Below, in pieces: positions 1-64,000 of a stretch of 64,000 nucleotides of DNA; within the stretch, counting starts at the first letter, position 1, and each line of letters starts with the position of its first letter. Location of the stretch: positions 1-64,000 of the IMG/VR virus record IMGVR_UViG_3300032315_000601; one strand, 5' to 3'. The translations under genes were made by a program, and so were the position numbers. The notes beneath the pieces were generated by a model, which saw only the letters and a program-made list of their open reading frames with translations, was not told the DNA's origin and searched no databases. The DNA comes from a virus.

Positions 1-199
1 CGGTAATGTATAGGAACGACGCATTGGCTGATGTCGCGGTTATAACTGGCGACCAAGCTCCCTTGGTGTGAGCGGCGGTATTGGCAACTGGATCGACGTT
101 GCCAGAGATATTTATAAAGTTGAACGCGCCATCTTCATACCAAGCAAAATCCCGCCAAAGCGGCGTAGCCCCCAAATATGCTTTTTGCAAAAGTGCCAT
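1..199 (-). CDS. Tail-region protein, N-terminal part (cut by left edge)
   Basis: Reading leftward from an ATG at 199, 66 codons stay open to the window edge, beginning MALLQKAYLGATPLWRDFAW. The ATG lies 2 nt after the stop of the tail-fibre gene, the same tight stop-ATG spacing used elsewhere in this arm, so it is probably translationally coupled to it. The visible part is rich in Ala, Asn and Thr, like phage tail-fibre-associated proteins. No domain can be named from this fragment. Its position after a fibre gene suggests a tail or fibre accessory role, which is inference. Confidence 0.6.
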   Translation of the reverse strand, partial: MALLQKAYLGATPLWRDFAWYEDGAFNFINISGNVDPVANTAAHTKGAWSPVITATSANASFLYIT

Positions 200-201
200 A
201 A

Positions 202-2058
202 TTACGGATCGGTAATGAGATATAACGTAGTTGCGTCCTTGCTTACAATAGCAGTGTATTCAGCTTGGGTTAAACTCACGATATTGTTGACGATGTCACT
301 GCCTCCGCCTGCGCTAGTGTCAGATACTACAATTGTGCCAGAACGATCAGGCGCAGTATATGTCCGATTCGTGGATAGTTTATTTTGCACATCAAAAGTG
401 GCAACTTCTCCGCCTGTGGAATCCTTTAAAGTGAATGTTGTAAAATTTCCCGCTGCTGGAGTGGTGCTACCGATGGCTGGCGGGGCGGCAAAGTCGGAAG
501 TTAACGCGATGGTTCCGCTGGCGTTGGGCAGCGAAATCGCCCTTGCCGCTGTGGCCGTTCCAGTGAGTGTGGTGCGGGTTCCGGTAACGCCAAAACCAAT
601 AGATCCTGAGCCGCGAGTGTCTATTGAACCGCCGCCATTAGAGGTGTTAATGGAGCCACCTACGTTTGAAGTGTTAATTGTGCCACCCTCAGTAGAAGTA
701 TTAATGCTCCCGCCACCAGTTGTGGTAATGGAACCGCCAGCAAGATCACCCTCGGAAGACATGTTAAGAGTGCCACCCGCAACGTTACCACCCGTAGAAA
801 TGATGCTACCTCCATTGCCACCATCTGCGCTACCTCCAGATAAATTTATTGACCCAGCGTTTCCATTCACATTTCCGCCATCTGGGTCTTGACTACCGCG
901 CAATGTTATTGATCCGCCTGTCCCGCCCACTCCACCAGATAAGTCAATGGAACCCCCAATGGTTCCTGCGTGTCCTTCTCCGCCATCATTCAAAGCGTCA
1001 CCACCCGATAGATTTATAGTTCCAGCCGCTCCGCCTGCGCCGTATGTTGCGTCAGCGTTGCCACCAGAGAGGTCTATAGTGCCGCCTGCGCCTCCGCTAA
1101 ATGCTCCTGCCGTTGTTCCGCTTTTGAGGATGTTAACAATACGGGAGTCGTTGCCCTGTGTCGCCGTCCCTGCCGTGGTTCCGTAACTTACTGCCAGAGT
1201 CCTGTTGGCCGTGAGGTCTCCCCCACCCGTCAATCCTGTCCCGCTACTAACGGTTCGGGATGTCGGGACTGCTCCGATATCTGTCGGGGTCGCGGAAGCT
1301 CCAACGGTTGCCCGTCCTTTTGCATCAACGGTGACTTTAGTATAGGTTCCAGCCACAACTCCACTACTGGCCAATGTGGCATTGGTAATAGCAGTGCCAG
1401 TTGCTCCAGACAGCGTTAAATCGCTACCAGTGACAGAAATGCTTCCAGATGGAATCGACACTGCCCCCCATTCGGGGGCTGTCGCTCCGCTATTTACTTT
1501 AAGCACCTGTCCCGCTGTGCCAATAGGGAGTCGGGTTTCTGAGGAAGCCCCGCGATAAAGCATGTCGCCCTGTGCCGAAAGAACATCCTCGATTCCACTT
1601 ACTCCGTAGCGAGGGAGAATCTGCCATCCACGGGTTGATCCCGTATAGATCAGGGTGAAGTAGGCCCCCTCGACGTTAGCTGTGAGGTTTTCGGCCAGAG
1701 ACTCTATGGGTTGTCCATTACGCCCAATGGTCAGCGGATTGGTATCAAACGTATTGGCGTAGTCGAATATGTCGATAGAGTCTCCTGCATTCGGGCTTGC
1801 TGGCAAAGTCAGAGTAAAGCTACCACCAGATGTATCGGCAGCGATATTCTGCGAGTTAGTCAGCGTCTGGTTGGCGGTGACTACTGTGTAGTTGATGTTG
1901 GCTTGTTGACCCGGAGTACCCGCAGCACCCGCAGCACCAGCGGGACCAGCGGGTCCTTGGTCCGAAAAAACTACATCATAAGATACGAGTTGTGCCGCCA
2001 CTGTCCCCTCAACGGTCAGTGTTTCGTCGTAGGCTATTTCGTAAATCTTAGTGTTCAC
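202..2058 (-). CDS. Glycine-rich tail fibre / adhesin
   Basis: 618 residues from a GTG start that overlaps the upstream stop (GTGA). Residues 34-50 are a short collagen-like GPAGPAGAAG stretch, which usually forms a trimeric stalk. About residues 310-480 carry many GGSINLSGG-like repeats (GG, then S or T, I, N or D, then L or T, then S), expected to form a stacked Gly-rich or beta-solenoid fold. A TRTTLTGTAT segment and a beta-rich tail follow. The gene lies downstream of the capsid genes in the late minus-strand arm. The same repeat style and the RTTLTGTAT segment recur in the gene at 61792-64000, so the two are probably paralogous host-binding fibres. Role and trimeric state are inferred from composition. 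Confidence 0.75.
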   Translation of the reverse strand: MNTKIYEIAYDETLTVEGTVAAQLVSYDVVFSDQGPAGPAGAAGAAGTPGQQANINYTVVTANQTLTNSQNIAADTSGGSFTLTLPASPNAGDSIDIFDYANTFDTNPLTIGRNGQPIESLAENLTANVEGAYFTLIYTGSTRGWQILPRYGVSGIEDVLSAQGDMLYRGASSETRLPIGTAGQVLKVNSGATAPEWGAVSIPSGSISVTGSDLTLSGATGTAITNATLASSGVVAGTYTKVTVDAKGRATVGASATPTDIGAVPTSRTVSSGTGLTGGGDLTANRTLAVSYGTTAGTATQGNDSRIVNILKSGTTAGAFSGGAGGTIDLSGGNADATYGAGGAAGTINLSGGDALNDGGEGHAGTIGGSIDLSGGVGGTGGSITLRGSQDPDGGNVNGNAGSINLSGGSADGGNGGSIISTGGNVAGGTLNMSSEGDLAGGSITTTGGGSINTSTEGGTINTSNVGGSINTSNGGGSIDTRGSGSIGFGVTGTRTTLTGTATAARAISLPNASGTIALTSDFAAPPAIGSTTPAAGNFTTFTLKDSTGGEVATFDVQNKLSTNRTYTAPDRSGTIVVSDTSAGGGSDIVNNIVSLTQAEYTAIVSKDATTLYLITDP

Positions 2059-2408
2059 AAAGTTTTGGTCGGGACCGACACCAGATCAAAAACTCCCGAG
2101 ACGAGAGTCGTTCGAGTGCCGGAAGCCGATTTAACTTTAATACCTCTATAATAACGTCCGGGAATCGTAAGCTGGTCAGCACTAATTGATACCGTTATTG
2201 CTCCGGACAACGGGTAACTGGGTATGAAAGATTTGTGGATATAAGCTTCGTCATCGCTCCAAGACAAATCTTTTGTAATTGTAACCCAAAAAACCCATCC
2301 GGTAAGGTTTTTGGGGTCCCCATTCACATCATTAATGCGAACGGTTGCGGCCCAATCATCTCCGACCGGATGGATTACATTGTCAACAATGTACGGGTAG
2401 TCAGCCAC
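2055..2408 (-). CDS. Small beta-rich virion/tail accessory protein
   Basis: 117 residues from a GTG start. The sequence (for example VRINDVNGDPKNLTGWVFWV near residues 23-42, and a YYRGIKVKSASGTRT segment late in the protein) has the pattern of the Ig-like N-terminal domain of baseplate or fibre proteins of the BppU type: a substrate-like slot, 'DvnG.p.dLtG..v...i', then a short beta sandwich. The gene ends inside the start of the fibre gene (GTGA), so the pair are likely co-translated and may assemble together. The BppU-like assignment is by eye and weak; a plain hypothetical structural protein is the safe call. Confidence 0.6.
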   Translation of the reverse strand: MADYPYIVDNVIHPVGDDWAATVRINDVNGDPKNLTGWVFWVTITKDLSWSDDEAYIHKSFIPSYPLSGAITVSISADQLTIPGRYYRGIKVKSASGTRTTLVSGVFDLVSVPTKTL

Positions 2409-2414
2409 GGCAAG

Positions 2415-2774
2415 TTACGCCATAGTATTTTTAGAAGAAGCCCTGCGTTCCACAGCGTCGAGGAATCCGCCTTCAGACATATTTCCTTCGGCAACCATTT
2501 CTTCAGCTTCTCCAGCTTCTTCTTCCTCGTCGGCCTCTTCTTCCATACCGCCGAGGGTCATGCCGTCAAGGGCAGTGAGGTTAAGTTTACCCTCTTCACC
2601 AAGTTGAACCGTGGCCATAGCCTCAAAGGTGTCGCCGGGGTTCAAACCTTCGGGCATTTCCATACCTTCCGGAGCCATAAATTCGATAGTTTTTTCGTCC
2701 ATATTTTTATCTCCACAACCGCATTTTTTACCTTCGCCCATTTGGGCTGGGGCGACTGCAATTACTAATTCCAT
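2415..2774 (-). CDS. Acidic head-region protein with scaffold-like C-terminus
   Basis: 119 residues. The N-terminal part has a KKCGCGDKN cluster (three Cys within about 8 residues), the centre is Met/Glu rich, and residues about 75-95 are a run of Glu and Ala. The C-terminus contains GGFLDAVERR, almost the same as the end of the scaffold protein (GGFLDAVEKR) encoded on the other side of the capsid gene. This shared peptide suggests that both proteins dock on the capsid protein, this one perhaps as a minor scaffold, decoration or internal protein. No known family was recognised. The start at 2774 is the first ATG; an ATG at 2741 is an alternative. Confidence 0.65.
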   Translation of the reverse strand: MELVIAVAPAQMGEGKKCGCGDKNMDEKTIEFMAPEGMEMPEGLNPGDTFEAMATVQLGEEGKLNLTALDGMTLGGMEEEADEEEEAGEAEEMVAEGNMSEGGFLDAVERRASSKNTMA

Positions 2775-2786
2775 TTCTATTGGGTT

Positions 2787-2823
2787 GGGGGAGAGGAATT
2801 GCTTTTAGGCTATCCTCTCCCCC
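2787..2823 (-). promoter_or_regulatory. 11-bp perfect hairpin after the capsid gene
   Basis: GGGGGAGAGGA (2787-2797) and TCCTCTCCCCC (2813-2823) form an 11-bp perfect stem with a 15-nt loop, 16 nt downstream of the capsid stop. On the minus-strand transcript no U-run follows, so it is not a classical intrinsic terminator. It could be a partial terminator or an mRNA-stabilising or processing hairpin that keeps capsid mRNA more abundant than the downstream genes. Confidence 0.6.
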
Positions 2824-2838
2824 ACCAATGATTACTGA

Positions 2839-4020
2839 TTAGGAGCAACCGACAAGCTGCGCGCTAACCAAGCTGTTACCGCAGCGGGTATGCATGATCG
2901 CATAACCCCACTCCGGACGGATGGGCTTGGAGCCAGCCGAGAGGACGCCACGGAAGTATCCGATAGTGCCGTCTGGATTCTCATCTTTATCGCGGATGTT
3001 GAGCCATTTAAACTCACCACGATAGGAGACTGGATCAAACGCCGTGCTTCCGCCGGGGCTGGTGATCGGGGCCGGAATGACCGAGTGGAAGACATCCTTG
3101 TGGAACACAATGGAGACTTCGTACTGAGCCAACTCATAGGCCGGGTTGACAATCCACTCGATAACGTTATTACCGATATTGGCCTTAACATACGGAGGAA
3201 TCTCCGTATAGGTTCCGCCGCTGTAGGAATACCGGGGCATGAAATCATCGATAAGATGATAAAAGCCCTTGTAAGTACGCTCAACACCGAGGGGGGCGAG
3301 CAGATCATTAGCCTTGGTGCTGTAGCGATAATCTTCACGGTCAGCCGCCAAATTGCGGATGAGGTCGAAAGAAGTTTCGCTGGAGCAGACGAGGCCGAAC
3401 ACGGGCGTGCCGTTCTCGCGACCAAGCGGATCATTGCCAGCACCGTCACGAATGAGGCGCATGCGGATCTTTTCAAGAATCGGCTGAACAAGTTTCGAGG
3501 TAGGCTCGGCAGCCGGGAAATTCGCGGTGCCAGAGGTCATCGAAGAGTTAGCCAGAATCTTGTTGTTGGACAGACGAAGATACTCGTCGCGATAGCGCGT
3601 CTGCCAAGCCCATGAGGTATTCTCCGTAAGGATACGGAAAATGTTGCTCAACTGGTCTTTACGGCGGAACGAGAAACGCAGATCGTTAACGCAGATCGGA
3701 GGAGACTCAATAGCAGTCTGCTTCAGATTGTAGCTAACGAGCTTGTTGTAGAACTTAACTTGAGTGGCCGAAGGCACACAAGTTCCACCGCTTCCGGTGT
3801 TGTCGTTGAAACCGACCGAGTTCCACGTTAGACGAGCGTCTGCACTTTCAGGCAGTGAGCGGGAATAGGTCAGGACCGAGATGTCGGTGCCCATTTCGTC
3901 GGGCCACGTATCTTGTTTGACCAACTTCAACCACGGTGACGTGTTCAAAGTTTTGTTGTAAATATCGGGGCCGATGCGTCCGCTTTCCGCAGCCAGCCAC
4001 GAGTCGATGGTATATGCCAT
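2839..4020 (-). CDS. Major capsid protein
   Basis: 393 residues, beginning MAYTIDSWLAAESG. This is the abundant head-shell protein of the particle. The assignment rests on size, position immediately after the scaffold gene and downstream of the portal, the strongest Shine-Dalgarno in the arm (AAGGAGGG, 8 nt before the ATG), and a long upstream leader with its own promoter candidate. The protein has a mixed alpha/beta composition with a long helical region (about 100-190) compatible with an HK97-type fold, including a Trp- and Arg-rich segment near residue 135 and the C-terminal beta segments expected of such shells. No separate head protease gene is visible nearby. Fold assignment is inference; the capsid role is well supported by context. 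Confidence 0.85.
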   Translation of the reverse strand: MAYTIDSWLAAESGRIGPDIYNKTLNTSPWLKLVKQDTWPDEMGTDISVLTYSRSLPESADARLTWNSVGFNDNTGSGGTCVPSATQVKFYNKLVSYNLKQTAIESPPICVNDLRFSFRRKDQLSNIFRILTENTSWAWQTRYRDEYLRLSNNKILANSSMTSGTANFPAAEPTSKLVQPILEKIRMRLIRDGAGNDPLGRENGTPVFGLVCSSETSFDLIRNLAADREDYRYSTKANDLLAPLGVERTYKGFYHLIDDFMPRYSYSGGTYTEIPPYVKANIGNNVIEWIVNPAYELAQYEVSIVFHKDVFHSVIPAPITSPGGSTAFDPVSYRGEFKWLNIRDKDENPDGTIGYFRGVLSAGSKPIRPEWGYAIMHTRCGNSLVSAQLVGCS

Positions 4021-4280
4021 AATAAAAACCCTCCTTGGGTATCTAAGATTAGTGGATAGATTTTACAACACTTCACACGAAGTGATGTCTTCTCTATCCG
4101 ATTTTATTTATTTCGATCTCACGTGAGCCAACGTGAGAAGATGTAATTTTAACTACATCCCCTTTTAGCTCTGACTGGTTTTAGAACGGATATTAGCTCC
4201 GAGCGAGCTTTGATAGTTTTAGTTCTATATCAACGAACAAGAGCAAATTAACAAAAGCTATAAAGTAGTCAATAAGAAAA
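4021..4280 (-). promoter_or_regulatory. Structured leader of the capsid gene
   Basis: A 260-bp gap between scaffold and capsid genes, long for this compact genome. It contains a strong Shine-Dalgarno next to the capsid ATG and several perfect short stems: CACTTC/GAAGTG (4070-4085), CTCACGT/ACGTGAG (4118-4137), GATGTA/TACATC (4140-4159) and AGCTC/GAGCT (4195-4209). On the minus transcript these would give a capsid 5' UTR with four hairpins in series, plausibly stabilising the mRNA or isolating the ribosome site. No open reading frame of note is present. Confidence 0.6.
4226..4254 (-). promoter_or_regulatory. Sigma70-like promoter candidate for the capsid gene
   Basis: Read on the minus strand: TTGTTA (4254-4249), a 17-nt spacer, then GATATA (4231-4226). 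The spacing is ideal and both boxes match the sigma70 consensus moderately. It would start a transcript near 4219, giving the capsid gene its own promoter independent of the scaffold/portal mRNA. Confidence 0.4.
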
Positions 4281-5486
4281 TTAACCCAATGCGAATCTTT
4301 TTTCTACCGCATCGAGGAAGCCGCCAATTTCTTGTTTCTGCGAAGAAGTGTCAACGTTGCCACTTACTTTTGGAGTAGCTTTTTTGTACTTACCCAGAGC
4401 TTTTTCAGTTTCGGCCAGCTTGTTAGAGATTTCGGTATACTTCTTAACTAGGTGGGGTAGAGCCACCCCAGCGTAGACAGCGTATGCACGTTCTTCCGGA
4501 GCAGTATCGAGAAGATCGCTTTCGGAGGCCGAAGAACGCAACTCTTTTACGATCTCCTCTCCGAGGGATTGGATAACTGGATTGTTCTCAAAGGTTTCCG
4601 ACCACGTTGTATTGGCTACTTTAATTGATTCTTCACGGTACTTTTTCTCAGCTTCAGCTTCGTAAGCTTGCTGTTTCTCGGTCATTTCGGCCATGGCTTT
4701 AGCTGCGTTCTGTTTCAGAAAATCGCGTCGACGCGAGACTTCCGCCAAATCATCGGCCATGCGGTAGAGCCGGATACGATCCCGCTCACTGAAGTCAGCT
4801 GCCATTTCGGTCAGAGAATCTGAAGCATCGCCCGTACTTTCTTCGCGCAAGGCATCTACGAGTTTCCTTGGAGCTACCTCGTATTTCTCAGCCAAAGAAA
4901 TAGCGGAGTCCAGAATAACTTGAGTTGGCCCCATAACCGCTTCTTTAAACTGAGGGGAAGCTTCGATCCTTGAAACTGCTATTTCACGTTCATACTCATC
5001 GAGCTTGGCTTTTAGGGTTTCAAGCTGTTTGGAAGACTCTTCAGAATTGCCCGATTGGGTTTCTTTGTCTGCCAACATTTTCTCCATCTCTGCAACCTTC
5101 GACTTATAAGATTTTAGCTCAGTTTTAAGCTCCTTAAATTTAGCTCCCGCAGACCCCGTCATGGTCTTGGTATCTTCACTTACAGCTTCCTCATCCGATT
5201 CTTCGGTATCGGATTTTTCCTCGACTTCTTCTGTCTTGGTTTCTGTTTGAGCCTCCTCTGAACTTTCGTCAGAAGCAGACTCTTCTTTCTTATCCCAAGG
5301 TGCGACTTCTTGACCCTTTTCAAAACTGTTAAATTTGTCATCCAGCCACGAAGCAAAATCTCCGGTTGGTACGTTGTCTACAGTCGATGATGGCGTTTCC
5401 GCTGTCAGGGACTGGGTTAAGTCTGCCCCGGAAGTGGGAGACGTGCTGGTTTCGGTTGCTGTATTAGCTGTATTTTCTGTACTCAT
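4281..5486 (-). CDS. Scaffolding protein (acidic coiled coil)
   Basis: 401 residues. Residues about 55-110 are dominated by Glu, Asp, Ser and Lys. A coiled coil rich in Glu/Lys/Leu occupies about 115-180, and a second helical region lies at about 230-350. The C-terminus ends IGGFLDAVEKRFALG. Acidic, helical, low-complexity proteins encoded directly before the capsid gene are typical podovirus scaffolds, whose C-terminal helix binds the capsid protein during procapsid assembly. The C-terminal GGFLDAVE peptide is repeated in the 119-residue protein on the far side of the capsid gene. The ATG lies 3 nt after the upstream stop. Confidence 0.8.
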   Translation of the reverse strand: MSTENTANTATETSTSPTSGADLTQSLTAETPSSTVDNVPTGDFASWLDDKFNSFEKGQEVAPWDKKEESASDESSEEAQTETKTEEVEEKSDTEESDEEAVSEDTKTMTGSAGAKFKELKTELKSYKSKVAEMEKMLADKETQSGNSEESSKQLETLKAKLDEYEREIAVSRIEASPQFKEAVMGPTQVILDSAISLAEKYEVAPRKLVDALREESTGDASDSLTEMAADFSERDRIRLYRMADDLAEVSRRRDFLKQNAAKAMAEMTEKQQAYEAEAEKKYREESIKVANTTWSETFENNPVIQSLGEEIVKELRSSASESDLLDTAPEERAYAVYAGVALPHLVKKYTEISNKLAETEKALGKYKKATPKVSGNVDTSSQKQEIGGFLDAVEKRFALG

Positions 5487-5489
5487 AAA

Positions 5490-5765
5490 TTATTGGACAC
5501 TGCCCCAAGGTTCGGGGAGTTGTTTTCTAGGGTCTGGTGCGTCCTCAGTAAGTTTAGTAAGGGCGCGTTTAAAATCAAAGTAGCCGGAATTCCGGGCGTG
5601 TTGTAGGGCAGAAGAAACCATTGGGTCCCCGTTTTGGGGGGTGGTGTACCTAGGCAAATTACTTTGGGTAAGCAATTCCAAAGCCTCCCGCATGGGTGAC
5701 GTTGAAAGAACTTTTCGTAGAGCCATACGAAGCTCTGGATCATTGTGCCATTCTTTAAGTGTCAT
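5490..5765 (-). CDS. Small head-morphogenesis-region protein
   Basis: 91 residues when started at the ATG at 5765, which follows the upstream stop after one base (stop-T-ATG). A longer version from a GTG at 5840 would overlap the upstream gene by 74 nt and is less likely. The protein begins MTLKEWHNDPELRMALRKVL and looks helical, ending in a Pro-rich PDPRKQLPEPWG. No family was recognised. Its place between portal and scaffold suggests a structural or assembly role. Confidence 0.65.
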   Translation of the reverse strand: MTLKEWHNDPELRMALRKVLSTSPMREALELLTQSNLPRYTTPQNGDPMVSSALQHARNSGYFDFKRALTKLTEDAPDPRKQLPEPWGSVQ

Positions 5766-5766
5766 A

Positions 5767-6003
5767 CTACCAAGCTTTACAAGACCAATAAGCTGCCGAA
5801 AGCTTGCTGAGTTTCTTTGTATCACATCCGTGTCGCGCACGGAAAGACTTCCTACGTTCCGGAATATTTTTTTTGATAGTCATATTCGGGTCACCAAACA
5901 TGACAGATTTTGTTTTACCACCTTCACTTGCCAAGACTTTAAATTTTTTACGGCCATATCCGGGTTCACCTTTTTGGATGCGGCGGGGCTTGTTAACTTG
6001 CAT
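5767..6003 (-). CDS. Small basic phage protein, KSFRARHxC...YWSCKAW family
   Basis: 78 residues starting at the ATG at 6003, one base after the portal stop; an upstream in-frame ATG at 6051 lies inside the portal gene and is rejected. The C-terminal half (RRKSFRARHGC, then AAYWSCKAW) is a pattern I recall from many marine and freshwater phage genomes, where it sits near portal or structural genes and has no assigned function. Two conserved Cys residues in this part could bind metal. Strongly basic overall. Confidence 0.75.
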   Translation of the reverse strand: MQVNKPRRIQKGEPGYGRKKFKVLASEGGKTKSVMFGDPNMTIKKNIPERRKSFRARHGCDTKKLSKLSAAYWSCKAW

Positions 6004-6004
6004 A

Positions 6005-8242
6005 TTAAACGAGTGCTTGTTTTGAAATCTTGCTAGCAACTTCTGCGTCACGCAAGGCTAATTTTTGCTGAACTTCTGCCAAACGTAGGTTAAGTCGCAT
6101 CTGATGAGTCTCTTGCATCATTTGCAATTTGGCCTGATGTTCCTGCAATTTTTGTTGGAGGGTGTCTGCGTATTTAGATTGTTGCTCGGCAGCGGCCATT
6201 TCTGCTCCGGGCGCACTTTGGGACTCTTGCTGTTCACGTAATTTTTGAACTTGTTTTACCCCGTTATTTACAATCTCACCAAACTGTTGCAGAGATTTCC
6301 GTAGGGCTGCACCCGCTTCAGGGATAGTTGAATCCCTAGAAACTTCTTCAACATGGGTAGTAACATGGCCGTATAGGTTAACAAGGAAGTCAATAACTTG
6401 TTCAATCGGGGCCTGACCTGCTTCGACAATTTGAACTGTTTGACCTAGGGCGGCAAGGTGAACTTTGGCATGTTCCAAATGGTTCTCATTCGGGAGGACT
6501 TGAATCTGATTTCCAGAGCGCATGTCCCCATTCTCAAGTTCAGCAATCTTAATATCAATAACGGGCCGCGCCTCCGCATCGGGGGCGGGGGTGTACCGAT
6601 CTGCCAAATCGTAACCAAATCGTGCAGCAACGCGATCTCGTTGAGCGGCTTTGCGACCATATTCATCGAAACCGGGCATAAGTTCCATCAACTCGTTAGT
6701 TGCTAGGAGTCGCGCAGCCTCAGAACCTGCGCCAATTGCCCGAACCGGACGTACGGAATTAATGTCAACAGCTAGGATAGCCTCTACAGGAATACCTCGC
6801 AAAGCGCATCGATTGTAAAAATCTTGAACTTCGCGACCTCCCGGTTCGTCAGACATATACCCACCACGGACAAACCTGCGGACCATTTCCTTGAGTACTC
6901 GGCTCCAAGGTTCGTAGAACAGGTTTAGTGAAGCGACTGAAAGCCGTGCTTGGCTGGCAAGGTTAGACTGCACCTCCAACTTTGTTTTATCTCGGGTATC
7001 CGATACTGCAGATGAGGAGTCATACCCCGCAGTTTTACTTTGCATTTGCGCAGAAAGATCCTGCAAAAACGGCATGGCCGTCCTACTCACGTCAGGCATG
7101 GCGTTGGGGACAACGTTTATCATGTCTGGAGCTAGCACGGAGTAGGGGCCATAGTAAGTGAAGTTTAGATCTTCAAGTGCCTGTTCGTTCTGGGGTTGGA
7201 GCAGTAGCGTGGAACTCAGCATCGCCCCATCCGCCATCTGGCAGCGGAGGCGATTACTGAGTTGTACTTGGGGGAAAATTTTATACCCTAGTCCTCGAAT
7301 TGAATGATAGTAGCCGTTGGTGCCAATGCCGTAGGGAAAGAAGACGAACGCGCTGTTGATATGCTCGTAAAGACTGCGTTTAACGCAAAGAAAGTCTTCC
7401 GACTCATTATTCTCCAAAGTCATGTAATAGGATACGGTGCCATCAAATTCTTTAACCCAAGCGTGGATAACTTTTACTTCTGAAGCGTTTGCAGTTCCTG
7501 TGAACAGATCGTTATTCTTCAACTCTACCTGCAATTTCTCCCACTCGGTAAACGTCCCTGTGGATCCGTTAGTGGCTTTGATTAAGGCTTTACGAACTTC
7601 CTCCACGTTCCATCCCATGTCAGAAGCAGCTTCGGCGTCTTCAATAAAACGATAAAGCTGATGCGCTTGGTAGGACCTAACGCATACGGCAACTTCAATC
7701 TCGTCTTCACAGGCAAGAGTCTTTCGGGGGATCAGGAAATCTCCAAACATTGAAACGCGCCAACGCCAGTCGATGCTGTCTTCCCAGTACGCAATACCCA
7801 CTCCATGGGTGACAAAATACTGGCAGAGCAGAAGGTAGTTAAAGTTGAATTGCGGCCACGAACGAATAGCTCGGGTAAGCTCTTCAGCGATAACGTTTGA
7901 GTACTCCAAACGAGTTTTGGTGTCCCCGTAATCTGTTTTCAAAGACAGGAGATGCTCGACGGAGTGGATAATATCCACATAACCAGCCATCGCACTTTCT
8001 TGAATAGTAGAAGCTTCATCAAAGTTTACGTTGCAACGATAAGACTGTCCGCTAGCCATGAGATCTGCATCGCTATACGGAGGTACTCCGTCAAACATAG
8101 CTTGAATCTCGGCACGATTTTTTGAAGACTTGTCATCCGCATCCCGCAACTTACGGTAAATTTCGTGTAAAGATTTAGAATCTTTTACACGACTACGGGG
8201 CGCACCGCTTTCGGATACGTTTTGGAGAAGGGTGTCGTTCAT
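6005..8242 (-). CDS. Portal protein
   Basis: 745 residues, in the normal range for podovirus-type portals. It would form the dodecameric ring at the capsid vertex through which DNA is packaged by TerL. The sequence shows the helical N-terminal region, the central wing/stem part (about 100-480) and a long Gln/Glu/Ala-rich C-terminal helical tail (about 640-745) like the barrel of P22-type portals. The gene overlaps the preceding glycosyltransferase stop (ATGA). Placement downstream of terL and upstream of scaffold and capsid gives the classical order. The assignment is strong from context plus size, though the family was judged by eye. Confidence 0.85.
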   Translation of the reverse strand: MNDTLLQNVSESGAPRSRVKDSKSLHEIYRKLRDADDKSSKNRAEIQAMFDGVPPYSDADLMASGQSYRCNVNFDEASTIQESAMAGYVDIIHSVEHLLSLKTDYGDTKTRLEYSNVIAEELTRAIRSWPQFNFNYLLLCQYFVTHGVGIAYWEDSIDWRWRVSMFGDFLIPRKTLACEDEIEVAVCVRSYQAHQLYRFIEDAEAASDMGWNVEEVRKALIKATNGSTGTFTEWEKLQVELKNNDLFTGTANASEVKVIHAWVKEFDGTVSYYMTLENNESEDFLCVKRSLYEHINSAFVFFPYGIGTNGYYHSIRGLGYKIFPQVQLSNRLRCQMADGAMLSSTLLLQPQNEQALEDLNFTYYGPYSVLAPDMINVVPNAMPDVSRTAMPFLQDLSAQMQSKTAGYDSSSAVSDTRDKTKLEVQSNLASQARLSVASLNLFYEPWSRVLKEMVRRFVRGGYMSDEPGGREVQDFYNRCALRGIPVEAILAVDINSVRPVRAIGAGSEAARLLATNELMELMPGFDEYGRKAAQRDRVAARFGYDLADRYTPAPDAEARPVIDIKIAELENGDMRSGNQIQVLPNENHLEHAKVHLAALGQTVQIVEAGQAPIEQVIDFLVNLYGHVTTHVEEVSRDSTIPEAGAALRKSLQQFGEIVNNGVKQVQKLREQQESQSAPGAEMAAAEQQSKYADTLQQKLQEHQAKLQMMQETHQMRLNLRLAEVQQKLALRDAEVASKISKQALV

Positions 8243-9129
8243 TCAGAGTCAGGGTTCCAATTATTCTTAAATTTCTTTACTCGTCTATCTGTCGCAATTT
8301 TCTTTTTAGTGGTAGTTGACTTAACGGGTTTTACCACATCCCCACTAATGGGGGAAGAATTAGTTTTGACTTTATTACCATCTAGCTCAGACAAAAGCAA
8401 CCTTGCCAAGGAAAGATCTTTGCAGCCGTGAACCACAACTGCTTCGGGGAGGATAGGTTTGTTTGTGTGTAAATCCGGGTGGGGCATGTCAAAATTATCG
8501 CAGACAATCTCCCCATCTTCCCTACGGTAATTGCAAGTTTTCCAGTTATGTTGGATCAAAGGAGTATCGGTCAACCCTGCCTTGATGACCTCCCACTGAA
8601 TCCAAACATCGAACGCCTGACCTTCTTCAAAACGCCACAAACTACAAAGTTCAGTGAAATTCTTGGGGTAGATTCCCGTACCAGCCATGTGGTATCCTTT
8701 GGATACTAGTTTTTTATTCGGATCGGAGTAGTAGGTAGAGTGTTTGGCTCCCAAGAAAACGGCATGCGCTGCGACATACTCTTTTTGAAGAGCGTCTAAC
8801 CAGCCTTTTTTAAGGGGTGTGTTGTCGAGTTCGAACCAATACCAAGGTTGGTCAATAATTCCGTTTGTGTACAAATAAGAAACCGTGTTGCGAAAGTATG
8901 CGTTAGGTCCTAGCGGCCAACCTTTCGCCAAACACTGAAAAACGTAAGTGGAAGTATCCCTAAATTGACTTTTTAATTTTGCGTGGAGTTCGTTAACCAA
9001 AGGTCCGCAATCTGTAGAACCCACGACAAGTAAATCGTGATTGGCGCAACTTCCTAATTTGTTGATTAGTTCCGAAATTGGGTCGACCATCTGTTCGTCA
9101 GCCTCGCTGACAGGAATGATTACAAGCAT
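8239..9129 (-). CDS. Glycosyltransferase, GT-A type
   Basis: 296 residues. It opens MLVIIPVSEADEQM, followed by a nucleotide-sugar-fold-like N-terminal half and, near residues 92-98, YWFELDN, where the Asp may play the part of the GT-A D-x-D metal site. The C-terminal 60 residues are Lys/Ser/Thr rich and probably disordered. A glycosyltransferase between terL and portal is unusual. It is translationally coupled to the portal (ATGA), so it is expressed with the virion genes. It may decorate a virion protein or modify a host glycan. Substrate unknown. Start: ATG at 9129 with no evident Shine-Dalgarno. Confidence 0.65.
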   Translation of the reverse strand: MLVIIPVSEADEQMVDPISELINKLGSCANHDLLVVGSTDCGPLVNELHAKLKSQFRDTSTYVFQCLAKGWPLGPNAYFRNTVSYLYTNGIIDQPWYWFELDNTPLKKGWLDALQKEYVAAHAVFLGAKHSTYYSDPNKKLVSKGYHMAGTGIYPKNFTELCSLWRFEEGQAFDVWIQWEVIKAGLTDTPLIQHNWKTCNYRREDGEIVCDNFDMPHPDLHTNKPILPEAVVVHGCKDLSLARLLLSELDGNKVKTNSSPISGDVVKPVKSTTTKKKIATDRRVKKFKNNWNPDSE

Positions 9130-9178
9130 GTGATTTTTGGGTTCGGTAAGTCCCTACAGCGATGGTTTATTCGCCAAA

Positions 9179-10927
9179 TTAACTTCCGTAAGCAAGTGTT
9201 TTACTAGCTTTTTTGATCAGGTCAACTTTTTTAAACCACTTTTTATAGCCTATATTCTGTTGATACGGATCATCGGCAATTTTGTCGACTGCAGTTAAAT
9301 TGTGCCTCGTTCGACACAGTTCGACCAAGATAAAAGCGGCATCTGAAATGTCTGGCGATTTGCCAATTCGGGACTTCATATCCGATTTAGTTTCGACTCG
9401 TATCCGCATGCTCAAACCTTTTTCCGTGGTGTATTGACGCTCGGTCATTTCTCGAACTAGCTCCCGGCACACTCCGAATAGCTGTTTATTCCGTATTAGC
9501 TCCTTACCCGTCCACCATAACTCCGATACTCTGTTTGCATACCTTTCATGGCCCGGTACCCTGTCCGTCAGGGAGACGGGTTTTTCACTAGCCCTACCCC
9601 CAAACTGCACTCGGAGCACTTTACGGGACCAGAGTGCATCTACCACGTCACCGAAGGGGGCACCGCCTCCACTGGCATCGTAAGCGGCATTCTGGGGAGT
9701 TACGCCCCAAGCTTCGCACTTATCTTTAAATTGTCGGGCAATTTGAAAAGCTCTTGGCTCCTCTTTATTGGTAACGTCCTCCCGAAGCTCTTCGTAGTGG
9801 TCTAGACACATTACTCTTCGTCCAGTGGTATCAATCCCGACAAACCCAAAATACAGAATGCTGCGGTCGCCATTAGCACTAAAAGAAGGGTCAAGAGCGG
9901 CTACTTTAGTTGGCTTGTCGATCCATTCGACCCGCTTGTCGGCTCCGTATTTGATGATGTCGGATTCGCTATAGATAGAAGTGTCCGAACCTGTCGGACA
10001 CCAAAACCCTCGGTACATCCTCCAGTAGCCGGGACTGGTTTCTCCCAGTTTACTTGCACTTTCTGCAAGGTTTTGTGGAGTAATCATCCAAGGATATATC
10101 ACGTGTCCTGCAATAATATTGGGCGACTTGTGCGCATCAAAGTGTAGGCAGTGGCCACGCTCCGTCTCCCACTCTTCATCTTCCACGGTAATCGAGCCCC
10201 ACCCACCTATGGGAGTAGCGAACTGACCGAAGGGGTCGTAATAACTGGCGGGGTTGCCGATGCCGATGAGTTGGAAAAACGGGTTATTGGACAGGTTGGT
10301 GTATGCGGCTTCGAGAATTGACTCGCCTAGTTCGGGCAACTCGTCTGCGATAAAAATCACCCTCTGCTGTTTAATACCTACCAATTTACCTACGGCTTCG
10401 CGTTCTTTTTTACGTTCGGCAGCTACGAGGGCGATGCCGCAACGATCGCCATACTTGGTGTCGGTGCCGTCATCCATGCGGATCATGCCTACGGAGTCGA
10501 CTAGCTTCCCCGGCAGCCCCGGAACCGCTCGCCATAGGTCGGTGATTGCGCCCCAAATACGTTTCCGCGACTCTTTTAAACTTGTTGAAGTAACGATAAC
10601 CAGCGTAGCCCAAGGTTTCATGAGGAAATTCACGATAGCCCACAATGCGTACGCTTGGGATTTGCCGCTACTGGCGCAACCAGCTACCGCCAAGTACTTG
10701 TGCTCAAAAGCGGCCTCAATCATACGCTCCAGCCAAGGCGTCCACTCGATCGGCATCTTGGAATCGGGATGGTTCCAGAGTAAATCCACTACTTGTTTAA
10801 AGTGAAAAAGTTTCCCCGGTGACTGGGGAGGAGGGTCGTTTAGGCAACTCAGTTCCAAGGTCACCAAAGTAATATCGGCGGGGAATTCCCGTCCGTAAAC
10901 CATCACCGTTTTACTTTTTGCAGCCAT
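9179..10927 (-). CDS. terL: Terminase large subunit
   Basis: 582 residues from the ATG at 10927 (a TTG seven codons upstream is a poorer start). This is the packaging motor: an N-terminal ATPase and a C-terminal RNase H-like nuclease. Walker A is GCASSGKS (about residues 83-90) and Walker B is VIFIADE (about 190-196). Nuclease acidic residues lie in ALDPS (about 346), AAYDASGGG (about 417) and SPDISDAAF (about 529). All expected motifs are intact. The gene starts back-to-back with the integrase, 65 bp apart; the two arms of the genome diverge here. The only TerS-like gene is 13 kb away. Confidence 0.93.
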   Translation of the reverse strand: MAAKSKTVMVYGREFPADITLVTLELSCLNDPPPQSPGKLFHFKQVVDLLWNHPDSKMPIEWTPWLERMIEAAFEHKYLAVAGCASSGKSQAYALWAIVNFLMKPWATLVIVTSTSLKESRKRIWGAITDLWRAVPGLPGKLVDSVGMIRMDDGTDTKYGDRCGIALVAAERKKEREAVGKLVGIKQQRVIFIADELPELGESILEAAYTNLSNNPFFQLIGIGNPASYYDPFGQFATPIGGWGSITVEDEEWETERGHCLHFDAHKSPNIIAGHVIYPWMITPQNLAESASKLGETSPGYWRMYRGFWCPTGSDTSIYSESDIIKYGADKRVEWIDKPTKVAALDPSFSANGDRSILYFGFVGIDTTGRRVMCLDHYEELREDVTNKEEPRAFQIARQFKDKCEAWGVTPQNAAYDASGGGAPFGDVVDALWSRKVLRVQFGGRASEKPVSLTDRVPGHERYANRVSELWWTGKELIRNKQLFGVCRELVREMTERQYTTEKGLSMRIRVETKSDMKSRIGKSPDISDAAFILVELCRTRHNLTAVDKIADDPYQQNIGYKKWFKKVDLIKKASKTLAYGS

Positions 10928-10992
10928 CGTTAAAAAAGTTTTTGACAAGATTGGCCGGAGAAGTCAAGGTAGCCACACACAACTTTAAACAC

Positions 10993-12135
10993 ATGAAGCA
11001 GACTCAAACACTGAACTGGCCGCGTGTCCACAAATCGCGCTACGGCAAAATCACTATCTACCGTCAAGTTAAAGACGGTGGTAACATGTTCACCATCTCG
11101 TGGTACGTAGGGGACAAACGGGTTCGGGAGACTACCACGGATCAACTCGATGCGGAAGCGCGAGCGAGGGAAATTATGACACTGTTCCGAGAGGGCAACC
11201 CGCCAAGGGAACCTCGTAAACGCGAAGCTGTGTCCAAAAAAAGTTGGGATCATGTTGTAGGGGACGTGCCGATAGAGGAGGTAGTCAAGTACTACGCTCA
11301 AACCCACAATTTGCTGCCGTCAATTACGGTTCAGAAAGTATGTCAGGGGTACTTAGCGGTCAAGGTCAATTCTGGCATAGGGTCAAGATACCGACAAACT
11401 TTGCAACAACATTTGAATAAATTTTCAACTAAATACGGAGATACCAACATTAGCGCAGTAACCTCTGCGGAGCTAAACGACTATCTGTTGAACATGGTCG
11501 ATTTGAGAACAAGGTTTAATCATCGAGCAAGTCTTCGTGGATTGTTCAAATGGGCTAAGAATCAGAACTACATCCATAAATCCTGCGTTGAAGAAACGGA
11601 ACTGCCGAAATTTAAGAACAAAAGTCCTGACCTGTTTACTGCGGATGAACTGGCTAAGTTGGTAGCCGTAGCCGATGAACGATCCCTGCCCATGCTTATT
11701 GCGGGGGCGTATGCGGGTGTCCGGATGTCAGAGATTGAACGGCTAAAATGGAGTGACATTAACTGGGAGGAACGAGCTTTTATCCTTGGGCCGGAATTGA
11801 CGAAGACCAACCGTGGTAGGGTGGCTTACTTTCCCAAATGTGTGGAAGAAACCCTACGGAAACTCGCAGTTACGGCCAGACTGAGGGACTGCACTAAATT
11901 CTTGCAAGACACCTGTTCAGATCACATTTCAAAGCTGGTGAAAGATAGCAGGGTAGTGTGGAGAAAAAATGGATTGCGTAAAACTTTCATTTCATGTCAA
12001 ATCTCCCTGACACGGAACGCAGCAGAAGTAGCGGAACAGTGTGGAAATTCACCTACAGTTATTCAACAAAACTACAAAGGTCTCGTAACTAAAGTCGAAG
12101 CCGAAACATGGTTCAACGTACTTGCATCAACTTAA
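10993..12135 (+). CDS. int: Tyrosine recombinase / integrase
   Basis: 380 residues from the ATG at 10993; an earlier in-frame start at 10918 would run into terL. The N-terminal half holds an arm-binding and a SAM-like core-binding region, and the catalytic domain is C-terminal. Catalytic candidates: Arg 244 (AGVRMSEIERL), Lys 271 (LTKTNRG), Asn 326 with Arg 329 (NGLRKTF, where His is usual), Asn 352 (GNSP, His in most relatives) and Tyr 361 (QNYKGLV). The His-to-Asn changes and the closing EAETWF pattern resemble integrases from Verrucomicrobiota/PVC genomes. It suggests lysogeny. No attP was identified beside it. Confidence 0.9.
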   Translation: MKQTQTLNWPRVHKSRYGKITIYRQVKDGGNMFTISWYVGDKRVRETTTDQLDAEARAREIMTLFREGNPPREPRKREAVSKKSWDHVVGDVPIEEVVKYYAQTHNLLPSITVQKVCQGYLAVKVNSGIGSRYRQTLQQHLNKFSTKYGDTNISAVTSAELNDYLLNMVDLRTRFNHRASLRGLFKWAKNQNYIHKSCVEETELPKFKNKSPDLFTADELAKLVAVADERSLPMLIAGAYAGVRMSEIERLKWSDINWEERAFILGPELTKTNRGRVAYFPKCVEETLRKLAVTARLRDCTKFLQDTCSDHISKLVKDSRVVWRKNGLRKTFISCQISLTRNAAEVAEQCGNSPTVIQQNYKGLVTKVEAETWFNVLAST

Positions 12136-12141
12136 AACAAA

Positions 12142-12363
12142 ATGGCTAATGGAACCCTCTCCTTTCAACTCCCCGAAGAACGACCGGAATTTGATCTGGC
12201 ATGTAAAGCAAGGGATCTTCTTGTTGTTCTTGATACCTTTGATAGCCATCTTCGTTCTCATCTTCGCCATTCTACTGATCCCGATTGGGATACAGCTACT
12301 GTGGAAAAGCTTTACGAGCTTCTTAACCAGATGAAAACCGAATACTGCCTCCATATCGACTAA
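12142..12363 (+). CDS. Conserved small phage protein (LPEER-type)
   Basis: 73 residues, starting 6 nt after the integrase stop. The pattern is 'F.LPEER.EF.LA', then a helix, then 'LD..D..LR', ending in a helix with YELLNQMKTEYCL. I know this layout from a small conserved protein found next to replication genes in many siphoviruses and podoviruses, function unknown. A second frame over the same stretch (12122-12334) encodes a hydrophobic peptide, but the frame reported here fits its neighbours better. Confidence 0.7.
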   Translation: MANGTLSFQLPEERPEFDLACKARDLLVVLDTFDSHLRSHLRHSTDPDWDTATVEKLYELLNQMKTEYCLHID

Positions 12364-12367
12364 ACCG

Positions 12368-12823
12368 ATGATTATCATAGCAATTGATCCGGGAAAATCT
12401 GGAGCCTTCGTAGCAGGGCAAACTCTCGACGATCCGCACTGTTTTAACATGCCGGATACGCTTGGCGACATGGTCGAGCTTTTCCGAAAACTTGTTAAAG
12501 TCGCAGATTGTGTGGTTTATCTCGAAAAAGTGGGTGGCTATATCGGAGGGAGAGGTGCTCCGGGATCCGCTATGTTTAACTTCGGTCAAAATTACGGACA
12601 TCTTGAGGCTATACCCCATGCAATGGGTGTTGAAATAAGACACGTTACACCACAAAAATGGCAGAAAGCGTTGGGGCTCGGTACATCTAACGGACGTTCT
12701 AAAACAGAGTGGAAAAATCACTTGAAAGCAAAAGCTCAAATGCTTTATCCGAACAAAAAAGTAACATTGGCTAGTGCAGATGCCTTGTTAATTTACCACG
12801 CAGCTAAGCGTGGACTTATCTAA
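12368..12823 (+). CDS. RuvC-like Holliday junction resolvase
   Basis: 151 residues with an RNase H fold. Acidic residues expected to bind metal are Asp 7 (IDPGKSG), Glu 53 (VVYLEKVGG) and Asp 138 (ASADALLIYHAAKRG). These are the signatures of phage RuvC-like endonucleases that resolve branched DNA during replication and before packaging. It starts 4 nt after the previous gene and is followed by the structured RNA and terminator at 12832-12964. Confidence 0.85.
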   Translation: MIIIAIDPGKSGAFVAGQTLDDPHCFNMPDTLGDMVELFRKLVKVADCVVYLEKVGGYIGGRGAPGSAMFNFGQNYGHLEAIPHAMGVEIRHVTPQKWQKALGLGTSNGRSKTEWKNHLKAKAQMLYPNKKVTLASADALLIYHAAKRGLI

Positions 12824-12831
12824 ATTTTACA

Positions 12832-12964
12832 TATGGGAGAACAGGCGGACATTATTAAAAGGTTTAAGGGAGCCTTGCGCAATGTTGACAGCTTGCCCTG
12901 TGTAGCGACCTCCCATACCTTGGGGGACCCGTTAAAGGTCTTGGTGTGAGGGGTCGCATTTTTT
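12832..12964 (+). promoter_or_regulatory. Riboswitch-like leader with competing stems
   Basis: TATGGGAG (12832-12839) pairs perfectly with CTCCCATA (12910-12917), with ACAGG (12841-12845) and CCTGT (12897-12901) stacking inside and small inner stems, giving a closed multi-stem domain of about 85 nt. The 3' strand of that closing stem also lies inside the terminator stem starting at 12905, so the two cannot form together. This is the architecture of a transcriptional riboswitch or attenuator in front of the 12968-15666 genes. No known aptamer class was recognised, and nothing here shows a ligand. Confidence 0.5.
12905..12964 (+). terminator. Intrinsic terminator, directly before a start codon
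   Basis: GCGACC (12905-12910) to GGTCGC (12952-12957) continues inward as a 15-pair stem with one mismatch, and a second GACC/GGTC stem caps it (12926-12940). It is followed by a T-run at 12959-12964. Only 3 nt separate the T-run from the ATG at 12968, leaving no room for a separate ribosome site. Confidence 0.75.
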
Positions 12965-12967
12965 ACT

Positions 12968-13237
12968 ATGGCTATTAACGACCTAAGTCAGGCAGGAAAA
13001 GGCGACTCTCCCCGTCCAGTAAACGGGGACGAGTATCGCAAAAACTACGATTCTATCTTCCGTAAGAAGTATCCGGATTGGATTTGCAATTCTTGTGGGA
13101 AGCTCCACGGGAAGAGACCCGAGGGCAATCCCTACGGAGCTACCTACCATATCGATGAGTGTGGCATTTGCGGTGAGGTATGCGAAGTCACAGAATGTCG
13201 TGACTTTGGCCATCTCAAAGAAGGTTGGAACCGCTGA
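12968..13237 (+). CDS. Small zinc-binding phage protein
   Basis: 89 residues. A first CNSCGK knuckle near residue 40 and a second group, DECGICGEVCEVTECRDFGH, near residues 62-82 make a probable zinc ribbon. The 'CgiCg...vTe.rDFG' ending is a pattern I recall from small conserved phage proteins of unknown function. Its ATG sits immediately after the terminator T-run, so expression depends on read-through or on a leaderless-like start. The 3' end overlaps the helicase start by 13 nt. Confidence 0.75.
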   Translation: MAINDLSQAGKGDSPRPVNGDEYRKNYDSIFRKKYPDWICNSCGKLHGKRPEGNPYGATYHIDECGICGEVCEVTECRDFGHLKEGWNR

Positions 13238-15666
13238 AAACTCTCTACCCAGTCCAAGCAACGCATGTGCAAAAAATCTGCACGGCTTTACTGCGTAACA
13301 ACGCCGCGCTTGACTCCAGCGACACGGGCACGGGTAAGACTGTATGCGCTGTAGAGGCTACCAAGACTCTTGGTAAGAAAGCCTTCGTTATTTGCCCGAA
13401 GATCGTGATTCCTTCGTGGGAAAAAACTTTGGCTGAACAAGGTGCTTCAGTGATCGGTATCGTTAACTACGAAAAACTGCGCACGGGTCGCACACGATTT
13501 GGCCATTGGGCAGCAAAGAACTTCACGTTCACAATACCGGACGATGCACTAATCATCTGGGACGAGGTTCATCGTTGCCAAGGACTCTGGAGTAAAAACG
13601 CCAAAATGCTGATCTCGGCAAAGAAGTGGACGAACCTCATGCTCTCGGCATCGGCTTGCGAAGATCCAACCGAGATGAGGGCCAGCGGGTTTGTGCTAGG
13701 GCTGCACAGCCTTTCAAACTTTTTTAACTGGGCCAAAGCTCGGGGCTGCTACGTAAATCCGTGGGGTGCGCTGGAGTTCAAGCAAAACGAGCGGTGGGCA
13801 CTGGACAGCATTAACCAAGAACTTTACCCAGCGCGGGGCGATCGTATGACGCGAGCCGACCTCAAAGATTTTTTCAAAAACACACGCATTATCACCGACC
13901 CGTTGGACTTTGGGGACAAGGGTCAGATTCAAAAAATTTATGACGAAATGGACCAAGAACTCTCAGCCCTCGAACAAAAAGCCAAGGGAGACAGCAAAAA
14001 CAAAGCCGCACAAAAACTTGTTGCTCAACTCCGAGCTAGACAAGGAATCGAACTTGCAAAAGTACCAGCAACGGTTGAAATCATCGAAGACGAAATCCAA
14101 GGGGGCAATTCGGTGGCCGTCTTCCTCAACTTTGATGCTACGCTTGAAGCGATTGGGCAACGGCTCAAAGTCCCCTACGAAGTCATCAAAGGCGGTCAAA
14201 AAGCGGAAGCCAGAGAAAAAGCGGTGGGTAACTTTTGCGCAGACAGAACACACGTTATCCTATGCAACATCGCCGCTGGAGGACTGGGAGTTTCGCTCCA
14301 CGATGTCAATGGGGTTCGTCCCCGCACGGCCCTTATTTCACCAACGTACAACGCCAAAGACATGCTCCAAACCATCGGACGAGTTGATCGAGCAGGAGCC
14401 CAAAGCGACAGCGTCCAACGGATCCTCTTCGCGGCGGGTACGGTCGAAGAGAAAGTTGAAACGAGCGTTCGAGCTAAATTAAAAAATATTTCGGATCTGC
14501 ACGAAAAAGATTTGACCGAACCGGAAACACCAAGTATCAATGTCCCACACATGAATGAGAAACCGACACAAACGGTAGAGAAACTTCACGCCGAGCACGG
14601 GCCTTCGAGCCTCAAATACAAGGAGATTTGTCCTAGCTGGCGCAACCGCGAAGGCAAGAACTGGGCCTCCGAAAAGGGTGATCGCATTCACGAAGCGATG
14701 GAGTTCGATGACCCGTCCAAATGCGCCAACGACGAAGAACGATCCATCTACGAGTTGCTCCAAGGTTACGTAGCCCAAATTTGCAAGGGCAGGCAGGTGA
14801 CGAAAGATTTTCGCGAGGTCAAGGTCCAAATCGATCTGGGGGCGGGTCGTAATACTTTCGGCACCTGTGATCGGTTTATCACGTACGCCAATGGCGTGGC
14901 GGACGCGATCGATTACAAGACCGGATTCGGCGCAATCGATGACGCCGAGATCAATATCCAAGGTCAGGCTTACGTGCTGGGACTGTTCCAAAAATTTACT
15001 GATATTCAAGAAATCACCATGTATTTTCTCGTGCCAGCGCGGGACGAGGTATCAATGCACACGTACAAAAGAAGTGATATGGGTGGTATCAAACTACGTG
15101 TGTCAACAGTCATCGAACGTGCCCAACTGGGTGAGGTGTTTAATCCGCAAGCTGGAGTTTGCGATTATTGTGGCAATCAGGCACGATGCACCGCGCTGGC
15201 CGAGAAAGCTCTTCTCATTGCGAAACGATACGACACGGAAGGTCTGGTGATTCCGGACTCGGTTCGTGGTTCCGAACAAGACGATCCTGAAAAAGTTTCC
15301 GATCTACTAACCTTAGTCCCCATCATTGAATCGTGGGCGACCGGAGTCCGTAAACGGGCTACTGAAATGGCCGTGGATCAAGGTTTAGAGCTTCCGGGGT
15401 TCAAGGTCATCGAGATGACCAAGCCAAGAACAATTACAAGTGCGCTAGGTGCGTACGAGGCCGTTAAGGATAGCGTAGATTTGCGTGACTTCCTTTCTGC
15501 CGTCGACAAGGTCTCCGTGACCAAGTTGGAAGACATTTTTGCCCAGAAAGCCGCTCGCGGCACAAAGGCGAAAACTCGCGCTGCCCTCGAAGGGAAGTTG
15601 CGGGATTTAGGAGTCCTTCAAGATGAAGGGGTTTCCTATCAACTAAGAAAAAATAAAAACCAATAA
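13225..15666 (+). CDS. SNF2-type helicase fused to PD-(D/E)XK nuclease
   Basis: 813 residues from a TTG at 13225 (preceded directly by AAGAAGG). Helicase part: motif I SSDTGTGKT (31-39), motif II DEVH (113-116), motif III LSASA (140-144), motif VI QTIGRVDRAG (382-391). From about residue 455 a separate nuclease domain begins (SSLKYKEICPSW). It carries His 489, Asp 549 (GTCDRF), Asp 563 with Lys 565 (IDYKTG) and Gln 579, then Cys 646, 649 and 655, possibly metal binding. The last 150 residues resemble the tail of DUF2800 phage nucleases. These parts are normally separate genes in phages. An internal ATG at 14551 could also give the nuclease alone. Confidence 0.85.
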   Translation: MEPLKTLYPVQATHVQKICTALLRNNAALDSSDTGTGKTVCAVEATKTLGKKAFVICPKIVIPSWEKTLAEQGASVIGIVNYEKLRTGRTRFGHWAAKNFTFTIPDDALIIWDEVHRCQGLWSKNAKMLISAKKWTNLMLSASACEDPTEMRASGFVLGLHSLSNFFNWAKARGCYVNPWGALEFKQNERWALDSINQELYPARGDRMTRADLKDFFKNTRIITDPLDFGDKGQIQKIYDEMDQELSALEQKAKGDSKNKAAQKLVAQLRARQGIELAKVPATVEIIEDEIQGGNSVAVFLNFDATLEAIGQRLKVPYEVIKGGQKAEAREKAVGNFCADRTHVILCNIAAGGLGVSLHDVNGVRPRTALISPTYNAKDMLQTIGRVDRAGAQSDSVQRILFAAGTVEEKVETSVRAKLKNISDLHEKDLTEPETPSINVPHMNEKPTQTVEKLHAEHGPSSLKYKEICPSWRNREGKNWASEKGDRIHEAMEFDDPSKCANDEERSIYELLQGYVAQICKGRQVTKDFREVKVQIDLGAGRNTFGTCDRFITYANGVADAIDYKTGFGAIDDAEINIQGQAYVLGLFQKFTDIQEITMYFLVPARDEVSMHTYKRSDMGGIKLRVSTVIERAQLGEVFNPQAGVCDYCGNQARCTALAEKALLIAKRYDTEGLVIPDSVRGSEQDDPEKVSDLLTLVPIIESWATGVRKRATEMAVDQGLELPGFKVIEMTKPRTITSALGAYEAVKDSVDLRDFLSAVDKVSVTKLEDIFAQKAARGTKAKTRAALEGKLRDLGVLQDEGVSYQLRKNKNQ

Positions 15667-15690
15667 ACCATTAGAAACCAAGTAAACCAT

Positions 15691-16449
15691 ATGTCTACTG
15701 TATCGTTCAAAAATGCGGCTCCTGTTATCAGTGAGCCAGAAATCATCGAAGCTCAGATCGTCTCGGTTAACTCCGAATCAAAAGCGGTCGCGACAACTTC
15801 GACTAACAAAGTGATAAGCGGCGGTGCCCGAGGCATCGAAGGCGAGATCACAACAAAGGACATTGTCCTTCCTCGCATCAACCTAGTCCAAAAGACTGGG
15901 CCGCTCGTGGACTCGGGGATGGTCCCCGGCTCCTTTGTGTTCGACAAAGAAGTCAATCTTACCAACGGCAAAGATCCGCTGAAAGTCACGGTCTTGCGCC
16001 TTGTTAAGCAGTACAAACAGAAGTTGGAGTACGGTGATCCGTCTACCCCACTGGTGTTTACTACTCAACAAGAAGTTATAGATAACGGTGGTTCACTCCG
16101 CTATGGAGAGCCTAACTACTTCCAAGAGATTGCACATCTGTTCTTGGCGATTGCCAAACCGGACAGCATCTCTGAGCAGCACGCTAGCCATTTCTATCGC
16201 GAACACGGTGGCAAACAATACACAAATGCTGTGTATACCGTTGCTTCCACTGCGTTCACCTCAGTCGGCAAGAAAGTCATCAAAGCAGGCTACAGTCAGC
16301 TTCGCGATGGCCTCTGGCTTGGCGAGTGGGAATTGACAAGCCAACTCCAGAAAAATACCAAGGGATCTTGGTTTATTCCGGAGGTGACATTCCGTGGAAT
16401 GCATGATAAGGATGCTACTGCGTTCTTTGATTCCATGGCGAATGCCTAG
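15691..16449 (+). CDS. Probable phage DNA-metabolism protein (ssDNA-binding-like)
   Basis: 252 residues, beginning after a 25-nt gap with an A-rich leader. A disordered N-terminal 55 residues is followed by a compact domain (about 58-245) with the 'LPRI.LVQKTGPLV..G..PGSFV' start seen in a phage family encoded between helicase-nuclease and DNA polymerase genes. The family has no fixed name that I can recall. Position and style suggest binding of single-stranded DNA or a recombination accessory role, which is inference from neighbours only. Confidence 0.65.
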   Translation: MSTVSFKNAAPVISEPEIIEAQIVSVNSESKAVATTSTNKVISGGARGIEGEITTKDIVLPRINLVQKTGPLVDSGMVPGSFVFDKEVNLTNGKDPLKVTVLRLVKQYKQKLEYGDPSTPLVFTTQQEVIDNGGSLRYGEPNYFQEIAHLFLAIAKPDSISEQHASHFYREHGGKQYTNAVYTVASTAFTSVGKKVIKAGYSQLRDGLWLGEWELTSQLQKNTKGSWFIPEVTFRGMHDKDATAFFDSMANA

Positions 16450-16458
16450 TAATTAACA

Positions 16459-16567
16459 GTTCGGGTACGGCGAATGCTGTGCGGGGAGATCCCGCACGAC
16501 AGGGTTATCGTAGGCGTTAAAACGCCCCTCATGTGTTCCCTAGTGTGAAACAAAGTTGTACCCGAAC
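16459..16567 (+). ncRNA. Candidate structured RNA before DNA polymerase
   Basis: GTTCGGGTAC (16459-16468) and GTACCCGAAC (16558-16567) make a 10-bp perfect closing stem around about 90 nt. Inside are GTGCGGG/CCCGCAC (16479-16485 and 16491-16497, 5-nt loop), ACGA/TCGT near 16496-16511, and GGCGTT/AACGCC (16513-16526). This multi-branched fold fills nearly the whole gap, ending 15 nt before the polymerase ATG, so it may gate translation of that gene. No known RNA class was recognised. It has no T-run, so a terminator is unlikely. Confidence 0.55.
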
Positions 16568-16582
16568 CTTTACTATTACAAA

Positions 16583-18337
16583 ATGGAAACCGCTGCCGTA
16601 GACTTCGAAACCTTCTACAACGAAGAAGTAGGGGTCGAAACACTGGGGGTTTGGCACTACTGTCGCCATCCTGAATTCGAAGCTTATTTGGTAACTATTG
16701 CCACTACAACGGGGCTTAAGTACTGTGGCCACCCCGAAAATTTCGATTGGTCATCTATATCGGGGGCTAACTGGCGTTGGGTCAGCCACAACAGGTCTTT
16801 TGACCAGCCTGTGTACGAGAGTCTGGTTGAATTCGATAAAGTCCCCCATCACTTTCCTGCAGTATGGGACTGCACCGCCGATCTGTCGGCGTTCCTCGGG
16901 GCTCCGAGAAATCTTAAGAACGCCTCTGCAACTCTACTTGGCGCAGATGTGTCGAAAGACACGCGAAACAAGATGAAGGGACAGCGTTGGGCTAATATGA
17001 ACCCCGAGTTCCAGAAAGAAGTCGAGGAATACGCCATCAAAGACGCCGAACTCTGTTTACAGATATGGGAGAAATACGGCGATCGTTGGCCCGAACACGA
17101 ACGGTGGCTCTCTAGGGAGACCACGAGAATGTGTCTGCAGGGTGTGCCGCTCAACAGTGTCACAATATCTGATCGCATAGAACATCTTAAAGTTTTGCTT
17201 TGGGAGGCTAGGGTCAAACTTCCGTGGGTTGAGGACGATCGCCCAACTCTCTCGGCCCTAGCATTGGCTGAAGAGTGCCGCAAAGTGGGGATCTCCCCGC
17301 CCCCTTCGTTGGCGGAGGACAGTCCGGAGTGCGAAGCATGGGAAGCCCAGTATGGTCAGACATACCCGTGGGTATCCGCTATGCGTCAGTACCGTAAATG
17401 CAACATTCTCCTTAAGAAGCTGGAGACGATGCGCAAGCGTCTGCGACCGGATGGTTGGATGGCGTACGGCCTCAAATATTTTGGTGCTACTACGGGTAGG
17501 GACAGCGGAGACGCTGGATTGAACATGCAGAACCTCCAGCGAGCCGAGAGCTACGGGGTCAATGTTCGAGGGCTTATCGAGGCCCCAGAAGGGTACTCCT
17601 TTGTTATTTCAGATCTGTCTCAGATTGAACCGCGCTGCCTCTCATGGCTGGCGGGGGACATGGATATGCTCAACTTCATTGCCAAGAGTTCCGACCTGTA
17701 CGAAGCGCAAGCCCGTGCGTGGGGCTTCTGGGACAAACCCGAATCTTTGCGGGAAGACAAGACCGGAGTGCGGCACTTGGTGAAACAACTCAACTTGGGC
17801 CTAGGCTACGGGATGGGTATAAAACGTTTCTGCGAAGTAACCGGACTCGAAACGCATAGAGCGGGAGAACTGGTCGCGCTCTACCGCAGAAAAAATCCAA
17901 AAGTTCTCGCTCTTTGGAAACTGCTGGAAAACAATCTTCGCATGTCGGTAACACGGAATGACGAGACTTACGAAATCGAACTGCCCAGTGGGCGCAGACT
18001 CTCGTATAGAAATCCGAACAACAATGAGAGTCACCTCAGTGCTGAAATCGTTCGTGGCGGTAAATACGTACGGATGAAGTGGTGGGGAGGGTCCCTAACC
18101 GAGAATATCACGCAGGGTATGGCAAGAGACTGTTTCATGACTGCCGTGAAACGCATACGGGAAGCCAACATTCCCGTCATCATGCGAGTCCACGACGAAG
18201 TGGTCTGCTGCGTCAAAGACAGCGAGGCTGATGTCGCCAAGAAAACTATTGAAGCAATCATGCAAAGACCGCCCGAGTGGGCTAGTAATTTGCCTCTGGC
18301 TTGCGAAACCAAGATAACCAAGAAATACGAAAAATAA
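16583..18337 (+). CDS. DNA polymerase, family A, with 3'-5' exonuclease
   Basis: 584 residues from the ATG at 16583; an earlier in-frame start at 16556 would lie inside the RNA stem. Exonuclease residues: Asp 7 and Glu 9 (VDFETF), Asp 74 (NRSFDQ), Tyr 150 and Asp 154 (YAIKDAE). Polymerase motif A is DLSQIEPR (Asp 344), with Leu and Pro where Tyr and Leu are usual. The O-helix has Arg 397, Lys 401, Leu 405 and Tyr 409, and motif C is VHDEV (537-541). Leu 405 takes the place of E. coli Phe 762. No 5'-3' exonuclease domain. It would copy the phage genome together with the primase-helicase downstream. Confidence 0.93.
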   Translation: METAAVDFETFYNEEVGVETLGVWHYCRHPEFEAYLVTIATTTGLKYCGHPENFDWSSISGANWRWVSHNRSFDQPVYESLVEFDKVPHHFPAVWDCTADLSAFLGAPRNLKNASATLLGADVSKDTRNKMKGQRWANMNPEFQKEVEEYAIKDAELCLQIWEKYGDRWPEHERWLSRETTRMCLQGVPLNSVTISDRIEHLKVLLWEARVKLPWVEDDRPTLSALALAEECRKVGISPPPSLAEDSPECEAWEAQYGQTYPWVSAMRQYRKCNILLKKLETMRKRLRPDGWMAYGLKYFGATTGRDSGDAGLNMQNLQRAESYGVNVRGLIEAPEGYSFVISDLSQIEPRCLSWLAGDMDMLNFIAKSSDLYEAQARAWGFWDKPESLREDKTGVRHLVKQLNLGLGYGMGIKRFCEVTGLETHRAGELVALYRRKNPKVLALWKLLENNLRMSVTRNDETYEIELPSGRRLSYRNPNNNESHLSAEIVRGGKYVRMKWWGGSLTENITQGMARDCFMTAVKRIREANIPVIMRVHDEVVCCVKDSEADVAKKTIEAIMQRPPEWASNLPLACETKITKKYEK

Positions 18338-18338
18338 T

Positions 18339-18722
18339 ATGTTAAACACTGAATTCGCCACCTACAAACCCGAAGATTTCGGACTTGAATCTAGACCCAA
18401 AACTGAAGCTGAACGCTACGCTATTATGCGGAATACAGCCCACGACTTGGGTATCGAAACCAAGCTGGGGCGGGAGTGCTTCCACGCATTGTGCGAAGCG
18501 GCCATCCTACTTGATCGCAAGAACCGGGACTATGGTCCGGGGAATATTAGCGCGTTTGGAGAGAAGGGCGTCATTGTCCGACTCAACGATAAGATCGAAC
18601 GACTCAAGACACTGGTCTGGAACGACAAGTCTCCTGAACACGAAAAGGTCTCCGACACTTGGCTCGATGTAACGAACTACGGAATCATCGGGCTCATGTG
18701 CCACAGGGGTCTTTGGAAATAA
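18339..18722 (+). CDS. MazG/DUF1599-like (Nmad1) protein
   Basis: 127 residues, starting 1 nt after the polymerase stop. The region 61-120 (KNRDYGPGNISAFGEKG, then RLNDKIERLKTL, then DTWLDVTNYGIIGLM) matches the all-alpha DUF1599 / nucleotide-modification-associated domain 1 family. Members have been proposed to act on nucleotides in phages, some near DNA-modification genes; the precise reaction is unknown. Coupling to the polymerase fits a role in nucleotide supply or DNA modification. Confidence 0.75.
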   Translation: MLNTEFATYKPEDFGLESRPKTEAERYAIMRNTAHDLGIETKLGRECFHALCEAAILLDRKNRDYGPGNISAFGEKGVIVRLNDKIERLKTLVWNDKSPEHEKVSDTWLDVTNYGIIGLMCHRGLWK

Positions 18723-18728
18723 CTCATC

Positions 18729-18950
18729 ATGTCAAACACACAAATGACACAGGAATCGCTGGACGTTCTAGAAAAACTTAGTGGTTGGACAGAGGGTCGC
18801 AAGTACGAAGAGAACCATTGGCCTAGTATAGTAGTGCTGGCAACTGGCGAGGATGGAGTAATGTGGATGCACCGGGATGATGGTGAAAAGATAAAGCGGC
18901 TAGAACATATGGACATCGATGGAAAAGTCTTCGTGAGAGATCCACAATGA
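18729..18950 (+). CDS. Small hypothetical protein in replication operon
   Basis: 73 residues, 6 nt after the previous stop, ending in an ATGA overlap with the primase-helicase start. The sequence is Trp- and His-containing with a DGVMWMHRDDGEKIKRL centre, suggesting a small beta hairpin fold. No family was recognised. Tight packing on both sides supports it as a real gene. Confidence 0.65.
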   Translation: MSNTQMTQESLDVLEKLSGWTEGRKYEENHWPSIVVLATGEDGVMWMHRDDGEKIKRLEHMDIDGKVFVRDPQ

Positions 18951-21100
18951 AAACATTCTACGCAAAGAACCTAGCCTCGTCGGACGTGCAGGAAATGCCA
19001 TGCGACCCATGGCTGGCAACTTCATCCGGATACCCCGCCAACGTAGCCACTAAAGATGACTACGAAAAATGGGTACGGGACAAAGCTGTCGACCACTGCT
19101 TCTACACAGCGGCGGAAGGCGTCAATCCGCACAAGCGCATTTCGCTGGAGAATCCCGCGAAGTGGCTGCACGGACTGGTTGCGGACTACGATGCAAAGCT
19201 CGATCCTAACTTCAACCTGCAGGACATACTTTCGCGTTGCGATGCGGACGCGATGCCTGCTGCGGTAAGCCGTACTTTCAGCGGCAACGCCCGTGTAGTC
19301 TGGCAGTTCGACTCTCCCGTGCTGGTGGACTGTCCGGAGATGACGAAGCACCTGATGAAGGAGATTGCCAAGAAGTTCAAGCTGGGCAACGTCCTTCCGG
19401 GAATCGACGAATGCACCTTCAGACTAAACCAGCTATTTGAAATCGGCCACGGCTGGGTACCCGTAAGCGGTACTCCCGGAGTAGCCGATACCGTGACGGG
19501 GGACTTGATCGTCAAGGCCAGCGGCAAGGTGGACTGGAACAAAGTCGCAGGAAGCGATCTCGAAATCCCCATTGATAAGATCGCAGCCGAAGTCGAAGCT
19601 CGCTGGCCCGGAGCATGGCCGGGAGACTTCACCGTGGGTTCCCGTGGCCCGACCTTCTGGCTTAACGATGGGATCACCCGCATCGGGTGTCAGGTAGCCG
19701 AGGCAGGGATTATCTGCTACACGGATCGTGCTGGTAAGTCGTTTATGACTTGGGGCGATCTGCTGGGCAAACAATTCGTCGATCAGTACCGCCAAGAGGT
19801 GATCGGCAAAGCCGTCATGGAGTATTACTATGATGGCAAGGCGTACTGGTTCAAGAACGGAGCCAATCGCTGGTACGATGCGAAAGTGGAGAACGTGGCT
19901 CGAAGTCTCAGGGTTCATGGGATCAAGACTGAGTCCAAGAAGGGTGCATCTCAAATGGACCGAGTACTCCACGCAATCGAGACCCAGAGACGGGTAGATG
20001 CGGCGGCTCCGATCCTGTTCGACAAGCGGGAGATAGTCGATGTCGGCAACACCAGAATACTTAACATCAACTACCGCACTGCGATTGCTCCTGCTGATAC
20101 GGGAGATGAGTCTACTTGGCCGTGGCTCAGAGAGTGGGTCTGGTCCTGCTTTGGCGAGGAACAGCTTCCCTACTGGCTGGCCTACTGGAAACGCAAGTAC
20201 AAAGCAGCCTTGGAGTTCGAACCTGTGCAAAGTCAGTTGATTGTACTGGCTGGCGGTGCGGGTCAGGGCAAAACCCTGTTCAACCGCAAGGTCATGGGCG
20301 ATAGTCTGGGCGGCTGGGCGGACGCTGCCCCTTATTTACAGGGTAAAACCAGCTTCAACAAGACAGTGGCCGAACATCCGCATTGGGTGGTCGATGACCC
20401 TCAATCGGCTATTGATCCGGACAAACACCGTCAGTTCTCAGAATCTTTGAAAGCCCACGTAGCCAACCCCACGGTTATCTACCATCCAAAGTTCAAGGAT
20501 GCCACAGAACTGCCGTGGACGGGGTGTATGTGCCTGACACTCAACACTGACGCACACTCCCTGTCGGTCCTACCCACTCTGGATAACAACATTCTTGATA
20601 AGATAATGCTTTTCCAGTTCGAAGACTACCAGCACAAGTTCTCCTCCAACAAAGAGAACGAGGAGATTATTAAGAAAGAACTGCCACACTTCTTGCGGTG
20701 GTTGCTCGACTATTCACCGCCCATCCACGTCGAGTGGTCCGAGAATCCAAGGTTCGGGATACGGCCCTACCACCATCCCAAGATGATGGAGTCGGCCAAT
20801 GAGGACTCCGCTGCTACCAAACTAGAGGAGATCCTCGATCGGTGGGCCAGTGGGGTGCGCCGTGACGAGAAGACCAAGAAAGAATGGAAGGGTACGGCAA
20901 CGGACCTGTTCTCCAGCATCATGGGTATGGATGAAGGTATGCTCAAGCCGCTGCTGTCGCGGTACACTCCAGTGAGACTTGGCCGCGAACTGCGCATGTT
21001 GGCAAACAGATCTTCAAGTAGGGTCTTGCGTCATGTCTCACATCATGGTAAAACTTGGTACGTAATTTCAGTTGAGGAAACTTTTACCAAGAAAAAATAA
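18947..21100 (+). CDS. Primase-helicase (AEP-like primase plus SF3-like helicase)
   Basis: 717 residues. The N-terminal 220 residues show a prim-pol-like core: VADYDAKL (about 78-85, acidic pair Asp 80/Asp 82) and FSGNARVVWQF (111-121). The C-terminal half has a Walker A GGAGQGKT (436-443) and a Walker B-like WVVDDPQS (480-487), the layout of phage/plasmid DUF5906 or D5-type replicative helicases. It would open the duplex and prime synthesis for the family A polymerase upstream. The gene overlaps the previous one by ATGA. No separate DnaB/DnaG pair is present, consistent with this protein doing both jobs. Confidence 0.85.
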   Translation: MKTFYAKNLASSDVQEMPCDPWLATSSGYPANVATKDDYEKWVRDKAVDHCFYTAAEGVNPHKRISLENPAKWLHGLVADYDAKLDPNFNLQDILSRCDADAMPAAVSRTFSGNARVVWQFDSPVLVDCPEMTKHLMKEIAKKFKLGNVLPGIDECTFRLNQLFEIGHGWVPVSGTPGVADTVTGDLIVKASGKVDWNKVAGSDLEIPIDKIAAEVEARWPGAWPGDFTVGSRGPTFWLNDGITRIGCQVAEAGIICYTDRAGKSFMTWGDLLGKQFVDQYRQEVIGKAVMEYYYDGKAYWFKNGANRWYDAKVENVARSLRVHGIKTESKKGASQMDRVLHAIETQRRVDAAAPILFDKREIVDVGNTRILNINYRTAIAPADTGDESTWPWLREWVWSCFGEEQLPYWLAYWKRKYKAALEFEPVQSQLIVLAGGAGQGKTLFNRKVMGDSLGGWADAAPYLQGKTSFNKTVAEHPHWVVDDPQSAIDPDKHRQFSESLKAHVANPTVIYHPKFKDATELPWTGCMCLTLNTDAHSLSVLPTLDNNILDKIMLFQFEDYQHKFSSNKENEEIIKKELPHFLRWLLDYSPPIHVEWSENPRFGIRPYHHPKMMESANEDSAATKLEEILDRWASGVRRDEKTKKEWKGTATDLFSSIMGMDEGMLKPLLSRYTPVRLGRELRMLANRSSSRVLRHVSHHGKTWYVISVEETFTKKK

Positions 21101-21102
21101 TT

Positions 21103-21375
21103 ATGGGCGACCAATATAAAACAGTATTTGAAAAAGTTAAGACATTCCCCGGTCCAACAGCTAGGGGCCGTGTTCTCCAAGCGCGTGCTGAAGCTTACGA
21201 TAAAGTTAAACCTCGCAGTAAAGGGAGTGCAGGTCGCGACTCAGCTGGAGTTCAAAGAGATAACGAATATTATTTCGGGGGTAGGGATGGAGTGGCTGCC
21301 TACCAAAAACTATTCCAATCACAATCAGACAGTACCCTAAAGAAAGCAAAGGACTCGATGTCCAAGAAAAAATAA
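21103..21375 (+). CDS. Small basic protein with DKVKPRS motif (copy 1)
   Basis: 90 residues, 2 nt after the primase-helicase stop. Basic, with YDKVKPRS, one residue, GSAGRDSA at about residues 32-48, followed by QRDN. Nearly the same block occurs in the 84-residue protein two genes downstream, so the two are paralogues or share a binding motif. Ends in Lys-rich KDSMSKKK. Function unknown; DNA or RNA binding or a virion-packaged peptide are possible. Confidence 0.65.
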   Translation: MGDQYKTVFEKVKTFPGPTARGRVLQARAEAYDKVKPRSKGSAGRDSAGVQRDNEYYFGGRDGVAAYQKLFQSQSDSTLKKAKDSMSKKK

Positions 21376-21380
21376 TTAAT

Positions 21381-21704
21381 ATGATCCCTATCAATCGCAC
21401 TAACACCGGATACACTCCTCCGCGCCCTAACGTAACTGCAAGTACCCTCGCACCGCTTAGCGGAGCTAGGGGGAACATGGGTCAACTTCAAAGTAGTCTC
21501 GCGTACCAACAAGCAGGTATGGAGGGTAAGAGACAGATGGAGCAGAACGTCGATATGGGCCGACCTGTCGGGGTTCGGGACGTGGCTCGCTACGAGCAAG
21601 ACCTCGAACAGCAGAAAATGAGGGAAGCCGCCGCCCTGCGAGTCGGTCAAGGCATGCCCCAGTTGGCGCAGGCCAAGAAAAACTTCGAGACAAACGTATT
21701 CTAA
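21381..21704 (+). CDS. Hypothetical protein between the paired basic proteins
   Basis: 107 residues starting 5 nt after copy 1. Pro/Gly/Gln rich with little predicted order in the first 40 residues, then a helical, Glu/Gln/Arg-rich part (about 70-107). No family was recognised. Spacing and A/T-rich leader match its neighbours, so translation is likely. Confidence 0.55.
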   Translation: MIPINRTNTGYTPPRPNVTASTLAPLSGARGNMGQLQSSLAYQQAGMEGKRQMEQNVDMGRPVGVRDVARYEQDLEQQKMREAAALRVGQGMPQLAQAKKNFETNVF

Positions 21705-21708
21705 AAAT

Positions 21709-21963
21709 ATGGACAAACTCAAACAAGCCAAAGATTTTTTCGATAAAGTCAAACCACGCAGCGCGGGTAGCGCAGGGCGTGAGTCTGCCGAGAAACAAAG
21801 GAAGCGGGATCGCATTTTGCGCGACCTCGGTGCTGGTCCCACGATTTCGGTGGAGAGGATTCCGAATGCCAAAATGATCATGCCGTCCACGGAAAGCATG
21901 ATGCGGGAGGGCGAGATGGATCTGGTCAACTACCCCCGCAATACTCGCGGCGTGAAGAAATAG
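21709..21963 (+). CDS. Small basic protein with DKVKPRS motif (copy 2)
   Basis: 84 residues. Residues 12-30 (FDKVKPRS, one residue, GSAGRESA, then KQRKRD) repeat the motif of the gene at 21103. The second half is different, with MIMPSTESMMREGEMD. This is the last gene before the 1.5-kb non-coding region. Function unknown; the repeated motif suggests binding of a common partner. Confidence 0.65.
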   Translation: MDKLKQAKDFFDKVKPRSAGSAGRESAEKQRKRDRILRDLGAGPTISVERIPNAKMIMPSTESMMREGEMDLVNYPRNTRGVKK

Positions 21964-22095
21964 CTGGCGCGGCCCCTCGACGGGACCCCAGTTTACTAAA
22001 TAACCACCTACACACAACCCCTCCCCGGCGGCTAAAATTGAGTTTGAGTTATCAGTACTATTTGTACCCAAGAATTTGGAGCCCGGAGGGCGGTT

Positions 22096-22497
22096 GGGTA
22101 GGGATGGGTAGGGGTGGAAAAATCTGTAGCATGTACCTTGGAACCAAGGAGTTACGAGAAAGTGGGTAGGGGTGGGTAGGGGTGAGGGTAGGGGTGAAAA
22201 ATTATTTATAAGTTCCTGGGTTCCAAGGACTTAACCCCGATTGGGTAGGGGATGTAGGGCTTTTTTTGGAAACCGTGCGGCTCCGCGCCGTATTTTCCCG
22301 CCCGCTGGGGGTTTCCCGGTTCCTTATATTATAATTTATCTTCAATCAATTTAAAAAAGCCCTACATCCCCTACCCAACCCCAGTTAAGTACCTTGAAAA
22401 TCAAGCACTTAAGGTGGGTAGGGGTGGAATTTTTCGCGATTTCCTCCCCTACCCTTTCTCTGTAGGTGGGTAGGGGTGACTTTTTCCTCCCCTACCC
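22096..22497. repeat. GGGTAGGGGT decamer repeats (G-quadruplex capable)
   Basis: Plus-strand copies at 22096 (one change), 22106, 22164, 22174, 22186, 22243 (one change), 22416 and 22468. Inverted cores CCCCTACCC lie at 22368, 22446 and 22489. Pairs of opposite copies form stems at 22416-22454 and 22468-22497. Runs 22096-22114 and 22164-22194 have four or more G-tracts with 1-3-nt loops, a textbook G-quadruplex pattern. Confidence 0.85.
22219..22396. repeat. Nested inverted repeat with 26-bp perfect arms
   Basis: The 26-nt arm at 22241-22266 (starting TTGGGTAGGGG and ending in six T) is the exact reverse complement of 22353-22378. Outside it, CAAGGACTTAA (22224-22234) nearly pairs with TTAAGTACCTTG (22385-22396). 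Inside, GGAAACC (22268-22274) pairs with GGTTTCC (22310-22316), and an AT-rich stretch (22325-22358) follows. The structure could extrude as a cruciform, act as an origin, or act as a two-way terminator. Confidence 0.8.
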
Positions 22498-22662
22498 AAT
22501 ATGATATTCTGATTCTTGGATCCTTTGTTCGGGGTATTAGTATCGTTAAACGGTACTTTTGAGTACTGAATCGTAAATAGTCCAAGCCAAATTTGAACTA
22601 TTGGTCATTCTGTATGCTTTTGACATGTCTCCCTGACTCCCACATGCGCTTTGTTTGGTTCC

Positions 22663-23240
22663 CTGTACGCTAGGGTACAGTAGTGTCTCAGGAACGTTAC
22701 ACTGGGGTGGTATTGAAAAGTGCGTAGTTTTTGTGACAGGGTCGAAGTCTCCGGTGTACTCCCGCCCCCTGATCCCCCTACTTTTGATTCTTTGGCCCCT
22801 AGGAGGCGTTTTCATGGGTTCAGGGGGTCCAAGGTCGGGAAACCAAAAAATTTTTTCTTAGAGGGTGTATATATTGAAGCTCTGTTCTGTATAGCGGGTG
22901 ATAGGGGTACCCGCGTGGTGGTTGCGTGGATTACAGACGTGCGTAGACGCTGTAGCTACGGCGTTGGATTCCGAGCGGCCCTCGGCGTTTTTTTCCGCCT
23001 GTTTGCTGTCCATCGGTATGCATGATGCAGCGACAAGCTGTCCGCTCAAGCGGTTGGTTCTTTATACAGTATCTGCGGCGAGGCCGAGTGGCCTCAATGT
23101 GATCGCCGAGACAAGGACGATTCACTCCCACGCCGGAAAGTGGGAAACGGTAGCGATGGGATTTCCCTCCGCCTCGACCCGTAGACGAAATGACGTGCAG
23201 GGCGCGATTAGCAACGCATCAAAACCTACTGAGACACGTC
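22663..23240 (+). ncRNA. Candidate large structured RNA region
   Basis: A chain of perfect stems within about 550 nt: CTGTAC/GTACAG (22663-22680), CCCCCTGA/TCAGGGGG (22765-22827), GCGGGT/ACCCGC (22894-22914), CCGAG/CTCGG (22971-22985), CAGC/GCTG (23028-23040), CCGC/GCGG (23042-23053), and CGGC then GAGGCC-GAGT-GGCCTC closed by GCCG (23076-23108). Later stems are CCCAC/GTGGG (23128-23145) and GGGAAA/TTTCCC (23142-23166). Such density without a gene, in a phage with a nearby tRNA, is the setting in which ornate RNAs such as GOLLD or ROOL occur, but I cannot match it to a known class. Confidence 0.35.
22971..22994 (+). terminator. Terminator-like hairpin
   Basis: CCGAG, a 5-nt loop and CTCGG (22971-22985), then CG and seven T (22988-22994). 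The stem is short (5 bp, GC-rich) but the T-run is good. It could end a short RNA from the region upstream. Confidence 0.5.
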
Positions 23241-23399
23241 AACGTCCACGCGCACGGACAGCGCAAAGCAAACAACTCTGCTTCAAGAGTCAACCCAACC
23301 CTCAACCCTCGGACATTCTGCGGTATGCGGATGTTCTTAAGTTCCTGACCGATAACTCTACAATTCACCTTGTGTAATGCGGCCAGCGAATCAGAGGCT

Positions 23400-23503
23400 C
23401 ACCCAGTCCGGTTTATTCTCGGGCTGGGTGTAATCTGCAGGAATCGAAACCATCATCGCTTCGCGGTGCATGACCCTTCGGCCTCCTGCAGATAAACACC
23501 CAG
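23400..23503 (+). promoter_or_regulatory. Leader with mutually exclusive stems before the 23518 gene
   Basis: CTGGGTGT (23424-23431) can pair back with CACCCAG (23400-23406), or forward with ACACCCAG (23496-23503). The forward option adds a neighbouring stem TCTGCAGG/CCTGCAGA (23434-23441 with 23485-23492), 16 bp in total, ending 14 nt before the ATG at 23518. Only one arrangement can exist at a time. The forward form would close the leader just before the ribosome site, so it could switch translation of the 23518 gene. No aptamer class was recognised. Confidence 0.55.
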
Positions 23504-23517
23504 TTAGAAATAAAAAG

Positions 23518-24009
23518 ATGAATAATCAAGTTACAACATTCAACGCCAACCGCAACGCTCTGGTCATCCCTTCGGAGATCAGCCAGATCATCAACGCCAA
23601 GGCCAAGGACGGCAAGACGTTCGAAGGTGGAGAGTTCTCCATCTGCACGTTCAAAGCCTTCGCGGCAAACATGGGCGTGGAGAAGCCGATCAAAGGCGGC
23701 GAACGCTCGGAGTGGAACGAGTGCAAGCGTGTCTACAATGACGCGAAGCTCTCGGCCAGCCGTTGGTATCGTGAGAACATGGGCAAAGCCCTCGCAGATC
23801 AGACGCTCGCAGGTCAGAAAATGAGCGTCCAAGTGTTCCGTAAGCAGGATGGTTCGGTTCGCCGCAAGGTGTCCTTCACCTTGGCTGACCCGATCACGTC
23901 CTCGGCCAAGTCCTCGCCGAAACTGACCCGCACGCAACTCGAAGCGGCGGCAGCGCAGATGGGCTTCAAGCTCGTCGACCAAGAACAGGGCGAGTTGACC
24001 CTCGCCTAA
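23518..24009 (+). CDS. Basic hypothetical protein, probably highly regulated
   Basis: 163 residues from the ATG at 23518. Mixed helical protein, positively charged in the middle (SASRWYRENMGKAL, then a VQVFRKQDGSVRRKVSFTL beta segment), with an Ala/Gln-rich C-terminal helix. No family was recognised. It follows the 1.5-kb non-coding region and its leader has competing stems, so it is likely the first gene of the 23.5-37 kb transcription unit. It could be a nucleic-acid-binding early protein; that is inference. Confidence 0.7.
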   Translation: MNNQVTTFNANRNALVIPSEISQIINAKAKDGKTFEGGEFSICTFKAFAANMGVEKPIKGGERSEWNECKRVYNDAKLSASRWYRENMGKALADQTLAGQKMSVQVFRKQDGSVRRKVSFTLADPITSSAKSSPKLTRTQLEAAAAQMGFKLVDQEQGELTLA

Positions 24010-24029
24010 CAGTTAGGGCGCATCCACTG

Positions 24030-24049
24030 CCCTTCCCTTCGGGGGAGGG
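24030..24049 (+). promoter_or_regulatory. UUCG-capped hairpin covering a ribosome site
   Basis: CCCTTCCC (24030-24037), the loop TTCG, and GGGGAGGG (24042-24049) form an 8-bp stem with one G-U pair and an extra-stable tetraloop. The 3' strand includes the only Shine-Dalgarno-like GGAGG before the ATG at 24057, so the hairpin would hide it. Confidence 0.6.
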
Positions 24050-24056
24050 TAGTCTT

Positions 24057-24263
24057 ATGTCCTACCTAATGAAACATACACCGAAAGCTCGGAATGGCAC
24101 CACGGCGCAAGTCTGCGCTGGTGCGTCACTTCGCACGTTCGATCGCTTCCACGATACTCCGTGGAATTGGCATCCAGAGCGTAAGCACTGGAAGTCTCGT
24201 CGCAAGCTACAGCCTATGTCCTATCGGCAGCTTGTGGAATTCATGATGCACCAGCCCCTGTAA
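24057..24263 (+). CDS. Small basic hypothetical protein
   Basis: 68 residues, rich in His, Arg and Trp (WNWHPERKHWKSRRKL), possibly nucleic-acid binding. The start is set by the GGAGGG eight nt upstream. No family was recognised; it is short enough that chance cannot be excluded, but the ribosome site supports it. Confidence 0.5.
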   Translation: MSYLMKHTPKARNGTTAQVCAGASLRTFDRFHDTPWNWHPERKHWKSRRKLQPMSYRQLVEFMMHQPL

Positions 24264-24298
24264 CTTGGGCGGGAGCCGAACCTATCATCACTCCACAT

Positions 24299-24362
24299 CC
24301 GTGCAACACGGAACGGATTTCAAATCCGTAGGGGTAACAGAGTCCGTTGTCAGACCTCTGAC
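24299..24362. other. Three tandem hairpins with an anticodon-arm look
   Basis: CCGTG-CAA-CACGG (24299-24311), ACGGATT-TCA-AATCCGT (24313-24329) and GTCAG-ACCT-CTGAC (24349-24362). The middle hairpin looks like a tRNA anticodon arm with TCA in the loop, but no acceptor stem or proper T-loop is present, so it is not called a tRNA. It lies at the convergent end of the plus-strand 24057 gene and the minus-strand TerS-like gene and may act as a boundary or terminator, or be a trace of an attachment site. Confidence 0.4.
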
Positions 24363-24363
24363 C

Positions 24364-24870
24364 CTAATCTGACAGAATCCCTGTCTCCTCGACCACTTCT
24401 GCGTCGATGATCTCGGATTCGATGTCCACCTTCGTCACGGCACCTCCAGCTGTCTGCTGCAGCCAACCAACATTCACGATCGTGCTCTTGGTATTCTCTG
24501 AATCTTCGAGGCCAGCAGCCTTTCGAGCCATAGAATCCGCGATCTGGGCATCTTTCCACGTCCTCGGGGCTGGAAGGTTAGCCTCGCGCAGCGCAGAATT
24601 CGCCTTGTCGAATACCAATCGCCTGTGTGCCGAGCCTTTGGATTTCCAGTCTGTCTCCATCATGTCGGCAACTTTCTCTACGAGAGATTTTTCCAATGGA
24701 ACGCTGTCTGGAAGTTTCCGTATCTTATTCCATCCAGCTTTCCATGCCTTTGTGGACACTGTTTCTCTGTTAATTCCGAACTTGTCAGCAATGTCATTTG
24801 TGGACATTCCAGCAAGGTAGCACGTTTTAACTGCGAGCCATGTCTCTCTCGCTATCTTCGTTTTAGCCAT
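24364..24870 (-). CDS. TerS-like helix-turn-helix protein
   Basis: 168 residues from the ATG at 24870; upstream in-frame starts would extend into the leader. The N-terminus (MAKTKIARETWLAVKTCYLA) leads into a helix-turn-helix, STNDIADKFGINRETVSTKA (about residues 22-41), then a helical middle and an acidic tail. This is the make-up of many phage small terminase subunits, which bind pac or cos DNA and hand it to TerL. It is the only minus-strand gene between 11 and 41.9 kb, 13 kb from terL. A transcription regulator is the alternative. Confidence 0.6.
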   Translation of the reverse strand: MAKTKIARETWLAVKTCYLAGMSTNDIADKFGINRETVSTKAWKAGWNKIRKLPDSVPLEKSLVEKVADMMETDWKSKGSAHRRLVFDKANSALREANLPAPRTWKDAQIADSMARKAAGLEDSENTKSTIVNVGWLQQTAGGAVTKVDIESEIIDAEVVEETGILSD

Positions 24871-24932
24871 TGATCCCTTGAACCTAGGAACCTTTACTCT
24901 GTTAGTCAACCCTAAACCTAAACCAAAATACC

Positions 24933-25202
24933 ATGAAAAATAAAGTATATCGCAGTCTGGATGCCACCGCAAAAGAGTGGGTGGATAAAGTCACGAAAGA
25001 GTGGGCCGATAGGTGGGACAAGGAAGAAGCGAAAGAAAAAGCCCTCGCCAAAGAGAAAGCCAAGGAGATCAAGCTCCAGCGCAACTACTCCAAGTGGCTG
25101 GAACGCCAAGTCGACAAGATCACTGTCCGCTTGAATGACGGCACCAACCAGTGCATCCCACCCGAGGCTTGGCTGGTGATCGGCAAACGTCTCGCCGCCT
25201 AA
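24933..25202 (+). CDS. Lys/Glu-rich helical hypothetical protein
   Basis: 89 residues. Residues 15-60 are an almost continuous Lys/Glu/Ala helix, probably a coiled coil, followed by a short beta part (VDKITVRLNDGTNQ). Starts divergently from the TerS-like gene, 62 bp away. No family was recognised. Confidence 0.65.
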   Translation: MKNKVYRSLDATAKEWVDKVTKEWADRWDKEEAKEKALAKEKAKEIKLQRNYSKWLERQVDKITVRLNDGTNQCIPPEAWLVIGKRLAA

Positions 25203-25206
25203 CGCT

Positions 25207-25470
25207 ATGAAAAAAATAGTCATCAACCGCTGTTACGGAGGCTTCGGCCTCTCCTACGATGCCTTGCAAGCGTTGGGCATCGAGTCCGAACACGACATCG
25301 AACGAGATGACCCAAAACTCGTCGCCGTTGTCGAATCCATGGGCAACAAAGCCAATTGCAGGTTTTCCGAACTTAAAGTCGTGGAGATTCCCGACGATGT
25401 CCAATACTTCATCGACGAATACGATGGAATAGAGTGCATCCGCGAGAATCACCGCGTCTGGTGTAAATGA
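25207..25470 (+). CDS. Conserved small phage protein (INRCYGGFGLS family)
   Basis: 87 residues. The N-terminus KKIVINRCYGGFGLS is a widely shared signature of a small phage protein of unknown function. The C-terminal DGIECIRENHRVW also fits. Starts 4 nt after the previous stop, so it is probably co-translated. Confidence 0.8.
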   Translation: MKKIVINRCYGGFGLSYDALQALGIESEHDIERDDPKLVAVVESMGNKANCRFSELKVVEIPDDVQYFIDEYDGIECIRENHRVWCK

Positions 25471-25508
25471 CCGCGACAAACCCATGATCCTTGGAACCAA
25501 TAAATAAT

Positions 25509-25748
25509 ATGAACGCTGATACCATCCTCCAAAGAGTAATCGACATCATCAACACGACAGGCGTGCCCGATGAATACTACAACACCTACTGTGAACTGGC
25601 CGAGAAATCCCTGTCCACGATCAACAACTCGGACATCCAAGAACACTACAACCACTGTGCCTTGGTCGCTCGACTCATGCTCACACTGGGCCTCAACCTC
25701 ACTGACGAACGGCCTTTCGAGGAGAAACCCCTGTTCCTACTTAACTAA
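25509..25748 (+). CDS. Small helical hypothetical protein
   Basis: 79 residues from the ATG at 25509 (an in-frame ATG at 25491 lies in a CCTTGGAACC repeat). Helical, rich in Asn, Thr and Leu. No family was recognised. The leader is AT-rich without a Shine-Dalgarno, as for many genes here. Confidence 0.6.
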   Translation: MNADTILQRVIDIINTTGVPDEYYNTYCELAEKSLSTINNSDIQEHYNHCALVARLMLTLGLNLTDERPFEEKPLFLLN

Positions 25749-25752
25749 ACAC

Positions 25753-25953
25753 ATGAATAAGATATTTATCCTAGTTCACCGAGAACCCTACGAAGGCGAC
25801 ACGATTCACGGAGTTTACACTACGAAAGAAAACGCCAAGGAAGCTTTGGCGGAACTAGACCTGCTGCATCCCCATAACGTGACGCTCCACCTAATTCTGG
25901 CGGTATCTCCAGACAAAAAACAAGATGGCAACTGCGCCGAAGCAGTAGGGTAG
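25753..25953 (+). CDS. Small hypothetical protein
   Basis: 66 residues from the ATG at 25753. It begins MNKIFILVHREPYEGDTIHG and continues as a short alpha/beta protein with an ENAKEALAEL helix. The pattern (beta strand, 'HGVYTTKENA..AL') is common in small phage proteins. It ends 10 nt before the tRNA gene. Confidence 0.6.
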   Translation: MNKIFILVHREPYEGDTIHGVYTTKENAKEALAELDLLHPHNVTLHLILAVSPDKKQDGNCAEAVG

Positions 25954-25963
25954 CTAACTTCCT

Positions 25964-26037
25964 GCACCTTTCGCCAAGTGGTAAGGCAAGACTCTGCAAA
26001 AGTCTCATCGTCGGTTCGATTCCGACAAGGTGCTCCA
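25964..26037 (+). tRNA. tRNA-Cys (GCA)
   Basis: A full cloverleaf can be drawn: acceptor GCACCTT/AAGGTGC, a D-arm GCC/GGC, anticodon stem AGACT/AGTCT with loop CTGCAAA (anticodon GCA), T-arm GTCGG/CCGAC with loop TTCGATT, discriminator T and an encoded CCA end. All stems pair perfectly. It sits between two small genes in the plus-strand array and is probably cut from that transcript. Confidence 0.93.
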
Positions 26038-26078
26038 CTTTCCGCTGGCCTCTCCAGCAACAACAACGAAATACAACA

Positions 26079-26276
26079 ATGAAACAACTACATCGTCACA
26101 CCTCGCTGCCTTCTCCGGAGTCCATGACTCGGGCCGCGCTCAAGAAACTGACACGTGAGGAAATGCTCGCCGCGAAGTTCGCGGAGGACATCATGCACAA
26201 TCCAGTCACCAACCTGCTGACTCCCGAACCAAAGTTCGAACCGATGACGTTCTCCCTTGGTTCCTTGATCCCATGA
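26079..26276 (+). CDS. Small hypothetical protein
   Basis: 65 residues, starting 41 nt after the tRNA. A helical middle, AALKKLTREEMLAAKFAED, is flanked by Pro/Ser-rich ends. The last codons overlap the next start (ATGA) and lie in a CCTTGGTTCC/CCTTGATCC repeat. No family was recognised. Confidence 0.55.
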   Translation: MKQLHRHTSLPSPESMTRAALKKLTREEMLAAKFAEDIMHNPVTNLLTPEPKFEPMTFSLGSLIP

Positions 26277-26875
26277 AGTTTGCATTCAATACACCGCGTG
26301 AAGCCATAGAAATGTGGCTCAATCGGATAATGTTCAACGTCCCGAATCTCAACGTCTATTCCAAGGGCCGCAAGGTCTATGCGGATGGGCACCTCATGAA
26401 TTCCTACGGAGGTCACTACCCCTTGATCCGATGGATTCCGGAATACGCGACCCTCACAGTCAACGAAGACACGTATTCCAACACCACGTCGAGACACCAA
26501 CAGCAAGCTCGGAGTTTGGCTTACAGCTACGCCAGCACGATGGGCTACCGATTCGAGAACTCCAAAATCTTGCAGAAAATAGCCGTGCTGCGGCTGTCTT
26601 ATGCGGACAGTGCGTGGCTTCCGGATATCTCGGCTGACAGAGTCCTCGCCTACTACCACGAAAGAATACGCGAGCGAGCGTTGAAAGCCAAGCGAGCAAG
26701 GTCCGACTGGTCTCGGACGCAGGGTCTCCGCTTCGCCAACGAGTGGATTGTGGAGCGCAACACCTTCGTTTCCAGATTCGCCAAGAAACTGGCCGAGTAT
26801 GGAATCACCACAACACCGGAGCTACCCGAGGACGTGCAAGCGACCCTCGTTCTGCTCAAGCTAACCGAACAATGA
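26273..26875 (+). CDS. Hypothetical phage protein
   Basis: 200 residues with ATGA overlaps at both ends. A beta-rich first third (NVYSKGRKVYADGHLMNSYG, then YPLIRWIPEYATLTVNEDTY) is followed by a helical part with many Arg and Ala (about 80-200). The pattern 'SYGgHYPLirw....lvN.d.yS..TsrHQ' is a conserved phage protein of unknown role, by my recollection. Confidence 0.7.
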   Translation: MKFAFNTPREAIEMWLNRIMFNVPNLNVYSKGRKVYADGHLMNSYGGHYPLIRWIPEYATLTVNEDTYSNTTSRHQQQARSLAYSYASTMGYRFENSKILQKIAVLRLSYADSAWLPDISADRVLAYYHERIRERALKAKRARSDWSRTQGLRFANEWIVERNTFVSRFAKKLAEYGITTTPELPEDVQATLVLLKLTEQ

Positions 26876-26970
26876 AGATAAACAACCCATCCTTCAACGC
26901 CATCATAGCCCTTGGACTCCTGCTCCTTGGATTCATGGCACTGATAAACTGGCTGATCCCTACACCCTAA
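26872..26970 (+). CDS. Tiny membrane peptide
   Basis: 32 residues with ATGA overlap to the previous stop. A polar head (MKINNPSFN) is followed by one hydrophobic helix, AIIALGLLLLGFMALINWL. Overlap and layout argue it is real. Role unknown; lysis, superinfection or an inner-membrane accessory are all possible. Confidence 0.5.
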   Translation: MKINNPSFNAIIALGLLLLGFMALINWLIPTP

Positions 26971-26972
26971 CC

Positions 26973-27164
26973 ATGAAATACGACATCAACGTAACCCTCA
27001 AGCCGCTCAATCTGCAGCTTGAAATCGCCAACGAAACATCGTGCGAGGAGATAAACGACATCATCCTTGAGGAAGTCTATCGCAAGTTAGATTCCCACGA
27101 TCCCGAAGTTCACATTGAGAAAGTGTGCCTACGCCTATTCAGAGACAGAAAACCACTATGCTAA
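26973..27164 (+). CDS. Small hypothetical protein
   Basis: 63 residues, 2 nt after the membrane peptide. Alternating beta and helix (YDINVTLKPLNLQLEIAN, then EEINDIILEEVYRKL). No family was recognised. Ends inside the start of the next gene. Confidence 0.55.
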   Translation: MKYDINVTLKPLNLQLEIANETSCEEINDIILEEVYRKLDSHDPEVHIEKVCLRLFRDRKPLC

Positions 27165-27364
27165 ACGACCTATACTCAAGACTCAGTCAATCCGTGGGGC
27201 TCAAGCTCCTCGTCCTTGGCTCCCAGCTATCTGGATTCCGTATCGTCACCATGTATCAGCCCGAGGGTGACCCCTACGTTCGGGCCATGCATTTGGCCGT
27301 TGACGAAACACAACTAAACAACTCGATGCGCTCCTATGTGGAGCAGCTAGACCAAACCTACTAA
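27158..27364 (+). CDS. Small hypothetical protein
   Basis: 68 residues from the ATG at 27158 (overlapping the upstream stop); an earlier in-frame start at 27125 lies within the previous gene. A mixed alpha/beta peptide with a SGFRIVTMYQPEGDPYVRA centre. No family was recognised. Confidence 0.55.
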   Translation: MLNDLYSRLSQSVGLKLLVLGSQLSGFRIVTMYQPEGDPYVRAMHLAVDETQLNNSMRSYVEQLDQTY

Positions 27365-27367
27365 ACT

Positions 27368-27580
27368 ATGGAAGAACACACCCGAGCATTGGTTAACACG
27401 ATACGCGAACTCTGCGATCTCGTAGAGTTGGACATCCCCTACCAGCATAGGGGGCGTTGCCTCAACAACAAGATGGCTTACGCCATGGAACTCGCCGAGT
27501 CGATCGAGGAGTATCCGATCCGTAAGAGCCTCAACCTTGAACCCTTGAGCCCCTGTGCCTGTGAAACTGAAACTGTTTGA
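27368..27580 (+). CDS. Small helical hypothetical protein
   Basis: 70 residues. Helical with two Cys in ELCDLV and RGRCLNN, and Cys-rich at the end (SPCACETETV). The 3' end contains CCTTGAACC and CCTTGAGCC repeat units. No family was recognised. Confidence 0.55.
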   Translation: MEEHTRALVNTIRELCDLVELDIPYQHRGRCLNNKMAYAMELAESIEEYPIRKSLNLEPLSPCACETETV

Positions 27581-27746
27581 ACGCTCCGTCTACGGACGGC
27601 AGACCATCTACCCAGTCGGAGACATGGTCAAGCCCCTTGAGGTATTGACCCGCCGCAAGACTATCGATCATCGCGATCTCGACGCGCTGGTTGACCTAGG
27701 TATCGAGATCGAATGGGTGAAAGACCCTAAAAGTATACAAAAATGA
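27555..27746 (+). CDS. Small hypothetical protein, GTG start
   Basis: 63 residues from a GTG at 27555 (a GTG at 27561 is equally possible), overlapping the previous gene by 26 nt in another frame. Content KLFERSVYGRQTIYPVGD suggests a short beta-rich domain. No family was recognised; the start is uncertain. Confidence 0.5.
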   Translation: MPVKLKLFERSVYGRQTIYPVGDMVKPLEVLTRRKTIDHRDLDALVDLGIEIEWVKDPKSIQK

Positions 27747-28456
27747 AAACCAAAAAAGCCAAACGACCCAAGTTAGTATTCGGAAACCACACGTGCCTGT
27801 ATGAATGGATCAGACGAATCTCAATCTCCGACGATCCCGACAACGATCCCGATGTAAGGGTCAAGACTGTCGAGGCCAGTGGTGACGTTGTCACCAAATG
27901 GGAGCGTGATTCGGGAAGCTCGTATTCATACGTCAGAATGCACCCGAGTTCGGGTGATGTTCGCAAGATCGAATCGCTGGGCCGAATTATTAGGTGTTAC
28001 GATCTGTTCAAGCTGTCCAAGTTTATTGGCAGTAAGGACAAGCCTTTCTGGCTGATCAACTACAAAGGTAGCGACTCAATGACCGGACGTTGCCGTTCCG
28101 AACTGTTCCGCATCCTCGTCGATGGTCAGAATGTGTTTGGCAGGGGCGCGGAGGGAACCGATCAGTTCGCCTTCGTCCCCGATCAACTCATGGATGTTAT
28201 GCCGTCCGACATACACAACAACTGGCCAGCCTATGTCGAGTCGTTCCGCGAACGTGTCGCAGAGATTGGCGGTTGGACAGGCAGCTGGACTGCAGCCAAC
28301 TCTGGCTTGGCCTTGAGGTGTGTAGTCGATGAGTATGTCCAACTCGGAACCTATGTCGGCCAACAAGTGTCGGCGTCCGACTTGGACAACTGGGTTACAG
28401 ACGCCAAGATGAACATCAAAGCAAGAGAAGTCCTCAAGAAACTAAAGGAGAAATAA
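27743..28456 (+). CDS. Hypothetical protein
   Basis: 237 residues, ATGA overlap with the previous gene. Begins with a basic KKAKRPK stretch, then an alpha/beta domain (about 10-190) with VVTKWERDSGSSYSYVRM and FRILVDGQNVFGRGAEGTDQ segments, then a helical C-terminus. No family was recognised. Confidence 0.65.
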   Translation: MKTKKAKRPKLVFGNHTCLYEWIRRISISDDPDNDPDVRVKTVEASGDVVTKWERDSGSSYSYVRMHPSSGDVRKIESLGRIIRCYDLFKLSKFIGSKDKPFWLINYKGSDSMTGRCRSELFRILVDGQNVFGRGAEGTDQFAFVPDQLMDVMPSDIHNNWPAYVESFRERVAEIGGWTGSWTAANSGLALRCVVDEYVQLGTYVGQQVSASDLDNWVTDAKMNIKAREVLKKLKEK

Positions 28457-28458
28457 CA

Positions 28459-28902
28459 ATGAAGAAACCCACGAAAAAACAAATAGCTAGCTTCACCGCA
28501 ACCATTGTCAGAGCCAAACTCAAAGACGAAAACGTCGATGTCTATGTCGCACTGCTGGAGTTGTATAAACTTGGAGTAACCTACATCGACGCAGAGTTCT
28601 CGGGGTCTGGCGACAGCGGGGATTTGTATGGAATCGGCTACTACCAGAACGAAGCCAAGACCGGATATGGTGATGGAGTTGATATTGGCGATATTAAAAC
28701 AGAGAAGTTTAGAGACTGGCTCTACGACATATTCCAATCCAACGTCACTTGCGATTGGTATAACAACGATGGCGGCGGCGGGCATGTGTTTCTAAAACTG
28801 CCTTCCTTGGACGCAAAGATTACATCTTTCTGGAACGAGACTGTCTCCAATGAATGTGATGACCTTGAATTGAACATCAACCCATGCAAGGAGGAAGAAT
28901 AG
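28459..28902 (+). CDS. DUF6878-like phage protein
   Basis: 147 residues, with a good Shine-Dalgarno (AAGGAG, 8 nt before the ATG). The pattern VTYIDAEFSGSGDSGDL (about 45-61) followed by a WYNNDGGGGHVFL segment (about 109-121) fits the small family with 'v.v.f.G.GDSG' and 'NNDG..G.f.l' motifs that I know as DUF6878. Its function is unknown. Confidence 0.65.
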   Translation: MKKPTKKQIASFTATIVRAKLKDENVDVYVALLELYKLGVTYIDAEFSGSGDSGDLYGIGYYQNEAKTGYGDGVDIGDIKTEKFRDWLYDIFQSNVTCDWYNNDGGGGHVFLKLPSLDAKITSFWNETVSNECDDLELNINPCKEEE

Positions 28903-28903
28903 A

Positions 28904-29311
28904 ATGCATCCCTACTACCACGCCATGTCCAGCGTCCGTAAGTTTGGCGGTAAGCCCGAGGACTATATCGAAATCCATCATTGGTTCGATGAGTCCAAGC
29001 AATACTTCGCCAACTTCCGCCATCGTGCCCTACGCCACCATGCGCAGGGTATCTTTGAATGCGAGCGAGTCTTTGGTAAGACCATCACCAACTCCGATGG
29101 ACGCATCCTCCCGACTCGCTACATTGGAGAGCAGCATGTGCTCGAAGATGTTGGGCATATACCCTCACTCCAAGACTGGCTTGAGCCTATTCAAGCGCAA
29201 CCTTGGATGCACAACCGTCCTCAACATACCGATAAGGATATCGCCGAGGATTCTGTAAGTAAGAAAGTCAAAGTCACCAAGAAGATAAACCTTTCGCAAG
29301 CGGTCAAATGA
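28904..29311 (+). CDS. DUF6915-like phage protein
   Basis: 135 residues, one base after the previous stop and with AAGGAGGAA upstream. MHPYYHAMSSVRKFGGKPED, FRHRALRHHAQGIF, NSDGRILPTRYIGEQHVLED and IPSLQDWL are the conserved blocks of this family, widely present in phages and prophages. The many His and Tyr residues could bind a metal. Function unknown. The Lys-rich tail (about 122-132) is not typical. Confidence 0.8.
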   Translation: MHPYYHAMSSVRKFGGKPEDYIEIHHWFDESKQYFANFRHRALRHHAQGIFECERVFGKTITNSDGRILPTRYIGEQHVLEDVGHIPSLQDWLEPIQAQPWMHNRPQHTDKDIAEDSVSKKVKVTKKINLSQAVK

Positions 29312-29350
29312 TTGCCTTGCACCAACACAAACAAACAAAATAGAAAACAT

Positions 29351-30394
29351 ATGAGCAATAAAGTTACACAAATCACAATCAAACCATCAGAGCTTATGGA
29401 AGTTCTTGACCACTGTCTGTTGTCAAACCTCGTGCCCTTCATCCAAGCCCCTCCGGGCGTGGGCAAGAGCACAGTCATCCGACAGTTCTCGGATAGCAAG
29501 TCGCGCAGGTTCACCGACACTCGTCTGTCGTATGCTGCACCGACCGATGTCCGTGGCTTCCCCTACCTCGATCGCACTGGTGTCTCGCCGCTTATGAAGT
29601 TCGGTGTGCCCAGTGACTACCCGACCGAAGCTGGCAATGTCTGGCTGCTGGACGAGTTCCCATGCGCACCGAAGGCTACACAGAATGCCAGTCTCCAGTT
29701 GCTGCTCGATCGGGCTATCGGTGACTACCAAGTCCCCGATGACACGCTGATCGTGCTGGCTGGTAACCGCGCCATGGATCGCGCTCACATTGAGCGTATC
29801 TCCAGCGCGACACAGAACCGACTGGTCGACATCACCATGCGTGTCGACACCGAGGAGTGGACCAGCTGGGCCTTGAGTGCCAACCTCAATCCCATGATCA
29901 TCGCCTATCTGCAGATGTGCCCCGGCCATCTGTCGGATTTCAACGGCGCGGAGTGGCAGGGTGGGGCGTTCGCTTCACCCCGCTCTTGGGAGTTCGTGTC
30001 CAACTTCCTGTCCAATGGCAAGAAGTCCACGGCCAGTGTGCGTTCAGCGATTATCGCAGGTCTCATTGGCCCCGCGATTGGTTCGCAGTTCGCTGGATTC
30101 TGCTCTGTCTACAACGACCTGCCCGATGTCAATGCGATCTTGATGACGCCCGACACGGCTGACGTTCCGACCGAGCCGTCCGTTCAGTATGCCTTGTCTG
30201 TTGCCTTGTCCAACAAGTCGACATCCAAGAACTTCGATCGCGTCCTCCGCTACGTGACCCGACTGCAGAAGCCTGTCGAAGTCTTGTGTGTCAAGCTCGC
30301 CATGCAGCAGAAGACTGGACCCGATGCTCCGTTCAAGAACCCTGCGTTCCAACAATGGGCTGCCGATAACAGCAGCGTGATCCTTGGATCCTAG
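29351..30394 (+). CDS. MoxR-like AAA+ ATPase
   Basis: 347 residues from the ATG at 29351. Walker A APPGVGKS (33-40), Walker B VWLLDEF (97-103) and a sensor-like LAGNR. The insertion FPYLDRTGVSP (about 70-80) fits the MoxR/RavA group, which act with VWA-domain partners to remodel proteins or insert metal. Such a partner is encoded two small genes downstream. The 3' end runs through a CCTTGGATCC repeat, with the stop codon inside it. Confidence 0.85.
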   Translation: MSNKVTQITIKPSELMEVLDHCLLSNLVPFIQAPPGVGKSTVIRQFSDSKSRRFTDTRLSYAAPTDVRGFPYLDRTGVSPLMKFGVPSDYPTEAGNVWLLDEFPCAPKATQNASLQLLLDRAIGDYQVPDDTLIVLAGNRAMDRAHIERISSATQNRLVDITMRVDTEEWTSWALSANLNPMIIAYLQMCPGHLSDFNGAEWQGGAFASPRSWEFVSNFLSNGKKSTASVRSAIIAGLIGPAIGSQFAGFCSVYNDLPDVNAILMTPDTADVPTEPSVQYALSVALSNKSTSKNFDRVLRYVTRLQKPVEVLCVKLAMQQKTGPDAPFKNPAFQQWAADNSSVILGS

Positions 30395-30408
30395 GAACCC
30401 TTGGTCCC
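30382..30408. repeat. Double copy of the CCTTGGATCC repeat family
   Basis: CCTTGGATCC (30382-30391), then TAGGAACC and CCTTGGTCCC (30399-30408), overlapping the stop of the MoxR gene. It is the densest of many similar short elements found at gene ends between about 22 and 32 kb. Confidence 0.6.
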
Positions 30409-30446
30409 CTGTAGCAGCTAACCCTGTTGCAGGGGACTACCACTCC

Positions 30447-30590
30447 ATGGAAACCCTAAACAACGTAGTGAACTTCCTCGCTACCTATTCAATGATCACC
30501 CTCTCGTCGATGGTATCCATCGCCCTTCGTGTGTGGGTTGTCATCGAAGTAATCAAAGTAACATCAATCCTCAATCAAATTAAACTATGA
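30447..30590 (+). CDS. Tiny membrane protein
   Basis: 47 residues from the ATG at 30447. One or two hydrophobic segments (NVVNFLATYSMITLSSMV, then IALRVWVVIEVIKVTSIL). The stop overlaps the next start (ATGA). Longer in-frame starts reach into the MoxR gene and are less likely. Role unknown. Confidence 0.5.
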   Translation: METLNNVVNFLATYSMITLSSMVSIALRVWVVIEVIKVTSILNQIKL

Positions 30591-30769
30591 GTAACAACAT
30601 AACCAACAAGAGTAAGGTCAAGAAGTATATACTGGAGTTCGCAAAAACGAACCGAGCACACGAGTTCACCCGAGTCTCGCAAGAAACATGCGACAAAGTA
30701 GAAGCAGCTGCACGTTCTGCAGCCCGATCCATTGCAACATCAGCACCATCGAAAGGAAAAACACTATGA
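30587..30769 (+). CDS. Small basic conserved phage protein
   Basis: 60 residues: K-rich start, then EFAKTNRAHEFTRVSQETCD and a helical Ala/Arg tail. The 'R...FTRVS.e..d.v.a' pattern is common in small phage proteins of unknown role. ATGA overlap links it to the VWA gene. Confidence 0.65.
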   Translation: MSNNITNKSKVKKYILEFAKTNRAHEFTRVSQETCDKVEAAARSAARSIATSAPSKGKTL

Positions 30770-31965
30770 GTAATCCAAATACAAAACCCCGCAAGAAAGC
30801 CAACGCCAATGACGAAGCCCTGCGCGTAGAGAAATCGGTAGTCAAGATGGTATTAGACCATCCGTTCTTCGCTGCACTGGCACTCAAGATGCGAGTCAAG
30901 CAGGACTACGCCGTCCCCACATTCTGTGTGGATGGTGTGAGCATGCGATACAATCCGGACTTCTGTGCCACGCTCGACGATACCGAGTTGTTGACTGTCC
31001 TCGCCCACGAGGTTCTTCACTTGGCGTTCGGCCATCTGTGGCGCAAGGGCAGCCGCAAGATGAAGAAGTGGAACCACGCTACGGACTACGTGATCAACAA
31101 CTACCTCATGAAATACAATGAGGACGAGGTTGCTGCCAGTAGACACGCTCCCTTCAAGCTACCCGAAGGCGGGTTGCTCGATTCCAAATACGACAACATG
31201 GCCGAGGAGGAAGTATACAATCTCCTGCCCGATCCCCCCGATGGTGGCGGTGGCGGTAGTGGTGGAGGCGGCGGCGAAGACGAGAGCGGTGGCATGGGCG
31301 ACTTCACGGACCCAGCTGCCGACGATGGCAACACCGAGGAGGACTGGCGTCAGCGAGCCGTTGAAGGTATCAACGCCTCCAAGTTGCGGGGCCGCGAGTC
31401 GGGTAGTATGACCCGCGCTATCGAGCGACACCTCAAGGGCACACAAGACTGGCGCGAGGTTCTGCGCGAGTTGCTGTCGGCTCCATCCAACGATGACTAC
31501 GATGAGACACGACCCGATCGCCGCTTCATGGAGGAGGACATCTTCCTGCCTACCCTATACAGCGAGCGTGTCGGCACCTTCGTTGTTGCCTTGGATACAT
31601 CTGGTTCGGTAACCAACGAGATGTTGGGCAAGTTCATGGCGGAGGTTCAGTATTGTTTGGACACCGTCAAGCCAGAGAAGATCATTGTCATCGACTGCGA
31701 TGCCGCGATCAATCAAGAACGCGAGTTCGCTTACGGCGACAACCTTCGAGACTTCACTGCCAAGGGTGGTGGCGGCACAGACTTCCGTCCTGTATTCGAC
31801 AGGGTCAAGTCTCTGCCCGATTCGCCCGAAGCTGTGGTCTACTTCACCGATGGTTACGGAGCCTTCCCGACCGAGCATCCCGGCTATCCGGTGATCTGGG
31901 TCGACTACGGAGGCACCGACTATCCGTTTGGCCAAGTAGTCCGCATCAACAGTGCGGATAGCTGA
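30766..31965 (+). CDS. HExxH metallopeptidase/VWA-domain protein
   Basis: 399 residues from the ATG at 30766 (AAAGGA upstream). Residues 81-90 read HEVLHLAFGH, a zinc-binding HExxH. A low-complexity Gly-rich linker (about 158-176) follows, then a VWA-type C-terminal part with the metal-dependent adhesion site DTSGS (277-281) and a TDGYG loop (about 373). This is the DUF2201-type layout. It lies close behind the MoxR ATPase, its normal partner type. Target unknown in a phage. Confidence 0.85.
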   Translation: MSNPNTKPRKKANANDEALRVEKSVVKMVLDHPFFAALALKMRVKQDYAVPTFCVDGVSMRYNPDFCATLDDTELLTVLAHEVLHLAFGHLWRKGSRKMKKWNHATDYVINNYLMKYNEDEVAASRHAPFKLPEGGLLDSKYDNMAEEEVYNLLPDPPDGGGGGSGGGGGEDESGGMGDFTDPAADDGNTEEDWRQRAVEGINASKLRGRESGSMTRAIERHLKGTQDWREVLRELLSAPSNDDYDETRPDRRFMEEDIFLPTLYSERVGTFVVALDTSGSVTNEMLGKFMAEVQYCLDTVKPEKIIVIDCDAAINQEREFAYGDNLRDFTAKGGGGTDFRPVFDRVKSLPDSPEAVVYFTDGYGAFPTEHPGYPVIWVDYGGTDYPFGQVVRINSADS

Positions 31966-31978
31966 GTAATTCCTTGAT

Positions 31979-32015
31979 CCCTTGAGCCGATGAGCCAATG
32001 CTTGCGGCTCAAGGG
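31979..32015 (+). promoter_or_regulatory. 11-bp perfect intercistronic hairpin
   Basis: CCCTTGAGCCG (31979-31989) pairs with CGGCTCAAGGG (32005-32015), 15-nt loop. No U-run follows, so it may pause polymerase, stabilise the upstream mRNA or separate expression of the VWA and 32051 genes. One arm belongs to the CCTTGRNNCC repeat family. Confidence 0.6.
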
Positions 32016-32050
32016 GTCTCCTTAACACAAACCCAAAATACAATAAACAT

Positions 32051-32941
32051 ATGAGCACAATCCGTAATCAAGCAATGTTGACCAGCCTATCCATTGGACT
32101 GTTCAACCCCAAGAAAACCGACCGCACCGTCACACGTGAGGTCTTGATCAGCAAGAACGCCTCGCACAATGCTGGCGCGTTCGTGAAGAACATTCTCCCC
32201 GAGGAGAGTATCAAACCCATCCAAGCCGAAGCCGCCGCGCTGCGTAATTGGTTCTACCAAAACACCCTGCCGTGGGGCGATGACGCTATGCGTCTCCTGC
32301 CTGTCGCACAGTGGGACAAGTTCACCGATGAAATGCGAGCGCGCCTCGCCTCGTTGAACTCCCTGTTCGACAACTTCTGCAGCAACTACGAACAGCACCG
32401 AGACAAAGCGATAATGCAGTTGGGGGCCATGGCAAACCCCGCTGACTACCCGCCGCTTGGTGAGGTTCGCAACAAGTTCAACGTCAAGGTTGCCTACCAT
32501 CCGATGCCCGACAGCCGCGACTTCCGCTTGGATGACATGCCGGAAGAAGCGATTGCACAGATCCGTGCCGAGACGGACCTCCGTGTCGCGGATGCAACCA
32601 ACGAAGCTCGCAATGATCTGTATCGCCGCTTGGCCGACAGGCTGCAGCACATCATTGCTCGCATGGTTGAGGCCAACAAGAAGCGGGAAGGTACACGCAT
32701 CCACGCTTCGTTGATCAGTAACCTGCGGGAACTATGCGAGTTGATCCCCAATCTTAACGTCACCAAAGACGATGAGCTTGAGAAGCTGCGGGTTCGCGCC
32801 ATGCAAGAGATCGGTGTCTACGACATCGAGGAAGTCCGCGACAACGCGGATGTCCGTGCCGAACTCAAGTCCAAAGCTGAAGATATTCTTGCAGCTATGG
32901 GATTCGGAGGCGGTAGTAACGCAGCCCAACAGGCAGCCTAA
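32051..32941 (+). CDS. DUF3150-like coiled-coil protein
   Basis: 296 residues. Begins with TSLSIGLFNPKKTDRTVTRE, followed by a largely helical protein (about 40-275) rich in Asn, Arg and Glu. The opening block and helical make-up resemble DUF3150, a family that travels with MoxR and VWA genes. The end is a Gly/Ala/Gln tail. The three genes are likely one functional module. Confidence 0.7.
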   Translation: MSTIRNQAMLTSLSIGLFNPKKTDRTVTREVLISKNASHNAGAFVKNILPEESIKPIQAEAAALRNWFYQNTLPWGDDAMRLLPVAQWDKFTDEMRARLASLNSLFDNFCSNYEQHRDKAIMQLGAMANPADYPPLGEVRNKFNVKVAYHPMPDSRDFRLDDMPEEAIAQIRAETDLRVADATNEARNDLYRRLADRLQHIIARMVEANKKREGTRIHASLISNLRELCELIPNLNVTKDDELEKLRVRAMQEIGVYDIEEVRDNADVRAELKSKAEDILAAMGFGGGSNAAQQAA

Positions 32942-32977
32942 GTAGTAACTTGACAAGCCAAGAGTGTCTCGAGCCCA

Positions 32978-33000
32978 CTGGAAGATGTACTTCCGGTTTT
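32978..33000 (+). terminator. Weak terminator-like hairpin
   Basis: CTGGAAG (32978-32984) pairs with CTTCCGG (32990-32996), including one G-U pair, followed by TTTT (32997-33000). It would partly separate the 32051 and 33091 genes. Confidence 0.4.
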
Positions 33001-33090
33001 GATTGACAGCGTACCCCTTCGTTGCTGGCGAACCTTGGTAAAGGGGACCCTAACATAAACCATAAACACAAAAGAAAGAAAGATAAATAT

Positions 33091-33765
33091 ATGAACGTAA
33101 GAATATCAGCTGAACTACAAAACGATGTCCGTATGCATGTCCGCTCCATGTATCTCAAAGATATGGGACTCCAACTCGGGTCTTCCGACTACGACAAGTT
33201 GTTCTACTCCGATGGCTCAAACACCGAGTTGATCGACTTGGTGTGGGGGGAACATCTGCACTTAAAATCGCAGATGCCAACCAATTGGATGAAAGACTTG
33301 TCCAAAGAGTACAATCCTCACATCTATCTAAAGGTGCAGTTGGCAGCTGATCCGGTCTCCGGAGATTCTAAACACACACAGTTTAGAATTATTATTGCCG
33401 GAAAGAAACCATTCCTTGTACCACCTAGACAAAGTTCGGGGAGTGTGTTCACGATAGATGATAAGAATCTTACCGGAGACCTTCGCAAGCTGTACGATTT
33501 ATACCATCAATACGAAGAGCTTCAAGAGAAATGGGATAAGATATCCAATGATATTATTACTTATCTCCGGTCGGCCAAGTCCCTCAATTCCGCCCTCAAG
33601 AACTGGGCAGAACTCCGAGCATTCATTCCGCAGGAATTCTTGGATCGCGTAGATGCGAAACCCGATCGCACTGCCGAGCGTAAGAAAGCCGAGGAATCCC
33701 TAGCTAGCATTGACCGCAACCTCGCTGTGACCAGCGCGACTTTGGTTAAGCTCGCCATGACATGA
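33091..33765 (+). CDS. Nmad5-like hypothetical protein
   Basis: 224 residues from the ATG at 33091; an in-frame start at 33022 lies in the structured leader. Opens MNVRISAELQNDVRMHVRSM, with a central beta part and a late helix SLNSALKNWAELRAFIP (about 170-186) like the 'L..WPE...flP' end of nucleotide-modification-associated domain 5 proteins. The match is modest. It overlaps the next gene by ATGA. Confidence 0.6.
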   Translation: MNVRISAELQNDVRMHVRSMYLKDMGLQLGSSDYDKLFYSDGSNTELIDLVWGEHLHLKSQMPTNWMKDLSKEYNPHIYLKVQLAADPVSGDSKHTQFRIIIAGKKPFLVPPRQSSGSVFTIDDKNLTGDLRKLYDLYHQYEELQEKWDKISNDIITYLRSAKSLNSALKNWAELRAFIPQEFLDRVDAKPDRTAERKKAEESLASIDRNLAVTSATLVKLAMT

Positions 33766-34130
33766 CAAGCTACGAAGTGCAGATGGTTGTATCGTTGGCT
33801 AGAGATCCTAGCTACGTACTCCCAGACTGGGCCAGTGCAGCGTCCACTCAACAATGGTTACAGACTGCTTCAAGGATGGCAGACAATGTGGGGGAAGATG
33901 GCTACCCCTGCTACCAAGAAGATCCAGATGACTGTGTCTTCCTTTTTGTGGAAGATCTGGTTGTCTTTGTCCGCGAGTATTGTTTGTACGATGACCTGTC
34001 CCCGAACTCCGAACCCTTGACCCGATGGCTCCGGTTGTTCTTGTCCCCATCTGTTCAGATGGCCGAGTTAACACCGGAGTCATGGGGTAAAGTCTTAACC
34101 TCCAAAGTTATAGAAAAAATGAAAACCTAA
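33762..34130 (+). CDS. Hypothetical protein
   Basis: 122 residues, ATGA overlap upstream and 1 nt before the next start. Acidic, with WLQTASRMADNVGEDGYPCY and VFLFVEDLVVFVREYC. Looks like a small alpha/beta protein; no family was recognised. Confidence 0.6.
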   Translation: MTSYEVQMVVSLARDPSYVLPDWASAASTQQWLQTASRMADNVGEDGYPCYQEDPDDCVFLFVEDLVVFVREYCLYDDLSPNSEPLTRWLRLFLSPSVQMAELTPESWGKVLTSKVIEKMKT

Positions 34131-34131
34131 T

Positions 34132-34422
34132 ATGTCAGATGAAACAGAACCAGTAGATCCGGGGGCGTTGATACGCCTCTCCGTCATTCGCCTCTTCCTA
34201 GCCAACCGCTTCGAAGACTGCGAAATAGTTAAGTGTCTAGATTGCAAAACCGGGGAGACCTGTGATGTGTTGTTCATACCTGCCATGGATCCAGATGATG
34301 ACATCATTTACATGACGCCAGCATTTGTGATTCCAGAACCAGATATGATCGCACAAGAAGGCAGGTACATTCCGGTTGAGACACTGTTAAAAACCAGTCC
34401 GATGGACTTCAAGAATAACTAA
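34132..34422 (+). CDS. Small acidic hypothetical protein
   Basis: 96 residues. Two Cys pairs (CEIVKCLDC and GETCDVLF at about 30-45) may bind metal, followed by an acidic PAMDPDDDIIYMTPAFV segment. No family was recognised. Confidence 0.6.
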   Translation: MSDETEPVDPGALIRLSVIRLFLANRFEDCEIVKCLDCKTGETCDVLFIPAMDPDDDIIYMTPAFVIPEPDMIAQEGRYIPVETLLKTSPMDFKNN

Positions 34423-34463
34423 GTCAATCTAAACCAACAACTTAGAAAGGGGGTGATGCTTCC

Positions 34464-34619
34464 ATGCTACAACATCAGACAATAATAACGCAACCACTTC
34501 TACGACAGGCTACCTCCTTCGTAATAATGGCGCAGTTGATTACATATCCACTAGTAGCTCTCGATAGATGTCGGGGGTCGCGCATCCGGCAGAACAACAC
34601 GCGAACAACTAAACACTGA
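34464..34619 (+). CDS. Possible small membrane peptide
   Basis: 51 codons open in an otherwise empty 219-bp gap. A GAAAGGGGG ribosome site lies about 10 nt upstream. The peptide has one hydrophobic stretch (ATSFVIMAQLITYPLVAL) and an Arg-rich tail. Length and composition make it uncertain. Confidence 0.35.
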   Translation: MLQHQTIITQPLLRQATSFVIMAQLITYPLVALDRCRGSRIRQNNTRTTKH

Positions 34620-34641
34620 AACAACTAATACATATAACCAC

Positions 34642-35286
34642 ATGAATACAACATTTGCCAAAGCCGAAGACGCCGAAGCTATCGTCGGCACACTGTCCAA
34701 ACCAAGCAAGATGCCGGGTCACGCATACTCCACACCCGCAAAGTACTGCAAGACAGGCAGTAAACTACGCAAGGTAGAGGGTAGCGTATGCAGTAAGTGC
34801 TACGCCTTTAAGGGTAGGTATCCGACAGGCACGGTCCAACGAGCCATGGAGCGTAGGTTCCAATCCCTCAAGGACTCCCGCTGGGTAGATGCCATGGTCT
34901 ACCTCATCGACCGCACCGGAGACGAGTACTTCCGGTGGCACGACTCGGGCGATCTACAGGGGACTTGGCACTTAGCCAACATTGTCGAGATAGCCAAGCG
35001 GCTACCCCACGTCCAATTCTGGATACCTACACGGGAGTATTCTGTAGTGTCCGACTACGTCAAACTGGGCAACGCGATCCCGCCCAACTTGACAGTACGC
35101 CTTTCGTCACACATGATTGACGGACCTGCTCCGGAGACCCTTGCACGCCGTCTTGGTATGCAGGTCAGCGGAGTAAGTGCAAACCCCGGCTTCACTTGCC
35201 CAGCGAGTAAGCAGGATAACAAATGCGGCGAATGCCGTGCATGCTGGGACCCAAACGTGTTCAACGTAACCTATAGAAAGCACTAA
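34642..35286 (+). CDS. gp88-like Cys-rich protein
   Basis: 214 residues. The block SKPSKMPGHAYSTPAKYC at 19-36, CSKCYAFKGRYPTG at about 50-63, FRWHDSGDL, and a Cys-rich end (CPASKQDNKCGECRACW) match the phage gp88/DUF7227 family. Members keep a set of Cys residues suggestive of an Fe-S or zinc site; their function is not known. Starts after an A-rich leader without a Shine-Dalgarno. Confidence 0.8.
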   Translation: MNTTFAKAEDAEAIVGTLSKPSKMPGHAYSTPAKYCKTGSKLRKVEGSVCSKCYAFKGRYPTGTVQRAMERRFQSLKDSRWVDAMVYLIDRTGDEYFRWHDSGDLQGTWHLANIVEIAKRLPHVQFWIPTREYSVVSDYVKLGNAIPPNLTVRLSSHMIDGPAPETLARRLGMQVSGVSANPGFTCPASKQDNKCGECRACWDPNVFNVTYRKH

Positions 35287-35287
35287 T

Positions 35288-35509
35288 ATGAAACCAGAAG
35301 ATAAACGCATCATGCTTGCAGGACACGCCCTCTCGGGACTGCTCGCCTCACAGCCAGAAAATAAAGGTTGGAATGTCGACGCTTTGTCGGTAGTCTCTTT
35401 GAAGATTGCAGACACGGTTCTCGAAATGTCCTTGCTTAACGAACTGCCAAGTTTGAAAGTCGAAGGGGGAGAAGCCGAACCAAACCTCAGTAACGATGAG
35501 CAACCGTAA
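35288..35509 (+). CDS. Small hypothetical protein
   Basis: 73 residues, one base after the gp88-like stop. Helical with VDALSVVSLKIADTVLEMSL and an acidic tail. Overlaps the HNH-like gene by 14 nt. No family was recognised. Confidence 0.55.
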   Translation: MKPEDKRIMLAGHALSGLLASQPENKGWNVDALSVVSLKIADTVLEMSLLNELPSLKVEGGEAEPNLSNDEQP

Positions 35510-35714
35510 CTACAAAGCCGAGTACGAAAACTACCAAGGTACGGAAGAGCAAAAGAAACGCCGCGCTGTGCGCAACGCTGCTCGACGCATGATGACGCGC
35601 AAGGGCAGAGTTCGCAAAGGAGACGGCAAAGATGTTGACCACATTAATGGTCTTCACAATGCAGCTAACAACCTCCGAGTTTTATCTAAGTCAGCCAATC
35701 GCAGTAGGCAATGA
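35496..35714 (+). CDS. Small HNH-like nuclease
   Basis: 72 residues: a basic N-terminus, a KKRRAVRNAARRMMTRKGR helix, then DVDHINGLHNAANNLRVLSK (about 47-66), a short HNH-type ending 'DH.dG...N...NLr..s...Nr'. Many phages carry such mini HNH proteins; catalytic activity of this short version is unproven. Confidence 0.7.
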   Translation: MSNRNYKAEYENYQGTEEQKKRRAVRNAARRMMTRKGRVRKGDGKDVDHINGLHNAANNLRVLSKSANRSRQ

Positions 35715-35745
35715 TTCGGAAGTTGCAGTTGCAAAACTGCATCCT

Positions 35746-35862
35746 ATGATAGTAGCGTGTTTGTTGGCTGTCGCTGTTGTGTTCACACTCCTGTCTGAAG
35801 GATGTGAATATTATGGTGGCAGGCCAACAGACGCCTACTTCATGGTCTACAGTCCCCGCTAG
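35746..35862 (+). CDS. Possible short lipoprotein/membrane peptide
   Basis: 38 residues from the ATG at 35746. One hydrophobic helix (MIVACLLAVAVVFTLL) ends in SEGCEYYGG, which could be a lipobox-like Cys. It overlaps the nuclease gene that follows. It may be a spanin-type or superinfection protein, or a chance frame. Confidence 0.35.
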   Translation: MIVACLLAVAVVFTLLSEGCEYYGGRPTDAYFMVYSPR

Positions 35863-36301
35863 TTTTATTAACGTGACCCTCTCACATAAACACAACGGAG
35901 CTTTGTACGAACTCGCTTTCATGGTGGAGTGTATGAAGCGAGGCTGGAAAGTCTCCATCCCTGTCGGCGAAGACACCAGATATGATGCCATCGTCGACAC
36001 TCAAAAAACACTGAGCAGGGTTCAAATTAAGTACGTTAGTAAGACTTCAAGAGGAGCTTATCGGTTCAAGACCGTCTATGGTAGGGGCCGAGTGAGAAAA
36101 TCCTACAACTGGAGAGACTGCGATATTTACGCAGCCTTCATCATGCCACTCAACACTTGGTGGATAATCCCGGTAGATAAACTAGAGACTGTTAACTTGA
36201 ATTTAAGTAACAAGTATCACGAATACAATTCAGCTTGGCACCTTATTGGCAATGAAAACAAGTACACAAAGAAAAAATCTCCACAAAAAACCTCCCGTTA
36301 A
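35813..36301 (+). CDS. PD-(D/E)XK homing-endonuclease-like protein
   Basis: 162 residues from the ATG at 35813 (GAAGGA upstream). NGALYELAFMVECMKRGW, then TRYDAIVDTQ and VQIKYVS (about 60-80) give the Glu/Asp/Gln-x-Lys core of this fold, as in group I intron endonucleases of the I-Ssp6803I type. It may be a free-standing homing nuclease or a recombination enzyme. Basic throughout; its end overlaps the next gene. Confidence 0.65.
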   Translation: MVAGQQTPTSWSTVPASFINVTLSHKHNGALYELAFMVECMKRGWKVSIPVGEDTRYDAIVDTQKTLSRVQIKYVSKTSRGAYRFKTVYGRGRVRKSYNWRDCDIYAAFIMPLNTWWIIPVDKLETVNLNLSNKYHEYNSAWHLIGNENKYTKKKSPQKTSR

Positions 36302-36404
36302 CCTTGCGGTACCTATTTTAATACTTGGTTGTCTAGTTTTCTGGGTTCTTTTTTTCTGGTTAATGCACCATTTTTTGAAGATATTCTTGGTCTTCGTCAC
36401 ATGA
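36252..36404 (+). CDS. Tiny membrane protein
   Basis: 50 residues with a Lys-rich head (MKTSTQRKNLHKKPP) and a hydrophobic tail of about 30 residues. The stop overlaps the start of the next gene (ATGA), good support for a real gene. Membrane role unknown; holin-like size. Confidence 0.55.
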   Translation: MKTSTQRKNLHKKPPVNLAVPILILGCLVFWVLFFWLMHHFLKIFLVFVT

Positions 36405-36691
36405 AACAGAAGATACCAACTAAACGCATAAAAATCGCAGAGCGTTGGTGGAAAGTAAAAATACAAAATCCACCCGGTAAGAATGCTTACGATGGCCTCT
36501 GCGTTCTTGACGAAAGAGTTATCTACCTACGCCCACAAGCACTTAAAAGTAGGGGCATTGAACTTGTCTGCCACGAATTAATTCATGCTAGACTTTTTGA
36601 TATAGATGAAGAAGCTGTAGAAGAAATCGGACAGCTGGCCGGGGAAGTGTGTGCTTTCGTAGCCAAACACAATGATGGAGTAATTGTTTAA
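36401..36691 (+). CDS. Small SprT/ImmA-like metallopeptidase
   Basis: 96 residues from the ATG at 36401. HELIH at 58-62 with a downstream Glu (74/75) is a zinc site of this type. The protein is short compared with SprT relatives. Possible substrate: a host repressor or structural protein; unknown. ATGA overlap upstream. Confidence 0.65.
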   Translation: MKQKIPTKRIKIAERWWKVKIQNPPGKNAYDGLCVLDERVIYLRPQALKSRGIELVCHELIHARLFDIDEEAVEEIGQLAGEVCAFVAKHNDGVIV

Positions 36692-36695
36692 ATTT

Positions 36696-36890
36696 ATGAA
36701 AAGTAAAAATACAAAACCTAAACCTAAACGTAAACCAAAACCAAAGCTAGAAATCGAAGTAGTCGATATGGCGGACTCAGAAGTTGATGTGCACTACCGT
36801 GCCTGCAGTTTTTGGGGCAGGGTACTTTTGGCGTGGCTGTTTATTAAAAAAGCTTCAGCCTCCCTCTATAAAGGGGAAGTTGTAGTCTGA
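36696..36890 (+). CDS. Small basic membrane-associated protein
   Basis: 64 residues from the ATG at 36696. A Lys/Pro-rich head (KPKPKRKPKPK) is followed by an acidic bridge and a short hydrophobic stretch, WGRVLLAWLFI. Stop overlaps the next start (TGATG). Confidence 0.55.
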   Translation: MKSKNTKPKPKRKPKPKLEIEVVDMADSEVDVHYRACSFWGRVLLAWLFIKKASASLYKGEVVV

Positions 36891-37033
36891 TGTCTGGACC
36901 CCTCATAATCTTGGTTGGATTTATCTACGCATATGTCTCAATCGAACAAGGATGGCAGGGGAATTATGGAATGTGTCTTGCGTATGCGGGATACTCTTTC
37001 GCAAACGCAGGTCTCTTCATGCTCGCCAAGTAG
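36890..37033 (+). CDS. Conserved small phage membrane protein
   Basis: 47 residues: two hydrophobic helices with QGNYGMCLAYAGYSFANAGL between. 'G...YQGN.gM.l.yaGYa.AN.Gf' is a pattern I know from small membrane proteins in unrelated phages. One base overlaps the previous gene's stop. Confidence 0.65.
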   Translation: MSGPLIILVGFIYAYVSIEQGWQGNYGMCLAYAGYSFANAGLFMLAK

Positions 37034-37034
37034 T

Positions 37035-37118
37035 ATGTTAGAGTTCGGCTTTTTTCTCATTGTCTTGTCGATAGGCGTGGCTATCGCAGTTGACGCTATT
37101 AAAAACTACCACGAGTAG
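37035..37118 (+). CDS. Tiny membrane peptide
   Basis: 27 residues, one base after the previous stop. A single hydrophobic helix (FGFFLIVLSIGVAIAV) ends DAIKNYHE. Coupling supports it. Confidence 0.5.
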   Translation: MLEFGFFLIVLSIGVAIAVDAIKNYHE

Positions 37119-37131
37119 GGGCGCGGTACCT

Positions 37132-37311
37132 ATGGAATCCAAAAGCAAAGTAAACGAAGCGGGTAATTATACAAAACCTACCATGCGTAAACGTCTGTTC
37201 AACCGCATCAAAGCAGGTACCAAAGGCGGCGATCCGGGCGAATGGTCGGCTCGCAAAGCACAACTTCTAGCGTCAGCTTACAAAAAATCTGGTGGCGGGT
37301 ATAAAAACTAA
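37132..37311 (+). CDS. Small conserved phage protein (KPTMRKRLFNRI)
   Basis: 59 residues. YTKPTMRKRLFNRIKAGTKG and WSARKAQLLASAYKKSGGGY are the two halves of a motif common in cyanophage and pelagiphage genomes, often next to or fused with the next protein. Basic, role unknown. Confidence 0.75.
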   Translation: MESKSKVNEAGNYTKPTMRKRLFNRIKAGTKGGDPGEWSARKAQLLASAYKKSGGGYKN

Positions 37312-37313
37312 CC

Positions 37314-37547
37314 ATGCTAAAAAAATCCCAGCAGTCTCTTAAAGACTGGACAGCCCAAGAATGGCGTACTTCCGACAGCACACCATCCAAAGGTAAGAAA
37401 CGCTACCTACCAGACGCAGCTTGGGGTGCGCTCTCCTCCGCAGAAAAGGCCGCTACCAACAGAGCCAAAGCCGAAGGCAACCGCTCCGGTAAACAGTTTG
37501 TGAAGCAGCCCAAAAAGATTGCCGATAAAGCCTCACGCTTTAGGTAG
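37314..37547 (+). CDS. Small conserved phage protein (DUF5872-like)
   Basis: 77 residues: SLKDWTAQEWRTSD, then KRYLPDAAWGALSSAE and GKQFVKQPKKIADKASRFR. This layout resembles DUF5872. In many marine phages it is fused to the preceding type of sequence; here the two are separate and adjacent. Function unknown. Confidence 0.75.
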   Translation: MLKKSQQSLKDWTAQEWRTSDSTPSKGKKRYLPDAAWGALSSAEKAATNRAKAEGNRSGKQFVKQPKKIADKASRFR

Positions 37548-37551
37548 GTTC

Positions 37552-38307
37552 GTGAAAAAATCTGTTTTAATACTGGTGATGAGTTCGAGGAGAACTCCAT
37601 GGGGCGAACTCATGGATACCTCAATGGATACTTGGGACAAAGTTGAACACCCCGACACTCTTACCATGTACTACTGCGGCAACACTCCCGGTCCAGTTGG
37701 TAACAATATTTTCTACTCCAAGATCAGTGATGATCTTGATGACCTGTCTAGCCGAACCATGGAAGCCTTCGAACTAGCACTCGCTATCCCAGATTGGGAG
37801 TACGTAGCAAGACCTAACTCCAGTTGTTACGTCCACAAAAAAAACCTAGTCGAGCACGTTCAGACCCTACCAAAACTTGGAGTGCTTAAAGCACTTGTCA
37901 CGGGCAGCGAGCCGGGTGTCCGTTTTCTTTGGGGTGGCGGTCAGTTCATCTTTTCACGAGATGTCGTAGAGAAGATGGTAGCTAACAAAAACATTTGGCG
38001 AAATGACCTCATGGAAGATGTAGCCATCTCTCGCATAGCCGAAGCTCTAGACATATCTCTTGATCAAGGTGCTATGGCTTGTTCTATCAACTCCAACGAC
38101 CCAAAACAGTATCACGCCAGCATAAAAAATAACGACTTCACCACCGAGTATCTTTGTTTATGTTACGGCGGCTCAAACAACTTTCTATTCCATAATTTTT
38201 CAGACATGCGTAAAGCCGAAAAGCATTTCTTTTTCAGACTTAAGCAGGATCACAACAGAAGCCTAGATCTAACAATGATGCGGGAACTACACAAACATAT
38301 TATATGA
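37552..38307 (+). CDS. Galactosyltransferase-like glycosyltransferase
   Basis: 251 residues from a GTG at 37552, 4 nt after the previous stop. The start KKSVLILVMSSRRTPWGE, a FLWGGGQFIFSRDVVEKM segment (about 125-142) and MEDVAISRIAEAL (about 153-165) have the GT31 'GgGyvlS.dlv...EDv.vG' order. First gene of the sugar cassette. Its stop overlaps the next start. Confidence 0.7.
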   Translation: MKKSVLILVMSSRRTPWGELMDTSMDTWDKVEHPDTLTMYYCGNTPGPVGNNIFYSKISDDLDDLSSRTMEAFELALAIPDWEYVARPNSSCYVHKKNLVEHVQTLPKLGVLKALVTGSEPGVRFLWGGGQFIFSRDVVEKMVANKNIWRNDLMEDVAISRIAEALDISLDQGAMACSINSNDPKQYHASIKNNDFTTEYLCLCYGGSNNFLFHNFSDMRKAEKHFFFRLKQDHNRSLDLTMMRELHKHII

Positions 38308-39059
38308 TATATACTTACGACACAAAACTAGCACAGCTGCGCGATGGTTTCTATAGAACAGGAAGCGGACCCACCCGTGTATTAATTTTAGGTTCGTGTA
38401 GGACGATGGCGTTTTTAAACTACCTGTCGCGGTGGAATAACATGAGTGATGGCGCGATGACCATATCTTACGTCAATCCTTTCGACTGGCACTGGGATTC
38501 AAACGACCAGCTAGTAGAAAGTTTTGAGAAAGCTATAGACTCATTGGAGACTGACCAACGTATCCTGTCCTTACTTGGCTCCGCTGATATCTTTATCCAT
38601 GAGCACTTCGGCAACTACGGTATGTTCAATACATCTAGAGAAGCCACTAAAAATATCTACCAGTTCGGCATGAAAGCTGGGGTAGATATCTCCATACCTA
38701 ACTTCCACGATCACTTTATATTCTACAATGACTTCGCTACCACGGGGACTGTGCCTGATGACTGGTCGGAGCGTGGCCTACTGGCAATTGAAAAGTTTTG
38801 TTCTATCTGCAAGCTTTCAGATTTTCCGGACATGGCCGAGTATTTCAAAGAGAACTGGACCAAGCTTAAGATGTGCTACACCCCAAACCACACCTCAAAA
38901 TATTTCACGTTGTGGTTGATGAAGAGTATGAACGAGAAGTTCTTGCGGCTGCCACTTACTAATAAGTTCTGGGAAGCAGTCTCCGAAGAAGACATGTTCG
39001 CCAGTCCTTGTACTGAAATTACCGATTTAGACAGACAAACTTACAACCTATCGTATTAA
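38304..39059 (+). CDS. WcbI-like/SGNH-like protein
   Basis: 251 residues. TRVLILGSCRTMAFLNYLSR (24-43) looks like the nucleophile region of WcbI-type polysaccharide acyltransferase proteins ('GnCq...la..L'). The rest is alpha/beta with many Phe and Trp. It could add an acyl group to a glycan. The assignment is tentative. Confidence 0.5.
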   Translation: MIYTYDTKLAQLRDGFYRTGSGPTRVLILGSCRTMAFLNYLSRWNNMSDGAMTISYVNPFDWHWDSNDQLVESFEKAIDSLETDQRILSLLGSADIFIHEHFGNYGMFNTSREATKNIYQFGMKAGVDISIPNFHDHFIFYNDFATTGTVPDDWSERGLLAIEKFCSICKLSDFPDMAEYFKENWTKLKMCYTPNHTSKYFTLWLMKSMNEKFLRLPLTNKFWEAVSEEDMFASPCTEITDLDRQTYNLSY

Positions 39060-39064
39060 ATCTT

Positions 39065-39616
39065 ATGCAAACACTACAAGAAATATACTCGAAACACGGG
39101 CTTGAAGGTGATGTCGGACACGCCGATAAAGGCAACCTACACTCATACATCCCCGTATACGAAGAACTGCTGAAGCCATACCGCGAATCCGGCACCATCC
39201 TAGAGATCGGCTTGGCTTTCGGCTACTCGGTTCGGATGTGGGACGAATACTTTGGCAAGGATGCCAAGATATACGGAGCAGATATAAGTGTGGTATTCAA
39301 CGTAGACGAGTTCAAAGCTCCCCGTGTCAACATACTCGAAGCCGATGCCACTAAACCGGAGATCTTGGACAAACTCGGAGACACGAAATTTGATGTTGTG
39401 ATTGATGACGGGTCTCACATGCCCTCAGATCAAGTAACGACTTTCAATTTATTGCGAAGCCGCATGAACCCCGGCGGAATTTACATTGTCGAAGATATAT
39501 TGGACTTCGACAGCGTGTCCTCCGCTTTTCGGGAGTTGCATGCCGATTGCGATACTCTAGATTTGCGTAACGTAAAGGGCCGCTTTGATGACGCCCTCAT
39601 CATCCTCCGATTCTAA
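39065..39616 (+). CDS. SAM-dependent O-methyltransferase
   Basis: 183 residues of a class I methyltransferase: ILEIGLAFGYSVRMW (about 45-59) binds SAM, IYGADIS is motif II, and DVVIDDGSHMPSDQ (about 110-123) carries the metal-binding and catalytic residues of the sugar/macrolide (MycE/CmcI-like) type. Stop overlaps the next ATG. Likely methylates a sugar made or transferred by its neighbours. Confidence 0.8.
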   Translation: MQTLQEIYSKHGLEGDVGHADKGNLHSYIPVYEELLKPYRESGTILEIGLAFGYSVRMWDEYFGKDAKIYGADISVVFNVDEFKAPRVNILEADATKPEILDKLGDTKFDVVIDDGSHMPSDQVTTFNLLRSRMNPGGIYIVEDILDFDSVSSAFRELHADCDTLDLRNVKGRFDDALIILRF

Positions 39617-40305
39617 TGACAACAGACATAGTGATTCGATCGTATAGAGGCGACTTCTCTTGGCTACCCTATGCCCTTAGATCAATAAACATGCGAGCCA
39701 AGGGCTTTCGCGACATACATATTATTGTACCTCAAGGGCAGAAAGATGATCTAAAACATCTGACGCTAGAAAAAATTCACGAGTGTCCAATTTACTCCGA
39801 CGATTACCTTGGGCAACAAATAACCAAGCTGATGGCAGACACCTATTCTGACGCAGACTTCATACTACACTTTGATTCAGACACAGTGTTTACCCAAGAA
39901 GTGACACCGGAAACTTTCATAGTAGACGGTAAGACTATTCAGTACTACGAACCGTACTCCAAGTTGTCAGGATGTCCTTGGCAAACAGTAGTATCAGAAG
40001 TACTTGGTTGGGTTCCGGAGAATGAGTTCATGCGAAGGTTTCCTTTCGTGTACCCAAGGTGGGTGTACGGTCAGCTTCGTGGATTCATTGAAGAAAAATA
40101 TTCCAAAACTCTAGAAGAATTTGTTTTGGAGAGACCCTACAGATCGTTCAGCGAGTTTAACGTGATCGGCGCGTATTTGTGGGCGATGCACAACGACAAA
40201 TTTGAATGGAGAGACCCCCTTGGAGACCCTACCTACGTTCGTCAGTTCCGTTCTTGGGACGGCATCGAGAGCTATGTTGAAGAGATTGAGAAGTTACTCG
40301 AATGA
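39616..40305 (+). CDS. Glycosyltransferase (DUF6492-like)
   Basis: 229 residues. TDIVIRSYRGDFSWLPYAL opening, then FILHFDSDTVFTQ (about 82-94), a GT-A D-x-D site. The EFNVIGAYLWAMHNDKF block (about 178-194) is typical of DUF6492 proteins. Overlaps the dCMP deaminase start (ATGA). Confidence 0.75.
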   Translation: MTTDIVIRSYRGDFSWLPYALRSINMRAKGFRDIHIIVPQGQKDDLKHLTLEKIHECPIYSDDYLGQQITKLMADTYSDADFILHFDSDTVFTQEVTPETFIVDGKTIQYYEPYSKLSGCPWQTVVSEVLGWVPENEFMRRFPFVYPRWVYGQLRGFIEEKYSKTLEEFVLERPYRSFSEFNVIGAYLWAMHNDKFEWRDPLGDPTYVRQFRSWDGIESYVEEIEKLLE

Positions 40306-40745
40306 AATGGGAACATAGATTCCTTGGGTTGGCCAAGCACGTAGCCCAATGGAGCAAGGATCCTAGTACCCAGTGTGGCGCAGTCATCGTACGCCCCGAC
40401 AAAACAATAGCCAGCGTTGGATTCAACGGCCTTCCCCGTGGCGTGGAAGACAGCCCCGAACGGCTGTTAGACCGCGACAAAAAGCTGCAGTACACCGTAC
40501 ATGCCGAAGCCAACGCCATACTCACGGCGCACGAACAGCTTAAAAATTACGCTATTTATGTCTGGCCTTTCCAACCCTGTTGCCACTGTGCCGCAGCCAT
40601 CATCCAATCTGGGATCAAAAAAGTTTATTGCCCCAATGCACCAGTTTCCCGATGGACAGAGTCTTTCGAAATCGCTAGAAAGATGTTCTGTGAAGCTGGT
40701 GTGTCATTGAATCTGTTAGATGATAATCTATCCAACCAACCTTAA
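40302..40745 (+). CDS. dCMP deaminase
   Basis: 147 residues. HAEANAI (67-73) and PCCHC (92-96) carry the zinc ligands and catalytic Glu of the cytidine/deoxycytidylate deaminase family, which converts dCMP to dUMP for thymidylate synthesis. No thymidylate synthase is in the window. It sits inside the sugar cassette and overlaps the epimerase gene by 26 nt. Confidence 0.88.
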   Translation: MKWEHRFLGLAKHVAQWSKDPSTQCGAVIVRPDKTIASVGFNGLPRGVEDSPERLLDRDKKLQYTVHAEANAILTAHEQLKNYAIYVWPFQPCCHCAAAIIQSGIKKVYCPNAPVSRWTESFEIARKMFCEAGVSLNLLDDNLSNQP

Positions 40746-41268
40746 AGACGCCCTGCTAATTAATCCGAGAGTATTCGAGGACGAGCGAGGATGCTTCTTT
40801 GAACCTTGGAACCAAGGAACCCTTGATAAACTAGGGCTGCCGCTTACCTTTGTCCAAGACAACGTAAGCTATTCCAAAAAGAATGTGTTGCGCGGCCTCC
40901 ATTACCAACTCCCCAATTCCCAAGGAAAGCTGGTATCTGTGCTGAAAGGTTGTGTCTTCGATGTTATCGTGGACTTGCGTGAGTCTTCAGATACCTTTGG
41001 GGAGTGGCAAGGATTCGTGTTGTCCGAGTACAACAAGCTTATGTTGTCCGTGCCGAAAGGATTTGCCCACGGTTTTTTCAGTCTTAGTGATGATGTTATC
41101 TTCCACTACAAATGCACCAGTTACTACGACCCAATTTCCGAACATACCTTGTTGTGGAACGACAGAACCGTAGCAATAAATTGGCCGATTCCAGATGGCA
41201 TCAACCCTTTAGTTTCCTGCAAAGACAACATGGGCTATACTTTCGAGTCTTGTCCTAAATTTAAATGA
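40720..41268 (+). CDS. rfbC: dTDP-4-dehydrorhamnose 3,5-epimerase
   Basis: 182 residues. Family signatures: FEDERGCFFEPW, NVLRGLHYQ (55-63) with the active-site His 61, DLRESSDTFGEW, and PKGFAHGFFSLS (about 108-119). The full length matches RmlC. It makes a dTDP-6-deoxy sugar precursor, but the other Rml enzymes are absent, so it would work on host intermediates. Confidence 0.85.
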   Translation: MIIYPTNLKDALLINPRVFEDERGCFFEPWNQGTLDKLGLPLTFVQDNVSYSKKNVLRGLHYQLPNSQGKLVSVLKGCVFDVIVDLRESSDTFGEWQGFVLSEYNKLMLSVPKGFAHGFFSLSDDVIFHYKCTSYYDPISEHTLLWNDRTVAINWPIPDGINPLVSCKDNMGYTFESCPKFK

Positions 41269-41912
41269 GTAACTACCTAAACATCAACATACCCGTATTC
41301 TTTGCCCACCTTGACACCGGATTCCTCTACGACCTTGAACCAGACGTAAACCGAGAGAGGATCGTAGTAGAGGTGTTTAACTTCACCTCCATCCCACAGC
41401 GGTGTGGGTTGTTTAGTGTGATGACCGAGTACGGAAGTCAACACGCCAGAGTTCCAATCCACTACCTCCACACCGAAGATACCGGGGGTACTGGCTACCC
41501 CTTAGACTGGGTACAACTCTGGGACACCATGAGTTACTACTGCTCCGCTGGAATCATTGAGTACTGTAAAAACCGTGCGGCGAATATCATGCTCAAAGAC
41601 CGCACCCTGCACAAAGCGCAGTACATGTTTACCTTGGACTGGGCTCTTGGCCCCCAGTTTCAAAGTGGCTACGGGGAAATGGCAGCAGGGCACAAATGTG
41701 GGCACGTATTCAAAGGCGATGGGCAGTTCTTTATCCAGCCCAACAATCGAGTCCTTTGGATGGATGGCGGGTCCTTCATTGCCAAGTCGTTCCCGAAAAA
41801 GCCCGACTGGAAAGTATTCAGTCAGGAGTTCAGTTGCGAACACACCGGAAGCCGCTGGGTCAGCGAAAGCGAGGAGGAGCTATGGTTCTACGAATTCAAG
41901 GAACAGTCCTAG
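41265..41912 (+). CDS. Hypothetical protein at end of sugar cassette
   Basis: 215 residues with ATGA overlap upstream and a 4-nt convergent overlap with the minus-strand gene below. The sequence has Trp/Tyr-rich beta content (HYLHTEDTGGTGYPLDWVQ, QMW-like SGYGEMAAGHKCGH). No family was recognised; perhaps a sugar-binding or DUF-type phage protein. Confidence 0.65.
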   Translation: MSNYLNINIPVFFAHLDTGFLYDLEPDVNRERIVVEVFNFTSIPQRCGLFSVMTEYGSQHARVPIHYLHTEDTGGTGYPLDWVQLWDTMSYYCSAGIIEYCKNRAANIMLKDRTLHKAQYMFTLDWALGPQFQSGYGEMAAGHKCGHVFKGDGQFFIQPNNRVLWMDGGSFIAKSFPKKPDWKVFSQEFSCEHTGSRWVSESEEELWFYEFKEQS

Positions 41913-42508
41913 CCCTGCTTCTTCCAGCACCACTCTGGTAAACTCTCTTTTACTTCTACAGTAAGCCCTTGAGCCAAGGTTTCCTGTGGCACCCAAACTT
42001 GGGCTTTATTAACACAACCACACATTTGACAGTTACGTAATTTTAGATCGTACGAAGTTGTACGATCTCCAGTGACATTAAAAATCAGTCCCGCAATGTT
42101 GGTGCAACCCATACACCCATAAACGTCAACGTTGTAAGGACAAGTAGAACAGATACTAGCCCTGCGTTCCGCTTCCTCAGGTTCAACAAAAACAGGGTTG
42201 TTAAGAAGCCAGTGTTTGAGAACTTTAAGAAATCCTACAATGTCTTGCATACCTATGTTCCGTAACTTCAAAGGAGTTGCCTCCTCTTGCATGCAGCTAG
42301 GCTCTGACCATCCTTGTTGCTGGCAAATTTCACTACCAATGGTTTCCTCAAAGTTCGTGCCAAGAGAGATACCATTGGCAATACGATACTTCCTAATCCG
42401 AAGAATCAAATCGTTCCAAGTAGGAGCCGTAACTACAAATCCCGTACTAGGATGAGTATATACCCACCCTCCGGTAGGTATCACATTATTAATTTTTAAC
42501 TTTAACAT
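41909..42508 (-). CDS. Zinc-ribbon phage protein
   Basis: 199 residues from the ATG at 42508; upstream in-frame starts are in a poorer context. A Cys-rich C-terminal half has RASICSTCPYNVDVYGCMGC, then RNCQMCGC and PEWCWKKQG, so two or three zinc knuckles. The same pattern closes the gene at 54985-55506, suggesting one family in two copies. First gene of the right minus-strand arm by position, last in transcription. Confidence 0.7.
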   Translation of the reverse strand: MLKLKINNVIPTGGWVYTHPSTGFVVTAPTWNDLILRIRKYRIANGISLGTNFEETIGSEICQQQGWSEPSCMQEEATPLKLRNIGMQDIVGFLKVLKHWLLNNPVFVEPEEAERRASICSTCPYNVDVYGCMGCTNIAGLIFNVTGDRTTSYDLKLRNCQMCGCVNKAQVWVPQETLAQGLTVEVKESLPEWCWKKQG

Positions 42509-42511
42509 ATT

Positions 42512-42637
42512 ATGAATAACAAAGAAAAAATAGAGTTCGTGGCAGAGCAAGTTGTCGAGACCGTAGCTTTTGCGGTTATCTTACCCATACCCCTGATCTT
42601 GTTAATTCTGGGTATCGTAGGACTTTACCGCCTCTAG
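42512..42637 (+). CDS. Possible small membrane peptide
   Basis: 41 residues: polar MNNKEKIEFVAEQVVETV then a strong hydrophobic helix and YRL at the end. It lies divergent from the 42508 gene and overlaps the end of the giant gene by 36 nt on the other strand. Clean polar-hydrophobic-basic layout, but no ribosome site; uncertain. Confidence 0.4.
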   Translation: MNNKEKIEFVAEQVVETVAFAVILPIPLILLILGIVGLYRL

Positions 42638-45600
42638 GTACGCTTTTCTACGAGCAAGATTTTCTGCTCTATCAGGTGTAGCCGTTAAAGTTACATCAAG
42701 AGTAGGTTTACTCAATCTAAGTTGCGGAAACCTGCCAGTTACAATAGCCGCAGTGTCTTTGTCGCTTAGCCCCGTTTGCTTACCCGCGCCACTTATAATG
42801 CGAATAGCTTGTTGTCTCGAAACTCCCAAACGTAAAGCAGATTCGTAAGATTTTTTCATATCTTCGTACAGTCTTACGTACGCTTCGTTCGCTCTTCGGT
42901 AAGCATCAGGTATGTCGCCAATATCTATAGTCCCCCGACTATTTAAAATCTGAGTAAGAAGTTGAGTTGCTTCAGAACGACCTGACAAGAACCCCCTCAC
43001 TTTATTACCCAACATTGTTTGGGCATCAATTTCTGCAACGCGCTGTCCAAAACCTGCCCCCGCCAACTCGTTAGACAAGTCGTAGCTCCTACCTTGTCTA
43101 GTAACCTGACCTGTAGCGGCTCGATACACCCTAGTGCCAACTCCCGTTATAACTCCGGGAGACAACGCTTTAGCCAAGTGTGAAAGTTTAGCTATGGTGA
43201 TGTTAGTCGGAGAATCCTGCTCATTCCAAATTTGACCTCCCAAGGTTGTACGATTTCTAGCTAAGTCCATTACAGCCCCCGCAAATAATTGCTCAGAAAG
43301 AAGGGGCTGTAGCATCTGAGTAGCGGCGTTTAAAAACGCCTCCCCAACTCCTTCTTCACCGCGAATAGCTCGGTAAAAAGCAATAGCTGTTTCCGCTCGC
43401 ATGTTTTGCGGATCAAGATAACTAAGATTAATGTAAGAAGCTTTTCCGTCTTCTCTTTCACCGATATAAAGTAGCTGATCGTTCTTTTCAAAGTCTGGGA
43501 CAAACTGCCGTATAGCTTCATCATCCTCCTCGTCGTACCCGAAAATAGCTTTAGTCGTAGCTACTGCTGTCGGGATCAAAGCTGCCGAAAACAAAGCACC
43601 TTTCAAAGACCTCATTCCATTATTTATCATCTCCTTGTTGTTGGTCTCTCGCCCAACCCGAATATCCTCGGCGGCAATTGCAAAAGTGTTTGCGCCAGTT
43701 CTTATAATTTCACTAGTCCAAGTAATGAACGGAGCTATGAAGGGAACTCGACGAATTGTTTTAGTAACTTCGGGAGACAAGCTGTAAGTTGGCAGTTTAT
43801 TGCGCACACGCCCCGCCGATTCACGACGAATTTTAGCTTCATCCCAGTCTGGGTGGGTCCTCTTCTGAAACTTCTTCTCCTGTTCGTAGGCAAAGACTTT
43901 CCAGAAATCATCGATACCCTGATATATGTCAGCCATCTTTTCAAAAAATCTTTTAGCGGTACCTGTAGCCATACGTGCTTGCTGTTTAAGATTTTTCTTA
44001 CCTTTGGTTTCCTGCCACAAAGAAGGTATTCCCGGTTGACCCATGCTGGTTTCAATCATCTCCCTAAACAAACCTGACTCAACGTTGTCCCCGATCACCC
44101 CTTCACTAATATATTCGTTCCGTTTTGCTTGGATAGCTTCGTCAAAACTAAGGCCCGTATTAGCCAAAGCGGTTCGGAATGCTAGCTTACCGTTACGTAA
44201 CATTTGCATAGGGTTAAGCAAGTCCATGCCCTCAATAAAACCACCATTAACAAGGAGCAACGGATTACTTAAAAAATTTCTAACGTAACCCTGTGGAAAG
44301 TTACCGACTGTTTTCGAAGCCATCGACCAAACAGTCAATCCAGAAAACCACTTAGCCCAACCTTGCATAGTATCCACATCCTTCAACGACCTAAAAGCTT
44401 CTCGAACTTCCTGCGGTGCAAAAGCATCTTTCAATGGGTTGTATTCACCAACAGTTCCCGGCGGGTAGATGGGCCGAAATCCTGCAGGTGGGCTGGGTTC
44501 TTTAGACAAACCTTTTTTCCAAATGTAGTTTTGTTTAATTCCTAGATCGAGCAACTCTCTGGCCGTATCAGTGGTTGCCATAAAAGCAGAAATTTTAGCA
44601 ACACTCTTAACGAAGTTAGTTTCGTTGTCTTGTATTTCGCCCCAAAGTTCTCGAACTTCTTTGGGTATCTGACCACGCACTTTTATAATATCTAGCTTGC
44701 GCTGTCCCGGCAGCCTTCCCGTAAGAAGGAAATTATTCTCACGATCGTCGGCTACACTTAGGTAGTCGATCAGCATGTTATGCGCCTTGATCGCAATGTC
44801 ATCTTTGTACCTTGCAGCAAGTTCTAAAGATCGGGTTACGCTCATCTGAACTCCGCTCTTCGCCGCTTCGTTGCGAAGGTCACGGGCTATGTCGGCTTGA
44901 GCCTTTGAACGAAAGAGTCTGTCAGCAGCGTTTAAGATTCTTTCTTGTTCAGATCCCGGCTCGGGTTTTTCCATGAGAGCTTTCCACTCCGGATTGTCAA
45001 AAATCTGATATGATCTATGTAAGTAAACTTCTTTGTTGGCTTCCACAACCATTTGCATTTTTCCAGAAAGGTAACCTCCGGCAACAAGTTTGTCGCTTAG
45101 ATCTATTAAATTCTCACGCATCTCAACCAATACAGACGAAAGTTCTTTTGGCAATTGATTTTGGGCATCCAAAATTTTAGCTTTTGATTGTATCAAATTC
45201 TGTTCCATGAACTGACGAACTAAAGCGGCTCGGGCGTCCTCATCAACCGCAGCTTGAATTTGTCGGTATTGGTCATCTGTGTATTTATTCTCCGTAGAAC
45301 CCAAAGCAGTATTGATCAACTCAATTGGGATAGCCTCTTTCTTATATACTTTCTTAAGAACTTTTTTGTATTTAGAAACAAGAAATTCAGCTTTGGCAAC
45401 TGCAGCATTAATTTTAGATGCTTGACGTATGCGTATATCTCTTTGATCTGGTGCAAACTTACCAGAAGAACCAAACCCTCCTACTTTTGAACGGGTTTCG
45501 CTATAGCGACCCGTAAACATGGACTTTAAGTTTTCCCAGAAACCACCTTTCTCTTGGCCAAGAAGACCTTCGCGAATACGTGTGTCAGGCGAGTAAGAGT

Positions 45601-48600
45601 AGAATCCAAAATCTCCTTGGACTATTTGGCCGTTAGCATCGGGTTTTGCTGTAGCTTTAGCCAAAGTCTGCTCGGCTTTCGGTACCGTGAGTTTGGCAAA
45701 TTTGATTGGGGACCCTTGTTTAGCAATCTCTGAGTTGGCCACCCCTATATCAGTAATTTGCCGACCATTGATAACAACGCTACCTTTTTCGCGAATAAAC
45801 CTTGCGACAACTTGCCTTACAGCGGCTCCCGGATTTTCTGCGGTAGTCCCTGTTTTCGGGTTTCCGGGCAAGCGAACTTCGTAAGACTTCCTAGTATCGG
45901 CTTTGTAAGATTCAAAGATGCGACCAACTTGCTCGGCATACTCGGCAGGTGCCTCACGGAACTCGGGGTTACGTTCGGGGTACACTGATTCACCGTAAGC
46001 CAATTCATCCAACTCACGAACACCATCAAAAAGATTGTTTAGTTTTTCCTGCAAACCGGGATTGCGATAAACGCGAACATGCGTTCCCAGCCTCCGCCAG
46101 ATTGCTTTGATAGCCGAAAGGATACGCTTCAACACGTTCTGAGACATGCCAGCCAGTTCCGGCATCTCTTGGACAGACTGGCCGTTCTTCATACGCTCAG
46201 CCAGCATAGTAATAAATTCAATTGCCGCAGATACACGATCAGCTTTGAATCGATCGTAAGCCGCTTGCTGATCAGCCTCGTTTGCAAAAACCGCTCGGCT
46301 GAAGTAAATGTCAGCAGCTTCATCTAACTGAACATCGGTCATGTTGTCGCCGATCTCTTGCAGTCCTTCGACGCCTACCTTGCGGAGTAAGCCAAGATGG
46401 TAGTACTCGTGTAGGGTGAGGGCGCGGACAAAACCCGCAGCTTCGGTGTCATCCATCCCACGAATAACTTCGGCCACACGTTCTGGATTCGCGAATAGCG
46501 AACGGCTGAGTGCTGGATCAACGTGCATACGGCCCTTACCGTCCGTAACTACGACTTCACGGATTCCCGGATAGAACTTACCCACAACTTCGCGGATAAT
46601 TCGCAGTGCCCGTCCCCTCTCCTCGTTGGTTGCGGAAACATCGGACGGCTCAACGCTATCGGGGTCTGCAGAATAAAACCCACGATTGTTCATGGTTCCA
46701 CGAGCAGACATCGGATTTTTATCCAAATCCATTAAGACCCGCATCGTAAAATTAGCAATCTCGTCTTGGGTAAATCCTAAAAGCTTTTTGTCTTTAGCCA
46801 ACCTACGGCGAAGCGTAAGCATCTCACGAGCGTGTTCTTTCAAAAACGAGGAACTTCCGTTGTTGATCTCTGGATCGGCGGCAATCAGTCGAGCATGACG
46901 TAAGGTAGTCTGACGATAGATAAGTTCATCGGTATCTAAAGCATCCTTCGATTCGACAACTTTGCCCGGACTCGGTTCTTCCGCATACCCTTCATCGACA
47001 GGTCGGGCACCTTCAAACTCCTCCAGCATACCCGCTACTGACAAACGATCGCCCAAAAACACATTCTCGGTTCCCTGTACCGCTACGTCTGTGGAGAGCA
47101 TTTGCGGGCGGTATTGCTGCCGCTCCAACAATTTACGAATAGCCTGCGAAAAAGCACGGCGCGGAGTAGTGGATATTCCTTTACGAATAGCACGGGCGTA
47201 AATAATCCGCGCAATCTGGGTCGCCCGATCTTCGTCGACATTAGAGTTAGCTGTGTAGGTAGCAAGAAGGCCATCGGCATTTTCAACCAAAGCGATCTGC
47301 TCGGGAGTCATCGGCTTCTCGGTGGACGTAACTGCGCCTGTTTCGGGGTTGCGATTGACCCCAGCGATTACATCTGAAATGTTTACACGTTCTTCGGGTA
47401 CGGGACTGAAATCCGTGTCCATGATCGTCTTAGCTTCATTGGCAGCAGCTTGGAGTTGGCCTGCAGCGGAGACTCGGGTACCTCCGTTGATTGCCGATAC
47501 GGCTGAAGTAACGACCCCGGTCTCTGGATCGAATGTGATCCCCGGAGCCACTCGTTCGCGGAACTCGGTAGGGACGGTCAAAGTACGTCCTTGGTCTAAC
47601 TGTCGGGCGGTTACCTCGCTGTCGTTGACAAACGTGTCATCGAGAGAAATGTCTAAATTACCAGACAAGTATTCGACGGCGTCGAATAGTAGACCCTCGC
47701 TCCCATCGACTTCGGTGAAAGTAGCAAAGTCAGACAGCGACCCTTCTGTGGAAGGGGGGACTGCAAGAAGTTCGGGATTGGGATCTGCCGCTGTGGCTGT
47801 ATCGGCAAACTTCATAATTTGCTGACGGGTTGTGTCCAAAAATTTGCCAATACGAATTTCTAGTTTATCGGATTTCTCGTTAAGCAAACCCAACTGTTCT
47901 TCCAAACCTTTACGGAAATCCCCAACAGGTAGCGGCTGTCCAGCATCGCCACGGTTAATTCGAGTCTGCAGCGTGCGAATTTGCCCCATCAGGTCGCTTT
48001 TTTGCTGCAGTAAACCACGAAGTTTTGGTAGATCTTTTGCTGCTTGTTTTTGCGCCGGGGTTTGTTGAACTGCCTCGGGTCGAGCAATCGTCAAAGTTCC
48101 GGCAACATTTCCGTCAGCGTCTTGGATCTCATAACTTCCGTTTGGCAGACTGGCTACAAACGCACGGACCTTCGTGCGATTATCCATTAAAGTTTGCTCC
48201 ACCTCGTCTTGCGTTGCGTTCTGGTCGGGAGTTACCACAGTGAGGTTGGTAACATCGGCACCAGTCAAGGTGCCGGGGCCGACAATAGTGGTGCTGACGC
48301 GATTAGGGATACGGAGCCTATCGTCGAGGTCAGCGGTGAAGCGGATAGTCTCAGGATTAGTAATGCCAAGATCTGTAGCCAGTTGTGTCTCGGCGTTTTT
48401 CTGAATTGATCGAAGATTAGAAATGTATCCTTGAGTTTCTTTGTCTGGACGAATTTTAGTACGTGCTTCTTTAAGACCTCTCAATACGCGGCCAGTGGCT
48501 TTGGCAAGTTTATTGATGATAGTTGGCATTGTCGGAACGGCTTGGTTCTTGCGAGTCTCCGCGTAGATCGCCACCTCTTCCTTGGAATTCGGGATCACTT

Positions 48601-51502
48601 GAGTCGGTGCAGCCACTCCTTCCTGTAGATCTTGGTTGGCTTGGTCCATGACTTCGCGGACAAACCGCTTTAGAGATTTGCGTCCATTCCAACCTTTACC
48701 CCTCATGTCTGTTTCGATCTCTTCAAAGCTACGGCGAATTGTCCGAACGCCAGAATCACGTGCCTCCTGAACGAGGTTTTGACGATACTCTGCCAGAGTG
48801 CCCGGAACGATACCTTCAACCCGTTCTGGAGGTGTAATAGTCACGGCGGGACGTTCTCCTTCGGGAGCGGGGGCTAGAGGCAGACCACCTTCGATTGGAG
48901 TTGGGGGAATAGGTGCCACCGGGGCCGTAGGTGTAGGGACTGCGGGAGTAATAGCAACCTGCGGACGTTCGCCAGCGGGAGCCGGGGTCAGTGGGAGTGC
49001 GGCGGTACGTTCTTCTAAAGGTTGCAATTCGGGAACCTGCGCACGGGCGGTGTTCCACGCATCCTGCAAATAATCTTTTAGCTCATTCCACAATTCGGGA
49101 AAGTCTCTACGCATACGTGCAGACCAATCGGTAAAGCGAATAACACCTTCTTTGGCGTAGCTGACAGCCAGTTCGACCGCAGCCAAAGCCAAGTCCGGGT
49201 CGGCCCCCATAGAAGCTTGTCCTAGCTTGGGTCGTATACGTTCAAAAATCTTGCTACGATTCTCTTGCTCGGCACGGATAAGTTCCCTACGGGCTAACGC
49301 ACGTTGAAAAGCGGGGTCTTCGGTAGCTGCAGGAGCGGGAGCAGCAGCGGGAGTTGGAGCAGAAACAGGTTGGCCTGCAACAACGGGAGTAGGGACAGCG
49401 GCGGCAGGTGCGGGAGTGGCAGCTTCGGCAGCACGGAACAGTGGTAGCCCTGCAGCAGGTGAATAGGGAGTTAGCGTCTCGCCACGCGCCTGTTTCTCTC
49501 GGAGAAATAGTGGGAGAGTTTGACCCCCCATTTTATCAAATCCATTTTCACGGAGCCACCCTATGACGTTTTCTTTGTCTGGAACTTGAGCCAGACTAGT
49601 CGTTCCTTGCGGCACTACTCCGCTGTCTGCCAAGAGCTTCAAAACCCCAGCGGCAGAAGGTTGACGCATTTTAATTTCAACAAAGTTCCTAAACGGGTCT
49701 CCCGGTATGTTACGTTCCGTGTCTTTTTTCTGTAGCTCAAAAGTACTCTCGCGTTGCTGTTCGATCTCTTCCGGAGTAATTGTCGTTGCTGGCGGTGTAA
49801 CAGCGGCAAGTCCGGGAACTTCCCGTTCTTCTGCAGGAGCAAAGGATACGCCACCAGCGGGAGCAGGAGCGGCGGCGGGTATAATCCCTCGGGTTTCTAG
49901 ACGCTCGGCGTAAGCTACAGCTTCGTCAAGAGTAGCTGGTGCTGATGCTACAGCAACAGCGGCGGGAGTAGGAGTTACAGCCGCAGGGGCGGCAGGCTGT
50001 TCTCTCCGTCTAACAAATTCATTACGAGCATTCTGTAAAGCAGCTTGTGCGATAGGTACGGACGCCTTCGGGTCCACCCCCCTATCTGCGAAAAACTTGA
50101 GTATTGCCGGATCAGTAGTTTGTAATTGGGCCAAAGCTTGGCTCAATTTAGAACCCTCGGCCAACAACTGTTCGTCGGTAAGTTTTGCTAGTTCTTCATT
50201 CTGATACTGTTTTGGAATAACAACGTCCGGAGTAGCGACTGGAAGTTGCTCACCTTGCAGCGTCAATTCCCGGAGCCTTTGAGCCTCTGAATCATCTTTC
50301 AAGGAACCCACGGTTGCGTCTCTCAAAGCTTGAGCGGTCAGGGGTGCATTATTTTCCTGCAAAGTTTGTTCAGTTTTAAGAGTCTCAGAAACTTTCTTAT
50401 CTCGGGCCGCTTTAGCCTCGGCTTTTTCCGCATTGAATCCAGAGGAAATCCGTCCCGTAGCAATTTCCACAGCACCCGGACCAACTTCACCGATAACCTC
50501 GGCAAACACAGATTTAGGTTCGATGGGTTCTCCAGCAACCAAAGATCCTGCAACTTCTCCCAGACCGCCTGCCCCGGCTTGGATACCAAGTTCTGTGGCG
50601 GCGAGCCTTGTGGGGGTTTTAGTTAGGGCTTGGACTGCGCCACTTTCAGCTACGCCGCGAGCAACAGAACCTGCAGGAGCTTTTGTAGCAGCTTTGACAA
50701 TCGAGCTAACCCTGCCGCCAATACCTGCCGAAACAGCATCGAATGCGGCAATAGGTATACCTCTTTTCAAACCCTTTTCTCGCGCTGCATTAACCAATTC
50801 TTCATTAGAGAAAAATTCAATGATGCTGTCGGGATTGGTCATGTCCATCCCGGCTTCTTGGAGTTCCTGTAAAATCTTACCACCGTATTCGGTAGCCAAA
50901 GATCCGGCAAAAGTACCTGTTACTTGACCCGCCAAGAAACCGACAGGTGCGCCAACAACAGTCGGTGCGCCGATCGCAGCACCAGCCAACCCGGTAGTAA
51001 GACCTGCAGCAAGCGCAGGGACGCTGCCAGCCAAACCCTCGGCTACAATGTTTGTGGTGACCTCAACAGGATTTACTGCAAATGCTTTTAACGCATCCAA
51101 TCCTTGGGCGTCTAAGTAGTCGCGATAACCCGGAGCAAGGCTACGCGCTTGCTTGTCGTATTCAATCTTTGAAATCTCAGTAGCTTCTTCGGGCGACACT
51201 CCGCCGACAGCCTTTAAAGCTTGTTGCGAAGAATCCCAAGCATTGGCTGCGGCATTGGCGATGCCTTGAAGTGTGCCAACCTGTGTCGAAATTTGGGACT
51301 CGTATTCCTGTGTCTTGGAATCCAAGAACAATGCGTATTTTTCTTGCGCAGTAGGTGAGCGGAACATCCCGCTAGGGATTCCGTAGTTCTCTAAATCAGT
51401 GGACCAATTTTTTAAAGTCTGAAGCTTAAGCTCCGGAGTTAAAGCCTTAAACTTTTCGTCCTGCTCTATTTCCGGCCAAGCTGGAGGTCTTGCGAGAGCC
51501 AT
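42602..51502 (-). CDS. Giant virion-associated protein (2,966 aa)
   Basis: 2,966 residues, 8.9 kb. The first 400 residues include several Gly/Ala-rich hydrophobic stretches. About 500-900 are Ala/Pro-rich linkers between helical blocks. Residues 1698-1702 are HEYYH in a zincin-like context (RALTLHEYYHLGLLRK). The last 600 residues (from about 2370) have the tryptophan- and Gly-rich membrane-type features of large polyvalent protein domains. Such proteins are packed inside podovirus heads and injected with DNA, forming a conduit and sometimes carrying protease activity. Overlaps nothing; its start follows the upstream stop by one base. Confidence 0.8.
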   Translation of the reverse strand: MALARPPAWPEIEQDEKFKALTPELKLQTLKNWSTDLENYGIPSGMFRSPTAQEKYALFLDSKTQEYESQISTQVGTLQGIANAAANAWDSSQQALKAVGGVSPEEATEISKIEYDKQARSLAPGYRDYLDAQGLDALKAFAVNPVEVTTNIVAEGLAGSVPALAAGLTTGLAGAAIGAPTVVGAPVGFLAGQVTGTFAGSLATEYGGKILQELQEAGMDMTNPDSIIEFFSNEELVNAAREKGLKRGIPIAAFDAVSAGIGGRVSSIVKAATKAPAGSVARGVAESGAVQALTKTPTRLAATELGIQAGAGGLGEVAGSLVAGEPIEPKSVFAEVIGEVGPGAVEIATGRISSGFNAEKAEAKAARDKKVSETLKTEQTLQENNAPLTAQALRDATVGSLKDDSEAQRLRELTLQGEQLPVATPDVVIPKQYQNEELAKLTDEQLLAEGSKLSQALAQLQTTDPAILKFFADRGVDPKASVPIAQAALQNARNEFVRRREQPAAPAAVTPTPAAVAVASAPATLDEAVAYAERLETRGIIPAAAPAPAGGVSFAPAEEREVPGLAAVTPPATTITPEEIEQQRESTFELQKKDTERNIPGDPFRNFVEIKMRQPSAAGVLKLLADSGVVPQGTTSLAQVPDKENVIGWLRENGFDKMGGQTLPLFLREKQARGETLTPYSPAAGLPLFRAAEAATPAPAAAVPTPVVAGQPVSAPTPAAAPAPAATEDPAFQRALARRELIRAEQENRSKIFERIRPKLGQASMGADPDLALAAVELAVSYAKEGVIRFTDWSARMRRDFPELWNELKDYLQDAWNTARAQVPELQPLEERTAALPLTPAPAGERPQVAITPAVPTPTAPVAPIPPTPIEGGLPLAPAPEGERPAVTITPPERVEGIVPGTLAEYRQNLVQEARDSGVRTIRRSFEEIETDMRGKGWNGRKSLKRFVREVMDQANQDLQEGVAAPTQVIPNSKEEVAIYAETRKNQAVPTMPTIINKLAKATGRVLRGLKEARTKIRPDKETQGYISNLRSIQKNAETQLATDLGITNPETIRFTADLDDRLRIPNRVSTTIVGPGTLTGADVTNLTVVTPDQNATQDEVEQTLMDNRTKVRAFVASLPNGSYEIQDADGNVAGTLTIARPEAVQQTPAQKQAAKDLPKLRGLLQQKSDLMGQIRTLQTRINRGDAGQPLPVGDFRKGLEEQLGLLNEKSDKLEIRIGKFLDTTRQQIMKFADTATAADPNPELLAVPPSTEGSLSDFATFTEVDGSEGLLFDAVEYLSGNLDISLDDTFVNDSEVTARQLDQGRTLTVPTEFRERVAPGITFDPETGVVTSAVSAINGGTRVSAAGQLQAAANEAKTIMDTDFSPVPEERVNISDVIAGVNRNPETGAVTSTEKPMTPEQIALVENADGLLATYTANSNVDEDRATQIARIIYARAIRKGISTTPRRAFSQAIRKLLERQQYRPQMLSTDVAVQGTENVFLGDRLSVAGMLEEFEGARPVDEGYAEEPSPGKVVESKDALDTDELIYRQTTLRHARLIAADPEINNGSSSFLKEHAREMLTLRRRLAKDKKLLGFTQDEIANFTMRVLMDLDKNPMSARGTMNNRGFYSADPDSVEPSDVSATNEERGRALRIIREVVGKFYPGIREVVVTDGKGRMHVDPALSRSLFANPERVAEVIRGMDDTEAAGFVRALTLHEYYHLGLLRKVGVEGLQEIGDNMTDVQLDEAADIYFSRAVFANEADQQAAYDRFKADRVSAAIEFITMLAERMKNGQSVQEMPELAGMSQNVLKRILSAIKAIWRRLGTHVRVYRNPGLQEKLNNLFDGVRELDELAYGESVYPERNPEFREAPAEYAEQVGRIFESYKADTRKSYEVRLPGNPKTGTTAENPGAAVRQVVARFIREKGSVVINGRQITDIGVANSEIAKQGSPIKFAKLTVPKAEQTLAKATAKPDANGQIVQGDFGFYSYSPDTRIREGLLGQEKGGFWENLKSMFTGRYSETRSKVGGFGSSGKFAPDQRDIRIRQASKINAAVAKAEFLVSKYKKVLKKVYKKEAIPIELINTALGSTENKYTDDQYRQIQAAVDEDARAALVRQFMEQNLIQSKAKILDAQNQLPKELSSVLVEMRENLIDLSDKLVAGGYLSGKMQMVVEANKEVYLHRSYQIFDNPEWKALMEKPEPGSEQERILNAADRLFRSKAQADIARDLRNEAAKSGVQMSVTRSLELAARYKDDIAIKAHNMLIDYLSVADDRENNFLLTGRLPGQRKLDIIKVRGQIPKEVRELWGEIQDNETNFVKSVAKISAFMATTDTARELLDLGIKQNYIWKKGLSKEPSPPAGFRPIYPPGTVGEYNPLKDAFAPQEVREAFRSLKDVDTMQGWAKWFSGLTVWSMASKTVGNFPQGYVRNFLSNPLLLVNGGFIEGMDLLNPMQMLRNGKLAFRTALANTGLSFDEAIQAKRNEYISEGVIGDNVESGLFREMIETSMGQPGIPSLWQETKGKKNLKQQARMATGTAKRFFEKMADIYQGIDDFWKVFAYEQEKKFQKRTHPDWDEAKIRRESAGRVRNKLPTYSLSPEVTKTIRRVPFIAPFITWTSEIIRTGANTFAIAAEDIRVGRETNNKEMINNGMRSLKGALFSAALIPTAVATTKAIFGYDEEDDEAIRQFVPDFEKNDQLLYIGEREDGKASYINLSYLDPQNMRAETAIAFYRAIRGEEGVGEAFLNAATQMLQPLLSEQLFAGAVMDLARNRTTLGGQIWNEQDSPTNITIAKLSHLAKALSPGVITGVGTRVYRAATGQVTRQGRSYDLSNELAGAGFGQRVAEIDAQTMLGNKVRGFLSGRSEATQLLTQILNSRGTIDIGDIPDAYRRANEAYVRLYEDMKKSYESALRLGVSRQQAIRIISGAGKQTGLSDKDTAAIVTGRFPQLRLSKPTLDVTLTATPDRAENLARRKAYLEAVKSYDTQN

Positions 51503-51503
51503 C

Positions 51504-52817
51504 TTATTTTTTAGGAAGTTCTGTATCTATCTCTGCAATCCTTGCCTGAACACGTTTTACAATGTCTGAATCAGGGGCTAGCCCCCTCTTAAGTTTTTGT
51601 CCTTTTTCATTATCGTAAATACTTTTAAGAAGACGAGATCTTTCTTCACGAAGGTTCCCTAGGTTTAAACGCCGTTTCGCCGCTTCGATTCTTTGGGCTT
51701 GTGCGGCACGTTTTTGTTCGAGTTGTGGTGCTATGCTAGCACGGGCTGCGGCTTGTACCCCTTGCTCGGCAGCCTGCATAGCTTCTTCTTCCAAAGTTAG
51801 GGGTTTAGGTGTTTCGGGAACCACGGGAGCGGGGGCGGGAGCAGCGGCAGGGGTGGTGGCTGCTGTCGAAGGCTCGGGAGCAGCGGTAGTCGTTGGCGGG
51901 GTTGCCGCACCGCCCCCTCCTCCTCCGATAGACGCATCCAAGTCGCTGGTATCTTCTCCTCCTTCTTGCGGTACACCCCCTAAGATTTGGGAAAGAAGAT
52001 TCGTTGCGCTGGACTGTAGATTTTTCAATTCCAGTCTTTCCAAGTTAGTAAGTGAGCCCTCAAGTTCTCTACGCTCTAACCTTTCAATAGCGGGTTGTAC
52101 GAATCTAAGATTTTCTTGCGCTTCTTTCCTTCTTTGTTGAGCCCCTGCTTCGGCAGCAATGCTTATTGTAGCTCCCGGCACGTCGACGCCACCTCCTGCG
52201 GTAACAGGTACCCCACCAAGAGAAGGCTCAGATGCAAACGCTTTCTTAACCCCTTCTCTCAAGGCGGCTTGGGCCAAAGCATTTGTACGAGCGGCTTGAA
52301 ATTCGGGTTCGGCTGCTACTGTTGCGGGGACAAAACTAAAAGCGGTGTCTACTTCGTAGGGCGAACTTGCGGCATCTGTACTCTGCCTAAACTTGTCTAG
52401 CATAATGGAGCGTGCTCTCACCCCTGTCTCTCCATCCCGGAGCCCGATAGCATTTGAACCGGAAACCAGTTGCCCCAAGGCTTTAAGATCAAGGTCAGGA
52501 TTGTTAAGACCTTCAGAAATTGCTGTTGCGCCACGTTTAATAGCTACGTCTTCCTGCAAAGCTGTGCGCTGTTTCACCAAATTAGACATCGTGGTGATCA
52601 TCTCTACTCCTGTTTTCATAGGAGCCAGTTGTGCAGTTAGTTCAGCTTGCACCTTGGATAGATTGGCCTCGGCCAATTCTCGAGTAGCTGCCGCCTCACG
52701 CGCCCCCGCCTCTGCTCCACGTATGTCCACTAAATCTGTAGGACGGTAACGTCGAACAATGGGGTCAGATCCAAACTGGTCGGAAAAGTCAAAAGTTGAG
52801 CGGGATTCTTCAGCCAT
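51504..52817 (-). CDS. Coiled-coil virion/internal protein
   Basis: 437 residues. Helical N-terminus (about 30-110), an Ala/Pro/Thr-rich low-complexity stretch (about 285-345), and a Lys/Arg-rich helical end. The next gene (giant protein) starts one base after its stop, and the order matches internal virion protein sets. No family was recognised. Confidence 0.7.
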   Translation of the reverse strand: MAEESRSTFDFSDQFGSDPIVRRYRPTDLVDIRGAEAGAREAAATRELAEANLSKVQAELTAQLAPMKTGVEMITTMSNLVKQRTALQEDVAIKRGATAISEGLNNPDLDLKALGQLVSGSNAIGLRDGETGVRARSIMLDKFRQSTDAASSPYEVDTAFSFVPATVAAEPEFQAARTNALAQAALREGVKKAFASEPSLGGVPVTAGGGVDVPGATISIAAEAGAQQRRKEAQENLRFVQPAIERLERRELEGSLTNLERLELKNLQSSATNLLSQILGGVPQEGGEDTSDLDASIGGGGGGAATPPTTTAAPEPSTAATTPAAAPAPAPVVPETPKPLTLEEEAMQAAEQGVQAAARASIAPQLEQKRAAQAQRIEAAKRRLNLGNLREERSRLLKSIYDNEKGQKLKRGLAPDSDIVKRVQARIAEIDTELPKK

Positions 52818-52821
52818 AATT

Positions 52822-53913
52822 TTATCTTAAAGCATTAATCGCCGCCATAAGCTGATCAATAGAGTAGGTAGCCGCAGTTTCTTTTGATTTTTCGACTCCA
52901 CCAGCTTCCGTGTCTGCAGCGAGAGCGCGCCTTAAAGCTGCTGCTCTGAGTTGCTCGCCCTCACCTTTCCTCCTACGACGATTGGTTTCAAGACCCCGAC
53001 CAAGAGCCGTAACTTCTTTAGAAAATCCTTGCTCCCTACGCCCAACAACACCTTGAAGCAAAGCTTCTTCGTCCATCAATTCATTAAACTGTTCTGCAGA
53101 CAAATCTTCCCCCTTACGCAAAGCGCGTCTGACTTGTGAGAGTCTACGGTTCGCATCTTTTTGGTAACGCTCCCCCTCGACTCGGGCTGCTTTATCTGCG
53201 TCCCAAGATGCAAATAGATCTTTTGCTCTCGCACCTTCGCGTTCTTCTCTTTCTTTGCTTGTTTTTTTTGCTGATTTACCTGCGAGTTCGTACCCCGCTA
53301 AACGTTTAAAAGCCGCATCTCCCTCTTCAGTTTTTTGCTGCGCAATTTGCTCACGGGTCGCCGCTAGCAGGGCTTGCTGCACAGGATCTTCATATAAAAG
53401 TCTGTCTGCCTCTGTTTGTGGTTGCAGGTTGTCTCCCGGTTGAAACCGTTCCGCCGCTTGTTCACGTTTAGTGGCAGAAGAAACCAAAGTTCCAGTATCT
53501 TCTCCGGGGAGTAAAGTGCGGGTCGGAACTCCAGCCATACGTTCGTACTCGGCCTGTTCTTTTTCACGTTCAACGAGCTTACGTCCCATGGCATCTTGAC
53601 GTTCGCGCAACCGACCTTGAACTTCGGTTGGCAGCCAATCAGGGATCTCGGCTTCGACGCCAGCGCGGACAGTCTCGCGGCGAGCACCGGGATCCATGCC
53701 AACAGACGAAAAACCGCCCGTAGCAAGTGCCGACGATGCATCAGAAAGAGTGTTCAGGAAGGGGTCGCGACCTTCGTTAAATCTGCTAATCCTAATTGAT
53801 TCCTCAACACTCTTTCGCGGGGCCTCCTCCAAACGCTTTGCGATAGCCTGCGCCTCAGGTGAACGCTGCTTACTCTTATAGTATCTTGCTCTGATTTCGG
53901 CGGGTGTAGCCAT
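52822..53913 (-). CDS. Coiled-coil virion/internal protein
   Basis: 363 residues, nearly all helical: Glu/Lys/Arg/Ala-rich repeats from about 80 to 340. Charged coiled-coil make-up and placement between the tail adaptor and the next coiled-coil gene suggest an internal or ejected protein. No family was recognised. Confidence 0.7.
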   Translation of the reverse strand: MATPAEIRARYYKSKQRSPEAQAIAKRLEEAPRKSVEESIRISRFNEGRDPFLNTLSDASSALATGGFSSVGMDPGARRETVRAGVEAEIPDWLPTEVQGRLRERQDAMGRKLVEREKEQAEYERMAGVPTRTLLPGEDTGTLVSSATKREQAAERFQPGDNLQPQTEADRLLYEDPVQQALLAATREQIAQQKTEEGDAAFKRLAGYELAGKSAKKTSKEREEREGARAKDLFASWDADKAARVEGERYQKDANRRLSQVRRALRKGEDLSAEQFNELMDEEALLQGVVGRREQGFSKEVTALGRGLETNRRRRKGEGEQLRAAALRRALAADTEAGGVEKSKETAATYSIDQLMAAINALR

Positions 53914-53915
53914 AT

Positions 53916-54875
53916 TTAGTAATGCTTAGCAACGCGACTTAGGCCAAACCCGTGTGGACTGAACCGCATAGTATTGATTTGACCGCCCCGCTGTTCACGC
54001 AACTCTGCGTTCAGCAGTGACAATGCCCTTGTAAAGTATTCCGTAGCTCTTTCCAAGTCATTTGTATCCTCGTACTTAAGAGAAATCAAGCCCAGTTTCA
54101 AGGCACCCATGTTTCCCGGAATCACGTCATCGTTCTCAGAAACCACGGGTACGTACCTGCGCTTACAAAGGGCGTTTACGGTTGGTACTTCTGAAGTGTC
54201 GTTCCTCGTGATTCGGTACCTACGGTAACTGATATTGGTCTCTCCCGGTTCGTACTGGCCAATTTGAGTCTCGGCGTTCGAAGCGTTTACGGCCCAAAGG
54301 GTTACGTAGCCCAAGGTAGGGGCTTTGGTAATACTGGTGATAGTAGAGAAGTACTGCGTAGTCGTGTTCTCTGAAGCGGTAAGATTGACCACCAAGCCCT
54401 CTTCGCCATCAGAGTTGTACACGGGTTTGCCGTCAGAGTCTGTACCCTTGATGATAAAGCTGTTTCCAGCGTTACGATCGGATGCATTAGGAACCTTAAG
54501 GCGAAGCCGGAAAGACTCGTAAGGAGAGTCTTTGTAGGTAACGAAACCGTCTCCCAAATCTACCACCACATCAGGGCCGCTGTAGGATTCCATGTCTACC
54601 TCGCCGGGGCCTCCGGGGGAGAAGCTGTACCACCTGCCGAAAGGGGTTTTTGGAGCCTTTTGTACCGTGATTCCAAGGACGGATTCGCACCTCCGGGGTA
54701 GGGTTACGTAGCCCTCGGTAGCGTCGAGGCTTACTTCGACCATCATCCCTTTCCACTTGCCGCTAACAAAAAAGCGTTCACACAACTCATTGATACGCGC
54801 TGGCACAAGCATACTGTTCGGCCCATCTGGGCTTACATGATGGTGTAGGAGTTGGCGAACTTGAGAGACAATCAT
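53916..54875 (-). CDS. Tail tube/adaptor-like protein
   Basis: 319 residues. The N-terminal MIVSQVRQLLHHHVSPDG and the C-terminal LGLISLKYEDTNDLERATEY with ALSLLNAELREQRGG follow the pattern of podovirus tail-tubular A-type or head-tail adaptor proteins, which join the portal to the tail. A promoter candidate lies 78 bp upstream. By-eye assignment. Confidence 0.65.
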   Translation of the reverse strand: MIVSQVRQLLHHHVSPDGPNSMLVPARINELCERFFVSGKWKGMMVEVSLDATEGYVTLPRRCESVLGITVQKAPKTPFGRWYSFSPGGPGEVDMESYSGPDVVVDLGDGFVTYKDSPYESFRLRLKVPNASDRNAGNSFIIKGTDSDGKPVYNSDGEEGLVVNLTASENTTTQYFSTITSITKAPTLGYVTLWAVNASNAETQIGQYEPGETNISYRRYRITRNDTSEVPTVNALCKRRYVPVVSENDDVIPGNMGALKLGLISLKYEDTNDLERATEYFTRALSLLNAELREQRGGQINTMRFSPHGFGLSRVAKHY

Positions 54876-54952
54876 TACGGTTAAAATTACGGTTTCTTTA
54901 GCGGGGAAATTACGTTATTTCTACCCGAGAATCAAGGTTAATTACCCACTGA

Positions 54953-54981
54953 TTTATCATAAAAAGACGGTTCGGTGTCAA
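54953..54981 (-). promoter_or_regulatory. Sigma70-like promoter, perfect -35
   Basis: On the minus strand: TTGACA (54981-54976), 17 nt, GATAAA (54958-54953). The -35 box is a perfect consensus and the -10 box matches 4 of 6. It sits right after the zinc-ribbon gene and would drive the adaptor, internal proteins and giant gene. Confidence 0.6.
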
Positions 54982-54984
54982 GAT

Positions 54985-55506
54985 TTACCACTTTCCTATG
55001 GGGCAGTGTTGGCTCCGCATGACGGTTTTTAGTTTCAAAAAGCAACCACACTTTTTGCACCTACCATTTGCAAACATTTCACAGCCAGAACAGATGTCCC
55101 TTCTTTTTTGTATTTCTTCGGAGTCTAGCTTGTCCTGAGTAAACAGGGCTGCGGCCTCTTCTCGCATTGCCTTGGTGAAAGAAGCGACCATTTTTAGGGT
55201 AGAGGGCGGGGTAACTTCACCCCCTGCCTCTCCTTCCTGTTGCTTTCTCAACGCCTCTTTAAAGAAATTAGCAATTCTTTGTTTGGGGACATCTACTCCG
55301 CGCTCTACCGCTTTTTCTTCTTCTGGTGTCAGTTTAAAAGCGCGTCCTACAATTTCTACAGCACTGACGGCGTTTTTATCGCAAAACACCGGACCCCAAT
55401 TCCCGTTAGGGCAAGATGCACAAGGGTTCTCGTAATCGTGATCTCCCTCACAGTCTATGCACTTAGACATGCGCGTTTCAACTAGCGGTGCGGGTAGCTT
55501 GTCCAT
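54985..55506 (-). CDS. Zinc-ribbon phage protein (paralogue of 42508 gene)
   Basis: 173 residues. N-terminal CIDCEGDHDYENPCASC, then a helical middle, then RRDICSGCEMFANGRCKKCG and CPIGKW at the end: three zinc knuckles. The last 45 residues share the 'R..IC..C.....C..CGC' pattern with the 41909-42508 protein. Probable structural or DNA-handling role; unknown. Confidence 0.7.
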   Translation of the reverse strand: MDKLPAPLVETRMSKCIDCEGDHDYENPCASCPNGNWGPVFCDKNAVSAVEIVGRAFKLTPEEEKAVERGVDVPKQRIANFFKEALRKQQEGEAGGEVTPPSTLKMVASFTKAMREEAAALFTQDKLDSEEIQKRRDICSGCEMFANGRCKKCGCFLKLKTVMRSQHCPIGKW

Positions 55507-55512
55507 AGTTAT

Positions 55513-57807
55513 TTATTCTGTCGGCACACATCCCGTTGGTACTGGCGTCCCATAATTGTTATTATTGGCAAGGTGCTGGGGGCAACATGGCCAACCTGTC
55601 TCATTGACAAGCTCTGGAATAAATTTATAAGCACAACTCCACGCTTCAGATCTACCTAAAAAAGAGGGGCTCCCGATTGGTTCTCCGGTTTCTCCATCGT
55701 AGTCAGTGTAAGTGTAAAAACCACAATCTAAACAATCTTCAGGCGAGATTTGTATATCCTTTACTCCAAAGCCCAAGGGCTTGTCTGCGGGAGGTTCTGG
55801 CGGTTCGTAGCCTTTAACGGTAGAAATTTTCTTTATGAAGATTTCCTCTGTCCTGCCGAATTCCCGCGCCCCTGTTGAAGGCTGTGGGATTGGGACAATG
55901 TTTTCGGGTCCATATACAATGTTTCGTACATCGTATGCTCCAAAATTATTTTTAATGCAGCGACCATCTTCAATTGTTTGCGAATCCCACTCATAAGTGC
56001 CAGCGTCTTCGTATTGAACTATGTTGGGCAAGTCTTCCGTTGGGTATATCCCCCGTCTGGTTAAGGTTATCTTTTTTGCGAACCAGACCTTCAAATAACA
56101 CCCTGCAATTGGATTGTGTACAATTCTCCATTTTACATGCTGTTCCGATTGAGATTTATATCTGCCGTCTTGTCCTTGGGCAAAACGATACGAAGAAGAA
56201 AGATGGCCTTGACCAGAAAATAATATAGGATTGGGCAACTCAATAAAACCATTTACAAACGGCTCACTAGGTTCAAGTTTAGTTATGGTTTTAAAATTTG
56301 GGAAGTTAACTTCCTCTGCTTCTGAAAACACACAAGCCGCACTGTTTCCACCGTATACAGTGGTAGCTGTTCCACCGTATGCGCCGGGAATGTTTACTCC
56401 GCCAAGACCAGTAAAAGACCACGGGGCTGGCACGGGACAATTGCCCGATTCGCAATTCTCTCCGAAGGGAGTGGTTTCGGAAGTAGAGGTCGGGTAAGTC
56501 TGTTCTAAAAAAGCGTAGCCGGGATCACCCTCAACCGGAGGGAAAGCGTAAGTGCGGGGCTCGTCTGCACATATTGTTTGTCCAGAGCGTCCATAAGTCT
56601 TGCTTTGGGTATATGATCCCTGCACCCCGCCGCCAAATAATACTACGTTTGTCGGGTTCGATGTTGGTGGACATTCAAGTTCGCAATTCTGACCCTGTTG
56701 TGTTGTCCCATCACCTGCTCCGTTTGTATTAGGCACGTTAGGGGTAGCGATTCCCGTGAAGCCTTGCACGGCTTGTGAAAGTGACCCAAACAAGTTACTA
56801 GAAGCATTCGCTCCAAAAGCCGCTGACATAATTTGATTAACAGTTATGTCCGGTATGTCCGCTTCCATTCCGTAACCCGTTGCCACTTGCCAATTGCCGG
56901 ATTGTGGGTGGATGAAGATAAGAATTCCGCTGTCACTACCGCCTCCTTTGCCCACTCCATATTGCTCCGCAAGCGCAAAAGGATCATAGGTTCCGTTCGG
57001 ATTGTTTGGTGTAAAAACAATCGCTAGTTGGTTACCTGTAGTCTGCTCGTACTGCTTTAATGTAGCCACCAGATTTCTCGTTTGCTCAAAGTTCATGTAC
57101 GGAGAGGCCCCCGTAATGTAATTTTTAATTTCTTCGGGCAACTCACTAAAATTGGGGTCAGTAGATCCCGCCCCCCAAGAGCCCGAAGCTCCGCCGCCCC
57201 CGAACTCACCTCCACCGGGGTTGAACGCACCCCCAAGACCGTCTGAGGCCCCCGATGAACTGGCTTGGTTGCATGTCATTTCTTCTATGTCCTGCCATTC
57301 TGTAAGGGATGGTTTAGTAAGGCCATAATTTGGTATCCAACAATCGTAATTAGACCTCTCTGCGGTTGATTTGGAACCGGAAGATTGAGTTTCGTTATAA
57401 CTTGATTCGCAGGGGCACTCCTCGTTGGGGGCCTCTGTTGTGTCTTGGTAGGCAAAAAAAGCCGAGGTTGTGCGGGAGTAGTTTGACTCGTAAGCATCAG
57501 GAAACCCCGGATCTCCAGCCGCCGCCTCAAACGAAAGGCTTATCGATCCAGTTGATTCTACGCTGGTCTGCCACGGTCCTATTAAGTTGTCGTAGAAATC
57601 ATAGCCACCCTCCTCTGGTGGGCGCGTGCCTATGGGCACTTGCCCAACGTAACAGAAGGTGTTGCACTCCCTGTTAAAAGAAACGTGCTGTAGTGTAATG
57701 CGGATAGCGTTAGGCCACCCGCAACAATTACACCCTGTTCGCGCCCGTCTCAACGGCCTACTACTATTAGGTAATGGCTGGCTAAACTCTTCTACACTTG
57801 TAATCAT
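55513..57807 (-). CDS. Cys-rich virion protein carrying a TPM domain
   Basis: 764 residues. Cys-rich ends (GCNCCGW near 25-31, ECPCES near 130-135, CPCCP-type end) bracket a Gly-rich stretch (about 185-215) and a TPM-like domain (about 235-354). In that domain YGVGKGGGSDSGILIFIHPQ and ATGYGMEADIPD match the TLP18.3/MOLO-1 fold known from membrane phosphatase-like proteins. The rest is beta-rich, as in tail or fibre proteins. Placement among tail genes suggests a virion component; TPM in such a protein is unusual. Confidence 0.75.
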   Translation of the reverse strand: MITSVEEFSQPLPNSSRPLRRARTGCNCCGWPNAIRITLQHVSFNRECNTFCYVGQVPIGTRPPEEGGYDFYDNLIGPWQTSVESTGSISLSFEAAAGDPGFPDAYESNYSRTTSAFFAYQDTTEAPNEECPCESSYNETQSSGSKSTAERSNYDCWIPNYGLTKPSLTEWQDIEEMTCNQASSSGASDGLGGAFNPGGGEFGGGGASGSWGAGSTDPNFSELPEEIKNYITGASPYMNFEQTRNLVATLKQYEQTTGNQLAIVFTPNNPNGTYDPFALAEQYGVGKGGGSDSGILIFIHPQSGNWQVATGYGMEADIPDITVNQIMSAAFGANASSNLFGSLSQAVQGFTGIATPNVPNTNGAGDGTTQQGQNCELECPPTSNPTNVVLFGGGVQGSYTQSKTYGRSGQTICADEPRTYAFPPVEGDPGYAFLEQTYPTSTSETTPFGENCESGNCPVPAPWSFTGLGGVNIPGAYGGTATTVYGGNSAACVFSEAEEVNFPNFKTITKLEPSEPFVNGFIELPNPILFSGQGHLSSSYRFAQGQDGRYKSQSEQHVKWRIVHNPIAGCYLKVWFAKKITLTRRGIYPTEDLPNIVQYEDAGTYEWDSQTIEDGRCIKNNFGAYDVRNIVYGPENIVPIPQPSTGAREFGRTEEIFIKKISTVKGYEPPEPPADKPLGFGVKDIQISPEDCLDCGFYTYTDYDGETGEPIGSPSFLGRSEAWSCAYKFIPELVNETGWPCCPQHLANNNNYGTPVPTGCVPTE

Positions 57808-57860
57808 ATTAATTGATTAGGTTGGCCAGATTCTAAAAAACTTTTGTAACTTTAAAAAGA

Positions 57861-58655
57861 CTAAGCTCTATAAAATGTAACATTATAAAAAGGTTGAGTA
57901 CTAGTGAACCAATTGCGGCATAAAGCATAATCTACACTTCCGCAATCATAGTTAGTTACCGTGGGTACCGCTGGGTCTCCAACGTACTCGTAGTATCCTA
58001 GCGAGTAGCGAAATTTCGTACTTGTATTTGAGGGAGTTGAGGCCGCTTCATCTATTTCCACAGACACCAATTCTCCCGTAGTGTTATTAATTGTTAGTTC
58101 TACATACACCTCTCCGCTACCACTAGTTGCTACCCGTACTCCATCGGAAGAAGTGAATCCTGTGGGCTGTTGTCCGCCGACTGTACCAGCACCAATCCAT
58201 ACTTCGTTGACTGGGGGTGTGCCGACAGTTTTGGTGTAGAGAGCGAGGCCGATACAAGTTGGCACTCCTGCCCCCGCTGTCGCGGTCGAACGGATATCCG
58301 GCTTTAAATCAAAAGGGACTGCGGGGTAGTAGTTGCTTGGCAACAAAGATATGGGCGGCAAAGGTACGTTAGTGTTTTGGGGCGGTTGTGATTGTGGCTG
58401 GAAACCTGATTTTTGGGCGGCATTTTGGGAAGCTTCCGCTTTCAAAGTTTCGCCTGCTAGCCAGCTACTCACCCTCCCCGTCTGTTCAAACCGTCTTACC
58501 TCTCTCTCAATCCTCCTACCCAAAGACCCTCCCTGCCTTGCAATTTCTTGCAGGTTTACGTTTTTAGACTCCAAGGCTTTGGAAGCGTCTGCTCTTTGCT
58601 GCTTTCGCTCTGCATTGCGGAGTTCGTTAAGATTGCTGCGTTCCTCCGAAGTCAT
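57861..58655 (-). CDS. Structural hypothetical protein
   Basis: 264 residues. A charged helical N-terminus (about 1-75) is followed by a Pro-rich linker and a beta-rich domain (about 100-264) with GEVYVELTINNTTGELVSVE. This stem-then-beta layout fits a tail accessory or fibre-attachment protein. No family was recognised. Confidence 0.65.
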   Translation of the reverse strand: MTSEERSNLNELRNAERKQQRADASKALESKNVNLQEIARQGGSLGRRIEREVRRFEQTGRVSSWLAGETLKAEASQNAAQKSGFQPQSQPPQNTNVPLPPISLLPSNYYPAVPFDLKPDIRSTATAGAGVPTCIGLALYTKTVGTPPVNEVWIGAGTVGGQQPTGFTSSDGVRVATSGSGEVYVELTINNTTGELVSVEIDEAASTPSNTSTKFRYSLGYYEYVGDPAVPTVTNYDCGSVDYALCRNWFTSTQPFYNVTFYRA

Positions 58656-58658
58656 AAA

Positions 58659-61271
58659 TTACGCTAAGTTTGCGGCATCAAAAGTAACGGCACGGACAAA
58701 ATACCATCCAAATTTGTAGGGCTCGCTACTGGAACTGATCACGTAAACACCAGTATCTGGTAGTTTATTGGGGCTGGTAGCCGGAACCGTAAAAATAGCC
58801 GAAGCATCAAGTCTGTGGGTTAATTTGGGTTTTATTTCTACTTTCGCAAAGTTAAACGCGAACCCAGTCGGTGATGTTCCACCTAACGCTTCATAAGTTA
58901 GGGCAATCTCTAAGTCTTTATTTTCAGCAAAATCGGATATGTTAATACTTTTTCCTTCAGTTAGACACAGCGGTACGTTTACAGAAACGGGAATTAAGGA
59001 GGCCGAAGACTCTTCTGAAGTCCCATTAGAGGGGAGGTATCCGTAACCCACACCCGTTTCATGAAGCGTCAAACTCCGTTGAATTGCGGCTTGGAGACTT
59101 TTACGTTCGCTTTTACCGTATATAGTGGTCGTAAAACTTTTAGGTTTAAGTATGGGCCAATCGGCACTTGCACCTGTTTTACTGACTATCTTTGCTTTGG
59201 TTAACTCTTCTTTTTTAAGAAAAAACAAATGGACTGTCGCGGGGAGATTTTTACCCCAAATGTTTTCCAACTCAATGTCTACCGTTGGAATTAACGAAAT
59301 TGTAGAAGATACGGTGCCGCTGTCTTGTTGAGTTATGTTTAAAAAACTACCCGCCCCACCAGTAGTATCCCTCGCATCGGAAGCAGTACTTTTTTCTTTT
59401 TTCCATGTTACGTTTATATTTTTTAAGACGGGCGGTAAATCTAAGTCTATCGACGTTGGTATCTGTGCACTGAAACTACCAAGAACAGTATCTAAGTCAG
59501 TTGTAGTATACGTTCGAACCAAACTTACTCCCTCTCCCAAACCCTCCCCCTCTGTCGAGGCACCTGCAGGTATTGAGGTAGAAATATATTCTGTGTAAGG
59601 AAGCTGTAAGCCAAAGTTTTCTTCTAGTCTGGAGCCCGAAAGTGAATTGTAGGTTTCCCCTCGTGAGACAGTAGTGTTCTGAACCGTAAACTCTGTGAGT
59701 CTTTGTTCAGTTTTTAGATACTCCCCCGCTCCAAGTGTTGGGGTCGCTACCGTATTTTGTTCTAATATTTGTTCCGTCCTGACAATTCCAATATTAGATC
59801 TGAATTTTTCCGGAATAACATCGGGCTTTTGCACAGACTTGCTAAGAGAATCGAACACACCCGGAACCGTAATTGTTGTCTTGACCGTACGCCCATCTCC
59901 TAGTTCTTCTACGTTGGAGTCTACAATCACAGCCGACAGGGGGGTAATCACTTGTGCTCCGGAAGAAAGCGTAATAGTCCGGGTTCCAAGCTGCCCCTGA
60001 TTAGTCAAAACTTGTTCTACGAAAGATGAGGTAGTCGGCGTTGTTCGGGAAGTTGTTGAAGTGCGCTTAACAAATTTGGTTACTTGCTGCTCGGTTTTTA
60101 CAAACTCGTTGGTATCTAGCGTAAAATTAGACGCCGCAGTTCCCGCAGTATTTTGCTCTGTAGTAGATTCCAACACACGGGCTTTAAACTTTGTCGGAGT
60201 CAGATCTTCTTTGGTCTTACGATAAATTTCCCCCGCAAACACTCCGGGTATGTCGATAACTCTTTCGACAACAGACTCTGCATCTTCACTATTGACTTCA
60301 ACTGTTTTGGTCGCAGTGGGTTGCGGGGCTACGTAGTTGTCAGAACCTTTACGTTGGGTCGTTACAGTTGCCAGTTGCCCTTCGTTATCAGTCACGAAGC
60401 CCCTGAGTTGGGGTCCGTTTACGCTGTAAGTCTGAACAATCTTGACAGAAAGAAACTCGTTGTAAGCCTCGTAAGAGATCTGCGTAATAACCCCATTATT
60501 GTTAGAAAGCGAGGCCACTTCGGCCCCAGTGGTGGGAACAAGCTGGCGGCGTTCTTGTACGGGGCCGCGAGAAGCATCGTAAAAGTCTCGATCCTTCACG
60601 GGGAACTGTGAGTTGCCATCGCCGTCAAGCTCCGTGGACCAAGACTCTTCAAGTTCCGTATACACCCCCGTAGAACCGTCTCGTGCTTCGTAAGTAGTTC
60701 GGGTATTCTCTGTAAGAGAAGCTACCTGCCCACTGTTGACAACGCTGCGCCTACGTATCTGAACGGGGCCTAGATCGTCATCGTAACGAGAAGAAGGGAC
60801 CCAAGGTCCGGGGAGAGTTTCATAAATACGGGTTACCGTAAGATACAGGTTGTTGAGTTCTCCTTCAGCGGGGGCTGCCTCTTCGTCGACCAAAAAAGCA
60901 CCCGGAATTACTGGGTCTGGGCTGTTATCAGCTAGGGGTACGTAGGTATCTCTGGGTTCAACATACGTACGAACGTAGATGGGATAGTCAGGTTCACCTG
61001 CGCTGAACTTGATGGCGTAGTTGTACGTTTCTTGGTTTACTCTATCTGTAGCAAAAACTCTGCGGACAAAACGATCGTCTTCAAGTGGTGTCTGCGCAAC
61101 CAGCTTTGCTCCGGGATACCGTGTTTGGTCAGGATACAGGGTTCCATACTCAAGAACCTTGTACCCCGGTAAACGGGAATCCACGTCAACGGTTATAACA
61201 ATGTCCGCTACCTCTGGGGTAGGGTAACTAGTTATAGGCGTATCGGGAGCTACTAGACGTTTTTGTGCCAT
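58659..61271 (-). CDS. Large beta-rich tail protein with internal repeats
   Basis: 870 residues, beta-rich throughout. About residues 345-450 and 480-580 are two related segments: 'IPGVF' or 'VPGVF', then 'P.KFR', 'TEQN', 'KTEQ..T.F' and 'T.SR' recur in the same order, so a domain has been duplicated. Two shorter 'Q.ASLTENT'/'EVASLSNNN' units precede them. Such repeats are typical of tail hub or fibre base proteins. The gene overlaps the hydrolase gene by 19 nt. Confidence 0.7.
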   Translation of the reverse strand: MAQKRLVAPDTPITSYPTPEVADIVITVDVDSRLPGYKVLEYGTLYPDQTRYPGAKLVAQTPLEDDRFVRRVFATDRVNQETYNYAIKFSAGEPDYPIYVRTYVEPRDTYVPLADNSPDPVIPGAFLVDEEAAPAEGELNNLYLTVTRIYETLPGPWVPSSRYDDDLGPVQIRRRSVVNSGQVASLTENTRTTYEARDGSTGVYTELEESWSTELDGDGNSQFPVKDRDFYDASRGPVQERRQLVPTTGAEVASLSNNNGVITQISYEAYNEFLSVKIVQTYSVNGPQLRGFVTDNEGQLATVTTQRKGSDNYVAPQPTATKTVEVNSEDAESVVERVIDIPGVFAGEIYRKTKEDLTPTKFKARVLESTTEQNTAGTAASNFTLDTNEFVKTEQQVTKFVKRTSTTSRTTPTTSSFVEQVLTNQGQLGTRTITLSSGAQVITPLSAVIVDSNVEELGDGRTVKTTITVPGVFDSLSKSVQKPDVIPEKFRSNIGIVRTEQILEQNTVATPTLGAGEYLKTEQRLTEFTVQNTTVSRGETYNSLSGSRLEENFGLQLPYTEYISTSIPAGASTEGEGLGEGVSLVRTYTTTDLDTVLGSFSAQIPTSIDLDLPPVLKNINVTWKKEKSTASDARDTTGGAGSFLNITQQDSGTVSSTISLIPTVDIELENIWGKNLPATVHLFFLKKEELTKAKIVSKTGASADWPILKPKSFTTTIYGKSERKSLQAAIQRSLTLHETGVGYGYLPSNGTSEESSASLIPVSVNVPLCLTEGKSINISDFAENKDLEIALTYEALGGTSPTGFAFNFAKVEIKPKLTHRLDASAIFTVPATSPNKLPDTGVYVISSSSEPYKFGWYFVRAVTFDAANLA

Positions 61272-61795
61272 GTATTTGATTTATCAATCAAAACGTACGG
61301 GATGGTTTTAACTCCGGCACGTTTCATTTCCATCTTTACCAGTTCATAAAAGCTACCCCACTGCGGAGGGGGGATCGTCTGGCAGCCATCAGAAGAAGTA
61401 GAGTTATTTGATCCCTTATGGATGTTGATGCCAAACCAACCAGTATCGTCCCCAGCACCGACTCTCGATACGGTTACGGGAGCAGCCTGTACCAAAGCCG
61501 GATACTGCCGATGTTTGGCCTTACTGGTGTTGTGGATGCCGAGTCGATACTGCCACACCCCAGCTTTCAGTCTTGCCACCCTTGGTTTGAGGGTAGAGGG
61601 GTCGGTGTTCGCATTGAACGGGTAGTGTCCGTATTCTGACACAAGGAATATGGCGTCATCGTAAACTCCAATGTTGTTACCTTCGGGTGCAAAGGTCTTG
61701 CTGTAGTAACCCCTAACCGCCAGCAAAGCTACCGGAAAATCCAAACCGGGAAGCAAAGACTGAGTTTCTTGCTTGGACTGTTTGGGTTTGATCAT
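61253..61795 (-). CDS. L,D-transpeptidase-like cell wall hydrolase
   Basis: 180 residues. The block GINIHKGSNN followed by SSDGCQTIPP (about 121-141) holds the His-x-Gly and Ser-x-Gly-Cys residues of the YkuD-like catalytic site; the first 100 residues are a beta-rich part with GVYDDAIFLV. Phage proteins with this site are usually called endolysins or virion peptidases. No holin was recognised next to it. It overlaps both neighbours (ATGA with the fibre gene). Confidence 0.7.
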   Translation of the reverse strand: MIKPKQSKQETQSLLPGLDFPVALLAVRGYYSKTFAPEGNNIGVYDDAIFLVSEYGHYPFNANTDPSTLKPRVARLKAGVWQYRLGIHNTSKAKHRQYPALVQAAPVTVSRVGAGDDTGWFGINIHKGSNNSTSSDGCQTIPPPQWGSFYELVKMEMKRAGVKTIPYVLIDKSNTWHKNV

Positions 61796-64000
61796 TGGAA
61801 CAGGGGAATACGATAACTATTGGTTGCTCCGTTGGTAATTACGCTAACCTCCATCCAAGCGACAGCCGTGTTGAAGCCAATAGAATTTACGTTTGCAGAA
61901 TTTGTTGGGGTGGAATTGGTGGAAAAAATGGCCCGTTGAAATCCTGCGGCATTGGTGTTGGTCAGAGCGGCCAACGGAATGCCGAGGTTGGTTCTGCTTG
62001 CCGCCACATGACTCGCTGCATTGGTTCCAGAGAAGAAGATGGGCTCTACATAAGAGATGTTGTCGGCCAACGTCCACGCCCCACTGCGATACATAAATAA
62101 AACCGCTTCATCACCCTGATTAAGCGTAATTAGGCTATTTGTCGCACCCAACTGCCTAACAGCTGTTACAGTACTGGCTGAATTAGTGCCCAAATGAATA
62201 ATAGTTGCCCTGTCTCCTTCAAGTGTGGTTGCGGGGTTGGTTGGCAACGTCACGGTATTGGTCACCCCAGACACCGAAGGCGCGAGACTAAACAGAAACA
62301 AATTGCGGCTGTTTGTAGCGGCATTTGTGGATGTCCCAGTAACATTTGTTTGATATTGAACAGTGGTGGAAATTGGGGCTACCTGCCAAAAATTGGTCGG
62401 GCTTACTACCTGTCCGTTGGTATTGTATAGGACGGGGTTGGTTCCGCTGCCGTAGAGAGAGGTGTTGAATCCCGCCGTATTGGTGTTGGTTAGCGCAGAC
62501 CATCCAAGACCGAGGTTGGTTCGTGTGGTGGCTTTGTTTGTTTGTCCCAAAACATCAATAGGTCCGCCAACGGCTAACGCCTCTCCAACAGTCCACCCAC
62601 CAAAAAGGGTATTTTCCTCAAGTTGTATTTTCTCTCCATTCCATGAAATTAAAGCGTCAGCAATTATAGTGTCGCCAGTTGTTACGGAAGCAAATGCTAC
62701 ATTATTCGTCGGGCCGAGGCCAAGTCCTCGTAAAAAATTTGTTCTGTTTGCTGGATTTTCAAAAACAATGATATTAGTGTTAGTTGTGTCTCCTACGAAA
62801 AGATAATCTCCAAACTCCAAGTAACCTGTTTGTATATTTGTAAAAATTGCCGCCCCGTTTGTGGATACAAAGTTGGTATTTACGAAAACCGCTGTCTGGG
62901 TGGAAAAAATTGTGTTGGTGGAAATGTTTCCCAACCCAATGTTTGTCCTCGCCCCACCAGCCGTAGTAGCCCCGCTTCCGCCATTAGAAATTGCAATAGT
63001 GCCAGTGACATTAGAGGCCAAGCCAACTGTTCCTGTGATGTTAGCTGCTGTAAGGTTGGTTAGTGCACTACCATTGCTAGACGCAAGATTGGTTAGCACA
63101 GAAGACGAGGGCTGAAATGCTGTTGCAGGATTTGTTGCAGCTGTTCCGAGTCCGAGGTTGGTGCGGGTTGCGGCGGCACTGCCAACGGCATTACTTCCAG
63201 AAAAAGAAAGAGGCCCGCCAATTTGGACGTTTGTTCCAAAAGAACCAGTTCCACTTACGCTAAAAGATATCCCAGTTGCCGTTTCAACAGAATTTGAGAA
63301 AACTTGAAGTGCATCAATTCCACCAACAACCGTGACAATTCTTTCCGGCCCAGCGGTGGCATAAAATCCACGATTTGTAGACCCCAGAGCAATAGCCAGA
63401 TTTGTTGCCGCCCCGTTGGATACTGACAAATTTGAAAACACAACAGCGTTGGTCGTGCCGAGGCCGAGGTTGGTGCGACTTGTTGCAGCATTAGTTCCCG
63501 TCCATCCTAATCCGAGGTTGGTGCGGGATTGAGCAGTCAGTGTACCATTAGTAGAATACCCGACAAGCGTGACTGAGCTTTGCGGAAGACTGACCGTGAT
63601 AACAGAAGTTGCGGTTCCGGTGAGTGTTGTGCGGATATCTGATCTACCAAGTTCAATAAAAGCATCTGTCGTATTTATAGAACCACCATCGTCGGAGGTG
63701 TTAATGCTGCCACCACCACCTTCAGTACCTCCGTTCATGTTGATTGAGCCGCCGGGACTTCCCCCTGCGGCAGTGTGACCAATTGAAGTAATAGAGCCGC
63801 CTTGGCCACTGCCGCTTGCAGATGCGGACAAGTTGATTGATCCAGCGGAGGCGTTATAGCCGATCAAACTAATATTGCCACCAGTTGCGCCCTCATCTGT
63901 GCCTCCAGATAGGTTAATTGAGCCGCCACTAGCCGCATTACTGGAAGTGTTAATTGAATTGCTTGCAATGTTGCCAATTCCAAGGTTTGTTTTAGCTCCC
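61792..64000 (-). CDS. Second Gly-rich tail fibre (cut by right edge)
   Basis: 736 codons visible; open to the right window edge, so the N-terminus is missing. The visible start has SINLSGG-type repeats (GGSINMNGG, GGSINTSDDGG), RTTLTGTAT, then many RTNLGLG units spaced by 20-70 residues, and a beta-rich end. The GGSIN repeats and RTTLTGTAT also occur in the fibre at 202-2058, so the two are related modules. RTNLGLG repeats suggest a long repeat-built shaft. Host-recognition role inferred. Confidence 0.75.
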   Translation of the reverse strand, partial: GAKTNLGIGNIASNSINTSSNAASGGSINLSGGTDEGATGGNISLIGYNASAGSINLSASASGSGQGGSITSIGHTAAGGSPGGSINMNGGTEGGGGSINTSDDGGSINTTDAFIELGRSDIRTTLTGTATSVITVSLPQSSVTLVGYSTNGTLTAQSRTNLGLGWTGTNAATSRTNLGLGTTNAVVFSNLSVSNGAATNLAIALGSTNRGFYATAGPERIVTVVGGIDALQVFSNSVETATGISFSVSGTGSFGTNVQIGGPLSFSGSNAVGSAAATRTNLGLGTAATNPATAFQPSSSVLTNLASSNGSALTNLTAANITGTVGLASNVTGTIAISNGGSGATTAGGARTNIGLGNISTNTIFSTQTAVFVNTNFVSTNGAAIFTNIQTGYLEFGDYLFVGDTTNTNIIVFENPANRTNFLRGLGLGPTNNVAFASVTTGDTIIADALISWNGEKIQLEENTLFGGWTVGEALAVGGPIDVLGQTNKATTRTNLGLGWSALTNTNTAGFNTSLYGSGTNPVLYNTNGQVVSPTNFWQVAPISTTVQYQTNVTGTSTNAATNSRNLFLFSLAPSVSGVTNTVTLPTNPATTLEGDRATIIHLGTNSASTVTAVRQLGATNSLITLNQGDEAVLFMYRSGAWTLADNISYVEPIFFSGTNAASHVAASRTNLGIPLAALTNTNAAGFQRAIFSTNSTPTNSANVNSIGFNTAVAWMEVSVITNGATNSYRIPLFQ

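Follow-up and report, generated by a model that had tools for sequence, protein, structure and literature searches.

A conserved array of short repeats around a melting-prone inverted repeat, a probable replication origin in an uncultivated lineage of 70-kb phages

What does a dense cluster of G-rich decamers do in the non-coding DNA of a phage? The cluster lies in the window, the whole 64,000-nt stretch analyzed, which is part of a circular 70,180-bp virus record with 123-bp terminal repeats. A sequence-only reading had described eight plus-strand and three inverted GGGTAGGGG-like copies between positions 22096 and 22497 and had proposed G-quadruplex DNA serving as an origin control site, a recombination hotspot or an RNA thermoswitch. 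Our analysis suggests that the array is probably an iteron-type origin of replication, shared by a lineage of uncultivated phages with 70-kb genomes. Its origin status, the identity of its binder and the order of events at the site are each what we infer from the features described below.

Repeat units and their conservation

Recounting the units gave the same eight plus-strand and three inverted copies, 10 of which match GGGTAGGGG exactly. Plus-strand units start at 22096 (GGGTAGGGA), 22106, 22164, 22174, 22186, 22243, 22416 and 22468, and minus-strand units occupy 22368-22376, 22446-22454 and 22489-22497. The density was confirmed to be far above that of shuffled DNA, with 10 exact units, whereas 2000 dinucleotide shuffles of the array region held 0.05 on average and never more than 2. 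A longer, 11-nt form of the unit, GGGTAGGGGTG, has six copies in the whole 70-kb record, 6/6 inside the array, and the array is the sole cluster of units in that record. No plausible gene was found in the region, which is the longest ORF-free gap of the genome and was rightly called non-coding. The spacers hold a second motif, which is palindromic.

22096..22114, plus strand: tandem pair GGGTAGGGA + GGGTAGGGG; second unit conserved, first not
22132..22153, unstranded: palindromic spacer element CCTTGGAACCAAGG, second motif family, weakly conserved (partly visual)
22164..22194, plus strand: tandem triplet with spacings of 10 and 12 nt, unchanged across six genomes, G-quadruplex-capable
22210..22235, unstranded: palindrome AAGTTCCTGGGTTCCAAGGACTT, related to CCTTGGAACCAAGG (partly visual)
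22243..22251, plus strand: invariant unit within the left arm of the inverted repeat (alignment)
22368..22376, minus strand: invariant inverted unit (alignment)
22386..22413, unstranded: palindrome TTAAGTACCTTGAAAATCAAGCACTTAA, kept in part in the distant relative G010 (alignment)
22416..22424, plus strand: invariant unit (alignment)
22446..22454, minus strand: invariant inverted unit (alignment)
22468..22476, plus strand: invariant unit (alignment)
22489..22497, minus strand: invariant inverted unit (alignment)

Five IMG/VR genomes (G1 to G5) with primases 88-99% identical to that of the window phage (G0) served as close relatives. The array was found in every close-relative record that reaches the locus, and in G1 to G5 it has the same place, unit order and orientation as in G0, with nearly the same spacing. 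In the six-way alignment, whose rows amount to about five independent sequences (G3 and G5 are near-identical at the array), 90/90 positions of the exact units were invariant, compared with 170/303 (56%) of the other array positions. Isolated units were invariant to the same degree as tandem units in the six genomes, and the 'TA' between the G-tracts varied no more than the tracts themselves. The first tandem unit (22096) was missing or broken in G2, G3, G4 and G5. In alignment A9, used for the spacer palindromes, the G2 row came from the wrong place and was left out.

These patterns bear on whether the repeats are selected for G-quadruplex folding, as origin control or as an RNA thermoswitch. 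Folding potential, scored with G4Hunter and canonical motifs against shuffles, proved real. The array region holds 3 canonical motifs against a shuffle mean of 0.18 (at least 2 motifs in 0.8% of shuffles), its top G4Hunter score of 2.52 was reached by 1.6% of shuffles, and the distant relative G010 also has a G-quadruplex-capable tandem. A functional G-quadruplex should keep its G-tracts, leave its loops free and leave isolated tracts unconserved; instead, loop letters and lone units, which could not fold by themselves, are as invariant as the tandem G-tracts. The first motif, 22088-22114, depends on the unconserved first tandem unit, which G2 to G5 lack intact, and the minus-strand motif at 22360-22382 is missing in G2 and G4. 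Selection for folding is therefore very unlikely, and the capacity to fold probably comes along with the conservation of protein-binding sites. Nothing at the array spoke for an RNA thermoswitch or a recombination hotspot. The locus would then show that a strong G-quadruplex signal can arise in this indirect way.

Two further, more distant genomes (G010 and G011) were found via DNA polymerase alignment. G010 is 70,776 bp long, and its primase and polymerase are 62.6% and 74% identical to those of the window phage. Its homologous locus, identified by gene order and by sequence words in common, among them CTCTGTAGG and the hairpin ACCCACCCGCGTGGTGGG, has the same layout with a different unit, GGTGGGGTA, which can be read as GGGT-A-GGGGT minus one base. 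All seven exact copies (7/7) in the 70.8-kb record lie within 309 bp, in both orientations. A co-evolving trans-acting binder would be expected to change interspersed copies in concert, as seen in G010. With the layout, the melting-prone core and the skew switch described below, this points to an initiator that co-evolves with its repeats in an iteron-type origin; the concerted change also fits other phage DNA-binding proteins, such as a terminase small subunit or a repressor. The G011 record stops short of the array locus. Its polymerase gene (L179 9001-11727) is interrupted, with matches to residues 1-541 and 506-585 about 870 nt apart, which suggests an intron, an insertion or a duplication.

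Inverted repeat, unwinding element and strand composition

The units lie in and on both sides of a long inverted repeat with a two-part loop:

22241..22266, unstranded: left arm of a 26-bp perfect inverted repeat (exact-repeat search)
22267..22322, unstranded: GC-rich half of the loop, stem-loop-capable, poorly conserved (alignment)
22323..22358, unstranded: AT-rich, candidate unwinding element, lowest stability of all 36-mers in the genome (melting stability)
22353..22378, unstranded: right arm of the inverted repeat (exact-repeat search)

Among exact inverted repeats of at least 16 bp within 300 nt, the 26-bp one stands alone in the genome. In the five close genomes examined, the arms enclose a loop of 85-87 nt with low sequence conservation and an AT-rich second half. 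The candidate unwinding element ranked as the least stable 36-mer in G0, G3, G4 and G010 and the second least stable in G1 and G2. Folded as a single DNA strand, the hairpin greatly exceeds shuffled sequence in stability (z = -7.8). Because the stem is nearly invariant across relatives (L008 has one mismatch, uncompensated), its pairing is unproven by compensation. G010 has an inverted repeat of 20 nt at 95%, and between its arms a GC-rich stretch is likewise followed by an AT-rich one. A search of the array for known RNAs returned solely eukaryotic microRNA models, far below threshold, on the inverted repeat.

To cancel the effect of gene direction, GC skew was calculated at third codon positions of plus-strand genes only. 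Across the array, skew drops from -0.06 to -0.20 in G0 (p = 0.004) and from -0.11 to -0.28 in G010 (p = 0.001), and it also drops in G1 (p = 0.0004) and G3 (p = 0.007), these p-values coming from related genomes and being not fully independent. Minus-strand genes of G010 shift in the opposite direction. The cumulative skew peaks at a distance of about 0.7-1.5 kb from the array, and the minimum is roughly antipodal to it in G0, G1 and G3, but not in G010. In bacteria, the cumulative skew maximum marks the terminus. The skew check of an origin thus located a switch at the array with a polarity the reverse of the bacterial norm, and by the bacterial rule the array would be a terminus. This reversed polarity is the chief unexplained point of the origin reading. 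An origin is preferred over a terminus because the locus has iterons and an easily melted element and adjoins replication genes.

Candidate binders and the neighboring RNA

Several features on either side of the array are relevant to how it may work:

18947..21100, plus strand: 717-aa primase / SF3-type helicase (DUF5906), candidate initiator (profile matches)
22576..22602, unstranded: conserved palindrome AATAGTCCAAG-N6-TTGAACTATT, one copy per genome
22774..22826, unstranded: highly conserved 53-bp block, kept at 88-98%, surrounding flanks diverge
23228..23510, plus strand: structured RNA candidate adjoining the array, possibly from 22840 (compensatory pairs)
24364..24870, minus strand: 168-aa helix-turn-helix protein, rival binder, as regulator or small terminase (profile matches)

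Of the replication genes upstream of the array, the primase-helicase gene is nearest, at about 1 kb, and is preceded by a family A polymerase gene. The 717-aa protein matches DUF5906 barely over the cut-off, matches a DNA-primase PHROG within the helicase part and carries a Walker A motif. Its N-terminal part gave no profile or PDB match to an archaeo-eukaryotic primase domain; a DxD-like motif was seen by eye. A PDB sequence search with the primase found no relative, and Foldseek with the primase-helicase models found no significant fold match. The model of the full protein has a mean pLDDT of 30 on a shallow alignment, and a low-confidence model of a C-terminal fragment (mean pLDDT 60) predicts a helix-helix-helix-strand-strand order at the C-terminus. 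The last 37 residues (681-717), within the predicted winged-helix region, form the block least conserved against G010, at 32% compared with 63% for the whole protein. Such low conservation would be expected if recognition had changed with the unit, a weak argument. The C-terminal end of the primase-helicase is the leading candidate binder, and the helix-turn-helix protein at 24364-24870 is the main alternative candidate. No relatives of the primase were found as prophages (0 among 84,980 genomes), and isolate phages gave no protein-level relative and no meaningful DNA match. Two small genes between the primase and the array, 21103-21372 and 21709-21960, are fast-evolving and share a KVKPRS-GSAGR motif.

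If the array is an origin, a phage initiator, most likely the primase/SF3-type helicase acting through its winged-helix-like C-terminus, would bind the 9-10-bp units that flank the inverted repeat and assemble on the iterons on both sides. It would then melt the 36-bp AT-rich element that lies between them, from which helicase and primase would launch two forks around the circular genome.

The palindrome at 22576-22602 (AATAGTYCAAG-N6-YTTGAACTATT) has the shape of a crossover site for a tyrosine recombinase. Such a recombinase is encoded by the phage at 10918-12135, and the palindrome is a candidate attP or resolution site.

The RNA candidate has 79 pairs, 98.7% of them kept, and 18 pairs changed on both sides among three distinct sequences. 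Shuffles gave 6.9 ± 2.0 such pairs, none reaching 18, and slid controls gave 0-1. Counterparts lie at L008:9545-9858, L014:19477-19775 and L023:17797-18095; an Rfam search of 23228-23510 returned no match. Its segments CACCCAG / CTGGGTG / CACCCAG covary, and alternative hairpins are possible. The RNA stands directly upstream of a 163-aa gene without known function. In G1 and G2 its place is held by an unrelated, strongly folding stretch (z = -4.4) followed by a different small gene with no similarity to the 163-aa gene. The loci of this alternative RNA and gene in G1, G2 and apparently G010 are L002:13840-14640, L021:3330-4030 (minus strand) and L180:14745-15440, and the small gene of G010 resembles, by eye, that of G1 and G2. 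Both types of locus begin with the same promoter-like block. Judging from these sequences, RNA and small gene appear to have been swapped together between lineages. The RNA at 23228-23510 may represent a family of large phage RNAs that is new. That RNA and origin form one replication-control module, in which the RNA, transcribed away from the origin, primes or regulates firing, is an idea to which we give low odds.

Alternative readings and comparison with known origins

Features expected of an iteron origin, namely clustered short sites, unit conservation with concerted change, an AT-rich element and a nearby replication gene, were found at this locus. Invariant units, their concerted change, the melting core, the primase-helicase and the skew switch uphold the earlier proposal of an iteron array with origin control, and the opposite skew polarity tells against it. 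Other functions were weighed against the same evidence. Should the helix-turn-helix protein be a small terminase, the array could be a packaging (pac) site. Circularly assembled genomes fit headful packaging, G0 and G3 carry 123-bp terminal repeats with differing start points, no small terminase was recognized next to the large terminase at 9179-10948, and the protein has weak small-terminase matches (phrog_1206, 7.7e-5). However, its weak matches span many other helix-turn-helix families, its domain shows no special divergence in G010 despite the changed unit, and a pac site needs neither the least stable DNA nor a GC-skew switch, which makes packaging improbable. We regard as slightly less probable that the units are operators or enhancer sites for the structured RNA and early genes. 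The helix-turn-helix protein is close by and a promoter-like stretch, CAAAAAATTTTTTCTC-AGAGGGTGTATATAT at about 22844, is conserved in five genomes, but the units lie at least 350 bp from it, a sigma-70 scan stayed at background level, and ten units in 400 bp around an inverted repeat with a melting-prone core exceed the needs of a repressor.

A replication terminus or a KOPS-like dimer-resolution or segregation site would agree with the position of the array at the cumulative skew maximum, with the conserved 27-bp recombinase-site-shaped palindrome and the tyrosine recombinase gene, and with the identity of GGGTAGGG to the KOPS octamer GGGNAGGG, which orients FtsK (PMC5357621). A KOPS role of the units was rejected on the genome-wide distribution of GGGNAGGG, which lacks polarity. 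Elsewhere in the genomes the octamer is rare, unit orientations in the array are mixed, the G010 unit GGTGGGGTA is not a KOPS, and no origin-like feature was recognized near the skew minimum. We therefore consider this reading unlikely, a shade more so than operators. Clustered repeats in both orientations on a circular genome would also suit a parS-like partition centromere of a plasmid-like prophage state, but no ParA/ParB was recognized among the genes scanned near the array, and the skew switch and unwinding element would be left unexplained; this is highly improbable. If the origin reading is right, the array provides a compact origin for a phage lineage known from metagenomes alone, and the diverged unit pair with its candidate initiators provides a natural specificity system.

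Similar units occur in other phages. In a family of prophages with a lambda-type origin (L152), GGGTAGGG units, which the window phage also carries, form inverted pairs inside a replication-initiation gene; the initiator is unrelated, and the family was retrieved by searching with the GGGTAGGG motif and is not independent proof. In L152 the pairs lie at about 6988-7068 (also L151, L153, L154, L168 and L171), the initiation gene has DnaD-like / initiator PHROG matches, the layout is lambda-like, and copies occur in MAGs labeled Nevskiaceae and Rickettsia endosymbiont. L119 2319-2652 (G006) has nine GGGTAGGG units in mixed orientation around an AT-rich core, between divergent gene blocks. The L119 and L137 phages have similar-looking arrays with no related primase detectable and are leads only. 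Other viral contigs with paired GGGTAGGGG were rejected as chiefly chance or microsatellites.

With iteron plasmid and SaPI origins the array shares repeated initiator sites beside an AT-rich unwinding element. Typical iterons are 17-22-bp direct repeats, whereas the array units measure 9-10 bp and occur in both orientations. A DnaA-dependent origin was rejected, since the arrays of G0 and G3 contain no DnaA box and G1 has a single, distant one.

In pRN1, the origin used by the PrimPol-SF3-winged-helix protein follows the gene for that protein and is a stem-loop whose sequence is little conserved, with conserved flanks; the pRN1 authors proposed a similar arrangement for phage BIP-1, and in P4 the winged helix of the alpha protein binds origin repeats (PMC4234260). 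Like pRN1 and BIP-1, the window phage is a circular replicon with its candidate origin downstream of a primase-SF3-type helicase gene, and like pRN1 it has a long inverted repeat with a poorly conserved loop, set between conserved flanks. Unlike pRN1, which has no iterons, the array has iterons flanking the stem-loop, a 26-bp stem and an 85-87-nt loop with an AT-rich half, and about 1 kb separates it from the gene. With P4 it shares short, roughly decameric repeats and an SF3-type helicase-primase as candidate initiator, while unit sequence and primase domain type differ. P4 has a second site, crr, and no second cluster was seen in the window genome. By analogy, and with no claim of membership in either system, the array locus looks like the pRN1 and P4 designs combined. 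If the origin reading is right, iteron and PrimPol-type stem-loop designs, usually described apart, are united here in one origin.
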